Part shown: piece after piece, positions 1 through 37,088 of the stretch | Numbering within the stretch: the first letter of the stretch is position 1 | How the letters are laid out: the number at the start of each line of letters is the position of its first letter | From: a virus | Strand: one strand, 5' to 3' | Virus record (IMG/VR): IMGVR_UViG_3300048589_000028 | Location: 1 to 37,088 of that record | Length of the DNA: 37,088 nucleotides | Notes under the pieces: model-generated | Database searches by the model: none | The model's input: only the letters and a program-made list of their open reading frames with translations | Told to the model about the DNA's origin: nothing | Position numbers and translations under genes: made by a program

Positions 1-59
1 GGGGCTGGCTTGCCTTTAGGGGCTGGCTTGCCTTTAGGGGCTGGCTTGCCTTTAGGGGC
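1..59. repeat. Left copy of 59-bp terminal overlap; three 18-bp tandem repeats
   Basis: These bases are identical to 37030-37088. They are three copies of the 18-mer GGGGCTGGCTTGCCTTTA plus GGGGC. The match is most simply the overlap of a circular or circularly permuted molecule broken inside a tandem repeat, giving a unit genome of 37,029 bp. The repeat is coding on the minus strand (Lys-Gly-Lys-Pro-Ala-Pro). Assemblers often break at such repeats, so the true copy number could exceed three. I do not take this as evidence for physical phage termini. Confidence 0.9.
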
Positions 60-113
60 CACCGTTGTAAATGCATTCTTTACAGTAGCTGGGGTTTTGG
101 GTGTGGTTGCCAT
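1..113 (-). CDS. 5' part of join-spanning Lys/Pro/Ala-repeat protein
   Basis: This is the first part of a gene that continues at 37029 when the window is circularised and stops at 36726-36728, making 138 codons. The start is the ATG at 113-111, preceded by AAGG about 8 bases upstream on the minus strand. The next in-frame stop upstream is at 182-180. Residues 1-19 are rich in Thr, Ala and Lys, followed by three Pro-Lys-Gly-Lys-Pro-Ala units. The frame is kept across the 59-bp overlap because 37,029 is divisible by three. The tail resembles histone H1-like basic, proline-rich tails, so nucleic-acid binding is possible. I do not recognise the family. See the 36726-37088 entry for the remainder. 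Confidence 0.7.
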   Translation of the reverse strand, partial: MATTPKTPATVKNAFTTVAPKGKPAPKGKPAPKGKPA

Positions 114-129
114 GGTGTTTGCCTTACAT

Positions 130-150
130 GCCCCTAAAAGCAGGGGCTTT
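130..150. other. GCCCCT/AGGGGC hairpin in leader of the repeat-protein gene
   Basis: GCCCCT and AGGGGC form a 6-bp stem with an AAAAGC loop, followed by TTT on the plus strand. It lies 17 bases upstream of the minus-strand start at 113, inside the presumed leader. It could act as a weak plus-strand terminator or a leader structure. The same AGGGGC word recurs in the 18-bp repeats at 1-59, so pairing with the coding repeats is also conceivable. No function is shown. Confidence 0.35.
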
Positions 151-182
151 GCTGGGCCAGCGGGTTTGCTGGCTTGCCACTA

Positions 183-188
183 TTGTAT
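183..188 (-). promoter_or_regulatory. Possible -10 element (TACAAT) for the repeat-protein gene
   Basis: Read on the minus strand, the context is GGCATACAATAGTGGC, about 70 bases upstream of the ATG at 113. Related words occur before plus-strand genes at 6690-6703 (GGCACAATAGCTGC) and 17224-17236. No convincing -35 lies 16-18 bases upstream, so this is a weak call. TAACAGTG is directly repeated at 221-228 and 231-238 just upstream and could be an operator. Confidence 0.3.
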
Positions 189-239
189 GCCACCGAATTG
201 CGAAATGCCGGGTTTAGTTGTAACAGTGTGTAACAGTGC

Positions 240-257
240 TTGCGCATGTATGCGCAA
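240..257. other. TTGCGCA hairpin beside the palindrome array
   Basis: TTGCGCA, TGTA and TGCGCAA form a perfect 7-bp stem with a 4-base loop, ending 3 bases before the CTTATATAAG array. A related hairpin (TGCGCA-GTA-TGCGCA core) is at 36694-36716, near the other CTTATATAAG array. Similar TGCGCA hairpins therefore accompany both arrays. Function unknown. Confidence 0.5.
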
Positions 258-260
258 TGG

Positions 261-318
261 CTTATATAAGCGCCCGCTTATATAAGGCAGTCCTTATATA
301 AGCGGTCGCCTATATTCG
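261..318. repeat. Right CTTATATAAG array, 16-bp pitch, 3 perfect + 1 degenerate copy
   Basis: The perfect palindrome CTTATATAAG starts at 261, 277 and 293, and a degenerate copy (CCTATATTCG) starts at 309. Every step is exactly 16 bp. The 6-bp linkers are CGCCCG, GCAGTC and CGGTCG. A matching array of five lies at 36550-36623, about 670 bp away on the circle. Regular spacing of a perfect dyad suggests cooperative binding by a dimeric protein, or an easily melted AT-rich element. This is inference. Confidence 0.85.
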
Positions 319-330
319 CTAGCCCCGCTT

Positions 331-452
331 CGTCGAACTCGACGTCGGAAGTGGAGGACGTCGAGCTCGACGGCCGAGGGCTGAAGGTTCGTCGACATCG
401 ACGGCGGAGGTCTGGGGGCGACGTCGGAAGGTTCTCGCACGGGTCGTCGACG
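331..452. repeat. CGTCGA-NN-TCGACG palindromic repeats
   Basis: The near-palindrome CGTCGANNTCGACG occurs at 331-344, 359-372 and 390-403, about 28-31 bp apart, with a shorter CGTCGACG at 445-452. Each full copy is followed by a similar purine-rich tail (GTCGGAAG, GCCGAGGG, GCGGAGG). The stretch has no credible gene: short open frames exist on both strands but lack ribosome sites and ordinary protein composition. These look like protein-binding or secondary-structure elements of the control region. Confidence 0.6.
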
Positions 453-472
453 CCCTAGCGATGTCTGAACCA

Positions 473-602
473 CGCGCGCAAGTCGGAGAGCCTCGAAGTC
501 GACGGCGGAGGTGGGGTCCCCGTCTGTCGTCCGCGCCCGAGTCGGAGAGACGAAGCTTCGGTGGGGTCCATGTCTGTCGTCCACGCGCAAGTCGGAGAGA
601 CA
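473..602. repeat. Degenerate direct repeats containing AGTCGGAGAG
   Basis: Two copies of a roughly 41-bp sequence lie at 510-550 and 560-600. Each starts GGTGGGGTCC, has CTGTCGTCC in the middle and ends GTCGGAGAGA. A third partial copy carrying GCGCAAGTCGGAGAG is at 476-490. They continue the repeat-rich, apparently non-coding region between the palindrome array and the iterons. Function unknown; origin-proximal structure is one possibility. Confidence 0.55.
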
Positions 603-608
603 GGGCTC

Positions 609-666
609 CTCTTCTAACTTTGGGTTCGGCAGTCCGCGCTCACTCTTCTAACTTTGGGTTCGGCAG
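609..666. repeat. 24-bp perfect direct repeat
   Basis: Bases 609-632 and 643-666 are identical over 24 bp (core CTAACTTTGGGTTCGGCAG), at a 34-bp offset. Both lie in the gene-free stretch 303-942. No coding role is apparent. Origin, packaging or operator functions are all compatible with the position. Confidence 0.75.
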
Positions 667-745
667 GTTGTGGCGTCGGGCCGTCTGCTAGCCACCCCCT
701 TTTAGGGTGTAGCCGCCCAGAATGGAGGGCGTAAGCACTTGCGAG

Positions 746-934
746 GTAACGGGGTAACGGGTAACGGGGTGGTTTTGGGTTGGTTTGTAGGGTCGCGCGC
801 ACACACACAGGGGCGCGTAGCACACATACATTGCTTTTTACATTATCCTCGTTACCTCGTTACCCCCGTTACCTTCACGCCTAAGCCGTTGTTTTATATA
901 GGTTTTGAGGTAACGGGCAAGGTAACGGGGTAAC
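746..934. repeat. GTAAC iteron-like cluster (nine copies), candidate replication origin
   Basis: GTAAC is at 746, 754, 761, 910, 922 and 930, and its complement GTTAC at 851, 859 and 868. This gives three groups of three in the order forward, inverted, forward. Most copies are GGTAACGGG or its complement. The last copy ends 8 bases before the stop codon of the primase-helicase gene, and TTTTATATA lies at 893-901. Clustered short iterons beside a replicative helicase gene are typical of origins, but no origin activity can be shown from sequence alone. Confidence 0.6.
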
Positions 935-942
935 GAGGTGGT

Positions 943-2994
943 TTACACCTTCCCCCTAAATTTGCCCCATTCTTTCGCCATATCCAAGCTATTCCACTCA
1001 TTTTCCAACCCGTAAAGTGCCCAGAGTCGCTTTGGCTGACCCTCCACTTTGACCAGCCGCCACCAAAATCCGTATTCTCGGAGCATCTGTCCCATGGCAT
1101 TTTTCAGCGCCGGTGTAACCCGCCCCATTGGATCATCCGATACATACGCGTGGGCCACCGCTTCTGGAGTGAGCACCCGCGCACCACGAAAGATTGGAGG
1201 CAGCACCTGCTCAGGGTCTTCCCGCAATAGGCGCACCCACTTTTCCAGTGGGCTACGTGTCGCGTCCGTAACCAGCTCCTTATCCGCAGTCTCCGGCGCC
1301 CATCCATTGGGGTCAAAGCCCGTGAGGTCGTACCCAAGAAGATAGTCATATAGCGCCGCCTGTCCCTCCACACTATTTGCCCATGCGAAGTACGGCACCC
1401 ATACCCCAGGGTCACGGCAGATGTTGGTACGCTCCCCAACGCGCAGCACAAGGCAGCGCCTGTCCCCCTCATCCAACTTGATGGCGTCCGCGTAGTTGCT
1501 CGTGGTAATCAAGTTGATGTGGTTGTTCACCGTGTATTCCCCTTTGCCCTTGCCGTTGACGGTGAGTTTGGGGGCGGTGGTCAGCATCTTGATTTTGTTG
1601 CCTATGGCCAGCCCGTCGCGGTCGTTGCCGCCGTGTAGCTCGTCCAGGTTGATAAACTGCTTGGTGGCGTAGACTTCGTTGAAATCGGAGGCGATGCGCT
1701 CGCGCCCTAATTGAATGCCATTGTCGCCATAGATGCCCAGCAGTGGAGTCAACAAAGCGTTCTTGCCGCCGCCGGGTGGGCCGTACATGTGGATGTATGT
1801 GTTCATCTTCGCACCAAGGTTCTGTAGCGGGTAGGCCAGCCACTGGCACAAGTAGCGGCGCAACCCTTGGGCGGGTACGCTGCGGGCCAGCAGGGCGCTC
1901 CACAAGGCCGTAGACCCGGCCTTTGGCTGCACACCCATACCGCGCCACAGGTTTAGGTATTCACCATCGACCAACGCAGCGCCCCCGGGCGTGTATTCCA
2001 TCCGCTCCACACTTCTCCTGCGCTCCCACGTCAACCAAGCCTTGGGCACGTTGACCTGCACTTCGGCATCCCCACGCTCCACCCATGCAACATAGTGGGC
2101 GTAGTTCATGTCGGTAAACTCGGCCTTGCCCATCATCGTGCCAGTTTCCTGCTCCACCACCCGCTTGATGTTGCGCACCACCACCACTTCCGCGTTCAAC
2201 TGGAGCTTGAGGGTGTCCATCTCGCTCATTTCAACGGGTGTTTCCTCCCCATTCTCCAACCAAGCCGCCGCATACTCGTACCCATGGTGGGCGCAAAAGT
2301 CGTCAAACCCCCACTCGCTCCCGTCTACGGGATTGCGGGGTAGCAGGTGATGCAGCACGTCAACGCCACAAATGAGCTTCATGCGCTCCGCAAAACGGCG
2401 TACCGCAAGGGCCACGTCATCATTCGTGGCGGCATCGCTGTCGAAGATGACCACACACCGGAGTTTCTTTGCCTTCCACGGCAGGTCTTTTAGCTGGGAC
2501 ACGAGTGCAATATCGTGCTTCTTGCTGCCCCAACCCCACACGCCATTCAACCCCACCGAATAAGTCCCGCACTTGGCCCCGTTGATGGCCTTCAAACAAG
2601 ACTCGTGGATGTAGATGGTGGACTCCGCCTCGATGGCCGTCCAGTCCAGTGTGGGGTCCAGGTAAGCGGCGGGGGCTTCCTTGGCGGGGCAAAACATCTT
2701 GATGCGCTTGGTGGGCACCAACGCGGCGAAGCCCCGCGGCGTGCTGGGCGTGGTAGATATGAGCCGAGCGCTCCACCAATCTATGGGCTCCCCCTGCATG
2801 TCGAAGTGGGGGAACACCACGCACATCCGCTCATCGCTTGTAAGCCCTATGTCGTGGGCCATACCTATCGTGAGCCCACGCGCTTCAATGTCCTCCGTCC
2901 CAACGCCGCGGTCGGCAAGGTATTTGTACACCCCGTTCAACCCTAGCTCGGTGACCATGCTGGTCATTTGAATGTCACTGTATCTCGTCTCCAC
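943..2994 (-). CDS. Primase-helicase (TOPRIM-like plus D5/SF3-type ATPase)
   Basis: This 683-residue replication protein probably primes and unwinds phage DNA. A TOPRIM-like part (about 125-235, DUF3854-like) has YIHESCLKA, with Glu131, and VIFDSDAATND, with Asp185/Asp187 as likely metal ligands. The helicase part has Walker A GPPGGGKN (405-412), with Asn where Ser/Thr is usual, Walker B INLDE (to 452) and a sensor-like LITTSN near 495-500. The D5-type helicase family is hexameric. The start is a GTG at 2994 with AAGGGG 6 bases upstream. It is the only replication gene on the minus strand, divergent from the early operon, and its end abuts the iteron cluster. Confidence 0.9.
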   Translation of the reverse strand: METRYSDIQMTSMVTELGLNGVYKYLADRGVGTEDIEARGLTIGMAHDIGLTSDERMCVVFPHFDMQGEPIDWWSARLISTTPSTPRGFAALVPTKRIKMFCPAKEAPAAYLDPTLDWTAIEAESTIYIHESCLKAINGAKCGTYSVGLNGVWGWGSKKHDIALVSQLKDLPWKAKKLRCVVIFDSDAATNDDVALAVRRFAERMKLICGVDVLHHLLPRNPVDGSEWGFDDFCAHHGYEYAAAWLENGEETPVEMSEMDTLKLQLNAEVVVVRNIKRVVEQETGTMMGKAEFTDMNYAHYVAWVERGDAEVQVNVPKAWLTWERRRSVERMEYTPGGAALVDGEYLNLWRGMGVQPKAGSTALWSALLARSVPAQGLRRYLCQWLAYPLQNLGAKMNTYIHMYGPPGGGKNALLTPLLGIYGDNGIQLGRERIASDFNEVYATKQFINLDELHGGNDRDGLAIGNKIKMLTTAPKLTVNGKGKGEYTVNNHINLITTSNYADAIKLDEGDRRCLVLRVGERTNICRDPGVWVPYFAWANSVEGQAALYDYLLGYDLTGFDPNGWAPETADKELVTDATRSPLEKWVRLLREDPEQVLPPIFRGARVLTPEAVAHAYVSDDPMGRVTPALKNAMGQMLREYGFWWRLVKVEGQPKRLWALYGLENEWNSLDMAKEWGKFRGKV

Positions 2995-3004
2995 TGATCA
3001 CCCC

Positions 3005-3033
3005 TTGTATGCGGGCGCGCGGGCATATATAAT
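3005..3033 (+). promoter_or_regulatory. Sigma70-like promoter P1 of the early operon
   Basis: TTGTAT at 3005-3010 is followed, after a 17-bp spacer, by a perfect TATAAT at 3028-3033. Transcription would start near 3040 and run rightward. It lies in the divergent intergenic region between the primase-helicase and the first rightward gene. A terminator-like hairpin follows only about 30 bases downstream, so this promoter may be attenuated. Confidence 0.7.
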
Positions 3034-3068
3034 TACCATGTTCACCCTAGTTGCTGGTTGATTGAATC

Positions 3069-3106
3069 AAAGCCCCACGCCTTGTCAGAGGTGTTGGGGC
3101 TTTTCC
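3069..3106 (+). terminator. Terminator/attenuator hairpin after P1
   Basis: AAAGCCCCA (3069-3077) pairs with TGGGGCTTT (3094-3102) and is followed by TCC. It begins about 30 bases after the predicted P1 start, and a second small hairpin (CCCCAGTATTGGGG, 3110-3123) follows. The T-tract is short, so efficiency is uncertain. The position suggests attenuation of the leftmost promoter. Confidence 0.5.
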
Positions 3107-3173
3107 ACACCCCAGTATTGGGGCGCGTGCCCTAGTGTAAGCGGGCACCTACAACAGCGCAATAAAAGATAAC

Positions 3174-3201
3174 TTGCATGTCCCACCCAGCCGTGCATAA
3201 T
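3174..3201 (+). promoter_or_regulatory. Sigma70-like promoter P2 of the early operon
   Basis: TTGCAT at 3174-3179, a 16-bp spacer and CATAAT at 3196-3201 match the sigma70 pattern moderately. It lies downstream of the hairpin at 3069-3106 and about 70 bases before the first rightward gene. It could drive the early operon independently of P1. Confidence 0.5.
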
Positions 3202-3273
3202 GGCGGCGTGCCCCAACCCGGCGGCACCTTGAAACCCTATAAATGCCGACTAGCGCGGCTACGGAGTTAGAAA

Positions 3274-3486
3274 ATGATTGAGCAATACGGCCCCTGTGTA
3301 CGAGTTGAGCACAAGCGCGGCCCCTACCCAAGCTGGGATTTGTGCGTTCAAGTGGTGGACGCCAGCGGCAACTGGGAGACCAAGGCCACGTTTAACGACA
3401 TGGCTAGCGACATGGCCTACACCAACGCCCGGGAATATGCGCAGCACTGCCGCCGCACATTGATTGAAGGAGAGCGAATTGCTTGA
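3274..3486 (+). CDS. Small early protein of unknown function, 70 aa
   Basis: This is the first gene of the rightward operon. The ATG start is preceded by GGAG 8 bases upstream, and the next start codon (3479) overlaps its end, as expected in a compact phage operon. The protein is soluble-looking and polar, with no signal peptide or membrane segment. It has one tryptophan-rich stretch (SWDLCVQVVDASGNW) near residues 20-35. First-transcribed small proteins often act on the host, but nothing here identifies a target. I do not recognise the family. Confidence 0.7.
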   Translation: MIEQYGPCVRVEHKRGPYPSWDLCVQVVDASGNWETKATFNDMASDMAYTNAREYAQHCRRTLIEGERIA

Positions 3487-3580
3487 GCTCATCACCCTAG
3501 CAGCGCTGGTGTGGTTCGCCGCACCCGTGGTTTTTGACGGCATAGCCGCCCTGTGGCAAGACCTTTGGAGTAAGAAATGA
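3479..3580 (+). CDS. 33-aa membrane peptide with TTG start
   Basis: A TTG start at 3479 has AAGGAG placed 7 bases upstream. The frame overlaps the end of the previous gene by 8 bases and ends in TGA, overlapping the next ATG (ATGA). The peptide begins LELITLAALVWFAAPVV, which would form a single membrane helix. It has a few acidic residues and ends in two lysines. The ribosome site and the overlaps on both sides are the evidence that it is real. Function is unknown; small inner-membrane proteins in this position may affect host physiology or superinfection, which is speculation. Confidence 0.6.
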   Translation: MLELITLAALVWFAAPVVFDGIAALWQDLWSKK

Positions 3581-3753
3581 TTAACGACACTACGCGCACC
3601 TATCCACGCACGCTGGAACAAGCCTTCCCCACGGGCAATGCCCGCATGGCAGCAATTGAAGTGCCCACGCCACCCCACCCGCATGACCGCATTGTGGTGT
3701 GGAGCAGCGCGGCTGCGCTGATGATCCTCGCCTCATCTTACTTCTGGAGCTAA
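3577..3753 (+). CDS. 58-aa protein with C-terminal membrane segment
   Basis: The ATG at 3577 shares four bases with the preceding stop and has GGAG about 9 bases upstream, inside the previous gene. It ends 1 base before the ligase start. Residues 1-38 are polar and proline-containing (EVPTPPHPHDR). The C-terminus (VVWSSAAALMILASSYFW) is hydrophobic and could be a single membrane anchor. No family is recognised. Tight coupling to the genes on both sides supports expression as part of the early operon. Confidence 0.6.
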   Translation: MINDTTRTYPRTLEQAFPTGNARMAAIEVPTPPHPHDRIVVWSSAAALMILASSYFWS

Positions 3754-3754
3754 A

Positions 3755-4636
3755 GTGAACTTCAAACCAATGCTGAGCGCAGACGCCAGCAACATTGACC
3801 TGACCACCTTGCGGTGGCCGCTGCTGGTCAGCCCCAAGTTGGACGGCATCCGTTGCGTGATTTGGGAAGGCGTGGCCTACAGCCGGAATGCCAAGCCCAT
3901 ACGGAACCGTCACGTGCAGACGTGGGCCGCCGACTACCACAACCTGGATGGAGAGCTGATTGTGGGCAGCGCCACAGACCCCCACTGCCTGAACATTACC
4001 CAGTCCGGGGTCATGTCCGCAGACGGCGAGCCGGACTTTACCTACCACATCTTTGACGCCCCGGAGCGCCTGAAGCCTTACGACTTTGTCACGAGCCTAC
4101 TGCATGTCACAGATGAGCACACGGCGCAAGACCCCCGCTTTGTCGAAGTGCCACACACGCTGGTGGACACCCTTGCGGAAATGCTTGACCTGGAGGAGAA
4201 ATACCTATACCAAGGCTACGAAGGTGTGATGCTCCGCCACCCAGAAAAGGCGTACAAGTACGGACGCTCAACGCTGAAGGAGGGCGGGCTCATGAAGCTC
4301 AAGCGATTTCAAGACGGGGAAGCTGTCGTTACAGGCTTGGAAGAAGGCACGCGCAATGCAAACCCGCTCGAAAGAGATGAGTTGGGAAGAGCAAAGAGGA
4401 CTACCCACAAGGAGAATCTTGTCCCAAACGGAATGGTTGGGGCTATCCTCGTCACCTGCCCAACGTGGGGAGCTCTCCGGGTGGCCCCGGGCGTCATGAC
4501 CCATGCCGAGCGCACCCTGTTTTGGAACTACCCAGACGCCATAGTGGGCCGCACTATCCACTGGCGCAGCTTCGGCTACGGGGTAAAAGACAAGCCCCGC
4601 TTCCCACGCTTCTACGCCCGAAAGGATGAAGAATGA
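3755..4636 (+). CDS. ATP-dependent DNA ligase
   Basis: This enzyme seals nicks in phage DNA during replication and repair through an enzyme-AMP intermediate. The adenylation motif is KLDGIR, with Lys28 as the nucleophile. Later motifs are FDAPE (III), YEGVMLR (IV) and LMKLKRF (V). At 293 residues it is shorter than T7 ligase (359), so the N-terminus and the OB-fold are compact. The GTG start at 3755 has GGAG 5 bases upstream. It overlaps the next small gene by ATGA. Its place among replication genes fits the role. Confidence 0.93.
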   Translation: MNFKPMLSADASNIDLTTLRWPLLVSPKLDGIRCVIWEGVAYSRNAKPIRNRHVQTWAADYHNLDGELIVGSATDPHCLNITQSGVMSADGEPDFTYHIFDAPERLKPYDFVTSLLHVTDEHTAQDPRFVEVPHTLVDTLAEMLDLEEKYLYQGYEGVMLRHPEKAYKYGRSTLKEGGLMKLKRFQDGEAVVTGLEEGTRNANPLERDELGRAKRTTHKENLVPNGMVGAILVTCPTWGALRVAPGVMTHAERTLFWNYPDAIVGRTIHWRSFGYGVKDKPRFPRFYARKDEE

Positions 4637-4746
4637 AGCCTAAGTTTCCATGGTCGCTCTGGTACTGGACCAATGCCGACGAGAACCTGCTTGACCTCAC
4701 ACCTGACGAGCTCTACATGTTTAAGGAGCTCGGCAACCTACTTTGA
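4633..4746 (+). CDS. 37-aa acidic peptide after ligase
   Basis: The ATG at 4633 overlaps the ligase stop as ATGA, with AAGGA 7 bases upstream inside the ligase gene. The peptide starts with an aromatic segment (PKFPWSLWYW) and continues acidic and leucine-rich. It is too short for domain recognition. The overlap and ribosome site support a real translationally coupled gene. A GCCAGT/ACTGGC inverted repeat at 4765-4781 lies just downstream and might be a weak terminator or processing site. Confidence 0.55.
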   Translation: MKPKFPWSLWYWTNADENLLDLTPDELYMFKELGNLL

Positions 4747-4801
4747 CCACATGGTCAAGCCGCTGCCAGTCGGCCACTGGCGTTTCAAACTATGTAATAT
4801 C

Positions 4802-5506
4802 ATGAAGCACACCAAGTCAATTGTCGCCTTGTCCCTCATCGCAGTAAGCTCGGCGAGCTTCGCGTTTGGGGACACTACCCTGAACTCCCCCACGGCAGTC
4901 GCTGGCGCGGTGGCAGGTGCCGGAGCCATTTCGGGTTCCAGCGCCACGGCCAACCCCGTATCGGACTCTAAGTCCAGTGCGGGGGCCAGCGCCACGCAGA
5001 ATCAAACGCAGACCTCTACGGCCACGTCCAACAGTGGAGGCAACACCACGACCTCTACGTCCAACAGTGGGGGCAATACCCAGACCAACGCGGGCAACAA
5101 TGCCAGCCAGAGTACGAACGTCAATGTGGAGGCGGAAAAGACATGGCGCACCGCCGCGTCGGCCACCGCAGCCGCACTGACCAGTGCCAACGGAACCTGT
5201 ATGGGCAGTTCCAGTGTGGGGGCGCAAGGCACCTTCGGCCTGTCGTTTGGCACCACGTGGACTGACGCAAGTTGCGACATCCGCTACGATGCACAGGCAC
5301 TCGCCGCCATGGGCATGAAGGCAGCTGCCACTGCGCGACTGTGCCAGAAAGCGGAGATTGCCGCAGCCATGGAGCAAGCCGGTACACCGTGCCCCACCAA
5401 GGCGGAAGTGAAAGTGGCTCAGACGGCAGCCGCAGCCCCTAAGTCCGTGGCAGGGTACACCGGCAATGACCCTATCGTGCTGAAGCGTCTGGGCTACACG
5501 AACTAA
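4802..5506 (+). CDS. Secreted/periplasmic phage protein, Ser/Thr/Asn-rich
   Basis: The 234-residue product starts with a clear signal peptide, MKHTKSIVALSLIAVSSAS, with likely cleavage after SFA (residue 21). A low-complexity Ser/Thr/Asn/Gly region follows (about 45-110), containing a repeated TSNSGGNTTTSTSNSGGN-type unit. The conserved-looking C-terminal part has four cysteines, in NGTCMGSSSVG, DASCDI, ARLCQKAE and GTPCPTK. Similar NGTCMGSxSVGAQ...GTPCP proteins recur in many phages without a known role. I chose 4802 over a longer frame (4673) because the signal peptide begins there, though no good ribosome site is visible. Acting outside the cytoplasm during early infection, it may affect the envelope or superinfection. 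Confidence 0.75.
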   Translation: MKHTKSIVALSLIAVSSASFAFGDTTLNSPTAVAGAVAGAGAISGSSATANPVSDSKSSAGASATQNQTQTSTATSNSGGNTTTSTSNSGGNTQTNAGNNASQSTNVNVEAEKTWRTAASATAAALTSANGTCMGSSSVGAQGTFGLSFGTTWTDASCDIRYDAQALAAMGMKAAATARLCQKAEIAAAMEQAGTPCPTKAEVKVAQTAAAAPKSVAGYTGNDPIVLKRLGYTN

Positions 5507-5516
5507 GCTGTACAGT

Positions 5517-5560
5517 CTGTAACCATGATCAGCTTGCGTCCCTTGCTGACATGGTTACAG
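5517..5560. other. Strong 16-bp inverted repeat between genes
   Basis: CTGTAACCATG (5517-5527) pairs perfectly with CATGGTTACAG (5550-5560). After one unpaired A, TCAGC pairs with GCTGA, leaving an 11-base loop (TTGCGTCCCTT). There is no immediate T-tract, so a simple intrinsic terminator is unlikely; CGCTTTT comes 12-18 bases later. An RNA processing site (RNase III type), an mRNA stabiliser or an operator are alternatives. Confidence 0.7.
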
Positions 5561-5602
5561 TTACTACATGGCGCTTTTGCCATACCTAGCTAGGAGTTAC
5601 AA

Positions 5603-5824
5603 GTGAAAGCATTGATTACATGCAACTGGTCCGACTACGTGGTGGAAGCCACAGCAGCAGAAATTGAAACCTTTATGGGGGTTATGGGCAAAATGCGCAA
5701 GGTGATGGATGATGCCCGCAGCGATGAGGGCCGTGCTATCAGCCACACGGCGGAGCGACCTGACTTGCGTGTGGCGTTGCTGCCGGGCTTCACCACCATC
5801 ACCATCCACACCCCAGGAGAATGA
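5603..5824 (+). CDS. Conserved-looking small protein, 73 aa
   Basis: The GTG start at 5603 is preceded by TAGGAG at an 8-base distance. The 73-residue protein has no membrane segment or signal. It includes a helical central part (FMGVMGKMRKVMDDARSDEG) and a C-terminal strand-like part (VALLPGFTTITIHTPGE). The gene ends just before the DUF932 gene, whose ribosome site (AGGAG) lies within its last codons, so the two are probably cotranslated. The function is not recognised. Confidence 0.65.
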   Translation: MKALITCNWSDYVVEATAAEIETFMGVMGKMRKVMDDARSDEGRAISHTAERPDLRVALLPGFTTITIHTPGE

Positions 5825-5825
5825 C

Positions 5826-6662
5826 ATGAGCAGCACCAAGCTATCAAGCCCCCGTGTGCTGCGCACGGGCAGCCCCCTGCACCTGGAAAGCATCCGCACC
5901 GTGGCACCCGCCGTATTTGCGCAGGAGCCGCACGGCAGCCGTGGCGCACGGTACCTGTACGTGCCCACAATCCAACCGCTCCAGACCCTACTGGACAACG
6001 GCTGGGGCGTGTACGAAGCCAGCCAACAGCGTAGCCGCGCCGCCGACCGCGACCCCTACACTAAGCACATGCTGCGGTTGCGCAAGTTGACCGACTTTAA
6101 CAGCGACGCCTGGAAGGGTGACGGCGTGCCGGAGGTTATCTTGATTAACGCCCACGACGGCACCGCCGCCTACCACATGATTGCGGGGTACTTTCGCTTC
6201 ATCTGCTCCAATGGGATGATGGTCGGCAACAAGATGGCGGGCTTCAAAGTACGTCACACCGTGGGACCACAAACCACCGTGGAAGTGCTTGACGCCGCCG
6301 AGCGCACCGTGACCCAGCGCTTCCCCCTTATGCTGGAGCACGTGGACGCTATGCGGGCCATGGAGCTGAGCAGTGGAGACCAAGAGGAGTTTGCCGCCAC
6401 CGCGCTGAAGCTACGGTACGGCGACACGTTGGCCCCCTTCCAGGCCAACGCGCTACTCACCGCCCGCCGCACCGCTGACGAAGGTGCCAGCGTGTGGAAA
6501 GTGCTGAATCGCATCCAGGAGAATGTGATGTACGGAGGATGGGAGACACGGAGTACCATGTTTGCTCGCCGATCCCAGGTGCGGGCCGTGGAGCGGGTGT
6601 CCGCAGTGACCAAAATCAATGGCGGTATTTGGGACCACGCCACCAAGTTGATTGGTGCCTGA
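5826..6662 (+). CDS. DUF932 phage/plasmid-like protein
   Basis: The 278-residue protein matches the DUF932 (phage/plasmid-like TIGR03299-type) family. It has a diagnostic central segment with HDGTAAYHMIAGYFRFICSN followed by GMMVGN. The family is widespread on phages and plasmids and often sits in replication regions, but its biochemical role is not established. I chose the ATG at 5826 (MSSTKL) because AGGAG lies 7-8 bases upstream; a longer in-frame extension to 5709 lacks support and would overlap the preceding gene. No membrane segments or signal are seen. Confidence 0.85.
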   Translation: MSSTKLSSPRVLRTGSPLHLESIRTVAPAVFAQEPHGSRGARYLYVPTIQPLQTLLDNGWGVYEASQQRSRAADRDPYTKHMLRLRKLTDFNSDAWKGDGVPEVILINAHDGTAAYHMIAGYFRFICSNGMMVGNKMAGFKVRHTVGPQTTVEVLDAAERTVTQRFPLMLEHVDAMRAMELSSGDQEEFAATALKLRYGDTLAPFQANALLTARRTADEGASVWKVLNRIQENVMYGGWETRSTMFARRSQVRAVERVSAVTKINGGIWDHATKLIGA

Positions 6663-6668
6663 ACCCAC

Positions 6669-6697
6669 TTGCGTCCAACCCTGCACCGTGGCACAAT
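6669..6697 (+). promoter_or_regulatory. Weak sigma70-like promoter candidate
   Basis: TTGCGT (6669-6674), 17 bp, then CACAAT (6692-6697), in the 70-base gap before the 6733 gene. The -10 flank GGCACAATAGCTGC resembles minus-strand bases near 183-188 and the site at 17226-17231, suggesting a shared motif. The match is weak, so an operator is an alternative. Confidence 0.35.
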
Positions 6698-6732
6698 AGC
6701 TGCCCGGTGCAAGTTTTCTAGTTAAGGAACAT

Positions 6733-6972
6733 GTGAAGCATTTGTTTGACCATCGTGGGGTGCTGCTCAGCGTGGACTACACCCCCGGCCCTGTGATTGA
6801 GTTCCACAGCGTACACGCCACAGACCATGTTTACCGCACAGTTGGTCCCGATTTGATGCCACTGCTGCACGACACGCTGGTGCGCATGAGCGAAACCACA
6901 GACACTGTGGAGTGCCAAACCTTTCTTTCCTGCATCGTTGACGACATAGAGGCAAGCCATGGCCCTAAATGA
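6733..6972 (+). CDS. Small protein of unknown function, 79 aa
   Basis: The GTG start at 6733 has AAGGAAC upstream; the ATG two bases earlier is followed immediately by TGA and cannot be used. The protein has a beta-rich N-terminal half (GVLLSVDYTPGPVIEFHSVH) and a helical acidic C-terminal half with two cysteines. It overlaps the next gene by 14 bases. A possible promoter lies in the gap before it, so a transcription unit may restart here. I do not recognise the family. Confidence 0.65.
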   Translation: MKHLFDHRGVLLSVDYTPGPVIEFHSVHATDHVYRTVGPDLMPLLHDTLVRMSETTDTVECQTFLSCIVDDIEASHGPK

Positions 6973-7396
6973 CTTACCCCTAAAGATAATTGCCAAGGTG
7001 CAGGCGGGCAAGTCCGTCACCCCCAGCGAACTGGGCACTCTAATTGACATTGCCAAACTGCGCGAAGCCACCCGCCTTGCCGCTGACAAGCACGCCGCCG
7101 CCTGCAAGGCTGATGAGCAGCTTGTCAAGCTGGCTGTGATGGCCGCGCTAAATGAGCAGGAAGTGCGGGGCGCTGCTGGGCGAGAGTTCAGCGCCACCAT
7201 TAAAACTGACGAGGTGCCCACAGTCAAAGACTGGACCCTATTCTACGAGTACATCAGAGCCAATGATGCATTCGATATGCTGGAGCGCCGACCCAGCAAA
7301 GCCGCAGTAAAAGCGCGGTGGGATGACGGCAAAAGCGTCCCCGGGGTTGATAAATTCCCTGTTGACAAGTTACTATTTTCCAAATTGAAAGGCTAG
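6959..7396 (+). CDS. Conserved replication-module protein, 145 aa
   Basis: Residues 15-75 are helical and alanine-rich, probably coiled coil. The C-terminal half has VPTVKDWTLFYEYI, a RRPSKAAVKARW segment and an ending VPGVDKF...LLFSKLKG. I have the impression that related proteins occur beside single-strand-binding and polymerase genes in other phages, without an assigned activity. It starts at ATG 6959 inside the preceding gene and ends 7 bases before the next. The position suggests a partner of the replication proteins downstream, such as an accessory or chaperone role, which is inference. Confidence 0.7.
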   Translation: MALNDLPLKIIAKVQAGKSVTPSELGTLIDIAKLREATRLAADKHAAACKADEQLVKLAVMAALNEQEVRGAAGREFSATIKTDEVPTVKDWTLFYEYIRANDAFDMLERRPSKAAVKARWDDGKSVPGVDKFPVDKLLFSKLKG

Positions 7397-7403
7397 ACCT
7401 ACC

Positions 7404-8336
7404 ATGGCATTTGCAACCAAGGGGGCACCCCCCAACAAAACCGCTCAAAAGGCACCTGTGAGCGCCGCACGTGCACCAGTGGCACCCACCCCTGCCCTGC
7501 GCACGCAACCCGCTCAGGACATTGCCCTGCCCGCCGACCTTATGGCCGAACTGGCCGGTGCCGCTAAGGACGCCGCCGCCAAGGAGCGCCCCGCAGTGGG
7601 CCGCATCAGCCTCAAGTCTGGTGTAATGTCCTACCAAGGCAACGCCATGCCCGACAACGCTATGGAAGTAGTGATTGTGGGAGGCAGTTACCGGAACGTG
7701 TGGTACGCTGGGCGTTACGACTCTGACAACATAGTTAACCCAAGCTGCTTCGCCCTGGCGGCCGCTGAGGAAGACCTTGTGGCCCACGAGAATGTACCGG
7801 ACGACAATGTGCCCGGTGATTCGGACGTTGCCTCACGCGACCCCGACGGCAGCCCGCGAGCTTGCAAGGGCTGCGCCATGGGCGAATGGGGGAGCAGCCC
7901 CACTGGCGGACGGGGCAAGGCGTGTAAGCAGACCCGCCGCCTGATTTTGCTGCCCGCCGATGCGCTGGAGAGTGGCGAGCCCGATGATGTGCTGAAGGCA
8001 GAGATGGCGATCCTTGACGTTCCAGTTACCAGCGTCAAGAATTACGCAAATTTGGTCAGTACGTTGGCGGCTACCCTGAACCTGCCAGTGTGGGCTGTGC
8101 GCACATACGTCAAGGTAGTGCCGAACGCCAAGACCCAGTTTCAGGTTGAGTTTACGCCACTGGCTCCGGCGGGTGATGCGGTGCAAATCCGTGCCCTGAT
8201 GAAGCGGCGTGACGAAGCTATGCGCATGGCCCTTGTGCCTTACGATGGCGTGGGCGGCGAGAATGACCCTGACGCCGGGGCTGCGCCTGCCCCCGCCGCA
8301 CCACTGAAGAACAAGTTTGCCGCCAAGCGGAAATGA
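7404..8336 (+). CDS. Putative ssDNA-binding-type protein with Cys motif
   Basis: This 310-residue protein has a basic, proline/alanine-rich N-terminal tail (1-45). The core contains CKGCAMGEWGSSPTGGRGKA followed by CKQTRRL, a three-Cys cluster (about 153-173) that could bind a metal. The C-terminal tail is rich in Asp, Ala and Pro, ending with a basic KNKFAAKRK. Proteins with this Cys motif sit just before family A polymerases in related phages. Single-stranded DNA binding is my best guess from position and composition, not an established activity. A strong tandem terminator follows the stop codon. Confidence 0.7.
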   Translation: MAFATKGAPPNKTAQKAPVSAARAPVAPTPALRTQPAQDIALPADLMAELAGAAKDAAAKERPAVGRISLKSGVMSYQGNAMPDNAMEVVIVGGSYRNVWYAGRYDSDNIVNPSCFALAAAEEDLVAHENVPDDNVPGDSDVASRDPDGSPRACKGCAMGEWGSSPTGGRGKACKQTRRLILLPADALESGEPDDVLKAEMAILDVPVTSVKNYANLVSTLAATLNLPVWAVRTYVKVVPNAKTQFQVEFTPLAPAGDAVQIRALMKRRDEAMRMALVPYDGVGGENDPDAGAAPAPAAPLKNKFAAKRK

Positions 8337-8345
8337 GTTGTCTCC

Positions 8346-8413
8346 CCACGGGTAAACTTCGCAGTTGCCGCCCGTGGTTTTGCCCCGACGTGATGAGCGT
8401 CGGGGCTCTTTTT
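8346..8413 (+). terminator. Tandem hairpins: intrinsic terminator before DNA polymerase
   Basis: The first hairpin is CCACGGG (8346-8352) with CCCGTGG (8371-8377), followed by TTTTG. The second is GCCCCGACG (8382-8390) with CGTCGGGGC (8398-8406), then TCTTTTT, a textbook intrinsic terminator. The polymerase ribosome site begins at about 8415, so there is no room for a promoter between. Polymerase expression must come from read-through or a promoter inside the upstream gene. Confidence 0.85.
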
Positions 8414-8423
8414 CGGAGAAAAT

Positions 8424-10256
8424 ATGCTGACATTTGACTTTGAGACCGAGGGAATTGTGGGCAACCCTATCCACAACCCGCCGCGCCCGGTGGGGGTCGC
8501 CATTAAAGTGGACGACGAGCCGGGATATTATCTGGCATGGGGGCACCCCACCGGCAACAACTGTTCGTGGGAGGAGGGCAAGTATCAGCTGATGCGCGCC
8601 CTGCGGGCGGACCCCAACTGGCTCGCTCACAACAGCCCCTTTGAAGCCGCCGTGCTGCGCAAGTGGTTCAACGTGCGCAAGGGCAACCCACTCAACTTCC
8701 ACGACACACAGTATCTGGTGTTCTTCTATGACCCGTACGCGCACAGCCTGAGTCTGAAGCCAAGTGCGCAGCGCATCCTGGGCCTTGCGCCGGAGGAGCA
8801 AGATGCCGTGAAGGCTTGGGTAATGGCGAATGTACCCGGCGCTAAGTTGAGCGACTGGGGAGCTCACATAGGCAAAGCCCCCGGCACCCTCGTCGGCCCC
8901 TACGCGGTGGGTGACGTTGACCGTACCAAGGCGCTGTTTGACCACTGCTACGCCTACGCTGAGCAGAACGGCATGGTGGAAGCCTATGAGCGCGAGTTGC
9001 GGCTGGCCCCCATACTGGCCGAAAGCACGGTGCGCGGTACGCGCATTGACTCACAACGACTACAGGAGGAAGCCCGTGTCTACCTTGCGGCAAAGAAAGC
9101 GGCGGAGGAATATGTGTTCCGTCAGCTTGGCGAGTTTAACATTGACAGTGACCGCGAATTTGCAGATGCGCTTGACCGAGCTGGCCAAGTTGACGAATGG
9201 GTACTCACCCCAACGGGTAAGAGATCCACGGCACGCAAGAATTTGGTGGGCAGAATTAAGGATGCTCAGTTGCTTGCGGCCATCGCATACCGGGGTGTTC
9301 TATCAACCTGTCTGGGCACATTCGCCCTTCCCTGGCTGGAGCAAGCTGCTGCGAATAAGGGACGTGTACACCCGCAATGGAATCAGGTGCGTGGAGATAG
9401 AGGTGCGGATGGGGACCTTACCGGCACGCGCACGGGCAGGATGTCATGCCGTGACCCCAACTTGCAGAATATCCCCAACGACTTTGACGGGCTGGCAATA
9501 CCAGACTTTATTCGCCCAATCGTCGGAGACCTAAACCCGGTGATACTCATGCGGCGGTACATGCTGCCGGAGGAGGGACACACTTGGTTGAAGCGGGACT
9601 TTGCCGCGCAGGAGATGCGCATCATGGCCCACTTTGCCGAGGGCAAGCTGTACGAGGCCTATCAGCGCGACCCCAACGTGGACCCCCACGACATGGTGCG
9701 GGGCATTATTCGCGAGCTAACCGGGCAGGAAATGCCGCGCAAGTACGTGAAGATTACGGGCTTCGGCATCATGTATGGGCGGGGCATCGCCAACTTGTCC
9801 GCCGCGCTGGGCGTGCCAGACCACGAAGGTAAGGGCGTGCGGGATGCGTACTTTGCCGCGCTACCGGAGGTCAAACAGCTGAGCCAAGCCACGCGCAATG
9901 CGGGCAAGTCGGGCACAGGCATCCGCACCTGGGGTGGCCGGGTGTACTTCCGTGAGCCAGACCCCACCGGGCGTGACCTGAGCTACAAGCTGCTGAACTA
10001 CCTTATCCAGGGCAGCGCCGCCGACCAAACCAAGCAATCCGCAATTGACTGGTACAATACCAAGGGGGCCAACGATCATTTGCTGTGCTTGGTGCATGAC
10101 GAAGATAACATAAGCGCCCCTATTGGGGAGGAGCGGCGGGCTATGCGGCTGCTGCGCGAGGCGATGGATGCTGACAGGTTCGACGTGCCCTTCCGCTCGG
10201 AGGGATTCTCTGGCCCCAACTGGGCTGACATTAAAGGATTTGATGATGAATGCTGA
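8424..10256 (+). CDS. Family A DNA polymerase with 3'-5' exonuclease domain
   Basis: This is the replicative polymerase. The exonuclease domain has Asp5/Glu7 (TFDFETEG), an ExoII-like HNSPFE (69-74, with Glu where Asp is usual) and an ExoIII-like YAVGDVDRT near 160-168. The polymerase motifs are complete: A is DFAAQEMRIMAH with Asp392, B is RKYVKITGFGIMYG (439-452), and C is VHDED (557-561) with the catalytic His-Asp-Glu. At 610 residues it is compact, lacking a 5'-3' exonuclease, as in T7-like polymerases. The ATG at 8424 has GGAG 7 bases upstream. The next gene starts inside its last codons. Confidence 0.95.
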   Translation: MLTFDFETEGIVGNPIHNPPRPVGVAIKVDDEPGYYLAWGHPTGNNCSWEEGKYQLMRALRADPNWLAHNSPFEAAVLRKWFNVRKGNPLNFHDTQYLVFFYDPYAHSLSLKPSAQRILGLAPEEQDAVKAWVMANVPGAKLSDWGAHIGKAPGTLVGPYAVGDVDRTKALFDHCYAYAEQNGMVEAYERELRLAPILAESTVRGTRIDSQRLQEEARVYLAAKKAAEEYVFRQLGEFNIDSDREFADALDRAGQVDEWVLTPTGKRSTARKNLVGRIKDAQLLAAIAYRGVLSTCLGTFALPWLEQAAANKGRVHPQWNQVRGDRGADGDLTGTRTGRMSCRDPNLQNIPNDFDGLAIPDFIRPIVGDLNPVILMRRYMLPEEGHTWLKRDFAAQEMRIMAHFAEGKLYEAYQRDPNVDPHDMVRGIIRELTGQEMPRKYVKITGFGIMYGRGIANLSAALGVPDHEGKGVRDAYFAALPEVKQLSQATRNAGKSGTGIRTWGGRVYFREPDPTGRDLSYKLLNYLIQGSAADQTKQSAIDWYNTKGANDHLLCLVHDEDNISAPIGEERRAMRLLREAMDADRFDVPFRSEGFSGPNWADIKGFDDEC

Positions 10257-10974
10257 AGTAAAACCCTTCCGCTGGAGTTTTAGCCAGTGGGAAACATACA
10301 ACGGATGCCCCGCAAAATGGAAGTACCGCAGTGTGTTGAAGCTGCCAAGTGCCCCACCCGGCCCCGCCGCCGCACGCGGGCTGAAGATACATGACACCAT
10401 CGAGAACTACATTGGGCAGCGGGCGGAAGAGGCCCACAAAGACATCAGCCCCAAATACTACGGGGTGTTTGATGCCTTCCGCAACCACCCAAACGGCGAA
10501 CGCCACTGTGAGTACCGCATGGCGCTCAGCAACGACTGGGAAATTGCTGGGCCACTGACTGCCGCTAAGACGTGGTGTGTTATGGTTCTGGACGCTGTGC
10601 GGGTGGGGGACGATGCCAAGGGGCCACACGAAAAGCGCACCACCCCGCTGATTGCCCATGTTGGTGAGTGGAAGAGTGGTAAGCCCAAGGACACTCACGT
10701 TGACCAGCGCAAGCTCTACGCCCTGGGCAGCTTGCTGAAGTGGCACTGGGTTGATGAAGTGCATGTGACCACCTATTACGTGGAGGACACCGCCCCGCCC
10801 GAGCGGCTGAAGGTAGCCAACACCGCCAGCGCCAACGAGAAGCTGAAGACCCTGTGGCGCTCCCGCACTGACCTGATGCAGTCGGATAAGCTGTGTGCAC
10901 CCAAGCCTGGGATAGCCTGCAACTGGTGCGACTACAGCAAGAAGAAAGGTGGCCCCTGTGTCTTCGGCGGTTAA
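10246..10974 (+). CDS. Cas4-like PD-(D/E)XK nuclease with Fe-S cysteines
   Basis: This 242-residue protein resembles the Cas4/AddB-type exonuclease family. The N-terminus has SFSQWETYNGCPAKWKY (Cys21), and the core has VMVLDAV and HVGEWKSGK, giving probable catalytic Asp, Glu and Lys. The C-terminus has CNWCDY and GPC (Cys225, Cys228, Cys238). Four cysteines in this arrangement typically hold a 4Fe-4S cluster. It probably processes DNA ends during replication or recombination. The start is one of two consecutive ATGs (10243 or 10246); I chose the second for spacing from AAAGGA. It overlaps the polymerase gene by 11 bases. Confidence 0.82.
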   Translation: MNAEVKPFRWSFSQWETYNGCPAKWKYRSVLKLPSAPPGPAAARGLKIHDTIENYIGQRAEEAHKDISPKYYGVFDAFRNHPNGERHCEYRMALSNDWEIAGPLTAAKTWCVMVLDAVRVGDDAKGPHEKRTTPLIAHVGEWKSGKPKDTHVDQRKLYALGSLLKWHWVDEVHVTTYYVEDTAPPERLKVANTASANEKLKTLWRSRTDLMQSDKLCAPKPGIACNWCDYSKKKGGPCVFGG

Positions 10975-11227
10975 GCGAGTGCTGCATCTGTGCGCTACGG
11001 GGGAGCAGGCCCGCCGCAAGATGTACGACTTCTTCCGGGCAAATCCGGGCAGTATGGCCGAGCAGGTGAAGTGTAGCGTGCGGGTGGGGGATGAGTATCA
11101 CATATTCCGCAGCGTGCTAAACACCACGGGCACCATTGGGCTGACCTTCCACGCTGTGGTGATGGAGGGCATCTTGGCTGGGCAGCCCGTACCCCCTCAA
11201 GTGCTGGCGCGCATCCGCGATGCTTGA
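10958..11227 (+). CDS. Small protein between two nuclease genes, 89 aa
   Basis: The frame overlaps the 3' end of the Cas4-like gene and, by 8 bases, the start of VRR-NUC. GTG at 10958 is preceded by AAAGG at 9 bases; GTG at 10949 is an alternative that would add three residues. The protein has a basic helix (QARRKMYDFFRANPG) and a mixed C-terminal part (DEYHIFRSVLNTTGTIGLTF). No family is recognised. It may be an accessory factor for the neighbouring nucleases, a guess from position only. Confidence 0.6.
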   Translation: MSSAVKRVLHLCATGEQARRKMYDFFRANPGSMAEQVKCSVRVGDEYHIFRSVLNTTGTIGLTFHAVVMEGILAGQPVPPQVLARIRDA

Positions 11228-11513
11228 GAAAGAGATAGAGCGGAGGGTGGTAAGGTGGCTGCGGGAGCGTGGCTGCATCTGCCTCAAGCTAAATCTTATT
11301 GGGAGCACTGGCTGGCCTGACCGGCTGGTGCTCGCCAAGGGTGGGCGCATGTTCTTTCTAGAGCTGAAGCGCCCCGGCGAACGGCTCCGCCGCAACCAGC
11401 CAGAGCGAGTGGACCTGTTACGAAATTATGGTTTCTTTGTAGGAGTATATGATGACACAGACGAATGCATTGCCAAGTTGGAAGCCACGTTCTTTCCAAA
11501 AAGAGGGGATTAA
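11220..11513 (+). CDS. VRR-NUC domain nuclease
   Basis: This 97-residue stand-alone VRR-NUC protein belongs to the PD-(D/E)XK nuclease superfamily, which includes structure-specific nucleases such as FAN1. Key motifs are GSTGWPDRLVL, giving the catalytic Asp, and FFLELKRPGERLRRNQ, giving Glu-x-Lys and the trailing Gln. The ATG at 11220 overlaps the preceding gene by 8 bases. Its last 65 bases overlap the SNF2-type helicase gene. Phages often encode this pair side by side, suggesting that helicase and nuclease act on the same branched DNA. Confidence 0.92.
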   Translation: MLEKEIERRVVRWLRERGCICLKLNLIGSTGWPDRLVLAKGGRMFFLELKRPGERLRRNQPERVDLLRNYGFFVGVYDDTDECIAKLEATFFPKRGD

Positions 11514-12867
11514 GCTGGGGCTGGGACAGGCCGCGTTGGGGCTGCTGCTGCCCCCGGGCGCGGGCAAAACCTCCATGGTTTACATGCTCATCAAGGTGCT
11601 GATGGCGCAGGGGTTCATCAAGCGGGCGCTGGTCATTTGTCCGGTGCGGCCCATGCTGCGCGTGTGGCCCCACCAGAAAGACCGCTTTGCCGAGTTTGCC
11701 GACCTCCGCGTGAACGTACTGCACGGCAAAGATAAGGAGCAGCAGCTTGTGGAGGATGATGTTGACATCTCTGTCATAAACCCGGAGGGGCTGGCGTGGC
11801 TCTTCGCCGCTGACAAAGACATGAAGCCGGACCCTGTGCGCATGAAGTGGCTGGCCTCCCGCTATGACATGTTGGTGGTAGATGAGTCAACCAAGTTCAA
11901 GAACAGTCAATCCAATCGCTTCAAGCTGCTCAAGGCGCTTGTGCCTAAGTTCAAGCGGCGGTACATCCTCACAGGCACCCCCACCCCCAAGGGGCTGATG
12001 GACCTATTTGGACAAGTGTACATCCTGGACGAGGGGCAGTCATTGGGCAGGTACATTACACACTTCCGCACCAAGTACTTCTTCCCCAGTGGGTACGGCG
12101 GGTACGACTGGCAACTGATGCCTGACGGAGAGCAGCGCATACTGGACGCGGTGGCCCCGCTTGTGTTCCGGCGTGACCTGAAGGATGCGGAGATTGACCT
12201 GCCCGAGATTGTGTGGGATGACATATGGGTAGATCTGCCACCCGCTGCCATGAAGCTCTACCGCCAGATGGAAGACGACATGGTGGCGCGCATGGATGAG
12301 GGGAGTGTTGTGGCTGAGAACGGGGCCGTGGCAAGTGGCAAATGCCGACAAATTGCAAACGGTAATCTGATTGACACGGAGACTGGTGAGTGGCGCAAGG
12401 TGCACGCCGAAAAGGTGGATGCCCTGGTGGAGCTGATTGAGCAGTTGCAAGGGGAGCCGTGCTTGGTGACTTACGAGTTTAAGTCCGACGCTGCCGACAT
12501 CATGGCCGCGCTGAAGTGCCCCAACATCAGCAGCGGCAGCGCCAAGAAGGATGACAAGAACATTGAGCACTTCAGCCGTGGGTTGCTGCCCGTGGTCATT
12601 GGCAACCCGGCCAGCATCGCCCTGGGGATTGATGGCTTGCAGGACAGCTGCTGTCACATCGCCATGGTGGGCTGCACCTGGAAGCTGCAAGACTACATCC
12701 AGGTGATTGACCGCATCCGCAGGCAGGGCAGCAAGTCAAAGCGGGTGTGGGTCCACCGCATACTTGCGCGACACACTCTGGACGAGCGCATGGTAAAGGT
12801 GCTGGAGCAGCGGGAAGCCACACAGGACAACTTTATGGACTTGCTGAAGGCCATGCGCAAGCAATAG
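11449..12867 (+). CDS. SNF2-type superfamily 2 helicase
   Basis: The motifs are in SF2 order: Walker A LLPPGAGKTS (about 34-43), motif II VVDESTKF (DEST rather than DEAH), motif III LTGTPTPKGLMDLFGQ, and motif VI QVIDRIRRQGSKSK near the C-terminus. At 472 residues it has both RecA-like lobes and little else. It probably remodels or translocates on DNA in replication or recombination. AGGAG lies just before two possible ATGs (11449 and 11452); the second has better spacing. It overlaps VRR-NUC by 65 bases. A 98-base gap with only a small TAGCC/GGCTA hairpin (12911-12926) follows. Confidence 0.9.
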   Translation: MMTQTNALPSWKPRSFQKEGIKLGLGQAALGLLLPPGAGKTSMVYMLIKVLMAQGFIKRALVICPVRPMLRVWPHQKDRFAEFADLRVNVLHGKDKEQQLVEDDVDISVINPEGLAWLFAADKDMKPDPVRMKWLASRYDMLVVDESTKFKNSQSNRFKLLKALVPKFKRRYILTGTPTPKGLMDLFGQVYILDEGQSLGRYITHFRTKYFFPSGYGGYDWQLMPDGEQRILDAVAPLVFRRDLKDAEIDLPEIVWDDIWVDLPPAAMKLYRQMEDDMVARMDEGSVVAENGAVASGKCRQIANGNLIDTETGEWRKVHAEKVDALVELIEQLQGEPCLVTYEFKSDAADIMAALKCPNISSGSAKKDDKNIEHFSRGLLPVVIGNPASIALGIDGLQDSCCHIAMVGCTWKLQDYIQVIDRIRRQGSKSKRVWVHRILARHTLDERMVKVLEQREATQDNFMDLLKAMRKQ

Positions 12868-12965
12868 GTAAAAGCTATGGGTCTGCATTGCTTCATATCA
12901 AAATACAATTAGCCCTACAAGGCTAGATTGGGCATACTACGTACTCTAGTTTACAAGTTACTGAG

Positions 12966-13922
12966 ATGAATATTTTCTACCTCCACCAAGAACCCGCTGT
13001 TGCTGCCACTTACCAGCACGACAAGCACGTAGTCAAGATGATCCTCGAGACTACGCAAATCTTATCCACTGTATATGCCCGTTACGGACACACCACCAAG
13101 TACAAGCCCACGCATGCGAACCATCCGTGTGTGCGCTGGGCTGGCGACAGTGTTGCGCACTATCAATGGCTTGTCCAGCACGCGCTGGCGCTGTGCAGGG
13201 TATATGCCACCACCTATGGCCGCACCCATGCGTGCAGGGCGGTCCTGGCGGGTCTTGAGCGGCCCCCTACGGGGTTGCACGCTGCCGGGTGGTGCCCGCC
13301 GCCGCAATGCATGCCACCAGAATTTCAGGTTGACGGTGACTCAGTTACTGCCTACCGAAACTACTACCTCGCCCGGAAGGTAGGTCAATCTAGATGGACG
13401 CGCCGGGACGTCCCACCCTTTGTAACTTTAGGAGAATGTACCATGGCAACTGCCACCAAGAAAACCGCACCAAAGGCCGCACCAAAGGCCGCACCAAAGG
13501 CCGCACCTGTGATTGAGCAGCCGGAAGCCGTTGCCGCCGAACCCCGCAGCCGTGGACCTCGTGGCACCACGGAAGCTGCTGTGATCACCCTGTTGGTGGA
13601 AGCCAACCCCAAGCGCGATGGCAGCAAGGCCCACGCCGTGTTCAGCCATTACGAAGACGGCCAAACCATCGCCGAGTTCTGCGAGGCACTGGAAGCCACC
13701 GACCCCGAAATGCTCAAGGAAGCCACGCCCAACCTCGTGTATGACGCAAAGCATGGCTTCATCAGCATTGAAGGCTACGAGCCGCCCGGTGGCGTGACCA
13801 TCAAGGAAGTGAAAGAGCCCAAGCCAAAGGCTGAAAAGGCCCCGCGCAAAGCCAAGGCGGAAAAGCAAGTGGCCGACACGGCGGAAGCCGACGCCATGGC
13901 CAACGAAGAGGTCATTGACTGA
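12966..13922 (+). CDS. Phage protein (DKHVVKMILE family) fused in frame to an H1-like protein
   Basis: The frame is open for 318 codons but looks like two genes. Residues 1-152 resemble a conserved phage family of unknown function (MNIFYL...HDKHVVKMILE...THANHPC..W...YGRTHACR...AYRNYYLARK...WTRRDVPPF). That family normally ends at about this point. Here it reads on through seven residues into MATATKK, the start of a Lys/Ala/Pro-rich protein with its own ribosome site. Either a true fusion is made alongside an internal-start product, or one base separates the genes: dropping one C near 13415-13418 would put TAA (13423-13425) in frame. No catalytic activity is assigned to either part. Confidence 0.75.
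   Translation: MNIFYLHQEPAVAATYQHDKHVVKMILETTQILSTVYARYGHTTKYKPTHANHPCVRWAGDSVAHYQWLVQHALALCRVYATTYGRTHACRAVLAGLERPPTGLHAAGWCPPPQCMPPEFQVDGDSVTAYRNYYLARKVGQSRWTRRDVPPFVTLGECTMATATKKTAPKAAPKAAPKAAPVIEQPEAVAAEPRSRGPRGTTEAAVITLLVEANPKRDGSKAHAVFSHYEDGQTIAEFCEALEATDPEMLKEATPNLVYDAKHGFISIEGYEPPGGVTIKEVKEPKPKAEKAPRKAKAEKQVADTAEADAMANEEVID
13443..13922 (+). CDS. Lys/Ala/Pro-tailed protein, internal start of the 12966 frame
   Basis: The ATG at 13443 has AGGAG 8 bases upstream, a better site than most starts in this window, so a separate 159-residue product is likely. It begins ATATKKTAPKAAPKAAPKAAP, a histone H1-like basic tail made by a tandem 12-bp repeat. A folded middle follows (about 40-105: TEAAVITLLVEANPKRDGSK, FSHYEDGQTIAEFCEAL), then a second charged tail (EPKPKAEKAPRKAKAEKQ). 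The middle could be a small winged-helix-like domain. DNA or chromatin-like binding is inferred from composition. A strong terminator follows. Confidence 0.65.
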   Translation: MATATKKTAPKAAPKAAPKAAPVIEQPEAVAAEPRSRGPRGTTEAAVITLLVEANPKRDGSKAHAVFSHYEDGQTIAEFCEALEATDPEMLKEATPNLVYDAKHGFISIEGYEPPGGVTIKEVKEPKPKAEKAPRKAKAEKQVADTAEADAMANEEVID

Positions 13923-13953
13923 GCAGCCTCCCCACCCTGGGATTGACTTGACC

Positions 13954-13984
13954 AAATCCCTAGCTCTGAGAGTTAGGGATTTTT
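13954..13984 (+). terminator. Intrinsic terminator before the hypermodification cassette
   Basis: AAATCCCTA (13954-13962) pairs with TAGGGATTT (13974-13982), and the T-run extends to 13984. The loop contains CTCT/AGAG, which can extend the stem. The next gene starts at 14000, with its ribosome site at 13987-13991. No promoter fits between, so the downstream genes depend on read-through or on a promoter inside the upstream gene. Confidence 0.85.
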
Positions 13985-13999
13985 CCTGGAGAATTGACT

Positions 14000-14788
14000 A
14001 TGGACATTGTAATACCCACTCTGGGGCGCTGTGATATGGCTCGCCAGCACACCCTCCGACAATTGAACGCGGGGGGTCTCACCCCCACCATGGTCGTACA
14101 GCCCCACGAAGCCCGCTGGTGGCGGGGGCTGCACTCATTTTGGAAATTTGACGTACACACCCTGCCTGAGAACGTCAAGGGCATTGCAGCCACCCGAGAC
14201 TATATCATCCACGACATGCCCGGTAACGACCCTGTCTGCATGTTTGATGATGACCTCCACTTTGCCGTGCGCCGCGACGATGATCGCACCAAGTTCCGCC
14301 AGCCGGAGCCAGCCGACATTGCCCGCATGGTGGACAGCATCTACTTGGCCCTAGAACACTCCCCCCACGTGAGCATCGGCGCACGCGAAGGAGGCAATAG
14401 GGTCACAGAGGAGGTGTCTTTGAACACCCGCATGATGCGTGTGCTGGCCTACGACCGGCACGTGCTGCGCAAGCTGGGGATAACCTTCGCCCCCATGGAG
14501 GTGATGGAAGACTTTCACGTTACGCTCCAGCTTCTGCGGGCGGGGTGTGACTGCGCAGTGTTGAACAATTGGGTCAGCAACCAAGCCGGGGGCAGCGACG
14601 CACCCGGAGGCTGCTCCACATTCCGCACGCTGGAGGTGCAGTCCCGCAATGCACATCTACTGGCCGCGCGACACCCGGGCTTCGTAAAGGCGGTGAAGAA
14701 GCAGACTAAGACGGCGTGGGGTGGGCAGGAACGTACGGACGTTGTGGTGCAGTGGAAGCAAGCCCGCAAGGCAGGAGGTGTGAAATGA
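14000..14788 (+). CDS. GT-A fold glycosyltransferase
   Basis: This 262-residue enzyme starts like a family 2-type nucleotide-sugar transferase (MDIVIPTLGRCDMARQHTL). It has a metal-binding acidic motif, CMFDDDLHF (Asp83-85), after an ATRDYII segment. A later PMEVMEDFHVTLQLL contains the acidic ED expected of the catalytic base. The sugar donor and acceptor cannot be read from sequence. Because it is cotranscribed with an aGPT-PPlase homologue and a thymidylate synthase homologue, glycosylation of a modified DNA base is the likely role (inference). The start is ATG 14000, with TGGAG 8 bases upstream; a TTG at 13994 is less likely. Confidence 0.8.
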   Translation: MDIVIPTLGRCDMARQHTLRQLNAGGLTPTMVVQPHEARWWRGLHSFWKFDVHTLPENVKGIAATRDYIIHDMPGNDPVCMFDDDLHFAVRRDDDRTKFRQPEPADIARMVDSIYLALEHSPHVSIGAREGGNRVTEEVSLNTRMMRVLAYDRHVLRKLGITFAPMEVMEDFHVTLQLLRAGCDCAVLNNWVSNQAGGSDAPGGCSTFRTLEVQSRNAHLLAARHPGFVKAVKKQTKTAWGGQERTDVVVQWKQARKAGGVK

Positions 14789-15606
14789 CCATGTCCGAAC
14801 AGATGGCATACTGGATTACCGAGCGCGAGGCGATGCGGATGCGCAAAGAGTCCGGCAGAAAGCCTGAGTGGAAGCATGGCTGGAGTGACGACCCTTACAT
14901 GGGCAAAGTGCGCTATTGCAACGTCCACCGCGAAGATGACAAGGTTACGCGGTGGCTTGCTGACAATTGGCGTGGCGAATGGAACGCCCCCTGGCAGATT
15001 GTGCTGGCCCGCATGGTGAACTACATCCCTACACTGGGTGCCCTCAGCGATCACTGGGCCTTCCACGATGACGTCAGCATAGCCCGCGCAACTTGGAGGA
15101 TGAAAAACTTGCGAAGTGAGGGCAAGAAGGTTTGGACCAGCGCATATACCATATCTACTTGTGGACAGACAATTGATAAGATTGACTACGTCATGGGTGT
15201 GGTGCGTAGCGTGGAACAGGCTTGGCAGACCCCCAACGTCAACACGCTGGCCCAGTGGCACAGTCAGCTCACCACATTCAAGGGGTTAGGCAGTTTCCTC
15301 GCCGCGCAAGTGGTGGCGGACTTGAAGAATACCCCACATCACCTACTGACGCGGGCACCGGACTGGCGTGCGTGGTCGGCTCCCGGCCCCGGCAGCTTGA
15401 AGGGGCTGTCCGAGTACTTCCAGCGCAATGTGACCCCCGCCACCTACCAGACGCATATCGCGGCGTGCTGGGCGGAGGTTAAGCCCCTGCTGCCCCCGGA
15501 ACTACAAGACCAGCACATGCAAGACTTCCAGAATTGCTTGTGCGAATTCAGCAAGTTTATGAGAGTACGAAAGGGTGGACATGTCCGCAACAAGTATCAA
15601 GCCTGA
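14785..15606 (+). CDS. aGPT-PPlase-like DNA base hypermodification enzyme
   Basis: This 273-residue protein resembles the alpha-glutamyl/putrescinyl thymine pyrophosphorylase families, predicted from phages such as SP10 and phiW-14 to act in thymine hypermodification. Motifs are RYCNVHREDDKVTRW (43-57), AYTISTCGQTIDK (120-132), a helix-hairpin-helix-like FKGLGSFLAAQVVADL (165-180), APGPGSLKGL (199-208) and NCLCEFSKF (250-258). Members are thought to attach an amino acid or amine to an activated 5-hydroxymethylpyrimidine in DNA, which needs a kinase step. I found no 5-hmdU DNA kinase here. ATG 14785 follows AGGAGGTG and overlaps the glycosyltransferase stop. Confidence 0.85.
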   Translation: MTMSEQMAYWITEREAMRMRKESGRKPEWKHGWSDDPYMGKVRYCNVHREDDKVTRWLADNWRGEWNAPWQIVLARMVNYIPTLGALSDHWAFHDDVSIARATWRMKNLRSEGKKVWTSAYTISTCGQTIDKIDYVMGVVRSVEQAWQTPNVNTLAQWHSQLTTFKGLGSFLAAQVVADLKNTPHHLLTRAPDWRAWSAPGPGSLKGLSEYFQRNVTPATYQTHIAACWAEVKPLLPPELQDQHMQDFQNCLCEFSKFMRVRKGGHVRNKYQA

Positions 15607-15775
15607 CCCCGTGGGGCGTGTGCGCATAATTGGCAAGGTGCACGGCGCTATGAATACGATAGTGCAGTACGCCGACGACCCAGAAGATTGGATGTTCAAG
15701 CAGTTTGTTTCTCAGGATCAGCTTGAAGCATTTGCCACTGAGGAAAACCTAACCATTGAGGAGAATGCAGAATGA
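15581..15775 (+). CDS. Small protein within the hypermodification cassette, 64 aa
   Basis: The ATG at 15581 has AAGGG 6-8 bases upstream and overlaps the aGPT-PPlase gene by 26 bases. Its stop overlaps the thymidylate synthase homologue start (ATGA). The peptide has a beta-rich N-terminal half (GRVRIIGKVHGAMNTIVQY) and an acidic C-terminal half (DQLEAFATEENLTIEENAE). It is not recognised. Coupling to genes on both sides suggests a stoichiometric partner or regulator of the modification enzymes, which is inference. Confidence 0.65.
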   Translation: MSATSIKPDPVGRVRIIGKVHGAMNTIVQYADDPEDWMFKQFVSQDQLEAFATEENLTIEENAE

Positions 15776-16740
15776 ATGTAATCAAGGTAAAGAATGTGAA
15801 CCAAGCCTTGCACGAGGGGCTGTGGCTGTTGCGGACCATTGGGGTGCGTGAGGATAGCCGCAATGGCCCCGTGCTGGTGGCCCCCGGCCCTGTAGCTACC
15901 ATCTACACCCACCCGTGGGAGCGCGTGCTGTTCCATCCCGGACGGGACGCCAACCCTGTGTTTCATCTGGTCGAGGCTTTGTGGATGCTTGCGGGGCGGG
16001 ATACCGTGGCGGACATTTCCCCATTCAACTCTGGCATCGCCCGCTACGCGGAAGACAATGGCCGCATCCACGGGGCGTATGGGCACCGCTGGCGCAACCG
16101 CTTTCAGATTGATCAAGTGCTGGGCGTGATTAAAGAGCTGAAGACCAGCCCCAACAGCCGCCGCGCTGTGATGGGTATGTGGTCCCCCCACATTGACCTT
16201 GGGGCTGACAAGCGTGACCTGCCGTGCAATACCCACGCCTACTTCGACCTGCGTGGGGGCAAGCTGAACATGACGGTGTGCTGCCGTAGCAACGACATTA
16301 TTTGGGGTGCATACGGGGCGAACGCTGTGCATTTCAGCATCTTGCAGGAGCTGATTGCCGTGGGGGTGGATGCCCCCATTGGGGAATATATCCAGTTCAG
16401 CAACAACTACCACGCCTACACGGAGAACGAGGTGTACAAGCGCCTTGACCCCATTGAGGCCGATGGTCCTGACCCATACCGCGACCCCGCCATCCGGTGG
16501 AGGCCCCTGCTGGCCGAGGGGGGGACTGTGGAGCAGTTTCTACGGGACTGCGAAGATATGTTTGACTGGCCAGCCAGCAGATACCGCACTGCGTTCTTCA
16601 ACGAAGTTGCATCTCCACTGGCCCGCAACTATCTGGCCCGCAAGGCCGGGGGTCGCATGATGCCCGTTGCCTCCTGTGATTGGGCCGTGGCATTTGGCGA
16701 GTGGTGTGAGCGCCGCGAAAGTTTGGAGGTGGGAAAATGA
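15772..16740 (+). CDS. Thymidylate synthase homologue, probable dUMP hydroxymethylase
   Basis: The protein has thymidylate synthase-family features: nucleophile Cys152 in DLPCNTHAYF, phosphate-binding RSND (172-175), Asn184 in WGAYGANAVHF, and HAY (214-216). Asn at the base-recognition position favours dUMP; dCMP hydroxymethylases usually have Asp. The sequence is the phage-type branch, much diverged from ordinary ThyA, and at 322 residues it is longer than E. coli ThyA (264). With an aGPT-PPlase neighbour, making 5-hydroxymethyl-dUMP is more likely than dTMP, though ordinary thymidylate synthesis cannot be excluded. ATG 15772 has GAGGAG upstream. Confidence 0.85.
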   Translation: MNVIKVKNVNQALHEGLWLLRTIGVREDSRNGPVLVAPGPVATIYTHPWERVLFHPGRDANPVFHLVEALWMLAGRDTVADISPFNSGIARYAEDNGRIHGAYGHRWRNRFQIDQVLGVIKELKTSPNSRRAVMGMWSPHIDLGADKRDLPCNTHAYFDLRGGKLNMTVCCRSNDIIWGAYGANAVHFSILQELIAVGVDAPIGEYIQFSNNYHAYTENEVYKRLDPIEADGPDPYRDPAIRWRPLLAEGGTVEQFLRDCEDMFDWPASRYRTAFFNEVASPLARNYLARKAGGRMMPVASCDWAVAFGEWCERRESLEVGK

Positions 16741-17165
16741 GCGACGCAAACAAGACCCAAGTGGGTGGCAATCACTACGCGCAGCAGGACAAGCCTCAAC
16801 ACTGGGACTTGTCAATCATGTACGGGTGGGATCCATTCCAGTATCAGGTGACCAAGTACGTCATGCGGTGGAAGGACAAGCATCCCACGCCAGAGAAGAA
16901 GCTGGAAGACCTGAAGAAGGCCCGCCACTTCTTGGACAAGTACATAGAGAACTACGCGCGGTTCCTGCCACAAGTGCAGCCCATGCCGGAGCCCGCCTTT
17001 GCGGACATGCTGTTCCTAAGCCCCGGGGGTGCTGAGGCGGATGACAATGCCTACTGGCAGATGGAGGGCATGTATGGTGATGGTACTCAGCTCTACACCT
17101 GCCGCAAGTGCAAGTCCACAACCCGTGGCGCGCATGCGCCCGGCCACCCCCATGCATGCCCCTAG
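16737..17165 (+). CDS. DUF3310 protein, putative nucleotide kinase, with C-terminal Cys/His motif
   Basis: Residues 8-72 match DUF3310: GGNHYAQQ, then FQYQVTKYVMRWKDKHP and EDLKKARHFLDKYI. T7 gp1.7, which contains this domain, phosphorylates dGMP and dTMP without a classic Walker motif. Here it could phosphorylate dTMP or hydroxymethyl-dUMP made by the upstream enzyme, feeding modified triphosphate to the polymerase. The C-terminus adds TCRKCKS (Cys122, Cys125) and GHPHACP (His137, His139, Cys141), a possible zinc site; T7 gp1.7 has a Cys cluster at the other end. It overlaps the preceding stop by ATGA. Confidence 0.82.
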   Translation: MSDANKTQVGGNHYAQQDKPQHWDLSIMYGWDPFQYQVTKYVMRWKDKHPTPEKKLEDLKKARHFLDKYIENYARFLPQVQPMPEPAFADMLFLSPGGAEADDNAYWQMEGMYGDGTQLYTCRKCKSTTRGAHAPGHPHACP

Positions 17166-17203
17166 CTGGCAAATCTAATGCGTCCCAGCCCCATATAGAG
17201 CGC

Positions 17204-17231
17204 TTGCTACTCCTACTGGGCGGGGTACAAT
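17204..17231 (+). promoter_or_regulatory. Sigma70-like promoter before the last rightward genes
   Basis: TTGCTA (17204-17209), a 16-bp spacer and TACAAT (17226-17231) lie in a 100-base gap and could drive the two small genes at 17266 and 17426. The -10 sits inside a short dyad (CGGGGTACAATTGCCCCG), so a bound regulator is possible. Confidence 0.55.
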
Positions 17232-17265
17232 TGCCCCGTGGCAACCCGCCACACCAAGGTCCACC

Positions 17266-17436
17266 ATGAACCAATATAAAATCTACCAAGCTGAGTATGC
17301 CAAAAGTAAGCCGGATGCGCCAGCTTACTTGCGCCCTGTACTGACCATATCTGCAACCTCTGCGGCGGAGGCTCTACGCATCGCAAAGCAAAAGGGTGTG
17401 GAGTTCCCAATTGTTGGAGTAAGTGATGCCAAATAA
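17266..17436 (+). CDS. 56-aa small protein
   Basis: The ATG at 17266 has AAGG about 8 bases upstream and lies 35 bases after a promoter-like sequence. The peptide (MNQYKIYQAEYAKSKPDAPA...) has a mid-section ISATSAAEALRIAKQKGVE that looks like a small alpha/beta unit. It overlaps the next gene by 11 bases. I do not recognise the family. Presence of its own promoter, ribosome site and overlap supports coding status. Confidence 0.6.
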   Translation: MNQYKIYQAEYAKSKPDAPAYLRPVLTISATSAAEALRIAKQKGVEFPIVGVSDAK

Positions 17437-17638
17437 ATTCGTAATTTGTGCGTTGGGCATGGTGGTGTGGTTCCTCGCCCACCGCTACGGTGGATTCTAC
17501 ATGGGGGAGGCCACGCTGCTACTGCTGGGCACTGGACTAATTTTCAGCACCACCGTCCCGGAGTGGGACGAGTACGACATTGCCGCCTGGGTTGTGGGCG
17601 GCATAATCCTGGGCGGGGTCACCCGCCTATTCACTTAA
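17426..17638 (+). CDS. Small membrane protein, 70 aa
   Basis: The ATG at 17426 has TTGGAG 6 bases upstream. The product has hydrophobic segments at about 5-18 (VICALGMVVWFLAH), 27-42 (GEATLLLLGTGLIFST) and 53-67 (AAWVVGGIILGGVTR), so two or three membrane helices. It is the last rightward gene, and its TAA overlaps the stop codon of the convergent late operon. A holin-like or host-envelope role is possible, but a better holin candidate sits beside the endolysin. Confidence 0.65.
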   Translation: MPNKFVICALGMVVWFLAHRYGGFYMGEATLLLLGTGLIFSTTVPEWDEYDIAAWVVGGIILGGVTRLFT

Positions 17639-17931
17639 CGCCCTGCGCCGCGCAGCATTTCGGCCAATTTGCGCAGCATTCCGGGGCTGGCCTGCTGCGC
17701 AGCCGGGGGCACTGGGCCACCGTAGGGGCTGGGCTGTTGCGGCCCGCCATAAGGTGGTTGAGCGGGCTGTGGTGGCATGCCCTGCCCGCCACCACCCATA
17801 GCAGCGGCCTCCTGCGCCTGCAATTGGGCCTGCCGCCCGGTAAGCGCCTGCGCGCCCTGTTGCACCATGCCACCGCCGAGCATTTGCATAGCCTGAGCGC
17901 GCATTTCTGGGGTCATCACTTGGTCATTCAT
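17635..17931 (-). CDS. Gln/Gly/Pro-rich protein at the end of the late operon
   Basis: This 98-residue protein starts MNDQVMTPEMRAQAMQMLGG and has a disordered Gln/Ala then Pro/Gly region (GQGMPPQPAQPPYGGPQQPS) before a short helical C-terminus (MLRKLAEMLRGAGR). AGGAG lies 7 bases before ATG 17931, and the start overlaps the Rz stop. It is the last leftward gene, and its TAA overlaps the stop codon of the last rightward gene. No function is recognised; the composition resembles the internal virion proteins of this operon. Confidence 0.65.
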   Translation of the reverse strand: MNDQVMTPEMRAQAMQMLGGGMVQQGAQALTGRQAQLQAQEAAAMGGGGQGMPPQPAQPPYGGPQQPSPYGGPVPPAAQQASPGMLRKLAEMLRGAGR

Positions 17932-18412
17932 TTGTTTTCTCCTGGGTTAACGATTCGTAGGCGGCTTTGCAGACTCCGAGGGCCGAACGTAGTTGATCTG
18001 CGAGGGCAGACTCCCCCGCAAGAAACTCTCCATCCGGGCGGTAAAGTTGTGCTCCAGTGCATCCGGGGGCAGGTTCAGCTCCAGGGGTGGGGGCTTGGGG
18101 CACACCTCCACCACTCGGACGGCTGGGGCGGTTGCGCAAGCTGTCAACGAGCCTGCGATTATCAGCAGCAATGCGTTTGCTCTCATTCTGGTACTCCGTC
18201 TGTTGCTGAACCAGCCGCGCCACCCAAGCAGCTTCTTTGTCCCGCGCCACCCGCGCCTGGGCTTCCTGGGCTTCCTGGGTCAGCACCCTCTCCCGGTCCC
18301 ACTTCGCTTGGATAGTCTGCATCCCTGATTGTTTTCCGCTGCTGTGCGCGAACCATGCAGTGCCAGCAAGTAAGATGCTGATGACTATGCCCGCAACTTG
18401 TTCGGCGACCAT
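17924..18412 (-). CDS. Rz-like inner-membrane spanin subunit
   Basis: This 162-residue protein has one N-terminal membrane helix (about 5-22: QVAGIVISILLAGTAWFA), followed by a long charged periplasmic region predicted to be coiled coil (35-95), as in i-spanins. It would pair with the lipoprotein encoded inside it to fuse the inner and outer membranes at the end of lysis, which implies a Gram-negative host. ATG 18412 lies right after the holin gene, with GGAG upstream. The Rz1-like gene at 17947-18186 is wholly embedded in another frame. Confidence 0.85.
   Translation of the reverse strand: MVAEQVAGIVISILLAGTAWFAHSSGKQSGMQTIQAKWDRERVLTQEAQEAQARVARDKEAAWVARLVQQQTEYQNESKRIAADNRRLVDSLRNRPSRPSGGGVPQAPTPGAEPAPGCTGAQLYRPDGEFLAGESALADQLRSALGVCKAAYESLTQEKTNE
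17947..18186 (-). CDS. Rz1-like outer-membrane lipoprotein spanin, embedded in Rz
   Basis: The 79-residue product starts with a lipoprotein signal, MRANALLLIIAGSLTAC, with lipobox LTAC and Cys17 as the lipidation site. The mature part is proline-rich (CPKPPPLELNLPP), typical of o-spanins. It lies entirely inside the Rz gene in a different frame, an arrangement well known in lambda-like lysis cassettes. Size, signal and position agree, so the assignment is firm despite low sequence conservation in this family. Confidence 0.85.
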   Translation of the reverse strand: MRANALLLIIAGSLTACATAPAVRVVEVCPKPPPLELNLPPDALEHNFTARMESFLRGSLPSQINYVRPSESAKPPTNR

Positions 18413-18413
18413 A

Positions 18414-18626
18414 TTATTTTGACTCCATCACATTCTTGTCATCCCATGTGGCGAAACCAATATATGCCGCCACCACAGCCCCCGCAAAGGTGTAGAACGC
18501 TCCAGCCACCGCGCCCAACTGTGCAGAGTCACTGTACAGCAATAGAAGTGGAAACAGCAAGCCCGCCACCAGAGATAGCCACGCCATGCGGCGGCGATTC
18601 TTCCAGCGGTCTTTTTCATGTTCCAT
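18414..18626 (-). CDS. Putative holin (two membrane helices)
   Basis: This 70-residue protein has a basic N-terminus (MEHEKDRWKNRRR) followed by two hydrophobic helices, about 15-30 (AWLSLVAGLLFPLLLL) and 38-58 (AVAGAFYTFAGAVVAAYIGF), ending in a charged tail. This fits a class II-type holin, which would open the inner membrane to release the endolysin. The ATG at 18626 overlaps the endolysin stop as TGATG, with GGAGG just upstream; a GTG one codon earlier is possible. Assignment rests on topology and position. Confidence 0.72.
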   Translation of the reverse strand: MEHEKDRWKNRRRMAWLSLVAGLLFPLLLLYSDSAQLGAVAGAFYTFAGAVVAAYIGFATWDDKNVMESK

Positions 18627-19102
18627 CACTCCTCCAACATGTCAGCAATGCGCCGCGCCCATCCCTTGGAGAAGGTGCGCCAGTCGCTCAAGTTGGTCAT
18701 GAAGCGCAGGCGCTGAGCCAGCATCTTTCGCAACAGAGGCTCCACCTCTGCCAACGATGCCACCCCCAGTGTCACGGGACCAATGAGCCCATCGTCCGCC
18801 ACGTCCAATGCCCGCTGGAGCCAGCGCACGGCCTGTCCAACGCCAGAGTTGACTGCGGCATCGAATAGTGCGTAGCGCACGGCGGCGGGCAGGTCGTCGG
18901 CCCGTACGGCATCCCAGTAACTCTTGCGATAGATAGCCTTGGCTTGGTCAACGCGGAGGTCACGCATGGCACCCGTATATCCACTCTCTCGGGCTACGGC
19001 AACGGTGATGCCCCACATGGTTTCACCCCCGTTGTCGTCCTTGTGGTTGCTGTATGCCCCCTCGTGGCCGAGCAGCTTATGGAAGGCTTGATCGAAGTTC
19101 AC
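18626..19102 (-). CDS. GH108-type endolysin (N-acetylmuramidase)
   Basis: The 158-residue enzyme has the glycosyl hydrolase 108 signature near its start, LGHEGAYSNHKDDNGGET followed by MWGIT, with Glu14 as the likely catalytic acid. The C-terminal part (GVGQAVRWLQRALDVADDGL...IGPVT) matches the peptidoglycan-binding domain 3 usually found with it. It has no signal peptide, so release should depend on the holin. The start is GTG 19102, with GGAG about 8 bases upstream. It sits between a small membrane protein and the holin. Confidence 0.9.
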   Translation of the reverse strand: MNFDQAFHKLLGHEGAYSNHKDDNGGETMWGITVAVARESGYTGAMRDLRVDQAKAIYRKSYWDAVRADDLPAAVRYALFDAAVNSGVGQAVRWLQRALDVADDGLIGPVTLGVASLAEVEPLLRKMLAQRLRFMTNLSDWRTFSKGWARRIADMLEE

Positions 19103-19383
19103 TACTCTTGCTCCTTGCCTGTTCGCCGCTCAATCAAGCGGTCTAGCTTCAAGCTGATGTCCCGCAGGGTGCCCTGCATTGTCCGCGTCACCTCGGCCGC
19201 GTAGGTATCTTGTCTGCTGTCCCGCTCATTCTGGGAAACATTGATTGCCTTCAGCACCTCCACGTCTTTCTTAATATCTGCCACGGCCCAAACTACCATT
19301 CCGGCTTGAACTACCATGGCGAATATCAGCCCTAGGGGAACCTTTTTGTCAAGGTGCCAGCCGCCGTCATCTTTTTCAATCAT
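19102..19383 (-). CDS. Small membrane-anchored protein before the endolysin
   Basis: The 93-residue product has a charged start (MIEKDDGGWHLDKKVP), one membrane helix (about 17-36: LGLIFAMVVQAGMVVWAVAD) and a C-terminal segment predicted to be helical and coiled (DVEVLKAINVSQNERDSRQD onward). Similar small proteins starting with a WHLDKKVP-like segment are common beside phage endolysins. It might be an additional holin or antiholin, or a lysis regulator; no activity is established. Its start overlaps the tail fibre stop and its end overlaps the endolysin start. Confidence 0.7.
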   Translation of the reverse strand: MIEKDDGGWHLDKKVPLGLIFAMVVQAGMVVWAVADIKKDVEVLKAINVSQNERDSRQDTYAAEVTRTMQGTLRDISLKLDRLIERRTGKEQE

Positions 19384-21323
19384 GTATCATTGGCCTTAAC
19401 GAACGTATTCAGCCCTACGCCCTGCGGGACTGCCGATGGTGTTTGAAATTCTGTGGCGGGGTTGTAGGCGTACCCCCGTATTGTCGTGAATGTAGTTGCC
19501 CCCGTGGGCGTGGGCATCATAAGTATGTCTTCAGTGGGGCTGAAGGCCCCCGAGCGGTACGTTGTTGAGATCAGGCCCACGGGGGGAGGCAGGGGAGTCC
19601 ACGTGACTCCACTAAGGTAGAACAGCGGAGCGCCAGTGCTTGCGCCCGAATAGACCAGCACCGTGCCTGTTTTATCCGCTGCAATGCTGGTGACTGTAGA
19701 AAGTGGCTGACTTCCCGCGAGGGTGAATGTGGTGCCCGAGCGAGTAATCGTGTACAGCGTATTTCCGGAATGAAGTGCGACATTGTTGTCCGCGAAGAAC
19801 GTCAGCCCCGTGACTGCCGCCAGTGGAATACCTGCAATGGTCGGGGTGGCAGTGAAGACGTCCCCACTGACGGAGTAGACTCGCAACGAGTTGCTCGGGG
19901 TGTTGCTGCCCACGGCCAGGAAGGCTCCATCCGGGCTCCACGCCACCCTGCGCGCAAGTGCTGTGATGGGCACAGCCGGAGCGGCCAGCTTGACAAGCAG
20001 GCCCGCAGCAATCTTGTACAGGTGCAGAAATGGGCTTTCATCTGTGACAATTGCTAAGTGTGTACCTGCTGGGTTCCAGCATATGTTGTTCGCAACCCCC
20101 GAAATGGAGGATACAGGATCCGGAATGTGTGCGTACGTGGTCCCTGTTCTCTGCTGCACCCGCAGCTTGACCGGCCCTGGCGTATCCACCCCATACGCTA
20201 GGTATTCCCCATCTTTAGAAAGGGCAACGCCAAATACGTTAGTGGATGGCGTAGCCGTGGTAAGCAGGGTCAGTGCGCTTGCGGCGTAGCTGTACGCCGC
20301 TAATTGGAGGGCTCCAGCGGAGAACGCAACGTAGTCCCCTGTGCTGCTCCACGAAAAGCACGTACCAGCGCCCGCTGACGTAGTTGCCAAGAGGGGAGGG
20401 CTGATGACGGCCCCTGGGTTCCACGCGTTCAATAGGCCGATCTCCGCAAACAATGCGGCGTAGCTACTCTGCAGGTGAGTAGTTCCATTGGCAGGGAGCC
20501 AAAGTGGGGGCAGCAGGTCTCGGGTGGTGACCACCGCATCGCCGATTTGAAAGTTCTCAGGGAGCTTTGTCCAGTTGACGGACAATCCATCTGTGCCGAG
20601 GTACTTCCCCGCATTGCCAGCTTGCGTGGGCAATGCGGCGCTGAACGCTTGCTGCACGACGAATGCCGTGGTCGCCAGCCGAGTGCTGTCATCAGTGGGG
20701 AGCTGAGTAGGTGCCGTGGGGGTGCCTGTGAATGCCGGCGAGTCAATGTCTGCTTTCTGAAGGTCCACCGCCGCCAGCGCCACGTCCACCGCCGCCAGCG
20801 CCACGTCCACCGCCGCATCTGCATAGGTTGTGGTCGCCAGTTGCGCGCCGGCAGTGAGTGGAGGAGCCGTGGGGGCTGTGGGTGTGCCCGTAAAGGTGGG
20901 TGAATCCAGGTCCGCCTTCAGCGCTCCCGCGCGCTCCACATACTCTGTGGTCGCGAGCTTGGTGGTGTTATCGGCAGTGGGGGCAGTGGGGGCAGTGGGT
21001 ACGTCCGGGAATGCAATGCCCGCTGCCGTGGCAATCATGCGGTCCGCACCAAGAATGCTCAGGCGGAGGTTGCCCCCGGCTGCCCTGTAGAATCCTGTGT
21101 TACTTTCATTGGCAAAGCCCACGCCGTTCGCAGCCAGTGTTCCGTCCGCCAACCGGAGGGGAGCAGTCATGCCGCCCCGGCCATCTCGGGACAAGCTGTT
21201 CGTCAGGCTTGCTGCAACGTCGGCAAGCGTGGCATTGCCCCACGTGTCCGTGATTACAGTGCCCGCCACCACCGGATTGATGCCCGGGGGCAGGGTGTAG
21301 TTTCCGTTAGAGTCGCGACCCAT
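19380..21323 (-). CDS. Tail fibre with C-terminal beta-propeller-like domain
   Basis: The 647-residue protein begins with a head typical of tail fibres. It carries repeated fibre modules (FTGTPTAPT...LATTxY/FV at about 108-230) and a short internal tandem repeat of VDVALAA (DNA about 20757-20820). The last 330 residues show repeated FSWSSTGDYVAFSAG- and AWSPDGAFLAVGSN-like units, as in WD40/beta-propeller proteins. It probably binds the host surface, with the propeller as receptor- or glycan-binding tip. The fibre-plus-propeller architecture is unusual. The gene sits at the end of the structural genes, just before lysis, as in T7-like phages. Confidence 0.82.
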   Translation of the reverse strand: MGRDSNGNYTLPPGINPVVAGTVITDTWGNATLADVAASLTNSLSRDGRGGMTAPLRLADGTLAANGVGFANESNTGFYRAAGGNLRLSILGADRMIATAAGIAFPDVPTAPTAPTADNTTKLATTEYVERAGALKADLDSPTFTGTPTAPTAPPLTAGAQLATTTYADAAVDVALAAVDVALAAVDLQKADIDSPAFTGTPTAPTQLPTDDSTRLATTAFVVQQAFSAALPTQAGNAGKYLGTDGLSVNWTKLPENFQIGDAVVTTRDLLPPLWLPANGTTHLQSSYAALFAEIGLLNAWNPGAVISPPLLATTSAGAGTCFSWSSTGDYVAFSAGALQLAAYSYAASALTLLTTATPSTNVFGVALSKDGEYLAYGVDTPGPVKLRVQQRTGTTYAHIPDPVSSISGVANNICWNPAGTHLAIVTDESPFLHLYKIAAGLLVKLAAPAVPITALARRVAWSPDGAFLAVGSNTPSNSLRVYSVSGDVFTATPTIAGIPLAAVTGLTFFADNNVALHSGNTLYTITRSGTTFTLAGSQPLSTVTSIAADKTGTVLVYSGASTGAPLFYLSGVTWTPLPPPVGLISTTYRSGAFSPTEDILMMPTPTGATTFTTIRGYAYNPATEFQTPSAVPQGVGLNTFVKANDT

Positions 21324-21326
21324 ACA

Positions 21327-22955
21327 TCATTCTCCAATAAATCCTGATCCCAGCACGCCGGAAGCTGCTGGTAGTGTAGCATCTACACCACTCTTGCGCA
21401 AAAATTCCGCCAATTTTTGTTGGCTTGAGGTTTGGCCCATGAGGAACTTTGCCCCCTTTTCGCTCTGCCCGAGCAGGCTGGTTCCATACAGGCCCGCCAT
21501 GCCTAGAGGAATGACCGGTCCCGTGGTGGCCGCAGTGACCCCACCAGCAGTCAATATGCCGCCCAGGATGCGCTGACCTGTGACCTTAGCGGCCCTGGCC
21601 TCGTCTTGCGTGGGGGTGTGGCCCAGCACGCGCAGCGCGGGACCAATGCCGTCATCCATAGTGGTGTTTGTGGGCATCTTGTGCTTGCTGTACGCTGACG
21701 CCAGCTTAGACAAAGACATGCCCTCCAGCTCCCCAGACGCCCCCTTGGTGGCTTCCTTCATGCGGGCTAGGTCGAAGTTGCGGGTGTTGATTTCCATCAG
21801 TCGCTGAGCTTCTGCGGGGGTCAGGTTTTTGTCCCGCACGTTGTTGATGAGCGAGTTCTTCGCCGCCATCAGCCGCCGCTGAATCTCTGGGTCTTTCTCG
21901 ATGTCAATCTTCTCCGACAAGACATTGACATACTTGTCCATCAGTGTGGACGCATTCATGCTGCGGTTCGTGTCTCCTGTGTTGCCGAATAAGTTGGCTA
22001 CGGTTTTCCCCGCCCGCGATGCTTCGTAAGCGTTTTGTCCTCTGTTGTTCAGTTGCTGCGCGGCCTGTTGCGCATTGCTGACTTCAGTGGGAGACAGCTG
22101 AACCCGCTTACCCTTCCAGAGTGTCCTGTAGGCGTCGTCAATGTAGTCGTCCGCCGCCTGCACAGCCTCCCTCCCGGTGGCGCGGGGCATCTGCACGTTG
22201 CCTTCGGTGGCTTGCTTCAGTACCCAGTTGGCAACTTCCTGCTCTTGCCGGTCTCGCACCGCGCCGCTGCCGGAGGCCAGCCCACCAACGAACCGACCCC
22301 ACGAAGTGTCCGCGCCTTGTTGCAGTGTAGGGTTGATGCCTTGAGCGAAGAGCCTTTGCGCCTCGGGCTTCGCCTTGAATAGCCCCTTGGCTGTGCGCAG
22401 CGCACCACTCAGCACGCCCTGGAATGCAGCGCCCGTGGCCCCCGCTTGCGCAGCCTTGACGCCCTTATTCTGCATCTGCTCCGCGTAGGTGTCCCCCTCC
22501 GCAACTCCAGTCAAAGCCTCGGTGCCCGCGCCGGACACGGCAGCCGCCGCCAGTGGAGCACCTCTGCCCAGAGCCTTGATCAACATTGTGCCCTTGGTGA
22601 ACTTGCTGGCGGGCACGGCGGTGAGCGCCGCATCTGCCACGAAGTTACCTACGCCCCGCTTGAAGCCGTTGGTCTCCTCAGCTTCTTCGGCCTTGACCTG
22701 CGCAAGCACGGCGCGGTCCTCCGCATCAAGCCCACCAAAGAGCTGCTTTACTCCGTACCCGGCCTTGATTGCCCCGCCCGCCACGCCAGCCATAAAGGGG
22801 CCATAGCCGCCAGCCCTCTCCAGGGGTTTTGACTGGTCTTGTGGGGCCGCTGGCATTGGGTTGGGGGCCTGGGTGCCCGTGGGTGCCCCGCCCGCGCTAC
22901 GGGCCTCAAGTGCGGCCATGCGACGCAATGCAGCAAGTTCTTCTTGTGGGGTCAT
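21327..22955 (-). CDS. Putative internal virion/ejection protein, 542 aa
   Basis: The protein is Ala/Gly-rich, with several hydrophobic or amphipathic stretches (GPFMAGVAGGAIKAGYG near 52-68, LGRGAPLAAAAVSGAGTEAL near 135-155, ILGGILTAGGVTAATTGPVI near 465-485). Long polar helical parts lie between them. Such composition is typical of podovirus proteins ejected into the cell envelope with the DNA. No enzymatic motif is seen. GGAAGG precedes the ATG at 22955. Neighbours on both sides are also helical, low-complexity virion-type proteins. Assignment rests on position and composition. Confidence 0.65.
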   Translation of the reverse strand: MTPQEELAALRRMAALEARSAGGAPTGTQAPNPMPAAPQDQSKPLERAGGYGPFMAGVAGGAIKAGYGVKQLFGGLDAEDRAVLAQVKAEEAEETNGFKRGVGNFVADAALTAVPASKFTKGTMLIKALGRGAPLAAAAVSGAGTEALTGVAEGDTYAEQMQNKGVKAAQAGATGAAFQGVLSGALRTAKGLFKAKPEAQRLFAQGINPTLQQGADTSWGRFVGGLASGSGAVRDRQEQEVANWVLKQATEGNVQMPRATGREAVQAADDYIDDAYRTLWKGKRVQLSPTEVSNAQQAAQQLNNRGQNAYEASRAGKTVANLFGNTGDTNRSMNASTLMDKYVNVLSEKIDIEKDPEIQRRLMAAKNSLINNVRDKNLTPAEAQRLMEINTRNFDLARMKEATKGASGELEGMSLSKLASAYSKHKMPTNTTMDDGIGPALRVLGHTPTQDEARAAKVTGQRILGGILTAGGVTAATTGPVIPLGMAGLYGTSLLGQSEKGAKFLMGQTSSQQKLAEFLRKSGVDATLPAASGVLGSGFIGE

Positions 22956-22958
22956 TTG

Positions 22959-23954
22959 TTACCTTCCAAACTTCTTGCGCAGCGCATCAAGCTCAGCCTG
23001 ATCCTCAGGGGACAACCCACCCGCAGCGGGCTTCGCCGTGGGGCGAGTAAACTGGGCTCCATTCCGCTCATTGTAAGTGTTCAGCACGTCATCACCAACC
23101 CCGCTGGTGAAGTTGTCCCTGCGAGCGTTGAAGTGAGTACGTAACTTCTTCCAGCCTGCGCGCATTGCGGCTTCGGACATGCCTTTGCCACTCGCCGTCT
23201 CCTCCAAAAACCTCCTAAGCTCAGACTCAGTGACAGCAGCGCCCGACCGGGCCTTGAGCAGGATGTTCGCCGCCGCAGCCATGTCGCTGCGCGTCATCTG
23301 CATTTCGTCAGTAGACATCATGTTGGGCACCATGGAGCCCAGACGGCCATACCCAGGCAGCTCTCCCTCCTTGTGGCGGCTGAGTCGTCCTTCCGCAGTC
23401 TGAAGCGCAGCCTCAAACTCTGGAACACCTCCTTTTTCCAATGCAGTGGAAAACCTATTGACTCGTTTGTCCAAGTCTGCCGCAGCCGCCACCTGTGCCT
23501 TCTCCTGCTTCGCCTCGGCTGCGTCACCTTGTCGCATTCCTGCGAGCATGGCGCGGTTGCTGTTCGCCATACCGGCCAGCGTCATCCGCAGGGCGTTGGC
23601 ATCCGCAGCACGCTGATTCTGCGCCTCTATACGTGCAGCCTCCTGCTCCCTACGCGCTTCCAAAGTGGCAGCCAAGGCGGAGCGCTTCTGCTCCCGCTCG
23701 CTCTCCCGTTCGTTCAGGTAGATTGGCGACGGGATGAAGTTGCCCGACTCTGGCAGTGCGAACCCTTGCACCCCCAACGACTTTGGAGCGTAGCGTTTCT
23801 GCTGTTGCTGGTCAGCCATGGCAGCCGCAGCCGCAGCCTGCTTGTTGTTCGCCATGGCGCCGACCGCCGCCAGAATGTTGAACTTATTGGCTCGCTCACT
23901 GGCCTGCTGCATCAGGCCAGCGTTGACCGCAGTGTCTTCGCTGTAGGGGTCCAT
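22959..23954 (-). CDS. Putative internal virion protein, coiled-coil, 331 aa
   Basis: The product has an Ala/Gln-rich N-terminal third (KQAAAAAAMADQQQQKR), a long charged helical region (about 80-165, REQEAARIEAQNQRAADANA) and a more globular C-terminal part ending LSPEDQAELDALRKKFGR. Predicted coiled coil and lack of enzymatic motifs suggest a structural or ejection protein. TTGGAAC precedes ATG 23954. It lies 3 bases from the downstream gene, so translation is coupled. Not recognised at family level. Confidence 0.65.
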   Translation of the reverse strand: MDPYSEDTAVNAGLMQQASERANKFNILAAVGAMANNKQAAAAAAMADQQQQKRYAPKSLGVQGFALPESGNFIPSPIYLNERESEREQKRSALAATLEARREQEAARIEAQNQRAADANALRMTLAGMANSNRAMLAGMRQGDAAEAKQEKAQVAAAADLDKRVNRFSTALEKGGVPEFEAALQTAEGRLSRHKEGELPGYGRLGSMVPNMMSTDEMQMTRSDMAAAANILLKARSGAAVTESELRRFLEETASGKGMSEAAMRAGWKKLRTHFNARRDNFTSGVGDDVLNTYNERNGAQFTRPTAKPAAGGLSPEDQAELDALRKKFGR

Positions 23955-23957
23955 CGC

Positions 23958-24341
23958 TTAGTTCCAATCAGGATATGGGTTAGCTGGAGCTATCTGTGGC
24001 TCGCCCCCGCCTTGGCGGTTGCGCAGCAGCGCCCGAAGCACTGTCTGGTTCTGGCTTGCCTGACTTGCGTCAAGCGCGCCACCTGCCGCGCTCCCTGCCT
24101 TGTCCGCCTTGTTGGCATTGCGCTCATTTAGAAAGCCTCCAATCTGGCCCAAGAAATTGGGCGGGATGTAGTGACCGCTGACCATCTGACCCTCGCCCTC
24201 CATGCCATTCGCCCTCAGCCGCGCGGCCATGGCTTTCTGCTCCTCAATCTCTCGCTGGTATTGCGCGTTCGCCTGTCCGGCCTTGAGCATTTGCGCGTAC
24301 TCTTCTTCAGTGGCCGCGTCTTGGAAAGATACTTCGTTCAT
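23958..24341 (-). CDS. Putative virion-associated small protein, 127 aa
   Basis: The protein starts with an acidic helical region (SFQDAATEEEYAQMLKAGQA) and has a Gly/Ala/Ser-rich C-terminal half. ATG 24341 has AAGGAG 6 bases upstream. It sits between two putative internal virion proteins, leaving 9 bases to the gene upstream and 3 to the gene downstream. The family is not recognised. It may be an assembly partner of the adjacent 516-aa-class protein. No membrane segment is evident. Confidence 0.65.
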   Translation of the reverse strand: MNEVSFQDAATEEEYAQMLKAGQANAQYQREIEEQKAMAARLRANGMEGEGQMVSGHYIPPNFLGQIGGFLNERNANKADKAGSAAGGALDASQASQNQTVLRALLRNRQGGGEPQIAPANPYPDWN

Positions 24342-24350
24342 CTTAGCTCC

Positions 24351-25895
24351 TTAGAAGTTCATAAAGCCTGCGCCGCTAGCCAGTTTCAAGGCCCCGCCGA
24401 ACAGGGCCGACGAGTTCGCGTTGCTGGCATTGTTCGCGGCAATGTCGGCATTGTAGCCCGCTGTGACGCCACCCAGAATGTCCGCGCCCTTGGTGGTCTG
24501 CTGCTGCGCGTAGCTGCCGAATGTGGGATTAGCCACCTGACTGCCCGTACGTACAGCATTGAGCTGATTCATGTCGCGGTTGGCGAAGTAGTTCTGCTCT
24601 TGAATGCCCCCGGCCCGCAGGGCGTTGCTCTGGTTGAATGCTTGATTGCTTGCTGCCAAACTCTGATTGAACGCAAGCGTCTGCGCGTCCAGTTGCAGAC
24701 GGGCATTCGTAGCCTCTTGGTTAGCCTTCTGCTGTTGAGCTTGGAGCGCGGCCTGTGCCGCCGCCGCGTTGGCCTGAGCAGTGATGCCACTAGCAGTGAT
24801 GTCCTGCCCTCGCACGCCCATCTGTTGACTACCCAACAGTTCCTGATCTCGAGTCAGTGCCGCGCGGTTGCCCATCTGCTGCCCGTAAGTCTGCCCCTGT
24901 TGGCTCATGCCAAGTGTGATGCCCTGCAAACCAGCCTGAGTCCACGCGTCGTTCTCATCCATGCCCAGGCTGGACTGCGCATTGTTCCACGCCTCGCTGC
25001 CCTGCGTGATGCCCTGATTGGCGAGCTGAGTCTCTCGTGCCGCCCGCCGCTTCCCAAGCTCAGGGTTGAGGCGAGCGAGAATGCGCTCAGTGGCGTCGTT
25101 GGTGTGCTTGCCGGGGTCGTACACGTCTCCGACGGCCCCCACCTTAGACGCATCGTAGAAGTCTACCTTCTGCCCAGACCCGCCGCCGCCAAAGTTGAAT
25201 GGGCCATTGTTTGCGACTGTAACCTGGCCCACCCTGCTTGGGTCTGTAGTCTGTGGGCCTATGGGCTTGCCATTCTCGTCTTTTTGGTTGTACGAAAATG
25301 CAGTGCCCCGGTCCCCCAAGAGGCTGTCATCCCAGCCCGCCTTAGTGCTCGCCGCAACACGGTCAGTTAACCCACTCTGCAACCCGGCCAGCCCCAGTTT
25401 GGTCTTATTGTCTGCATCTAGCAGCTTCTGCCCTGTCTCGTTCAGCGCAACAGTTTGCGTCCAGTTGTCCTTGTCGCGTAGGTACTGCGCCCGGTCAGGG
25501 GCGGCGATGTTATATTGTGCCGCTGGTCCGGGTGCCCTATCCGGCTGTGGGTTATCCCAGAATCCGCCCCCGGAAACAGGAGCCACCTGCTGCGCATTGA
25601 ACTTGTCGCGGTTGGTGACCCACTTGCCGTAGTCCTCGTCGTACTTTTCTTGATCAAATGTCTGAGTCGTGTTGTTCTGCCACGTCAACGATCCATAGGG
25701 ATTGATCTGATTGGCGCGGTTGGCCTCGGTGGCGTACCGAGCAGCCGCAAGGTCGCCAGCGGCAGTCTGCTTCGCAGCCCCAACATAGTCAGGCGGGGGT
25801 GGCGGATCCGACTTAAATCGTAGGGTCATCCGTCCGTCTGGGCGGGGGCAGAAGGCTTCCAATGGAAGGTCTGGTATGTCGAGTAGGTGCATCAT
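24351..25895 (-). CDS. Structural protein (DPPPPPDY family), putative internal virion protein
   Basis: This 514-residue protein carries FKSDPPPPPDYVGAAKQTAA near the start and NRANQINPYGSLTW soon after, a combination that recurs in structural proteins of many podoviruses. The middle has repeated polar blocks. The last 150 residues are Gln/Ala/Asn-rich (NAAAAQAALQAQQQKANQEA), likely helical, ending in a hydrophobic SALFGGALKLASGAGFMNF. I chose ATG 25895 because GAAGGA lies 5 bases upstream; 25901 would overlap that site. It overlaps the GNAT gene by 83 bases. Role in DNA ejection or tail assembly is inferred. Confidence 0.7.
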   Translation of the reverse strand: MMHLLDIPDLPLEAFCPRPDGRMTLRFKSDPPPPPDYVGAAKQTAAGDLAAARYATEANRANQINPYGSLTWQNNTTQTFDQEKYDEDYGKWVTNRDKFNAQQVAPVSGGGFWDNPQPDRAPGPAAQYNIAAPDRAQYLRDKDNWTQTVALNETGQKLLDADNKTKLGLAGLQSGLTDRVAASTKAGWDDSLLGDRGTAFSYNQKDENGKPIGPQTTDPSRVGQVTVANNGPFNFGGGGSGQKVDFYDASKVGAVGDVYDPGKHTNDATERILARLNPELGKRRAARETQLANQGITQGSEAWNNAQSSLGMDENDAWTQAGLQGITLGMSQQGQTYGQQMGNRAALTRDQELLGSQQMGVRGQDITASGITAQANAAAAQAALQAQQQKANQEATNARLQLDAQTLAFNQSLAASNQAFNQSNALRAGGIQEQNYFANRDMNQLNAVRTGSQVANPTFGSYAQQQTTKGADILGGVTAGYNADIAANNASNANSSALFGGALKLASGAGFMNF

Positions 25896-26304
25896 TGTCA
25901 TCCTTCAAAAACCTGCACTGCTCACGCGTCATGGTAAGCAGTAAAATGTCCCCAATGGGTGCGGCGTCTTTTATGACAGCCTCATCCACGAAGCCTATGC
26001 GCCGCGCAAAGTTCAAAGCGTCTGCGTGGGCGGAGTCTATGGGGCCAATGAGTTTATGAACTTTGACCTGATTAAACGCGTACCCGAACAGTGCGTAAAG
26101 CCATTGCCGGTCTATGGGACTGTCTGGCTCCTTGGCCACATGAATCTTCATGGCCCGGCCCGTGTACTCCTCAAACAGCACAGCGCAGATTGGTTTTCCA
26201 TCTCGCTCCAGCCCGAATGCCACACCGCCCCCGAAGTATGTGCCCCCGGTTCGTTCCGCGACCCAGGAACATACATGCTCTCCATGCACAATTCTTGCGG
26301 CCAT
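25813..26304 (-). CDS. GNAT-like protein in the virion gene cluster (T7 gp13-like position)
   Basis: The 163-residue protein has GNAT-fold features: a strand-turn pattern (RDGKPICAVLFEEYTGRAMK), then HADALNFARRIGFVDEAV, which resembles the C-terminal half of N-acetyltransferases. The acetyl-CoA loop (QxxGxG/A type) is not clear, so activity may be lost. T7 gp13, encoded after the nozzle protein, has a similar ending and is needed for virion assembly; this gene holds the same position. ATG 26304 is chosen over a TTG at 26331, but neither has a good ribosome site. Confidence 0.7.
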   Translation of the reverse strand: MAARIVHGEHVCSWVAERTGGTYFGGGVAFGLERDGKPICAVLFEEYTGRAMKIHVAKEPDSPIDRQWLYALFGYAFNQVKVHKLIGPIDSAHADALNFARRIGFVDEAVIKDAAPIGDILLLTMTREQCRFLKDDNDAPTRHTRPSIGSLLPPPRRTDDPTI

Positions 26305-26334
26305 TGTACCCGGTCCCGTGCTGGCTGACAAGCC

Positions 26335-27960
26335 TTAAAACGGCCCGCCCACCTGATACATGTAGGTAATTCGTGTCATGGTGGTGTCCCCCACACACGC
26401 CGTGGCGACATATGCTGCCCCGCTGTTGCCAAGGCCATTCACTGTATACCACTCATTAAACGAACTACGATTGCTCGCACCCCAAGTACCTTCGCCCCAC
26501 AAGGCGGCATTCCACGCGGTGCGAACAAAGTCCACGCTCACTGCCTCTGGCTGGTATCCCACATCTTTGTAGTCCGTTACGACGTCCACCGTGACCCCCG
26601 GAAGAAATGGGGCCACGAAGGATACTTGAATCATGGCGAACATCTTCTTCTGCGCCGCCGCATCGAAGTCACTAGATGCTGTGAGGACTTCTCCCTGGAT
26701 GGGCTCCCCCAGCGTCTCGCCAAACTTCACATCATCGCTAAAGTCCTGAAAAATGAGCAAAACCTTGCCGGTTGCCGTGCCCACGAAGCTGTACCCACCC
26801 ACCGTACCAAAGCACAGGGCGGGTACGCCCCTCAGCACCGTCCACTCGTTCACCACAGTGGACAATGCAAACTGTTCAGAGTAGTTGATTTCGTAGTCCG
26901 GCTTGTTGCAGATGAGCAGACGGTCACTGGGAGACATGAAGAGTTGCCAGCCCAGCGTGGTGAATGTCTTGCGGAGCGCCTCGCCCACCAAAATGCTGAT
27001 CTTGCTGCTGTACTCTTTGTTCGTTGCCACGAGCAGCCCACTGCCGCCCCGAGTGATTTGACTCAGTGGGTTGATGCCATCTGTGGACACGATCAGCAGG
27101 TCGCCGCCATATTGGCTGTGCCCCCTACGGCCCACGGGGATCTGCCCAATGAACCAAGAGCCTTGGTTGGCGAAGTCAGTGGCTGGGTCAGTTCCTTTGT
27201 AAACCAACACCTCCCCATTAGAGCTCACCGCAACCAGAAAGTCATCAATGCCCTCACCAGCATCCAACGTCCAGTTGGCCAGAAAAGATAGGTGCCCACC
27301 CCGCTTGAATAGTGGACCAAAGTCGAACGCGGCAGCTGCGCCCGTTATGGCGTCCACGCCGAGATACCAAGCCTTCGTAGAGTCTCGCTCTACGAACCAC
27401 ACCCGCCGCTTCCACTGTGTGACGTACACGAGCTTGGCGGGGTCAACTCCATCAATCTGCCCCGCAAGCGCGCCAGCCACGCGCTTCACCCAGACCGCAC
27501 CATCAAACGTAAAGTAGCCGTCTGCCTCACTGCACGCCAGTAGGAAGTTACCCCCACTGTTGGAGAGTGTGATGTTGCTGAACCAGCCTGCGTTCAGGTT
27601 GCCGCTGAGGACTTGCGCCACCGCAGGTGCGTCTGTGGTCGTGGTCACATTATAGATTGCTGTGTCCGTGGCTGCGAGCAGCGTGCCGGGCATGGTGGTC
27701 GGACGTGTGAGGAACGCACCTGCTGGGAATGCCTCTCCAGGACCAAAGTAAGACATGATGGTCTTTACCGGGGCGTTGCCGGGTATGTTAATTGCCCATT
27801 CCCGGTATCCCTTGCGGCAGCGCAGCCCGTAGCTGTCAGGCACCCAGTTGATAAGCCGCGTGGCGTCCGTAGGGGGCATGCTGGCCGCGCCGTCGCGAGC
27901 ATTCAGCCCGCCGACAGGCGCAGGGTAAGACTTGAGCAGATGAACACGAGCCTGTGTCAT
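26335..27960 (-). CDS. Tail nozzle/tubular protein B-like, beta-propeller
   Basis: The 541-residue protein has an N-terminal PAPVGGLNARDGAA segment and ATRLINWVPDSYGLRCRKGY, which are typical of phage stabilisation and nozzle proteins. It is beta-rich throughout, with repeated aromatic-ended strands (YFTFDGAVW, VWFVERDSTKAWYLG, SWFIGQIPVGRRG). It should form the distal tail tube through which DNA leaves. It starts 4 bases inside the end of the adaptor gene, so the two are coupled. Position after the adaptor supports the call. Confidence 0.8.
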   Translation of the reverse strand: MTQARVHLLKSYPAPVGGLNARDGAASMPPTDATRLINWVPDSYGLRCRKGYREWAINIPGNAPVKTIMSYFGPGEAFPAGAFLTRPTTMPGTLLAATDTAIYNVTTTTDAPAVAQVLSGNLNAGWFSNITLSNSGGNFLLACSEADGYFTFDGAVWVKRVAGALAGQIDGVDPAKLVYVTQWKRRVWFVERDSTKAWYLGVDAITGAAAAFDFGPLFKRGGHLSFLANWTLDAGEGIDDFLVAVSSNGEVLVYKGTDPATDFANQGSWFIGQIPVGRRGHSQYGGDLLIVSTDGINPLSQITRGGSGLLVATNKEYSSKISILVGEALRKTFTTLGWQLFMSPSDRLLICNKPDYEINYSEQFALSTVVNEWTVLRGVPALCFGTVGGYSFVGTATGKVLLIFQDFSDDVKFGETLGEPIQGEVLTASSDFDAAAQKKMFAMIQVSFVAPFLPGVTVDVVTDYKDVGYQPEAVSVDFVRTAWNAALWGEGTWGASNRSSFNEWYTVNGLGNSGAAYVATACVGDTTMTRITYMYQVGGPF

Positions 27961-28682
27961 ACTATGCCGTAGCCCGTGTATGGAAGGTTGTTCTCCCCCA
28001 AGTATGGGTAGTGCGGCTGGCCCAAGCTGAGTGTGCGGGCTGGCGCTTGCTTGCCCGCCGCCGCCGCCAGAGCCTTGTCATATTCAAACTTTGCCGCCAT
28101 GGCGTCAAAGCCTTTTGCAATCATGAATGCGAGCTTCAGTGCGGCCTTGAACAGTGCAGGGTCAAACAGTATGCGGTCATCGTTGAACTCCAGCACATCT
28201 TTGAGTTCGTTGGCCGCGTTGCGCACCCAGCCCCGCCCCATGTAGGGCAGCACCAGGGTCTGTGGGGAACTGCCCGGGTCGTACAGTTCCAGGTTATCAT
28301 TGGTCACACGGAACAACATGGCGAACGTGGTGCCACCAAGATTGCGGGCCTTCAGCTGTTGCCACTCAGGCTCAGACAAAGAACCCAGCATAGGGAGCCG
28401 AGTGGTTTGGTTCCAGCTACTATCCTGGATGAAGTGGTCAAAGTCCTCCGGCAGTGGGTAGATCTTTGTCACGCCATCCGTGGTGATGATCATGTCCTTA
28501 GACAGCACCTGCCAATCTTCTGCATTCATCAGCTCCTCACCAACCTTGTTGGCGAGTGCCCACATCTGCAAAGCAGTTTTGTCCAAGCTATCCGTCACGG
28601 ACAAGGGCACTGCCAGCCCTAGCGGACCCATGACATCTCTAACCGCTGTGTTCAGCGTGAGCAAGCGGTTGAAGTTTGCCAT
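27957..28682 (-). CDS. Head-tail adaptor/tail tubular protein A-like
   Basis: This 241-residue protein has the helical layout expected of podovirus adaptors: LDKTALQMWALANKVGEELM at about 35-54, DGVTKIYPLPEDFDHFIQDS at 69-88, and a C-terminal helical bundle (FKAALKLAFMIAKGFDAMAA). These proteins form the ring between portal and nozzle. Its end overlaps the nozzle gene, as in T7-like tail gene pairs. The assignment comes from sequence character and order; detailed similarity cannot be measured here. Confidence 0.78.
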   Translation of the reverse strand: MANFNRLLTLNTAVRDVMGPLGLAVPLSVTDSLDKTALQMWALANKVGEELMNAEDWQVLSKDMIITTDGVTKIYPLPEDFDHFIQDSSWNQTTRLPMLGSLSEPEWQQLKARNLGGTTFAMLFRVTNDNLELYDPGSSPQTLVLPYMGRGWVRNAANELKDVLEFNDDRILFDPALFKAALKLAFMIAKGFDAMAAKFEYDKALAAAAGKQAPARTLSLGQPHYPYLGENNLPYTGYGIV

Positions 28683-28691
28683 GGTTGTTCC

Positions 28692-29306
28692 TTACTTTGC
28701 CTTGACCGCGAACTTGGGCTTTTCGGCCTTGTCCTCATCCATGCGGGCGGACAGCACGGCCAGCGCAGCTTGCGTCTCGGCCAGTTGGCGCGTCAGAGTT
28801 TCATTGACGTTCTTTGCCGCGTCAATTTCTTCCTGCATCTTTTCAATGGGTGCTGTACCCTTGCTGAACTCCATAAAAGCTTTTGCCTTGTTCTTCAGAC
28901 TCTGCAGCCCGCTGATGTTGGCAACTACGCTGTCGTTGGCGTCCGCAATCTGCTCCACCGTCAGAAAGCCAAGGTAGCGCATCTCTTCAACTTGACTGGT
29001 AGTCATCACAGGCCACTGTGCGAGGGGAGTACCACTCTGCATGGCCTTGTTGCCCTCTTGATGATTGCGGTACGCCTCGCGGAACCGCTGCTTGTCATCT
29101 GGGCGTACCGGGCGCACAACCACATTGTCCTTGGTTCCTCGCACCCGAATCTCGATCATTTCTGTGTCGTCGAAAATTGGGCGGCCCTCCTCAAGCGACT
29201 TCTCGTCGTTCTTGATCGGGGCCATAGAGAAGCGCACCAATAGAGCGCGATCCTGCTCAGCCTGCTGAGCGTTGAAGTCATTGTGGTTGTATTCCAGGGT
29301 GTCCAT
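28692..29306 (-). CDS. Conserved virion-module protein with coiled-coil tail, 204 aa
   Basis: The N-terminal two thirds are mixed alpha/beta (MIEIRVRGTKDNVVVRPVRP). The C-terminal third (about 140-204) is a strong coiled-coil candidate (EKMQEEIDAAKNVNETLTRQ...). I believe similar proteins occur between capsid and adaptor genes in related podoviruses without assigned function; a head-completion or assembly role is plausible. It lies just downstream of a UUCG-loop terminator (29326-29350), so its expression relative to the capsid genes may be reduced. Confidence 0.65.
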   Translation of the reverse strand: MDTLEYNHNDFNAQQAEQDRALLVRFSMAPIKNDEKSLEEGRPIFDDTEMIEIRVRGTKDNVVVRPVRPDDKQRFREAYRNHQEGNKAMQSGTPLAQWPVMTTSQVEEMRYLGFLTVEQIADANDSVVANISGLQSLKNKAKAFMEFSKGTAPIEKMQEEIDAAKNVNETLTRQLAETQAALAVLSARMDEDKAEKPKFAVKAK

Positions 29307-29325
29307 GGTTTCTTTCAGTGAAGTG

Positions 29326-29350
29326 AGAAAAGAGGGGCCGAAGCCCCTCG
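29326..29350 (-). terminator. Intrinsic terminator with UUCG loop
   Basis: On the minus strand, GAGGGGC-TTCG-GCCCCTC is followed by TTTTC. It lies 5 bases past the stop codon of the putative decoration gene. The very stable UUCG tetraloop and the T-tract make a good terminator, probably partial, since essential tail genes lie beyond it. Confidence 0.85.
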
Positions 29351-29354
29351 TCAG

Positions 29355-29963
29355 TTAGGGCTGTACGGCCCAGACGCTTTCGCCCGCCACCATGGCCCGC
29401 CCGCTGCGGTTGAGGTAGCCCCCACTCACGGCGGCGTTGTTCGCCACGTTACCTACGGCGGTCAGGTATCGTCCACCCTTGGGAGCGACAATGCCCGTGC
29501 CGAGCAGCGTAGCAGGACTGTCAAGCCCCACGGTGGCTGTGATGGTTGCTCCTGTTCCAGCAGGGATGCCGGCAGTGGGGAACGTTGGTGCTGATGTAAA
29601 GCCATTGCCCGCCCGCACAATGCGCGCGGTCACCAACCCGCCAGCCGTCACCTCTACAAGAACCGCGCCGGTGCCGTTGGGCATGCCGCCGCCCACGCTG
29701 TCAATGGTGTAGGTGCCGGGTGTGTACCCGGTGCCCGCCACCACCACCAGCGGACCATTGAGCGTATTGCCCAAGTTGCTGGCGCTGACAGCCAGTGCCC
29801 CACCCCCGATTGCAGCTTCGCGGAAGTCAGCCACTGTGTTGGACTGCTGGCGCAGGCCGCTGCTAGAAATGCTGGAGAAGCCAATGCCGGAAGTCATTCC
29901 GCCAATGTCGTTCCCAGCCGCCAATGAGGCCGCAGCCCCATTCGTTGCAAATGTTGCAGGCAT
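29355..29963 (-). CDS. Putative capsid decoration protein, 202 aa
   Basis: The gene directly follows the major capsid gene and is flanked by stem-loops on both sides, as expected for an abundant virion protein. The product is rich in Gly, Ala, Thr and Val and looks all-beta (PLVVVAGTGYTPGTYTIDSV, AVLVEVTAGGLVTARIVRAG), like phage head fibres or decoration proteins. I chose ATG 29963 (MPATFATNG) because AAGGAG lies 7 bases upstream; a longer frame would start inside the upstream hairpin. No conserved enzymatic motif is seen. Role inferred from position and composition. Confidence 0.7.
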   Translation of the reverse strand: MPATFATNGAAASLAAGNDIGGMTSGIGFSSISSSGLRQQSNTVADFREAAIGGGALAVSASNLGNTLNGPLVVVAGTGYTPGTYTIDSVGGGMPNGTGAVLVEVTAGGLVTARIVRAGNGFTSAPTFPTAGIPAGTGATITATVGLDSPATLLGTGIVAPKGGRYLTAVGNVANNAAVSGGYLNRSGRAMVAGESVWAVQP

Positions 29964-29983
29964 TTCATTTCTCCTTGAAGCCA

Positions 29984-30005
29984 AGGAGGGGCCGAAGCCC
30001 CTCCT
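29984..30005 (-). terminator. UUCG-loop hairpin after the capsid gene
   Basis: AGGAGGGGC-TTCG-GCCCCTCCT (minus strand) has a 9-bp stem ending 2 bases after the capsid stop codon. Only TTGG follows, so termination is probably weak; it may protect the capsid mRNA 3' end. The core matches the hairpin at 29326-29350. Confidence 0.7.
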
Positions 30006-30006
30006 A

Positions 30007-30978
30007 TTAGGCGGTTGCGGACAGACGACCCTGGAACTGAGCGCCAGAGCAGGTCATGTTGCCTGCGAAGGCCAGGATCTGCACTTCAGCATCCTGGTTG
30101 ATGGCGTAGCGCTTGTTCGGGGCCAGCGCCACCATGTTGCGTGCGCTGTGTGGACGATAGTGCAGGTACTTGGTGTTCAAGAAGAAGCAAGTGCGCGCAC
30201 CAGCGAAGCCACCGATACCACCGTCCAGAACCACGTCGGCGTCCATGAACTTGATGGTTGGGAAGCCCAGGTTGCCGGACTCTGTACCTGCGAAGCGTTG
30301 GAGCGCCTGCAAGCTGCCCATGTATTGGGTCCACCAGAGGGTGTCCATCAGCAACAGGTTCGGGCGATCCATGCCGCGCAGAGTGCTGGCCCACATTGCG
30401 TTCATCGCGGGCTGCACCGTGGTCGGGTTGACTGCGGCGATGTTTGCGCGCTGACTGCGCCAGAACGCCCAGGCGGCGCGGTCAATGCCGCCGTAGGTGC
30501 CCGTGGTGGGCGTGACCGGCACCGCCAAGTCCAGGCCGATCAGTTGCTTGCCACCGGCTCCCGTGCCGTCACTGTACAGCGCGGCGGAGATGAGATTAGC
30601 CATGGTGGACTCCGCAACCTTCATGCGGGCTTCCATCAGGTCAATCATCTGCTCGGGACCGGCGTTGCGCAACATGTCCAGGCCAGAGATGACCACAGGC
30701 ACGGCGGCTTGCCGAATGTCAAACGATGCGGCACTGATCACGTCTTGTGCCGAAACTGGCAGCAGATCGTATCCCGAGTACCAGCCAGCGTTTGCATTTT
30801 CAGCAAACGAGATTTCTTCCAGAATGGCTGAGCCGCCACTGAACTCGCGGATGCCGCCTTTGGAGTTGATGTAAGCCAGAAGGCCATTGTTTTTCGTGAC
30901 GTTGTCACGAATTTTCTTTGAGCGCTTCTCGATGGTTGTTGCGAGAATGTCGCTGATGCTTGCGTTTGCGAATGCCAT
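30007..30978 (-). CDS. Major capsid protein (HK97-fold type)
   Basis: The 323-residue protein begins MAFANASISDILATTIEKRS and has a capsid-like progression: an N-terminal arm, a beta-rich region with GWYSGYDLLPVSAQDVISAA, and a C-terminal domain with FPTIKFMDADVVLDGGIGG and LNTKYLHYRPH...NMVAL. Similar proteins are annotated as major capsid proteins in podoviruses. It sits directly after the scaffold gene and is flanked by strong translation and RNA-stability signals (AAAGGAG upstream of ATG 30978 and a hairpin after the stop). It should be the most abundant virion protein. Confidence 0.88.
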   Translation of the reverse strand: MAFANASISDILATTIEKRSKKIRDNVTKNNGLLAYINSKGGIREFSGGSAILEEISFAENANAGWYSGYDLLPVSAQDVISAASFDIRQAAVPVVISGLDMLRNAGPEQMIDLMEARMKVAESTMANLISAALYSDGTGAGGKQLIGLDLAVPVTPTTGTYGGIDRAAWAFWRSQRANIAAVNPTTVQPAMNAMWASTLRGMDRPNLLLMDTLWWTQYMGSLQALQRFAGTESGNLGFPTIKFMDADVVLDGGIGGFAGARTCFFLNTKYLHYRPHSARNMVALAPNKRYAINQDAEVQILAFAGNMTCSGAQFQGRLSATA

Positions 30979-31002
30979 TTAGGGCTCCTTTGAGATGTGT
31001 GG

Positions 31003-32085
31003 TTAAACTCTGCGGTTCAGGGTTCGCATAGATGCTGCAATTGCTGATCTAATGTCGTCGCCGTCGCCGCCATCACTGTCTCGCGAGGGTGCCCCATTAT
31101 CTGAGATGCTGGCCGCTGCGCGTCTTGCTCTGAGCGCCGCCTCATTCGTTGAGGCAACTGCTCCACCTTGCTGCCGACGCTGGACAATGCCTGAGATCGT
31201 CGGATGCAGCATTGTAGCGCGGTTGTACGCTTCTTGCAAGGTTATTTTATGGCCCCGGTTGGCTGCAAGGTCCAAAATGTCGGCCATGTCCGCGTGAACG
31301 TCCGCAGCAAACTCGTTTGCAGGGTTGCTCATGAACTGCTCAACCTCAGTCTGCAGAGCTGCGTTAGTCTGCTGCTCGGCCCGTGCCTGCTGCTGCTGAA
31401 TGCCGTTGAAGTACTGCATCATGGGCGCAAGCCGCTGATCAACCATCTGCATCACGTCATTCTGTGGTGCCCGCTGCCCCTGCTGACCTTGCTGCCCCAT
31501 GCGGTTGGACAAGGCAGCGTCCAGCATCTCCAGGTCCACGCCGTGCTGCATTACGATGGCCGTAACCAGGTCTGCTTTCTGCTGCGCGCTACCTACTCGC
31601 AGCGTGGCGGCGGTCTGCATCATGTTGCTGAATGCCTGCATCGGCGTGGAGTTTTCCGCCTGTATGAAGTGCATGTAGGGCTGCGCCACCTGTTGGAACT
31701 GCTGTTGCAGGTGGCGAGCTTCCGCCGTGGTGCGCAGGGTCTCAGTAATCTCGCGCTCACGGCGCATGACCTCCTGCTGAGCGGTTGGTGGCAGCTTGCT
31801 CCACTCTTCACGAGCCTCTGGCTTCCAGCTGACGGGCGCACGCGCCGCCTGAGGCTGTTGGGCCGGTGCCGTGGGTTGCACTACAGGCTGCGCAGGCTCA
31901 GCCGGTGCGGTACGGGGCACGAAGCGTCCGCTGGCGTCCCGGCTTCCGGCTTCCGCAGGCTCTTGGGACTCAGCAGGCTCTTGACTCTCCTGCTTCGGGG
32001 CTGCACCCTCCGGGACTTCAACCCCTGGGGCTGTGCCCTCCAATGAGTCCATGGAGCTGCGGATGTCTTCTGCGATGTCGCTCAT
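31003..32085 (-). CDS. Capsid scaffolding protein
   Basis: The 360-residue protein is highly charged and Gln/Ala/Pro-rich, with an acidic disordered N-terminus (about 1-85, EGAAPKQESQEPAESQEPAE), a helical middle (REITETLRTTAEARHLQQQF) and a basic C-terminus (MRTLNRRV). A basic, helical end that contacts the coat protein is typical of scaffolds. Position between portal and capsid is standard. Its start overlaps the stop of the zinc-ribbon gene by ATGA. It is expected to be absent or reduced in mature particles. Confidence 0.82.
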   Translation of the reverse strand: MSDIAEDIRSSMDSLEGTAPGVEVPEGAAPKQESQEPAESQEPAEAGSRDASGRFVPRTAPAEPAQPVVQPTAPAQQPQAARAPVSWKPEAREEWSKLPPTAQQEVMRREREITETLRTTAEARHLQQQFQQVAQPYMHFIQAENSTPMQAFSNMMQTAATLRVGSAQQKADLVTAIVMQHGVDLEMLDAALSNRMGQQGQQGQRAPQNDVMQMVDQRLAPMMQYFNGIQQQQARAEQQTNAALQTEVEQFMSNPANEFAADVHADMADILDLAANRGHKITLQEAYNRATMLHPTISGIVQRRQQGGAVASTNEAALRARRAAASISDNGAPSRDSDGGDGDDIRSAIAASMRTLNRRV

Positions 32086-32474
32086 GCTGATGCCTTTTCT
32101 GTGATTGCTGAAATGATGTCCTTGCGGACGGTGGTGTCTTGGTGCTGTGCGCTACGGAACTTCTCACGGGCCGCGCCAGCGTCCGCCCACGTCTGCTTGA
32201 AGTCGTCAATGGTGGTGAGGTTGTTCCGCTTCATGTATTCACGGTGCTTGGTGCGGCTGCTGATGTCTGTACCGTCAGTGGCCCGCATCCCGTCGTAGTG
32301 GCGGTCCCCTGCTAGGCTGTTCATGCCCGGCACGGTGGACAGCATGCGCACCATATGTGCATCCCCGTGTTGTCTACAGGGTGCGACAATGGGCTGTTGC
32401 ATGTAGCTACGGATAGACTGTATGGTACTCTCTACCGTCTCACATTTGAGACATCTGTAGTCATATGTGGGCAT
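32082..32474 (-). CDS. FmdB-like zinc-ribbon phage protein
   Basis: The 130-residue protein starts MPTYDYRCLKCETVES, matching the FmdB-type zinc ribbon opening (Cys8, Cys11). Only one further cysteine (Cys33 in APCRQHGDAH) is visible, with histidines nearby, so the metal site may be mixed or incomplete. The remainder is helical and charged. Such proteins are regularly found between portal and scaffold in related phages; their role in head assembly is not established. Both ends overlap neighbouring genes by a few bases. Confidence 0.75.
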   Translation of the reverse strand: MPTYDYRCLKCETVESTIQSIRSYMQQPIVAPCRQHGDAHMVRMLSTVPGMNSLAGDRHYDGMRATDGTDISSRTKHREYMKRNNLTTIDDFKQTWADAGAAREKFRSAQHQDTTVRKDIISAITEKASA

Positions 32475-34615
32475 CAGTCTTCTCCCTTCTCGGCAGGCTC
32501 TGGCCTGTTCGCCACTTCGTGAACCTGCATCCGCATGGCGTGCTCCATTTCTCGCTCGGCCAGCGACTCGGTCTGCGCGAGCTTCAGCCGCTCCAGCAGG
32601 TCTTTCATCTGCGCTTGGGTCTCTGCGGACTGTAAGTTCGCAGCTTCAATCATTTTGGTGAGGTCTTGTCCCATACGCTCGATCGTGAGTTTGGTCTCGC
32701 TGGTCTGTGCGGCAATACGCTCAGCCGATTGGGTTTGCATCTGCGCAATTTGGCCCTTCAGCTGATCCGCCGCCATCGCCACCTTCTCGCTGCTGGCGAT
32801 CTTCGCCTGCTCCAGTTGCGTGCGGGCCTGCATCTCAGCTTGCTTGGCTGCCGCCACCCCGTCATCCTCTGGCGGCTTCGGCTCGCTAACCACGCGGATG
32901 CCCTCGTCCAGCACGCTTTCAATGTCGCTGCTGCTGCGGAAGCTCGCCACCACCCACTGAATCATCTTCAGGAGGAAGGGCAGCATGCGCGGCTCGCCTT
33001 GCGCCATCTGGCCCGCTTGGCTCAAGAACTGCCCCATGGCGGTCAGTAGTTCAGTGCGCTGTTCGCGCTCCGCAGTGTAGTCCGCAATGCTCAGCGTCTC
33101 TTCGCCCACCTCAACACGGTACTGCGCAATGCTGTAATCTTTCAGCAACTGCACGGCCTGCTGAGCATATTGCGCGCTCTCCGTGTATTCAATCTGGCTC
33201 TGCTCGATGATGGTTTTGGGCTGAAACCATTTGCAGATGACCTCGCCCTTGAGCTTTAGCGCCGCAGTTACCCAGCGGGCCACGTCACGTTGAGTGAGCT
33301 GCAACCGCACGCTGGAATATTGCGCCTTCAGGGTCTGCGCCTTGGCGGTCTCCCGCCCATTACTCGCCCCACGCATGATGTCACTGATGCTGGTGAGTTC
33401 GTAAATTTGGCCAATGACCTCTTTACGCTGCACCATCAGCTTTTCCAGCACGGCGGCGATGGTCTCCACTGGGAACCAGTCCACGCTGCCCCGCAGCCCG
33501 CCCTTTTCCGCCAGCATGCTCCAATTGTCGCAGGCCACCATGGCGAACTCCTGCCCCGTCAGCAATTTGGCAAGCTCAGGAGTGTTCTTGTCGTACACGC
33601 CCACCACACGTAAGGCCCGCGTAAGGGTGCTGATACGATCGTTGAGCATGTCAAGCTCTTCGTACTGATCCTGGGTCAGCGTGAAGTCAGCCCGTGGGCT
33701 GAAGTTACTGGTGCTGTGGGTGGCAATCAGCGGCTTGGGGCAGGGGAAGAAGTCATCCAGTTGCAGCGGGTCATCCACACTCTCCAGAATCTCTTCGCAG
33801 TGCCGGTTGACGAAGTACACCTTGTTCGTGTCCTCGCACCACACCTCAAACACCTCCACCCGCCCCTTGCTGAAGCCTTTTGGCAGGTCGTGGCCCAGCC
33901 CCTTCTTACGCTCGCCCTCGTAGTTCCCCTTCAGCTCGTCATACTTCTCCTTGCCGAAGCGCTTGGTGAAGGCTTTCTTCTTGAGCCAGCAGCGCCGCGC
34001 CACCCACCACACCTCGTCCCAGGTACGGGCTGGCGACCACAGAAAATCACGCCAATGAACGTAATCACAAGGCGCTGACTCCTTGATGATCACCTCTTCC
34101 ATGATGGCAGCTTGTGCCGGGATAATTTGCCCCGTGTATGGGTCCATACTCTCTGGGATGGCAGGCTGCACTTCCTGCTGCTCCGTCTCCACATCGTAGC
34201 GGAGCCACACCTGTCCCAGTCCCGGCACCAGCCGGTCTTCCACGCCTTGCTTGAATGCACCATGCATGTCGCTGGTGTCTTTGTTGATGTCAATGTCCAG
34301 AATGCGCTCCAGCATGAGTGCGGCGGTACGCGCCACGTCATCTTTCGCATCCCCACTCTGCCGCGTCACCCCCGGGTGCGGTGGCGTGGCATACATGGCG
34401 CTCTTCATAATCTGCACGTTCGCCCAGAAAATGTTGTAGCGCTTCATGTCCTCGCTGGCCATCTCGTCGCCCCGCTCGTCCAGGTAGCGGCTGACGATCT
34501 TGTCGCCACTGTTCCGCCACTTCTTGTCCATCTCCTTCTCGACCTCGTCGAGTCTCTGGCACCACCACTTTTGTCCGTATTCCGTAGTGGGGGAGCTCGT
34601 GTCTATTTCAGCCAT
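32474..34615 (-). CDS. Portal protein
   Basis: This 713-residue protein fits large podovirus portals: an N-terminal WWCQRLDEVEKEMDKKWRNS region, WANVQIMKSAMYATPPHPGV, a central DRISTLTRALRVVGVYDK helix, and a long C-terminal coiled or barrel-like region rich in Gln and Ala (about 600-690). Twelve copies would form the DNA-entry vertex. I chose ATG 34615 (MAEIDTSS) because GGAAG lies 5 bases upstream; an in-frame TTG at 34627 falls on that ribosome site. It overlaps the large terminase gene by 8 bases, as expected for packaging genes. Confidence 0.88.
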   Translation of the reverse strand: MAEIDTSSPTTEYGQKWWCQRLDEVEKEMDKKWRNSGDKIVSRYLDERGDEMASEDMKRYNIFWANVQIMKSAMYATPPHPGVTRQSGDAKDDVARTAALMLERILDIDINKDTSDMHGAFKQGVEDRLVPGLGQVWLRYDVETEQQEVQPAIPESMDPYTGQIIPAQAAIMEEVIIKESAPCDYVHWRDFLWSPARTWDEVWWVARRCWLKKKAFTKRFGKEKYDELKGNYEGERKKGLGHDLPKGFSKGRVEVFEVWCEDTNKVYFVNRHCEEILESVDDPLQLDDFFPCPKPLIATHSTSNFSPRADFTLTQDQYEELDMLNDRISTLTRALRVVGVYDKNTPELAKLLTGQEFAMVACDNWSMLAEKGGLRGSVDWFPVETIAAVLEKLMVQRKEVIGQIYELTSISDIMRGASNGRETAKAQTLKAQYSSVRLQLTQRDVARWVTAALKLKGEVICKWFQPKTIIEQSQIEYTESAQYAQQAVQLLKDYSIAQYRVEVGEETLSIADYTAEREQRTELLTAMGQFLSQAGQMAQGEPRMLPFLLKMIQWVVASFRSSSDIESVLDEGIRVVSEPKPPEDDGVAAAKQAEMQARTQLEQAKIASSEKVAMAADQLKGQIAQMQTQSAERIAAQTSETKLTIERMGQDLTKMIEAANLQSAETQAQMKDLLERLKLAQTESLAEREMEHAMRMQVHEVANRPEPAEKGED

Positions 34616-35966
34616 ATATTCTTCCAAGGTTAGGACCGCGTTTGTTATCCCAGAGGTCGTTCAGGGCAAAGCCGTAGTTTACCCCCGTGGGCAGCGCCGC
34701 CGCAAGGGCTTTGTTGGGGTCTATTGGGTTTTTCGCCTCCCCCATGGGGTTAAGGATGATGTTGGCGTACCTGAACATGTCCGCATAGTGGCTGGACCAG
34801 TCGTGTACCGGCTCGTCGCTGAATACTTTCTTAGCGTCGTCATACTTCCGGTGGTAGCTCTTCAGCGCCAGTTGAAGTTGATATGTCTCCTTGCTGTGGA
34901 AGTACCAGATCGGCCACGTTTTCCGTGCGGCGGCGATGCCATCCAGCACGTCCAGGTTCGGCACGAGCTTCACCCGCAGGTTCGCATCGCGGAAGTTCTC
35001 GATGATGGACTTGCCCGTCTGCAAGCTCTTGCTTCTGGCATCCCACGGCAGCCAGACCTGTCCGGGCTTCAGCTTGTTCGCAGCCCAGTAGTTCTTCACA
35101 TACTCGATGTAGTAGCTAATCGGCTTCAGGTTGTCGTGGTAGCAATGCCCCATGAGCAACGCCCCCGGCCTGCGCTGGATAAACCCCGCCGTGGTGTCGT
35201 CTCGCCAGCCCAGGTCCATAACGACGTCTGTGGGGGACACGTTGTCCAGTGGAAAGTCCCCAATACGCCCTTCCGCCTCCATGGTCTCCATTTGCCTGGC
35301 ATATATCGCCCCACGGACACTGGCCTCGAAGCTGCAAAGCATCTCTTGCGCAAACTGCTCCTCGTCCATGAGCTTTTTCATCTCATTCAGGTCTTCCTGG
35401 CGGATAGCATTCGTCACCGTCACGGGCAACCACTCCACAAGCCACTCGGGGTCGTGTTGTCGCCCGTAAAACGCCTCGCGGAAGTGATTTGGCCCGTTTG
35501 GCGTGCCCATGAATACGCACCAGCCCCGCCGGTCGATCAACGCGGGCAGCAAAATCTCGCTAAACGTGTTCGCCGTCATGTTTCCGTACTCGTCCAGCAC
35601 CAGACCGTCCAAATACAGACCTCGAAAGCCATCTGGGTTGTCGGCGCCGTACAGCGTAATCCTGGGTGAGTTGGGCAGCTTGCTCAACTCCACATACAGT
35701 CCAGATTCACTGATTTTCGGGTCAAATGGAGCGGCGGCCTCCTTCAAATACATCCAGGCCACGTCCTTGGCCTGGCGCAGCAGGGGCGCGACGTATGCAT
35801 ACCGTGGATTCTTGAGTGGATTACGTGATGCTCGCTCAATCAGGTCATTCACAGCGGCAACTGTCTTCCCTGCGCGGCGATGTGCGACCAATATGGCCCA
35901 CCGCTGCCGCCTTGCATGGAACTTGGCGAACCACGGGCGGACCTTATACAGTATCTTAATTGCCAT
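34608..35966 (-). CDS. Terminase large subunit
   Basis: This packaging motor and nuclease has Walker A VAHRRAGKT (27-35), Walker B LDGLVLDE (Asp125-Glu126), a coupling C-motif VFMGTPNG (151-158) and a nuclease domain starting VVMDLGWRDD (Asp251), with a later DWSSHYAD providing acidic residues. At 452 residues it is a compact member of the family. It overlaps the small terminase by 11 bases and the portal by 8. The packaging mechanism (pac, cos or direct terminal repeats) cannot be told from this sequence alone. Confidence 0.93.
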   Translation of the reverse strand: MAIKILYKVRPWFAKFHARRQRWAILVAHRRAGKTVAAVNDLIERASRNPLKNPRYAYVAPLLRQAKDVAWMYLKEAAAPFDPKISESGLYVELSKLPNSPRITLYGADNPDGFRGLYLDGLVLDEYGNMTANTFSEILLPALIDRRGWCVFMGTPNGPNHFREAFYGRQHDPEWLVEWLPVTVTNAIRQEDLNEMKKLMDEEQFAQEMLCSFEASVRGAIYARQMETMEAEGRIGDFPLDNVSPTDVVMDLGWRDDTTAGFIQRRPGALLMGHCYHDNLKPISYYIEYVKNYWAANKLKPGQVWLPWDARSKSLQTGKSIIENFRDANLRVKLVPNLDVLDGIAAARKTWPIWYFHSKETYQLQLALKSYHRKYDDAKKVFSDEPVHDWSSHYADMFRYANIILNPMGEAKNPIDPNKALAAALPTGVNYGFALNDLWDNKRGPNLGRIYG

Positions 35967-36279
35967 GGGCCTGCTCTTGCTGCTTCAACAGGTCGGCAAA
36001 GTCGTCCAGGCCGGTGGTGGGGGTGGCGTGCTCAATAACCAACGTGGTGCCCTCTGCCGTGATGTTGACGCTGGTGCTCGGCATCAACCTTGCGTACAGT
36101 GGGTAGAACTTATCTGGGTTCTGGTTGGCCCACAACGCCAGCCGTGGGACACCTCCAATCATCTGGAAGGCATTGTTGAACGCGTTTACGACGTCCATGC
36201 GGTTGAATCCATCCTCCTTACGCTTGACGCGAGGCAGTTTGGTCACGGTCTCAACGATTTCAAAGGTTTTATCATCCAT
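35956..36279 (-). CDS. Putative terminase small subunit
   Basis: The 107-residue protein precedes the large terminase and carries GGVPRLALWANQNPDKFYPL followed by YARLMPS, a segment common in small DNA-packaging proteins. The ATG at 36279 lies only about 1-3 bases after the predicted transcription start of the closest promoter (36288-36316), so translation could be leaderless. A rival start is ATG 36198 (residue 28), with AAGGAGG 14 bases upstream; a GTG at 36297 has no ribosome site. It should recognise the packaging site. It is the first gene of the late operon. Confidence 0.78.
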   Translation of the reverse strand: MDDKTFEIVETVTKLPRVKRKEDGFNRMDVVNAFNNAFQMIGGVPRLALWANQNPDKFYPLYARLMPSTSVNITAEGTTLVIEHATPTTGLDDFADLLKQQEQAHGN

Positions 36280-36287
36280 GGGCGGGG

Positions 36288-36316
36288 AGCATACCACAGA
36301 TTGCCTGTTTTGACAA
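36288..36316 (-). promoter_or_regulatory. Late-operon promoter, unit A (closest to terS)
   Basis: On the minus strand, TTGTCA (36316-36311), a 17-bp spacer and TATGCT (36293-36288) give the best promoter match of the array. Predicted transcription starts near 36281, almost at the small terminase ATG (36279). It is the last of five similar units at 35-37-bp pitch. Confidence 0.7.
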
Positions 36317-36470
36317 GCGACATATTGGATGTCTCAATACTCATTTCACAAGAAAATGCATGGATATCTCAATACTTACTTCACAAGAAAATGCATTAGG
36401 ATATCCTAGTTGCTATTTCACAAGAAAATGCATTATGATATCCTAGTTGCTATTTCACAAGAAAATGCAT
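36311..36470 (-). repeat. Tandem array of five promoter-like units, 35-37-bp pitch
   Basis: The 17-mer TTCACAAGAAAATGCAT occurs perfectly at 36345, 36380, 36417 and 36454, with a degenerate unit at about 36308-36324. On the minus strand each copy supplies TTGTGA (TTGTCA in the last). At 17 bp downstream lie CATAAT, CCTAAT, CCATGC, CCAATA and TATGCT, from distal to proximal. The spacers between 17-mers are also related (GATATC, TAGTTGCT or CAATACT), so these are true tandem duplications. They point at the late operon. The two distal units and the proximal one look functional, while the middle two have weak -10 boxes. Confidence 0.8.
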
Positions 36471-36549
36471 GGGGGTGGACAGAGCGGGGCGGAGTGTTGG
36501 TTGGGGTCGCCGTACCCCCGGGGGCCGGGTCGTCGTCCATAAGTTCGTC

Positions 36550-36623
36550 CTTATATAAGCTCGTCCCTATATAAGCTCGTCCTTATATAAGTTCGTCCTT
36601 ATATAAGGACGAGCTTATATAAG
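36550..36623. repeat. Left CTTATATAAG array, 16-bp pitch, five copies
   Basis: CTTATATAAG (CCTATATAAG in copy 2) starts at 36550, 36566, 36582, 36598 and 36614, all exactly 16 bp apart. Linkers are CTCGTC, CTCGTC, TTCGTC and GACGAG. Copy 4 is in an extended palindrome, GTCCTTATATAAGGAC. The partner array is at 261-318. The surrounding 36471-36650 stretch has no credible gene. A GC-rich dyad around CCCCCGGGGG lies at 36515-36524. Confidence 0.9.
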
Positions 36624-36651
36624 CGACTGCTTATGGTTGCGCACAAAACAA

Positions 36652-36680
36652 AGCCCCCTATGCGCAAAGCATAGGGGGCT
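36652..36680 (-). terminator. Intrinsic terminator for the repeat-protein gene
   Basis: AGCCCCCTATGC (36652-36663) pairs perfectly with GCATAGGGGGCT (36669-36680) around a 5-base loop. On the minus strand the hairpin is followed by TTGTTTTG. It lies 46 bases past the stop codon at 36726 and should end that transcript. Confidence 0.8.
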
Positions 36681-36693
36681 AAGGGGTAAGGGT

Positions 36694-36716
36694 AGGCTGC
36701 GCAGTATGCGCAGCCT
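36694..36716 (-). other. Perfect hairpin just after the repeat-protein gene
   Basis: AGGCTGCGCA, GTA and TGCGCAGCCT form a 10-bp perfect stem with a 3-base loop, 9 bases past the stop codon of the minus-strand gene and upstream of the T-tailed terminator. It lacks its own T-tract, so it may stabilise the mRNA end or act as a binding site. It shares its TGCGCA core with the hairpin at 240-257. Confidence 0.6.
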
Positions 36717-36725
36717 GTAGGGGGG

Positions 36726-37088
36726 TTATGCGGCCTGCAAATAGCCACGGCGCAGTGTGTAGCCTATAAAGTGGCTTGGTAGCCCGGCTGCCTTACCCGC
36801 TGCACCGGTAAGCAGTGCCGCCACGGGTGCCGGGCCAGTGGCACACGCTGCGGCAATTACTGCCCACCATGCGGCGTTGTGGGCAGCGCCTGTGCGGTAT
36901 GGCTTACCCGTAAGTGCCACCTGCACCACTGCTGGCCCGCCGCGCAGTGCCACTGCTGGGGCTGCTGGGGCTGCTGGGGCTGCTGGGGCTGCTGGGGCTG
37001 CTGGGGCTGCTGGGGCTGCTGGGGCTGCTGGGGCTGGCTTGCCTTTAGGGGCTGGCTTGCCTTTAGGGGCTGGCTTGCCTTTAGGGGC
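36726..37088 (-). CDS. Main part of join-spanning Lys/Pro/Ala-repeat protein (5' end across the join)
   Basis: The frame is open to the right end of the window and continues, on the circle, to ATG 113, making 138 residues in all. After Pro-Lys-Gly-Lys-Pro-Ala units come eight Ala-Ala-Pro units (residues 39-62), then a non-repetitive domain of about 75 residues. That domain has a hydrophobic stretch (NAAWWAVIAAACATGPAPVA, then ALLTGAAG) and a basic end (FIGYTLRRGYLQAA). A GTG at 36953 could give a 75-residue form lacking the tail. The layout is basic, then rigid proline-rich, then a possible membrane or helical domain. The CTTATATAAG arrays flank it. The family is not recognised. Confidence 0.7.
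   Translation of the reverse strand, partial: APKGKPAPKGKPAPKGKPAPAAPAAPAAPAAPAAPAAPAAPAAPAVALRGGPAVVQVALTGKPYRTGAAHNAAWWAVIAAACATGPAPVAALLTGAAGKAAGLPSHFIGYTLRRGYLQAA
36953..37033. repeat. Nine tandem copies of a 9-bp repeat (Ala-Ala-Pro coding)
   Basis: CTGCTGGGG is repeated nine times without interruption from 36953 to 37033 and flows into the 18-bp repeats. On the minus strand it encodes Ala-Ala-Pro. Perfect identity of all copies suggests recent expansion or active slippage, so length variation between individual phages is expected. Confidence 0.9.
37030..37088. repeat. Right copy of 59-bp terminal overlap
   Basis: Identical to 1-59, with three 18-bp tandem units plus five bases. It supports a circular map with this copy counted once. 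Because the overlap consists only of tandem repeat, it does not prove circularity as strongly as a unique overlap would. The open frame running through it in register is independent support. Confidence 0.9.

Follow-up and report, generated by a model that had tools for sequence, protein, structure and literature searches.

What would a phage attach to its thymine when a glycosyltransferase gene stands next to a gene of the thymidine-hypermodification pathways? The question arose from a sequence-only reading of the window (the whole 37,088-nucleotide stretch of viral DNA analyzed here, IMG/VR record IMGVR_UViG_3300048589_000028), in which five overlapping genes were taken to make 5-hydroxymethyldeoxyuridine (5-hmdU) and to decorate it with a sugar, an amino compound, or both. 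Our analysis favors the sugar: we put the probability at roughly 0.65 that the cassette carries out thymine glycosylation, with 5-hmdU predicted to be made, incorporated, presented by an HMUDK_hel protein and glycosylated in DNA by a TAGT enzyme. The observations that support this reading are the gene content, the mutual exclusion of alternative partner genes, the partner changes in the HMUDK_hel tree, an invariant asparagine and the predicted folds.

Layout of the cassette

The five open reading frames (ORFs) were found where they had been placed, on the same strand, and are tightly packed or overlapping (Table 1). The HMUDK_hel start codon overlaps the stop codon of the glycosyltransferase gene (ATGA overlap), the thymidylate synthase (TS) homologue starts within the 64-aa ORF, and the DUF3310-like gene starts within the TS gene. 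For the glycosyltransferase, a TTG start at 13994 was set aside in favor of the likely start, ATG 14000, which is preceded by GGAG at 13988-13991.

Table 1. Features of the cassette, with the evidence for each and its proposed role
Feature	Coordinates	Strand	Evidence and proposed role
TAGT glycosyltransferase (GT-A fold)	14000..14788	+	PF20691, phrog_842, AF2 model; proposed sugar transfer to 5-hmdU in DNA
HMUDK_hel protein (aGPT-PPlase clade 1), helical	14785..15606	+	PF18723, AF2 model; proposed 5-hmdU-presenting subunit
64-aa ORF, no family match	15581..15775 (alternative start 15575)	+	similar ORF in relatives
TS homologue, predicted dUMP 5-hydroxymethylase	15772..16740	+	PF00303, phrog_5131, Asn residue
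DUF3310-like protein, possible T7 gp1.7-type 5-hmdUMP kinase	16737..17165	+	phrog_5839, phrog_236

The enzyme set had been described as unusual; rather than being peculiar to one phage, it recurs in dozens of others. The gene order TAGT-HMUDK_hel-TS-DUF3310 was observed in 61 of the loci that were fetched (redundant loci counted), which is far beyond chance. The 64-aa ORF had no Pfam score near the cut-off and no PHROG match in profile searches, and about ten relatives have a counterpart at the same site (L009, L022, L024, L025, L029, L030, L107, L109, L111).

The glycosyltransferase belongs to the TAGT family

In a Pfam profile search, the first protein scored 54.2 bits against TAGT (TET-associated glycosyltransferase, PF20691; curated cut-off 27.5), and it matched phrog_842 in PHROGs with an E-value of 4e-42. 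The top Foldseek matches of its AF2 model (pLDDT 94) were GT2-type GT-A enzymes (e.g., TarS, E 1e-6), and its DDD motif (residues 85-87, numbered from 13994) is invariant in 49 homologues. A score above the cut-off, a GT-A fold and a conserved acidic motif place the protein among the TAGTs, so that the GT-A glycosyltransferase first proposed from sequence is borne out by structure prediction and now has a family. Searches of PDB sequences gave no relatives of this protein or of gene 2.

The TAGTs characterized so far act on (glucosyl-)5-hmC, i.e., in 5-hmdC pathways (PMC13216743; PMC13390438). T4 beta-GT was found to glucosylate 5-hmU in duplex DNA only if the base was mispaired with G (PMC4111573), and this requirement is a reason why a base-presenting partner may be needed.

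TAGT and kinase genes exclude each other

Profile searches of the 37-kb record gave no match to the 5-hmdU DNA kinase (PF18748) or to ADDT (PF18724), with phage M6 as a positive control, and the earlier remark that no such kinase is visible therefore holds for the whole record. A kinase could exist outside the record, which is possibly incomplete; the pattern over 45 TAGT records argues against it, as whole-record searches found kinase or ADDT in none of them (M6, W03, was positive for both). TAGT was likewise found in none of the 49 other HMUDK_hel records. The kinase was present in 16 of 49 HMUDK_hel records, a set that largely overlaps with those 49.

The kinase is also not the oddly missing part that it had seemed to be, because in relatives TAGT and kinase genes are alternatives adjoining the same HMUDK_hel gene. 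Among non-redundant viral-contig loci that were ascertained by HMUDK_hel and have a TS gene, 24 had TAGT only, 16 had the kinase only, 12 had neither and none had both (Fisher p 3e-6, relatedness ignored). When loci were instead ascertained by TAGT, HMUDK_hel was nearby in 77/80 and the kinase in 0/80. HMUDK_hel had a small P-loop ORF in its vicinity at 18 of 19 kinase loci, versus 2 of 66 TAGT loci. In seven non-redundant loci with neither gene, a GT-B-type glycosyltransferase gene occupied the same place; L031 and L046 were rejected as GT-B loci, since the neighboring gene had no Pfam or PHROG match and could not be aligned with the GT-B groups. The HMUDK_hel tree requires about 19 changes of partner, and in it a TAGT locus (L067) is sister to a GT-B locus (L077) with 99% SH-aLRT and 68% identity.

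The HMUDK_hel protein

Gene 2 scored 112.4 bits against HMUDK_hel (PF18723, cut-off 25) over residues 4-262 of its 273 aa. We take this family to belong to 5-hmdU pathways, and clade 2 of the aGPT-PPlases (ADDT, PF18724) to be an amino-acid:DNA transferase. The aGPT-PPlase kinship claimed for gene 2 was thus confirmed by the clade profiles, as clade 1, and membership of clade 2, which attaches amino compounds to DNA, was not. As ADDT is also absent from the record, a role for gene 2 as an amino-compound transferase was rejected, and chemistry of the alpha-glutamyl or alpha-putrescinyl type is not indicated. From the original proposal, a 5-hmdU-based cassette with a sugar as the likely decoration is retained as a prediction, and the amino compound is not.

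A scan of viral contigs with the single gene 2 sequence gave no relatives; an alignment-based scan did find them. A scan of genome contigs yielded just one, carried by a Methylobacter MAG contig. HMUDK_hel also occurs without TS at 15 loci, which form one separate clade and some of which adjoin DNA methyltransferases; these loci were excluded from the argument.

The AF2 model of HMUDK_hel (pLDDT 92) has a DNA-glycosylase-like fold, with VIA-align scores of Z 10.2 to the glycinyltransferase PUGT of PaMx11 and Z 8-9 to HhH DNA glycosylases. These matches are of moderate strength (best Z 10; Foldseek E > 0.1), so base flipping by HMUDK_hel is a guess from the fold. Such matches would also suit a protein that is an enzyme in its own right, either a transferase like PUGT or a base-acting glycosylase, in which case the glycosyltransferase would add sugar to its product and not to bare 5-hmdU. 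In favor of this, Asp179, Asp193 and other polar residues never vary among 50 homologues, and a radical-SAM enzyme is present in many TAGT cassettes, making several steps possible. We nevertheless consider this rather unlikely, because the family is found in the company of kinases, of TAGTs and of GT-Bs, and a common role in presenting the substrate would account for this more easily. A second argument against it is phage ctUhy936 (L002), a complete circular genome with TAGT and TS and no HMUDK_hel. Two contigs, of 9 and 20 kb, have the same two genes without it. HMUDK_hel is thus not always needed, a point that also counts against the pathway that we propose.

The TS homologue and the DUF3310-like protein

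The TS homologue scored 75 bits against Thymidylat_synt (PF00303) in Pfam, matched phrog_5131 with E 6e-96, and is 43% identical to the M6/YuA enzyme (tblastn). It retains Cys146 (E. coli numbering), has Asn instead of His147, and lacks Trp80. The loss of Trp80 was not used as proof of a hydroxymethylase, since the dCMP hydroxymethylase in the alignment still has Trp. Asn184 aligns with the dUMP-reading Asn177 of E. coli, as had been claimed, and comparison with dUMP and dCMP enzymes points to M6-type kinship; the protein is a predicted dUMP hydroxymethylase of the M6 type.

This residue bears on a second possibility, that the TS homologue hydroxymethylates dCMP and that 5-hmdC is the target of TAGT, as in T-even phages. 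The known TAGTs operate in such pathways, and in Brevibacterium phage LuckyBarnes a similar gene set was annotated as cytosine modification, with a "predicted dCMP-hydroxymethylase" (PMC6588365). However, T-even cytosine glucosylation would call for a dCMP-type (non-Asn) enzyme, and the dUMP-reading Asn is present in the window enzyme and in 107/107 TS homologues of TAGT loci, LuckyBarnes included. The enzyme is nearest to the M6 type, and its partner HMUDK_hel, a protein of 5-hmdU pathways, was not found in the cytosine phage CC31. Cytosine glycosylation is, in our judgment, improbable. A reading in which the TS homologue makes dTMP in the ordinary way and the glycosyltransferase targets capsule, teichoic acid or protein, as its similarity to the teichoic-acid enzyme TarS might suggest, is very improbable, given a TS of the M6 hydroxymethylase family without the His147 and Trp80 of E. 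coli ThyA and a TAGT linkage to a 5-hmdU-pathway protein that is constant over about 66 non-redundant loci.

The DUF3310-like protein reached 15 bits against Pfam DUF3310 (PF11753), under the cut-off of 24, and matched phrog_5839 (E 3.5e-17) and phrog_236 (nucleotide kinase, T7-type; E 4e-9). The nucleotide kinase proposed earlier is therefore supported by PHROGs and not by Pfam.

A proposed pathway and its relation to known systems

In the thymine glycosylation that we propose, the TS homologue would convert dUMP to 5-hydroxymethyl-dUMP, as its homology and Asn residue suggest. The DUF3310-like protein and host kinases would then raise this to the triphosphate, for incorporation by the phage DNA polymerase. 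HMUDK_hel, judging from fold and context, would bind and probably flip out 5-hmdU in duplex DNA, and TAGT would use a nucleotide sugar to glycosylate the oxygen of the 5-hydroxymethyl group, which would yield an O-glycosylated thymine like base J. A 5-hmdU DNA kinase or amino-acid transferase would not be needed, because the hydroxyl is glycosylated directly. HMUDK_hel may be a module common to the kinase or glycosyltransferase, both acting on one substrate. We see an even chance for the broader idea that it is an exchangeable 5-hmdU-presenting subunit (for kinase, GT-A TAGT or GT-B) and that a large group of phages employs it to glycosylate 5-hmdU directly, as a counterpart of base J.

With thymidine hypermodification in M6/YuA (also PaMx11, ViI and phiW-14), the cassette shares the dUMP-hydroxymethylase-type TS, the adjoining HMUDK_hel and a DUF3310-like gene close by; it differs in lacking kinase, ADDT and Nmad5, with TAGT adjoining HMUDK_hel instead. 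T-even 5-hmdC glucosylation (gp42, alpha/beta-GT and TAGT) has in common the TAGT family and a nearby pyrimidine-hydroxymethylase gene, whereas the cassette has an Asn/dUMP-type TS, an HMUDK_hel and no alpha/beta-GT recognized among the genes examined. The predicted product class, O-glycosylated 5-hydroxymethyluracil, is that of kinetoplastid base J, in which JBP oxygenases act in DNA, in contrast to the nucleotide-level 5-hmdU predicted here. Tet_JBP (PF12851) had no match in the record, but the control search likewise gave none. The cultured phage LuckyBarnes shares TS, TAGT and HMUDK_hel, and its whole genome has no kinase or ADDT; it differs in its gene order (TS-TAGT-TAGT-HMUDK_hel), with two TAGT genes, and in a longer TS protein.

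In the literature examined, we found no report of sugar-bearing 5-hmdU in phage DNA, although an earlier mention of a glycosyltransferase with HMUDK_hel is possible. The name HMUDK_hel is possibly too narrow, as most surveyed loci lack the kinase. For this group of TAGTs, 5-hmdU in DNA can now be named as the predicted substrate and HMUDK_hel as the partner, and LuckyBarnes offers a cultured phage with the same families in which the prediction of thymine glycosylation can be checked. If the prediction is true, an enzyme pair that glycosylates thymine directly would be a useful tool to label 5-hmU in DNA.

Cassette genes and families

The five genes proposed in the sequence-only reading of the window, a 37,088-base virus record that also carries portal, terminase and major head genes, were all found on the plus strand, packed end to end. 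The glycosyltransferase gene is present as described, but its start is more likely at ATG 14000, behind a GGAG, than at TTG 13994. Its product is a TET-associated glycosyltransferase (TAGT; Pfam PF20691, 54 bits against a cut-off of 27.5), and an identical TAGT (100%) occurs on a 6-kb viral contig from a different record. The second gene matched HMUDK_hel at 112 bits (Pfam PF18723). This “helical domain” takes its name from 5-hmdU DNA kinases and corresponds to the aGPT-PPlase1 clade of older annotations. The thymidylate synthase (TS) homologue matched Thymidylat_synt and phrog_5131, and the last gene had a weak DUF3310 match and PHROG links to nucleotide kinases.

Features of the window and of comparison loci
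Feature	Record	Positions	Strand	Remark
Inverted repeat	window	13954-13984		AAATCCCTA ... TAGGGATTT; perfect, 9 bp, overlaps T run, just upstream of cassette; terminator-like; 11-nt loop, over the limit of the automated repeat scan and hence unlisted there
TAGT	window	14000-14788	+	
HMUDK_hel	window	14785-15606	+	
64-aa ORF	window	15581-15775	+	matches no known family; kept in about ten relatives
TS homologue	window	15772-16740	+	
DUF3310-like	window	16737-17165	+	
Walker-A ORF	window	1107-1508	-	probably not a gene
Identical TAGT	L008	5211-6002		
HMUDK_hel overlapping PF18751 gene	L169 (Microbacterium phage Sinatra)	1365-2838		
TAGT-radical-SAM/SPASM fusion, one ORF	L053	3318-5060		adjoins HMUDK_hel
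TS-less HMUDK_hel clade	L055, L064-L066, L071, L074-L076, L078, L079, L081-L085, L097			
Separate radical-SAM genes (examples)	L069, L087, L095, L118, L134, L142, L145, L146			

TAGT and kinase as alternatives

Phage M6 encodes its pathway in separate genes: ADDT (aGPT-PPlase2, gp51), the 5-hmdU DNA kinase (PF18748, gp54), HMUDK_hel (gp55), Nmad5 (gp56) and TS (gp58). The window shares only HMUDK_hel and TS with this set, and its second gene, called aGPT-PPlase-like in the sequence-only reading, is not the ADDT (amino acid:DNA transferase). The kinase had been reported as not visible, and neither PF18748 nor ADDT had any match across the window record in searches in which M6 was positive. A simple pattern search, which overlooks variant forms (the window's own helicase has one), picked up Walker-A solely in a minus-strand ORF.

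We scanned viral contigs with alignments as queries and obtained 80 HMUDK_hel and 80 TAGT loci, in which genes were called by profiles built for this study. The order TAGT-HMUDK_hel-TS-DUF3310 was seen in 61 loci, with several permutations elsewhere, and TAGT and kinase never shared a surveyed locus. Among the 52 non-redundant loci with TS found via HMUDK_hel, and so without ascertainment on TAGT, 24 had only TAGT, 16 only the kinase, none both and 12 neither (p = 3e-6 in a Fisher test that ignores relatedness). In whole-record Pfam searches, TAGT records held no kinase (0/45) or ADDT (0/45), and no TAGT was found elsewhere in HMUDK_hel records lacking one nearby (0/49); the kinase occurred in 16/49 HMUDK_hel records, a set largely overlapping the latter. 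Single absences carry little weight because many records are fragments; the overall pattern carries more. Where TAGT lay upstream (49 non-redundant loci), HMUDK_hel followed within 60 nt in 40 cases, as would be expected of a pair produced together.

In seven of the 12 “neither” loci the corresponding position is taken by a GT-B-type gene, from two families related by profile (Glycos_transf_1/Glyco_trans_1_2), and thus a glycosyltransferase of either fold is present in most of the HMUDK_hel + TS loci that do not belong to the kinase group. Two more had a neighbour without family assignment. On the HMUDK_hel tree, where the GT-B label takes in these two, partners must change about 19 times, where 4 would be the fewest possible; for TAGT, the starred branches by themselves require 4 changes or more. 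The clearest switch is L067 (two TAGTs), sister to L077 (GT-B; 99% SH-aLRT, HMUDK_hel 68% identical). L050, which groups with the GT-B loci L056/L058 (73–74% identity), has partner genes that are kinase-like and ADDT-like by our profiles and weak in Pfam.

A well-supported, separate HMUDK_hel clade lacks TS, kinase and TAGT, and some members adjoin a DNA methyltransferase (Dam, L083; MT-A70, L085; C5-MTase, L097). In phage Sinatra the overlapping gene encodes a different P-loop kinase family, a further kind of partner. Besides the fusion in L053, about a dozen more TAGT or GT-B cassettes have radical-SAM genes, which suggests additional processing of base or sugar.

TS specificity and folds

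An Asn-type TS had been claimed, and in alignments to ThyA of E. coli and to the dCMP hydroxymethylase of CC31 (redundant loci included) Asn occupied the E. coli Asn177 position in 107/107 TAGT-locus homologues, and in all those of kinase and GT-B loci. Throughout these three groups Cys146, the catalytic residue, was invariant and His147 was replaced by Asn. The window enzyme is nearest to M6/YuA-type enzymes (43%); this closeness and the Asn point to dUMP as substrate. M6 DNA contains bases derived from 5-hmdU (PMC6449724), and kinship to the M6 enzyme leads us to infer that the homologue would hydroxymethylate rather than methylate.

The TAGT model (pLDDT 94) matched GT2-type GT-A enzymes (TarS, E 1e-6). 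For the HMUDK_hel model (pLDDT 92) Foldseek found no significant match; the top VIA-align matches were PaMx11 PUGT (Z 10.2) and then many HhH DNA glycosylases (Z 8–9), whose folds flip bases. Residues 167-180, GLGSFLAAQVVADL, read like a helix-hairpin-helix motif, and Asp193, invariant among homologues, may equal the glycosylase Asp. In duplex DNA, T4 beta-GT glucosylates 5-hmU only when it is mispaired with G (PMC4111573), so a partner presenting A-paired 5-hmdU would make sense.

Proposed pathway

We propose that the TS homologue would convert dUMP to 5-hm-dUMP, which the DUF3310-like protein and host kinases would raise to the triphosphate for incorporation into DNA, where HMUDK_hel would present 5-hmdU and TAGT would add a sugar. 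A strict need for HMUDK_hel is argued against by ctUhy936, a complete circular phage, and two contigs, which have TAGT and TS without it. PMC13216743 (2026) says of solitary TAGTs that they “potentially encode novel transferases”. The cultured Brevibacterium phage LuckyBarnes carries TS-TAGT-TAGT-HMUDK_hel, a cluster that its published annotation treats as a system with a dCMP hydroxymethylase (PMC6588365); the LuckyBarnes TS has Asn at the dUMP-reading position. We rate the TAGT-HMUDK_hel-TS cassette as a variant within known thymidine hypermodification.
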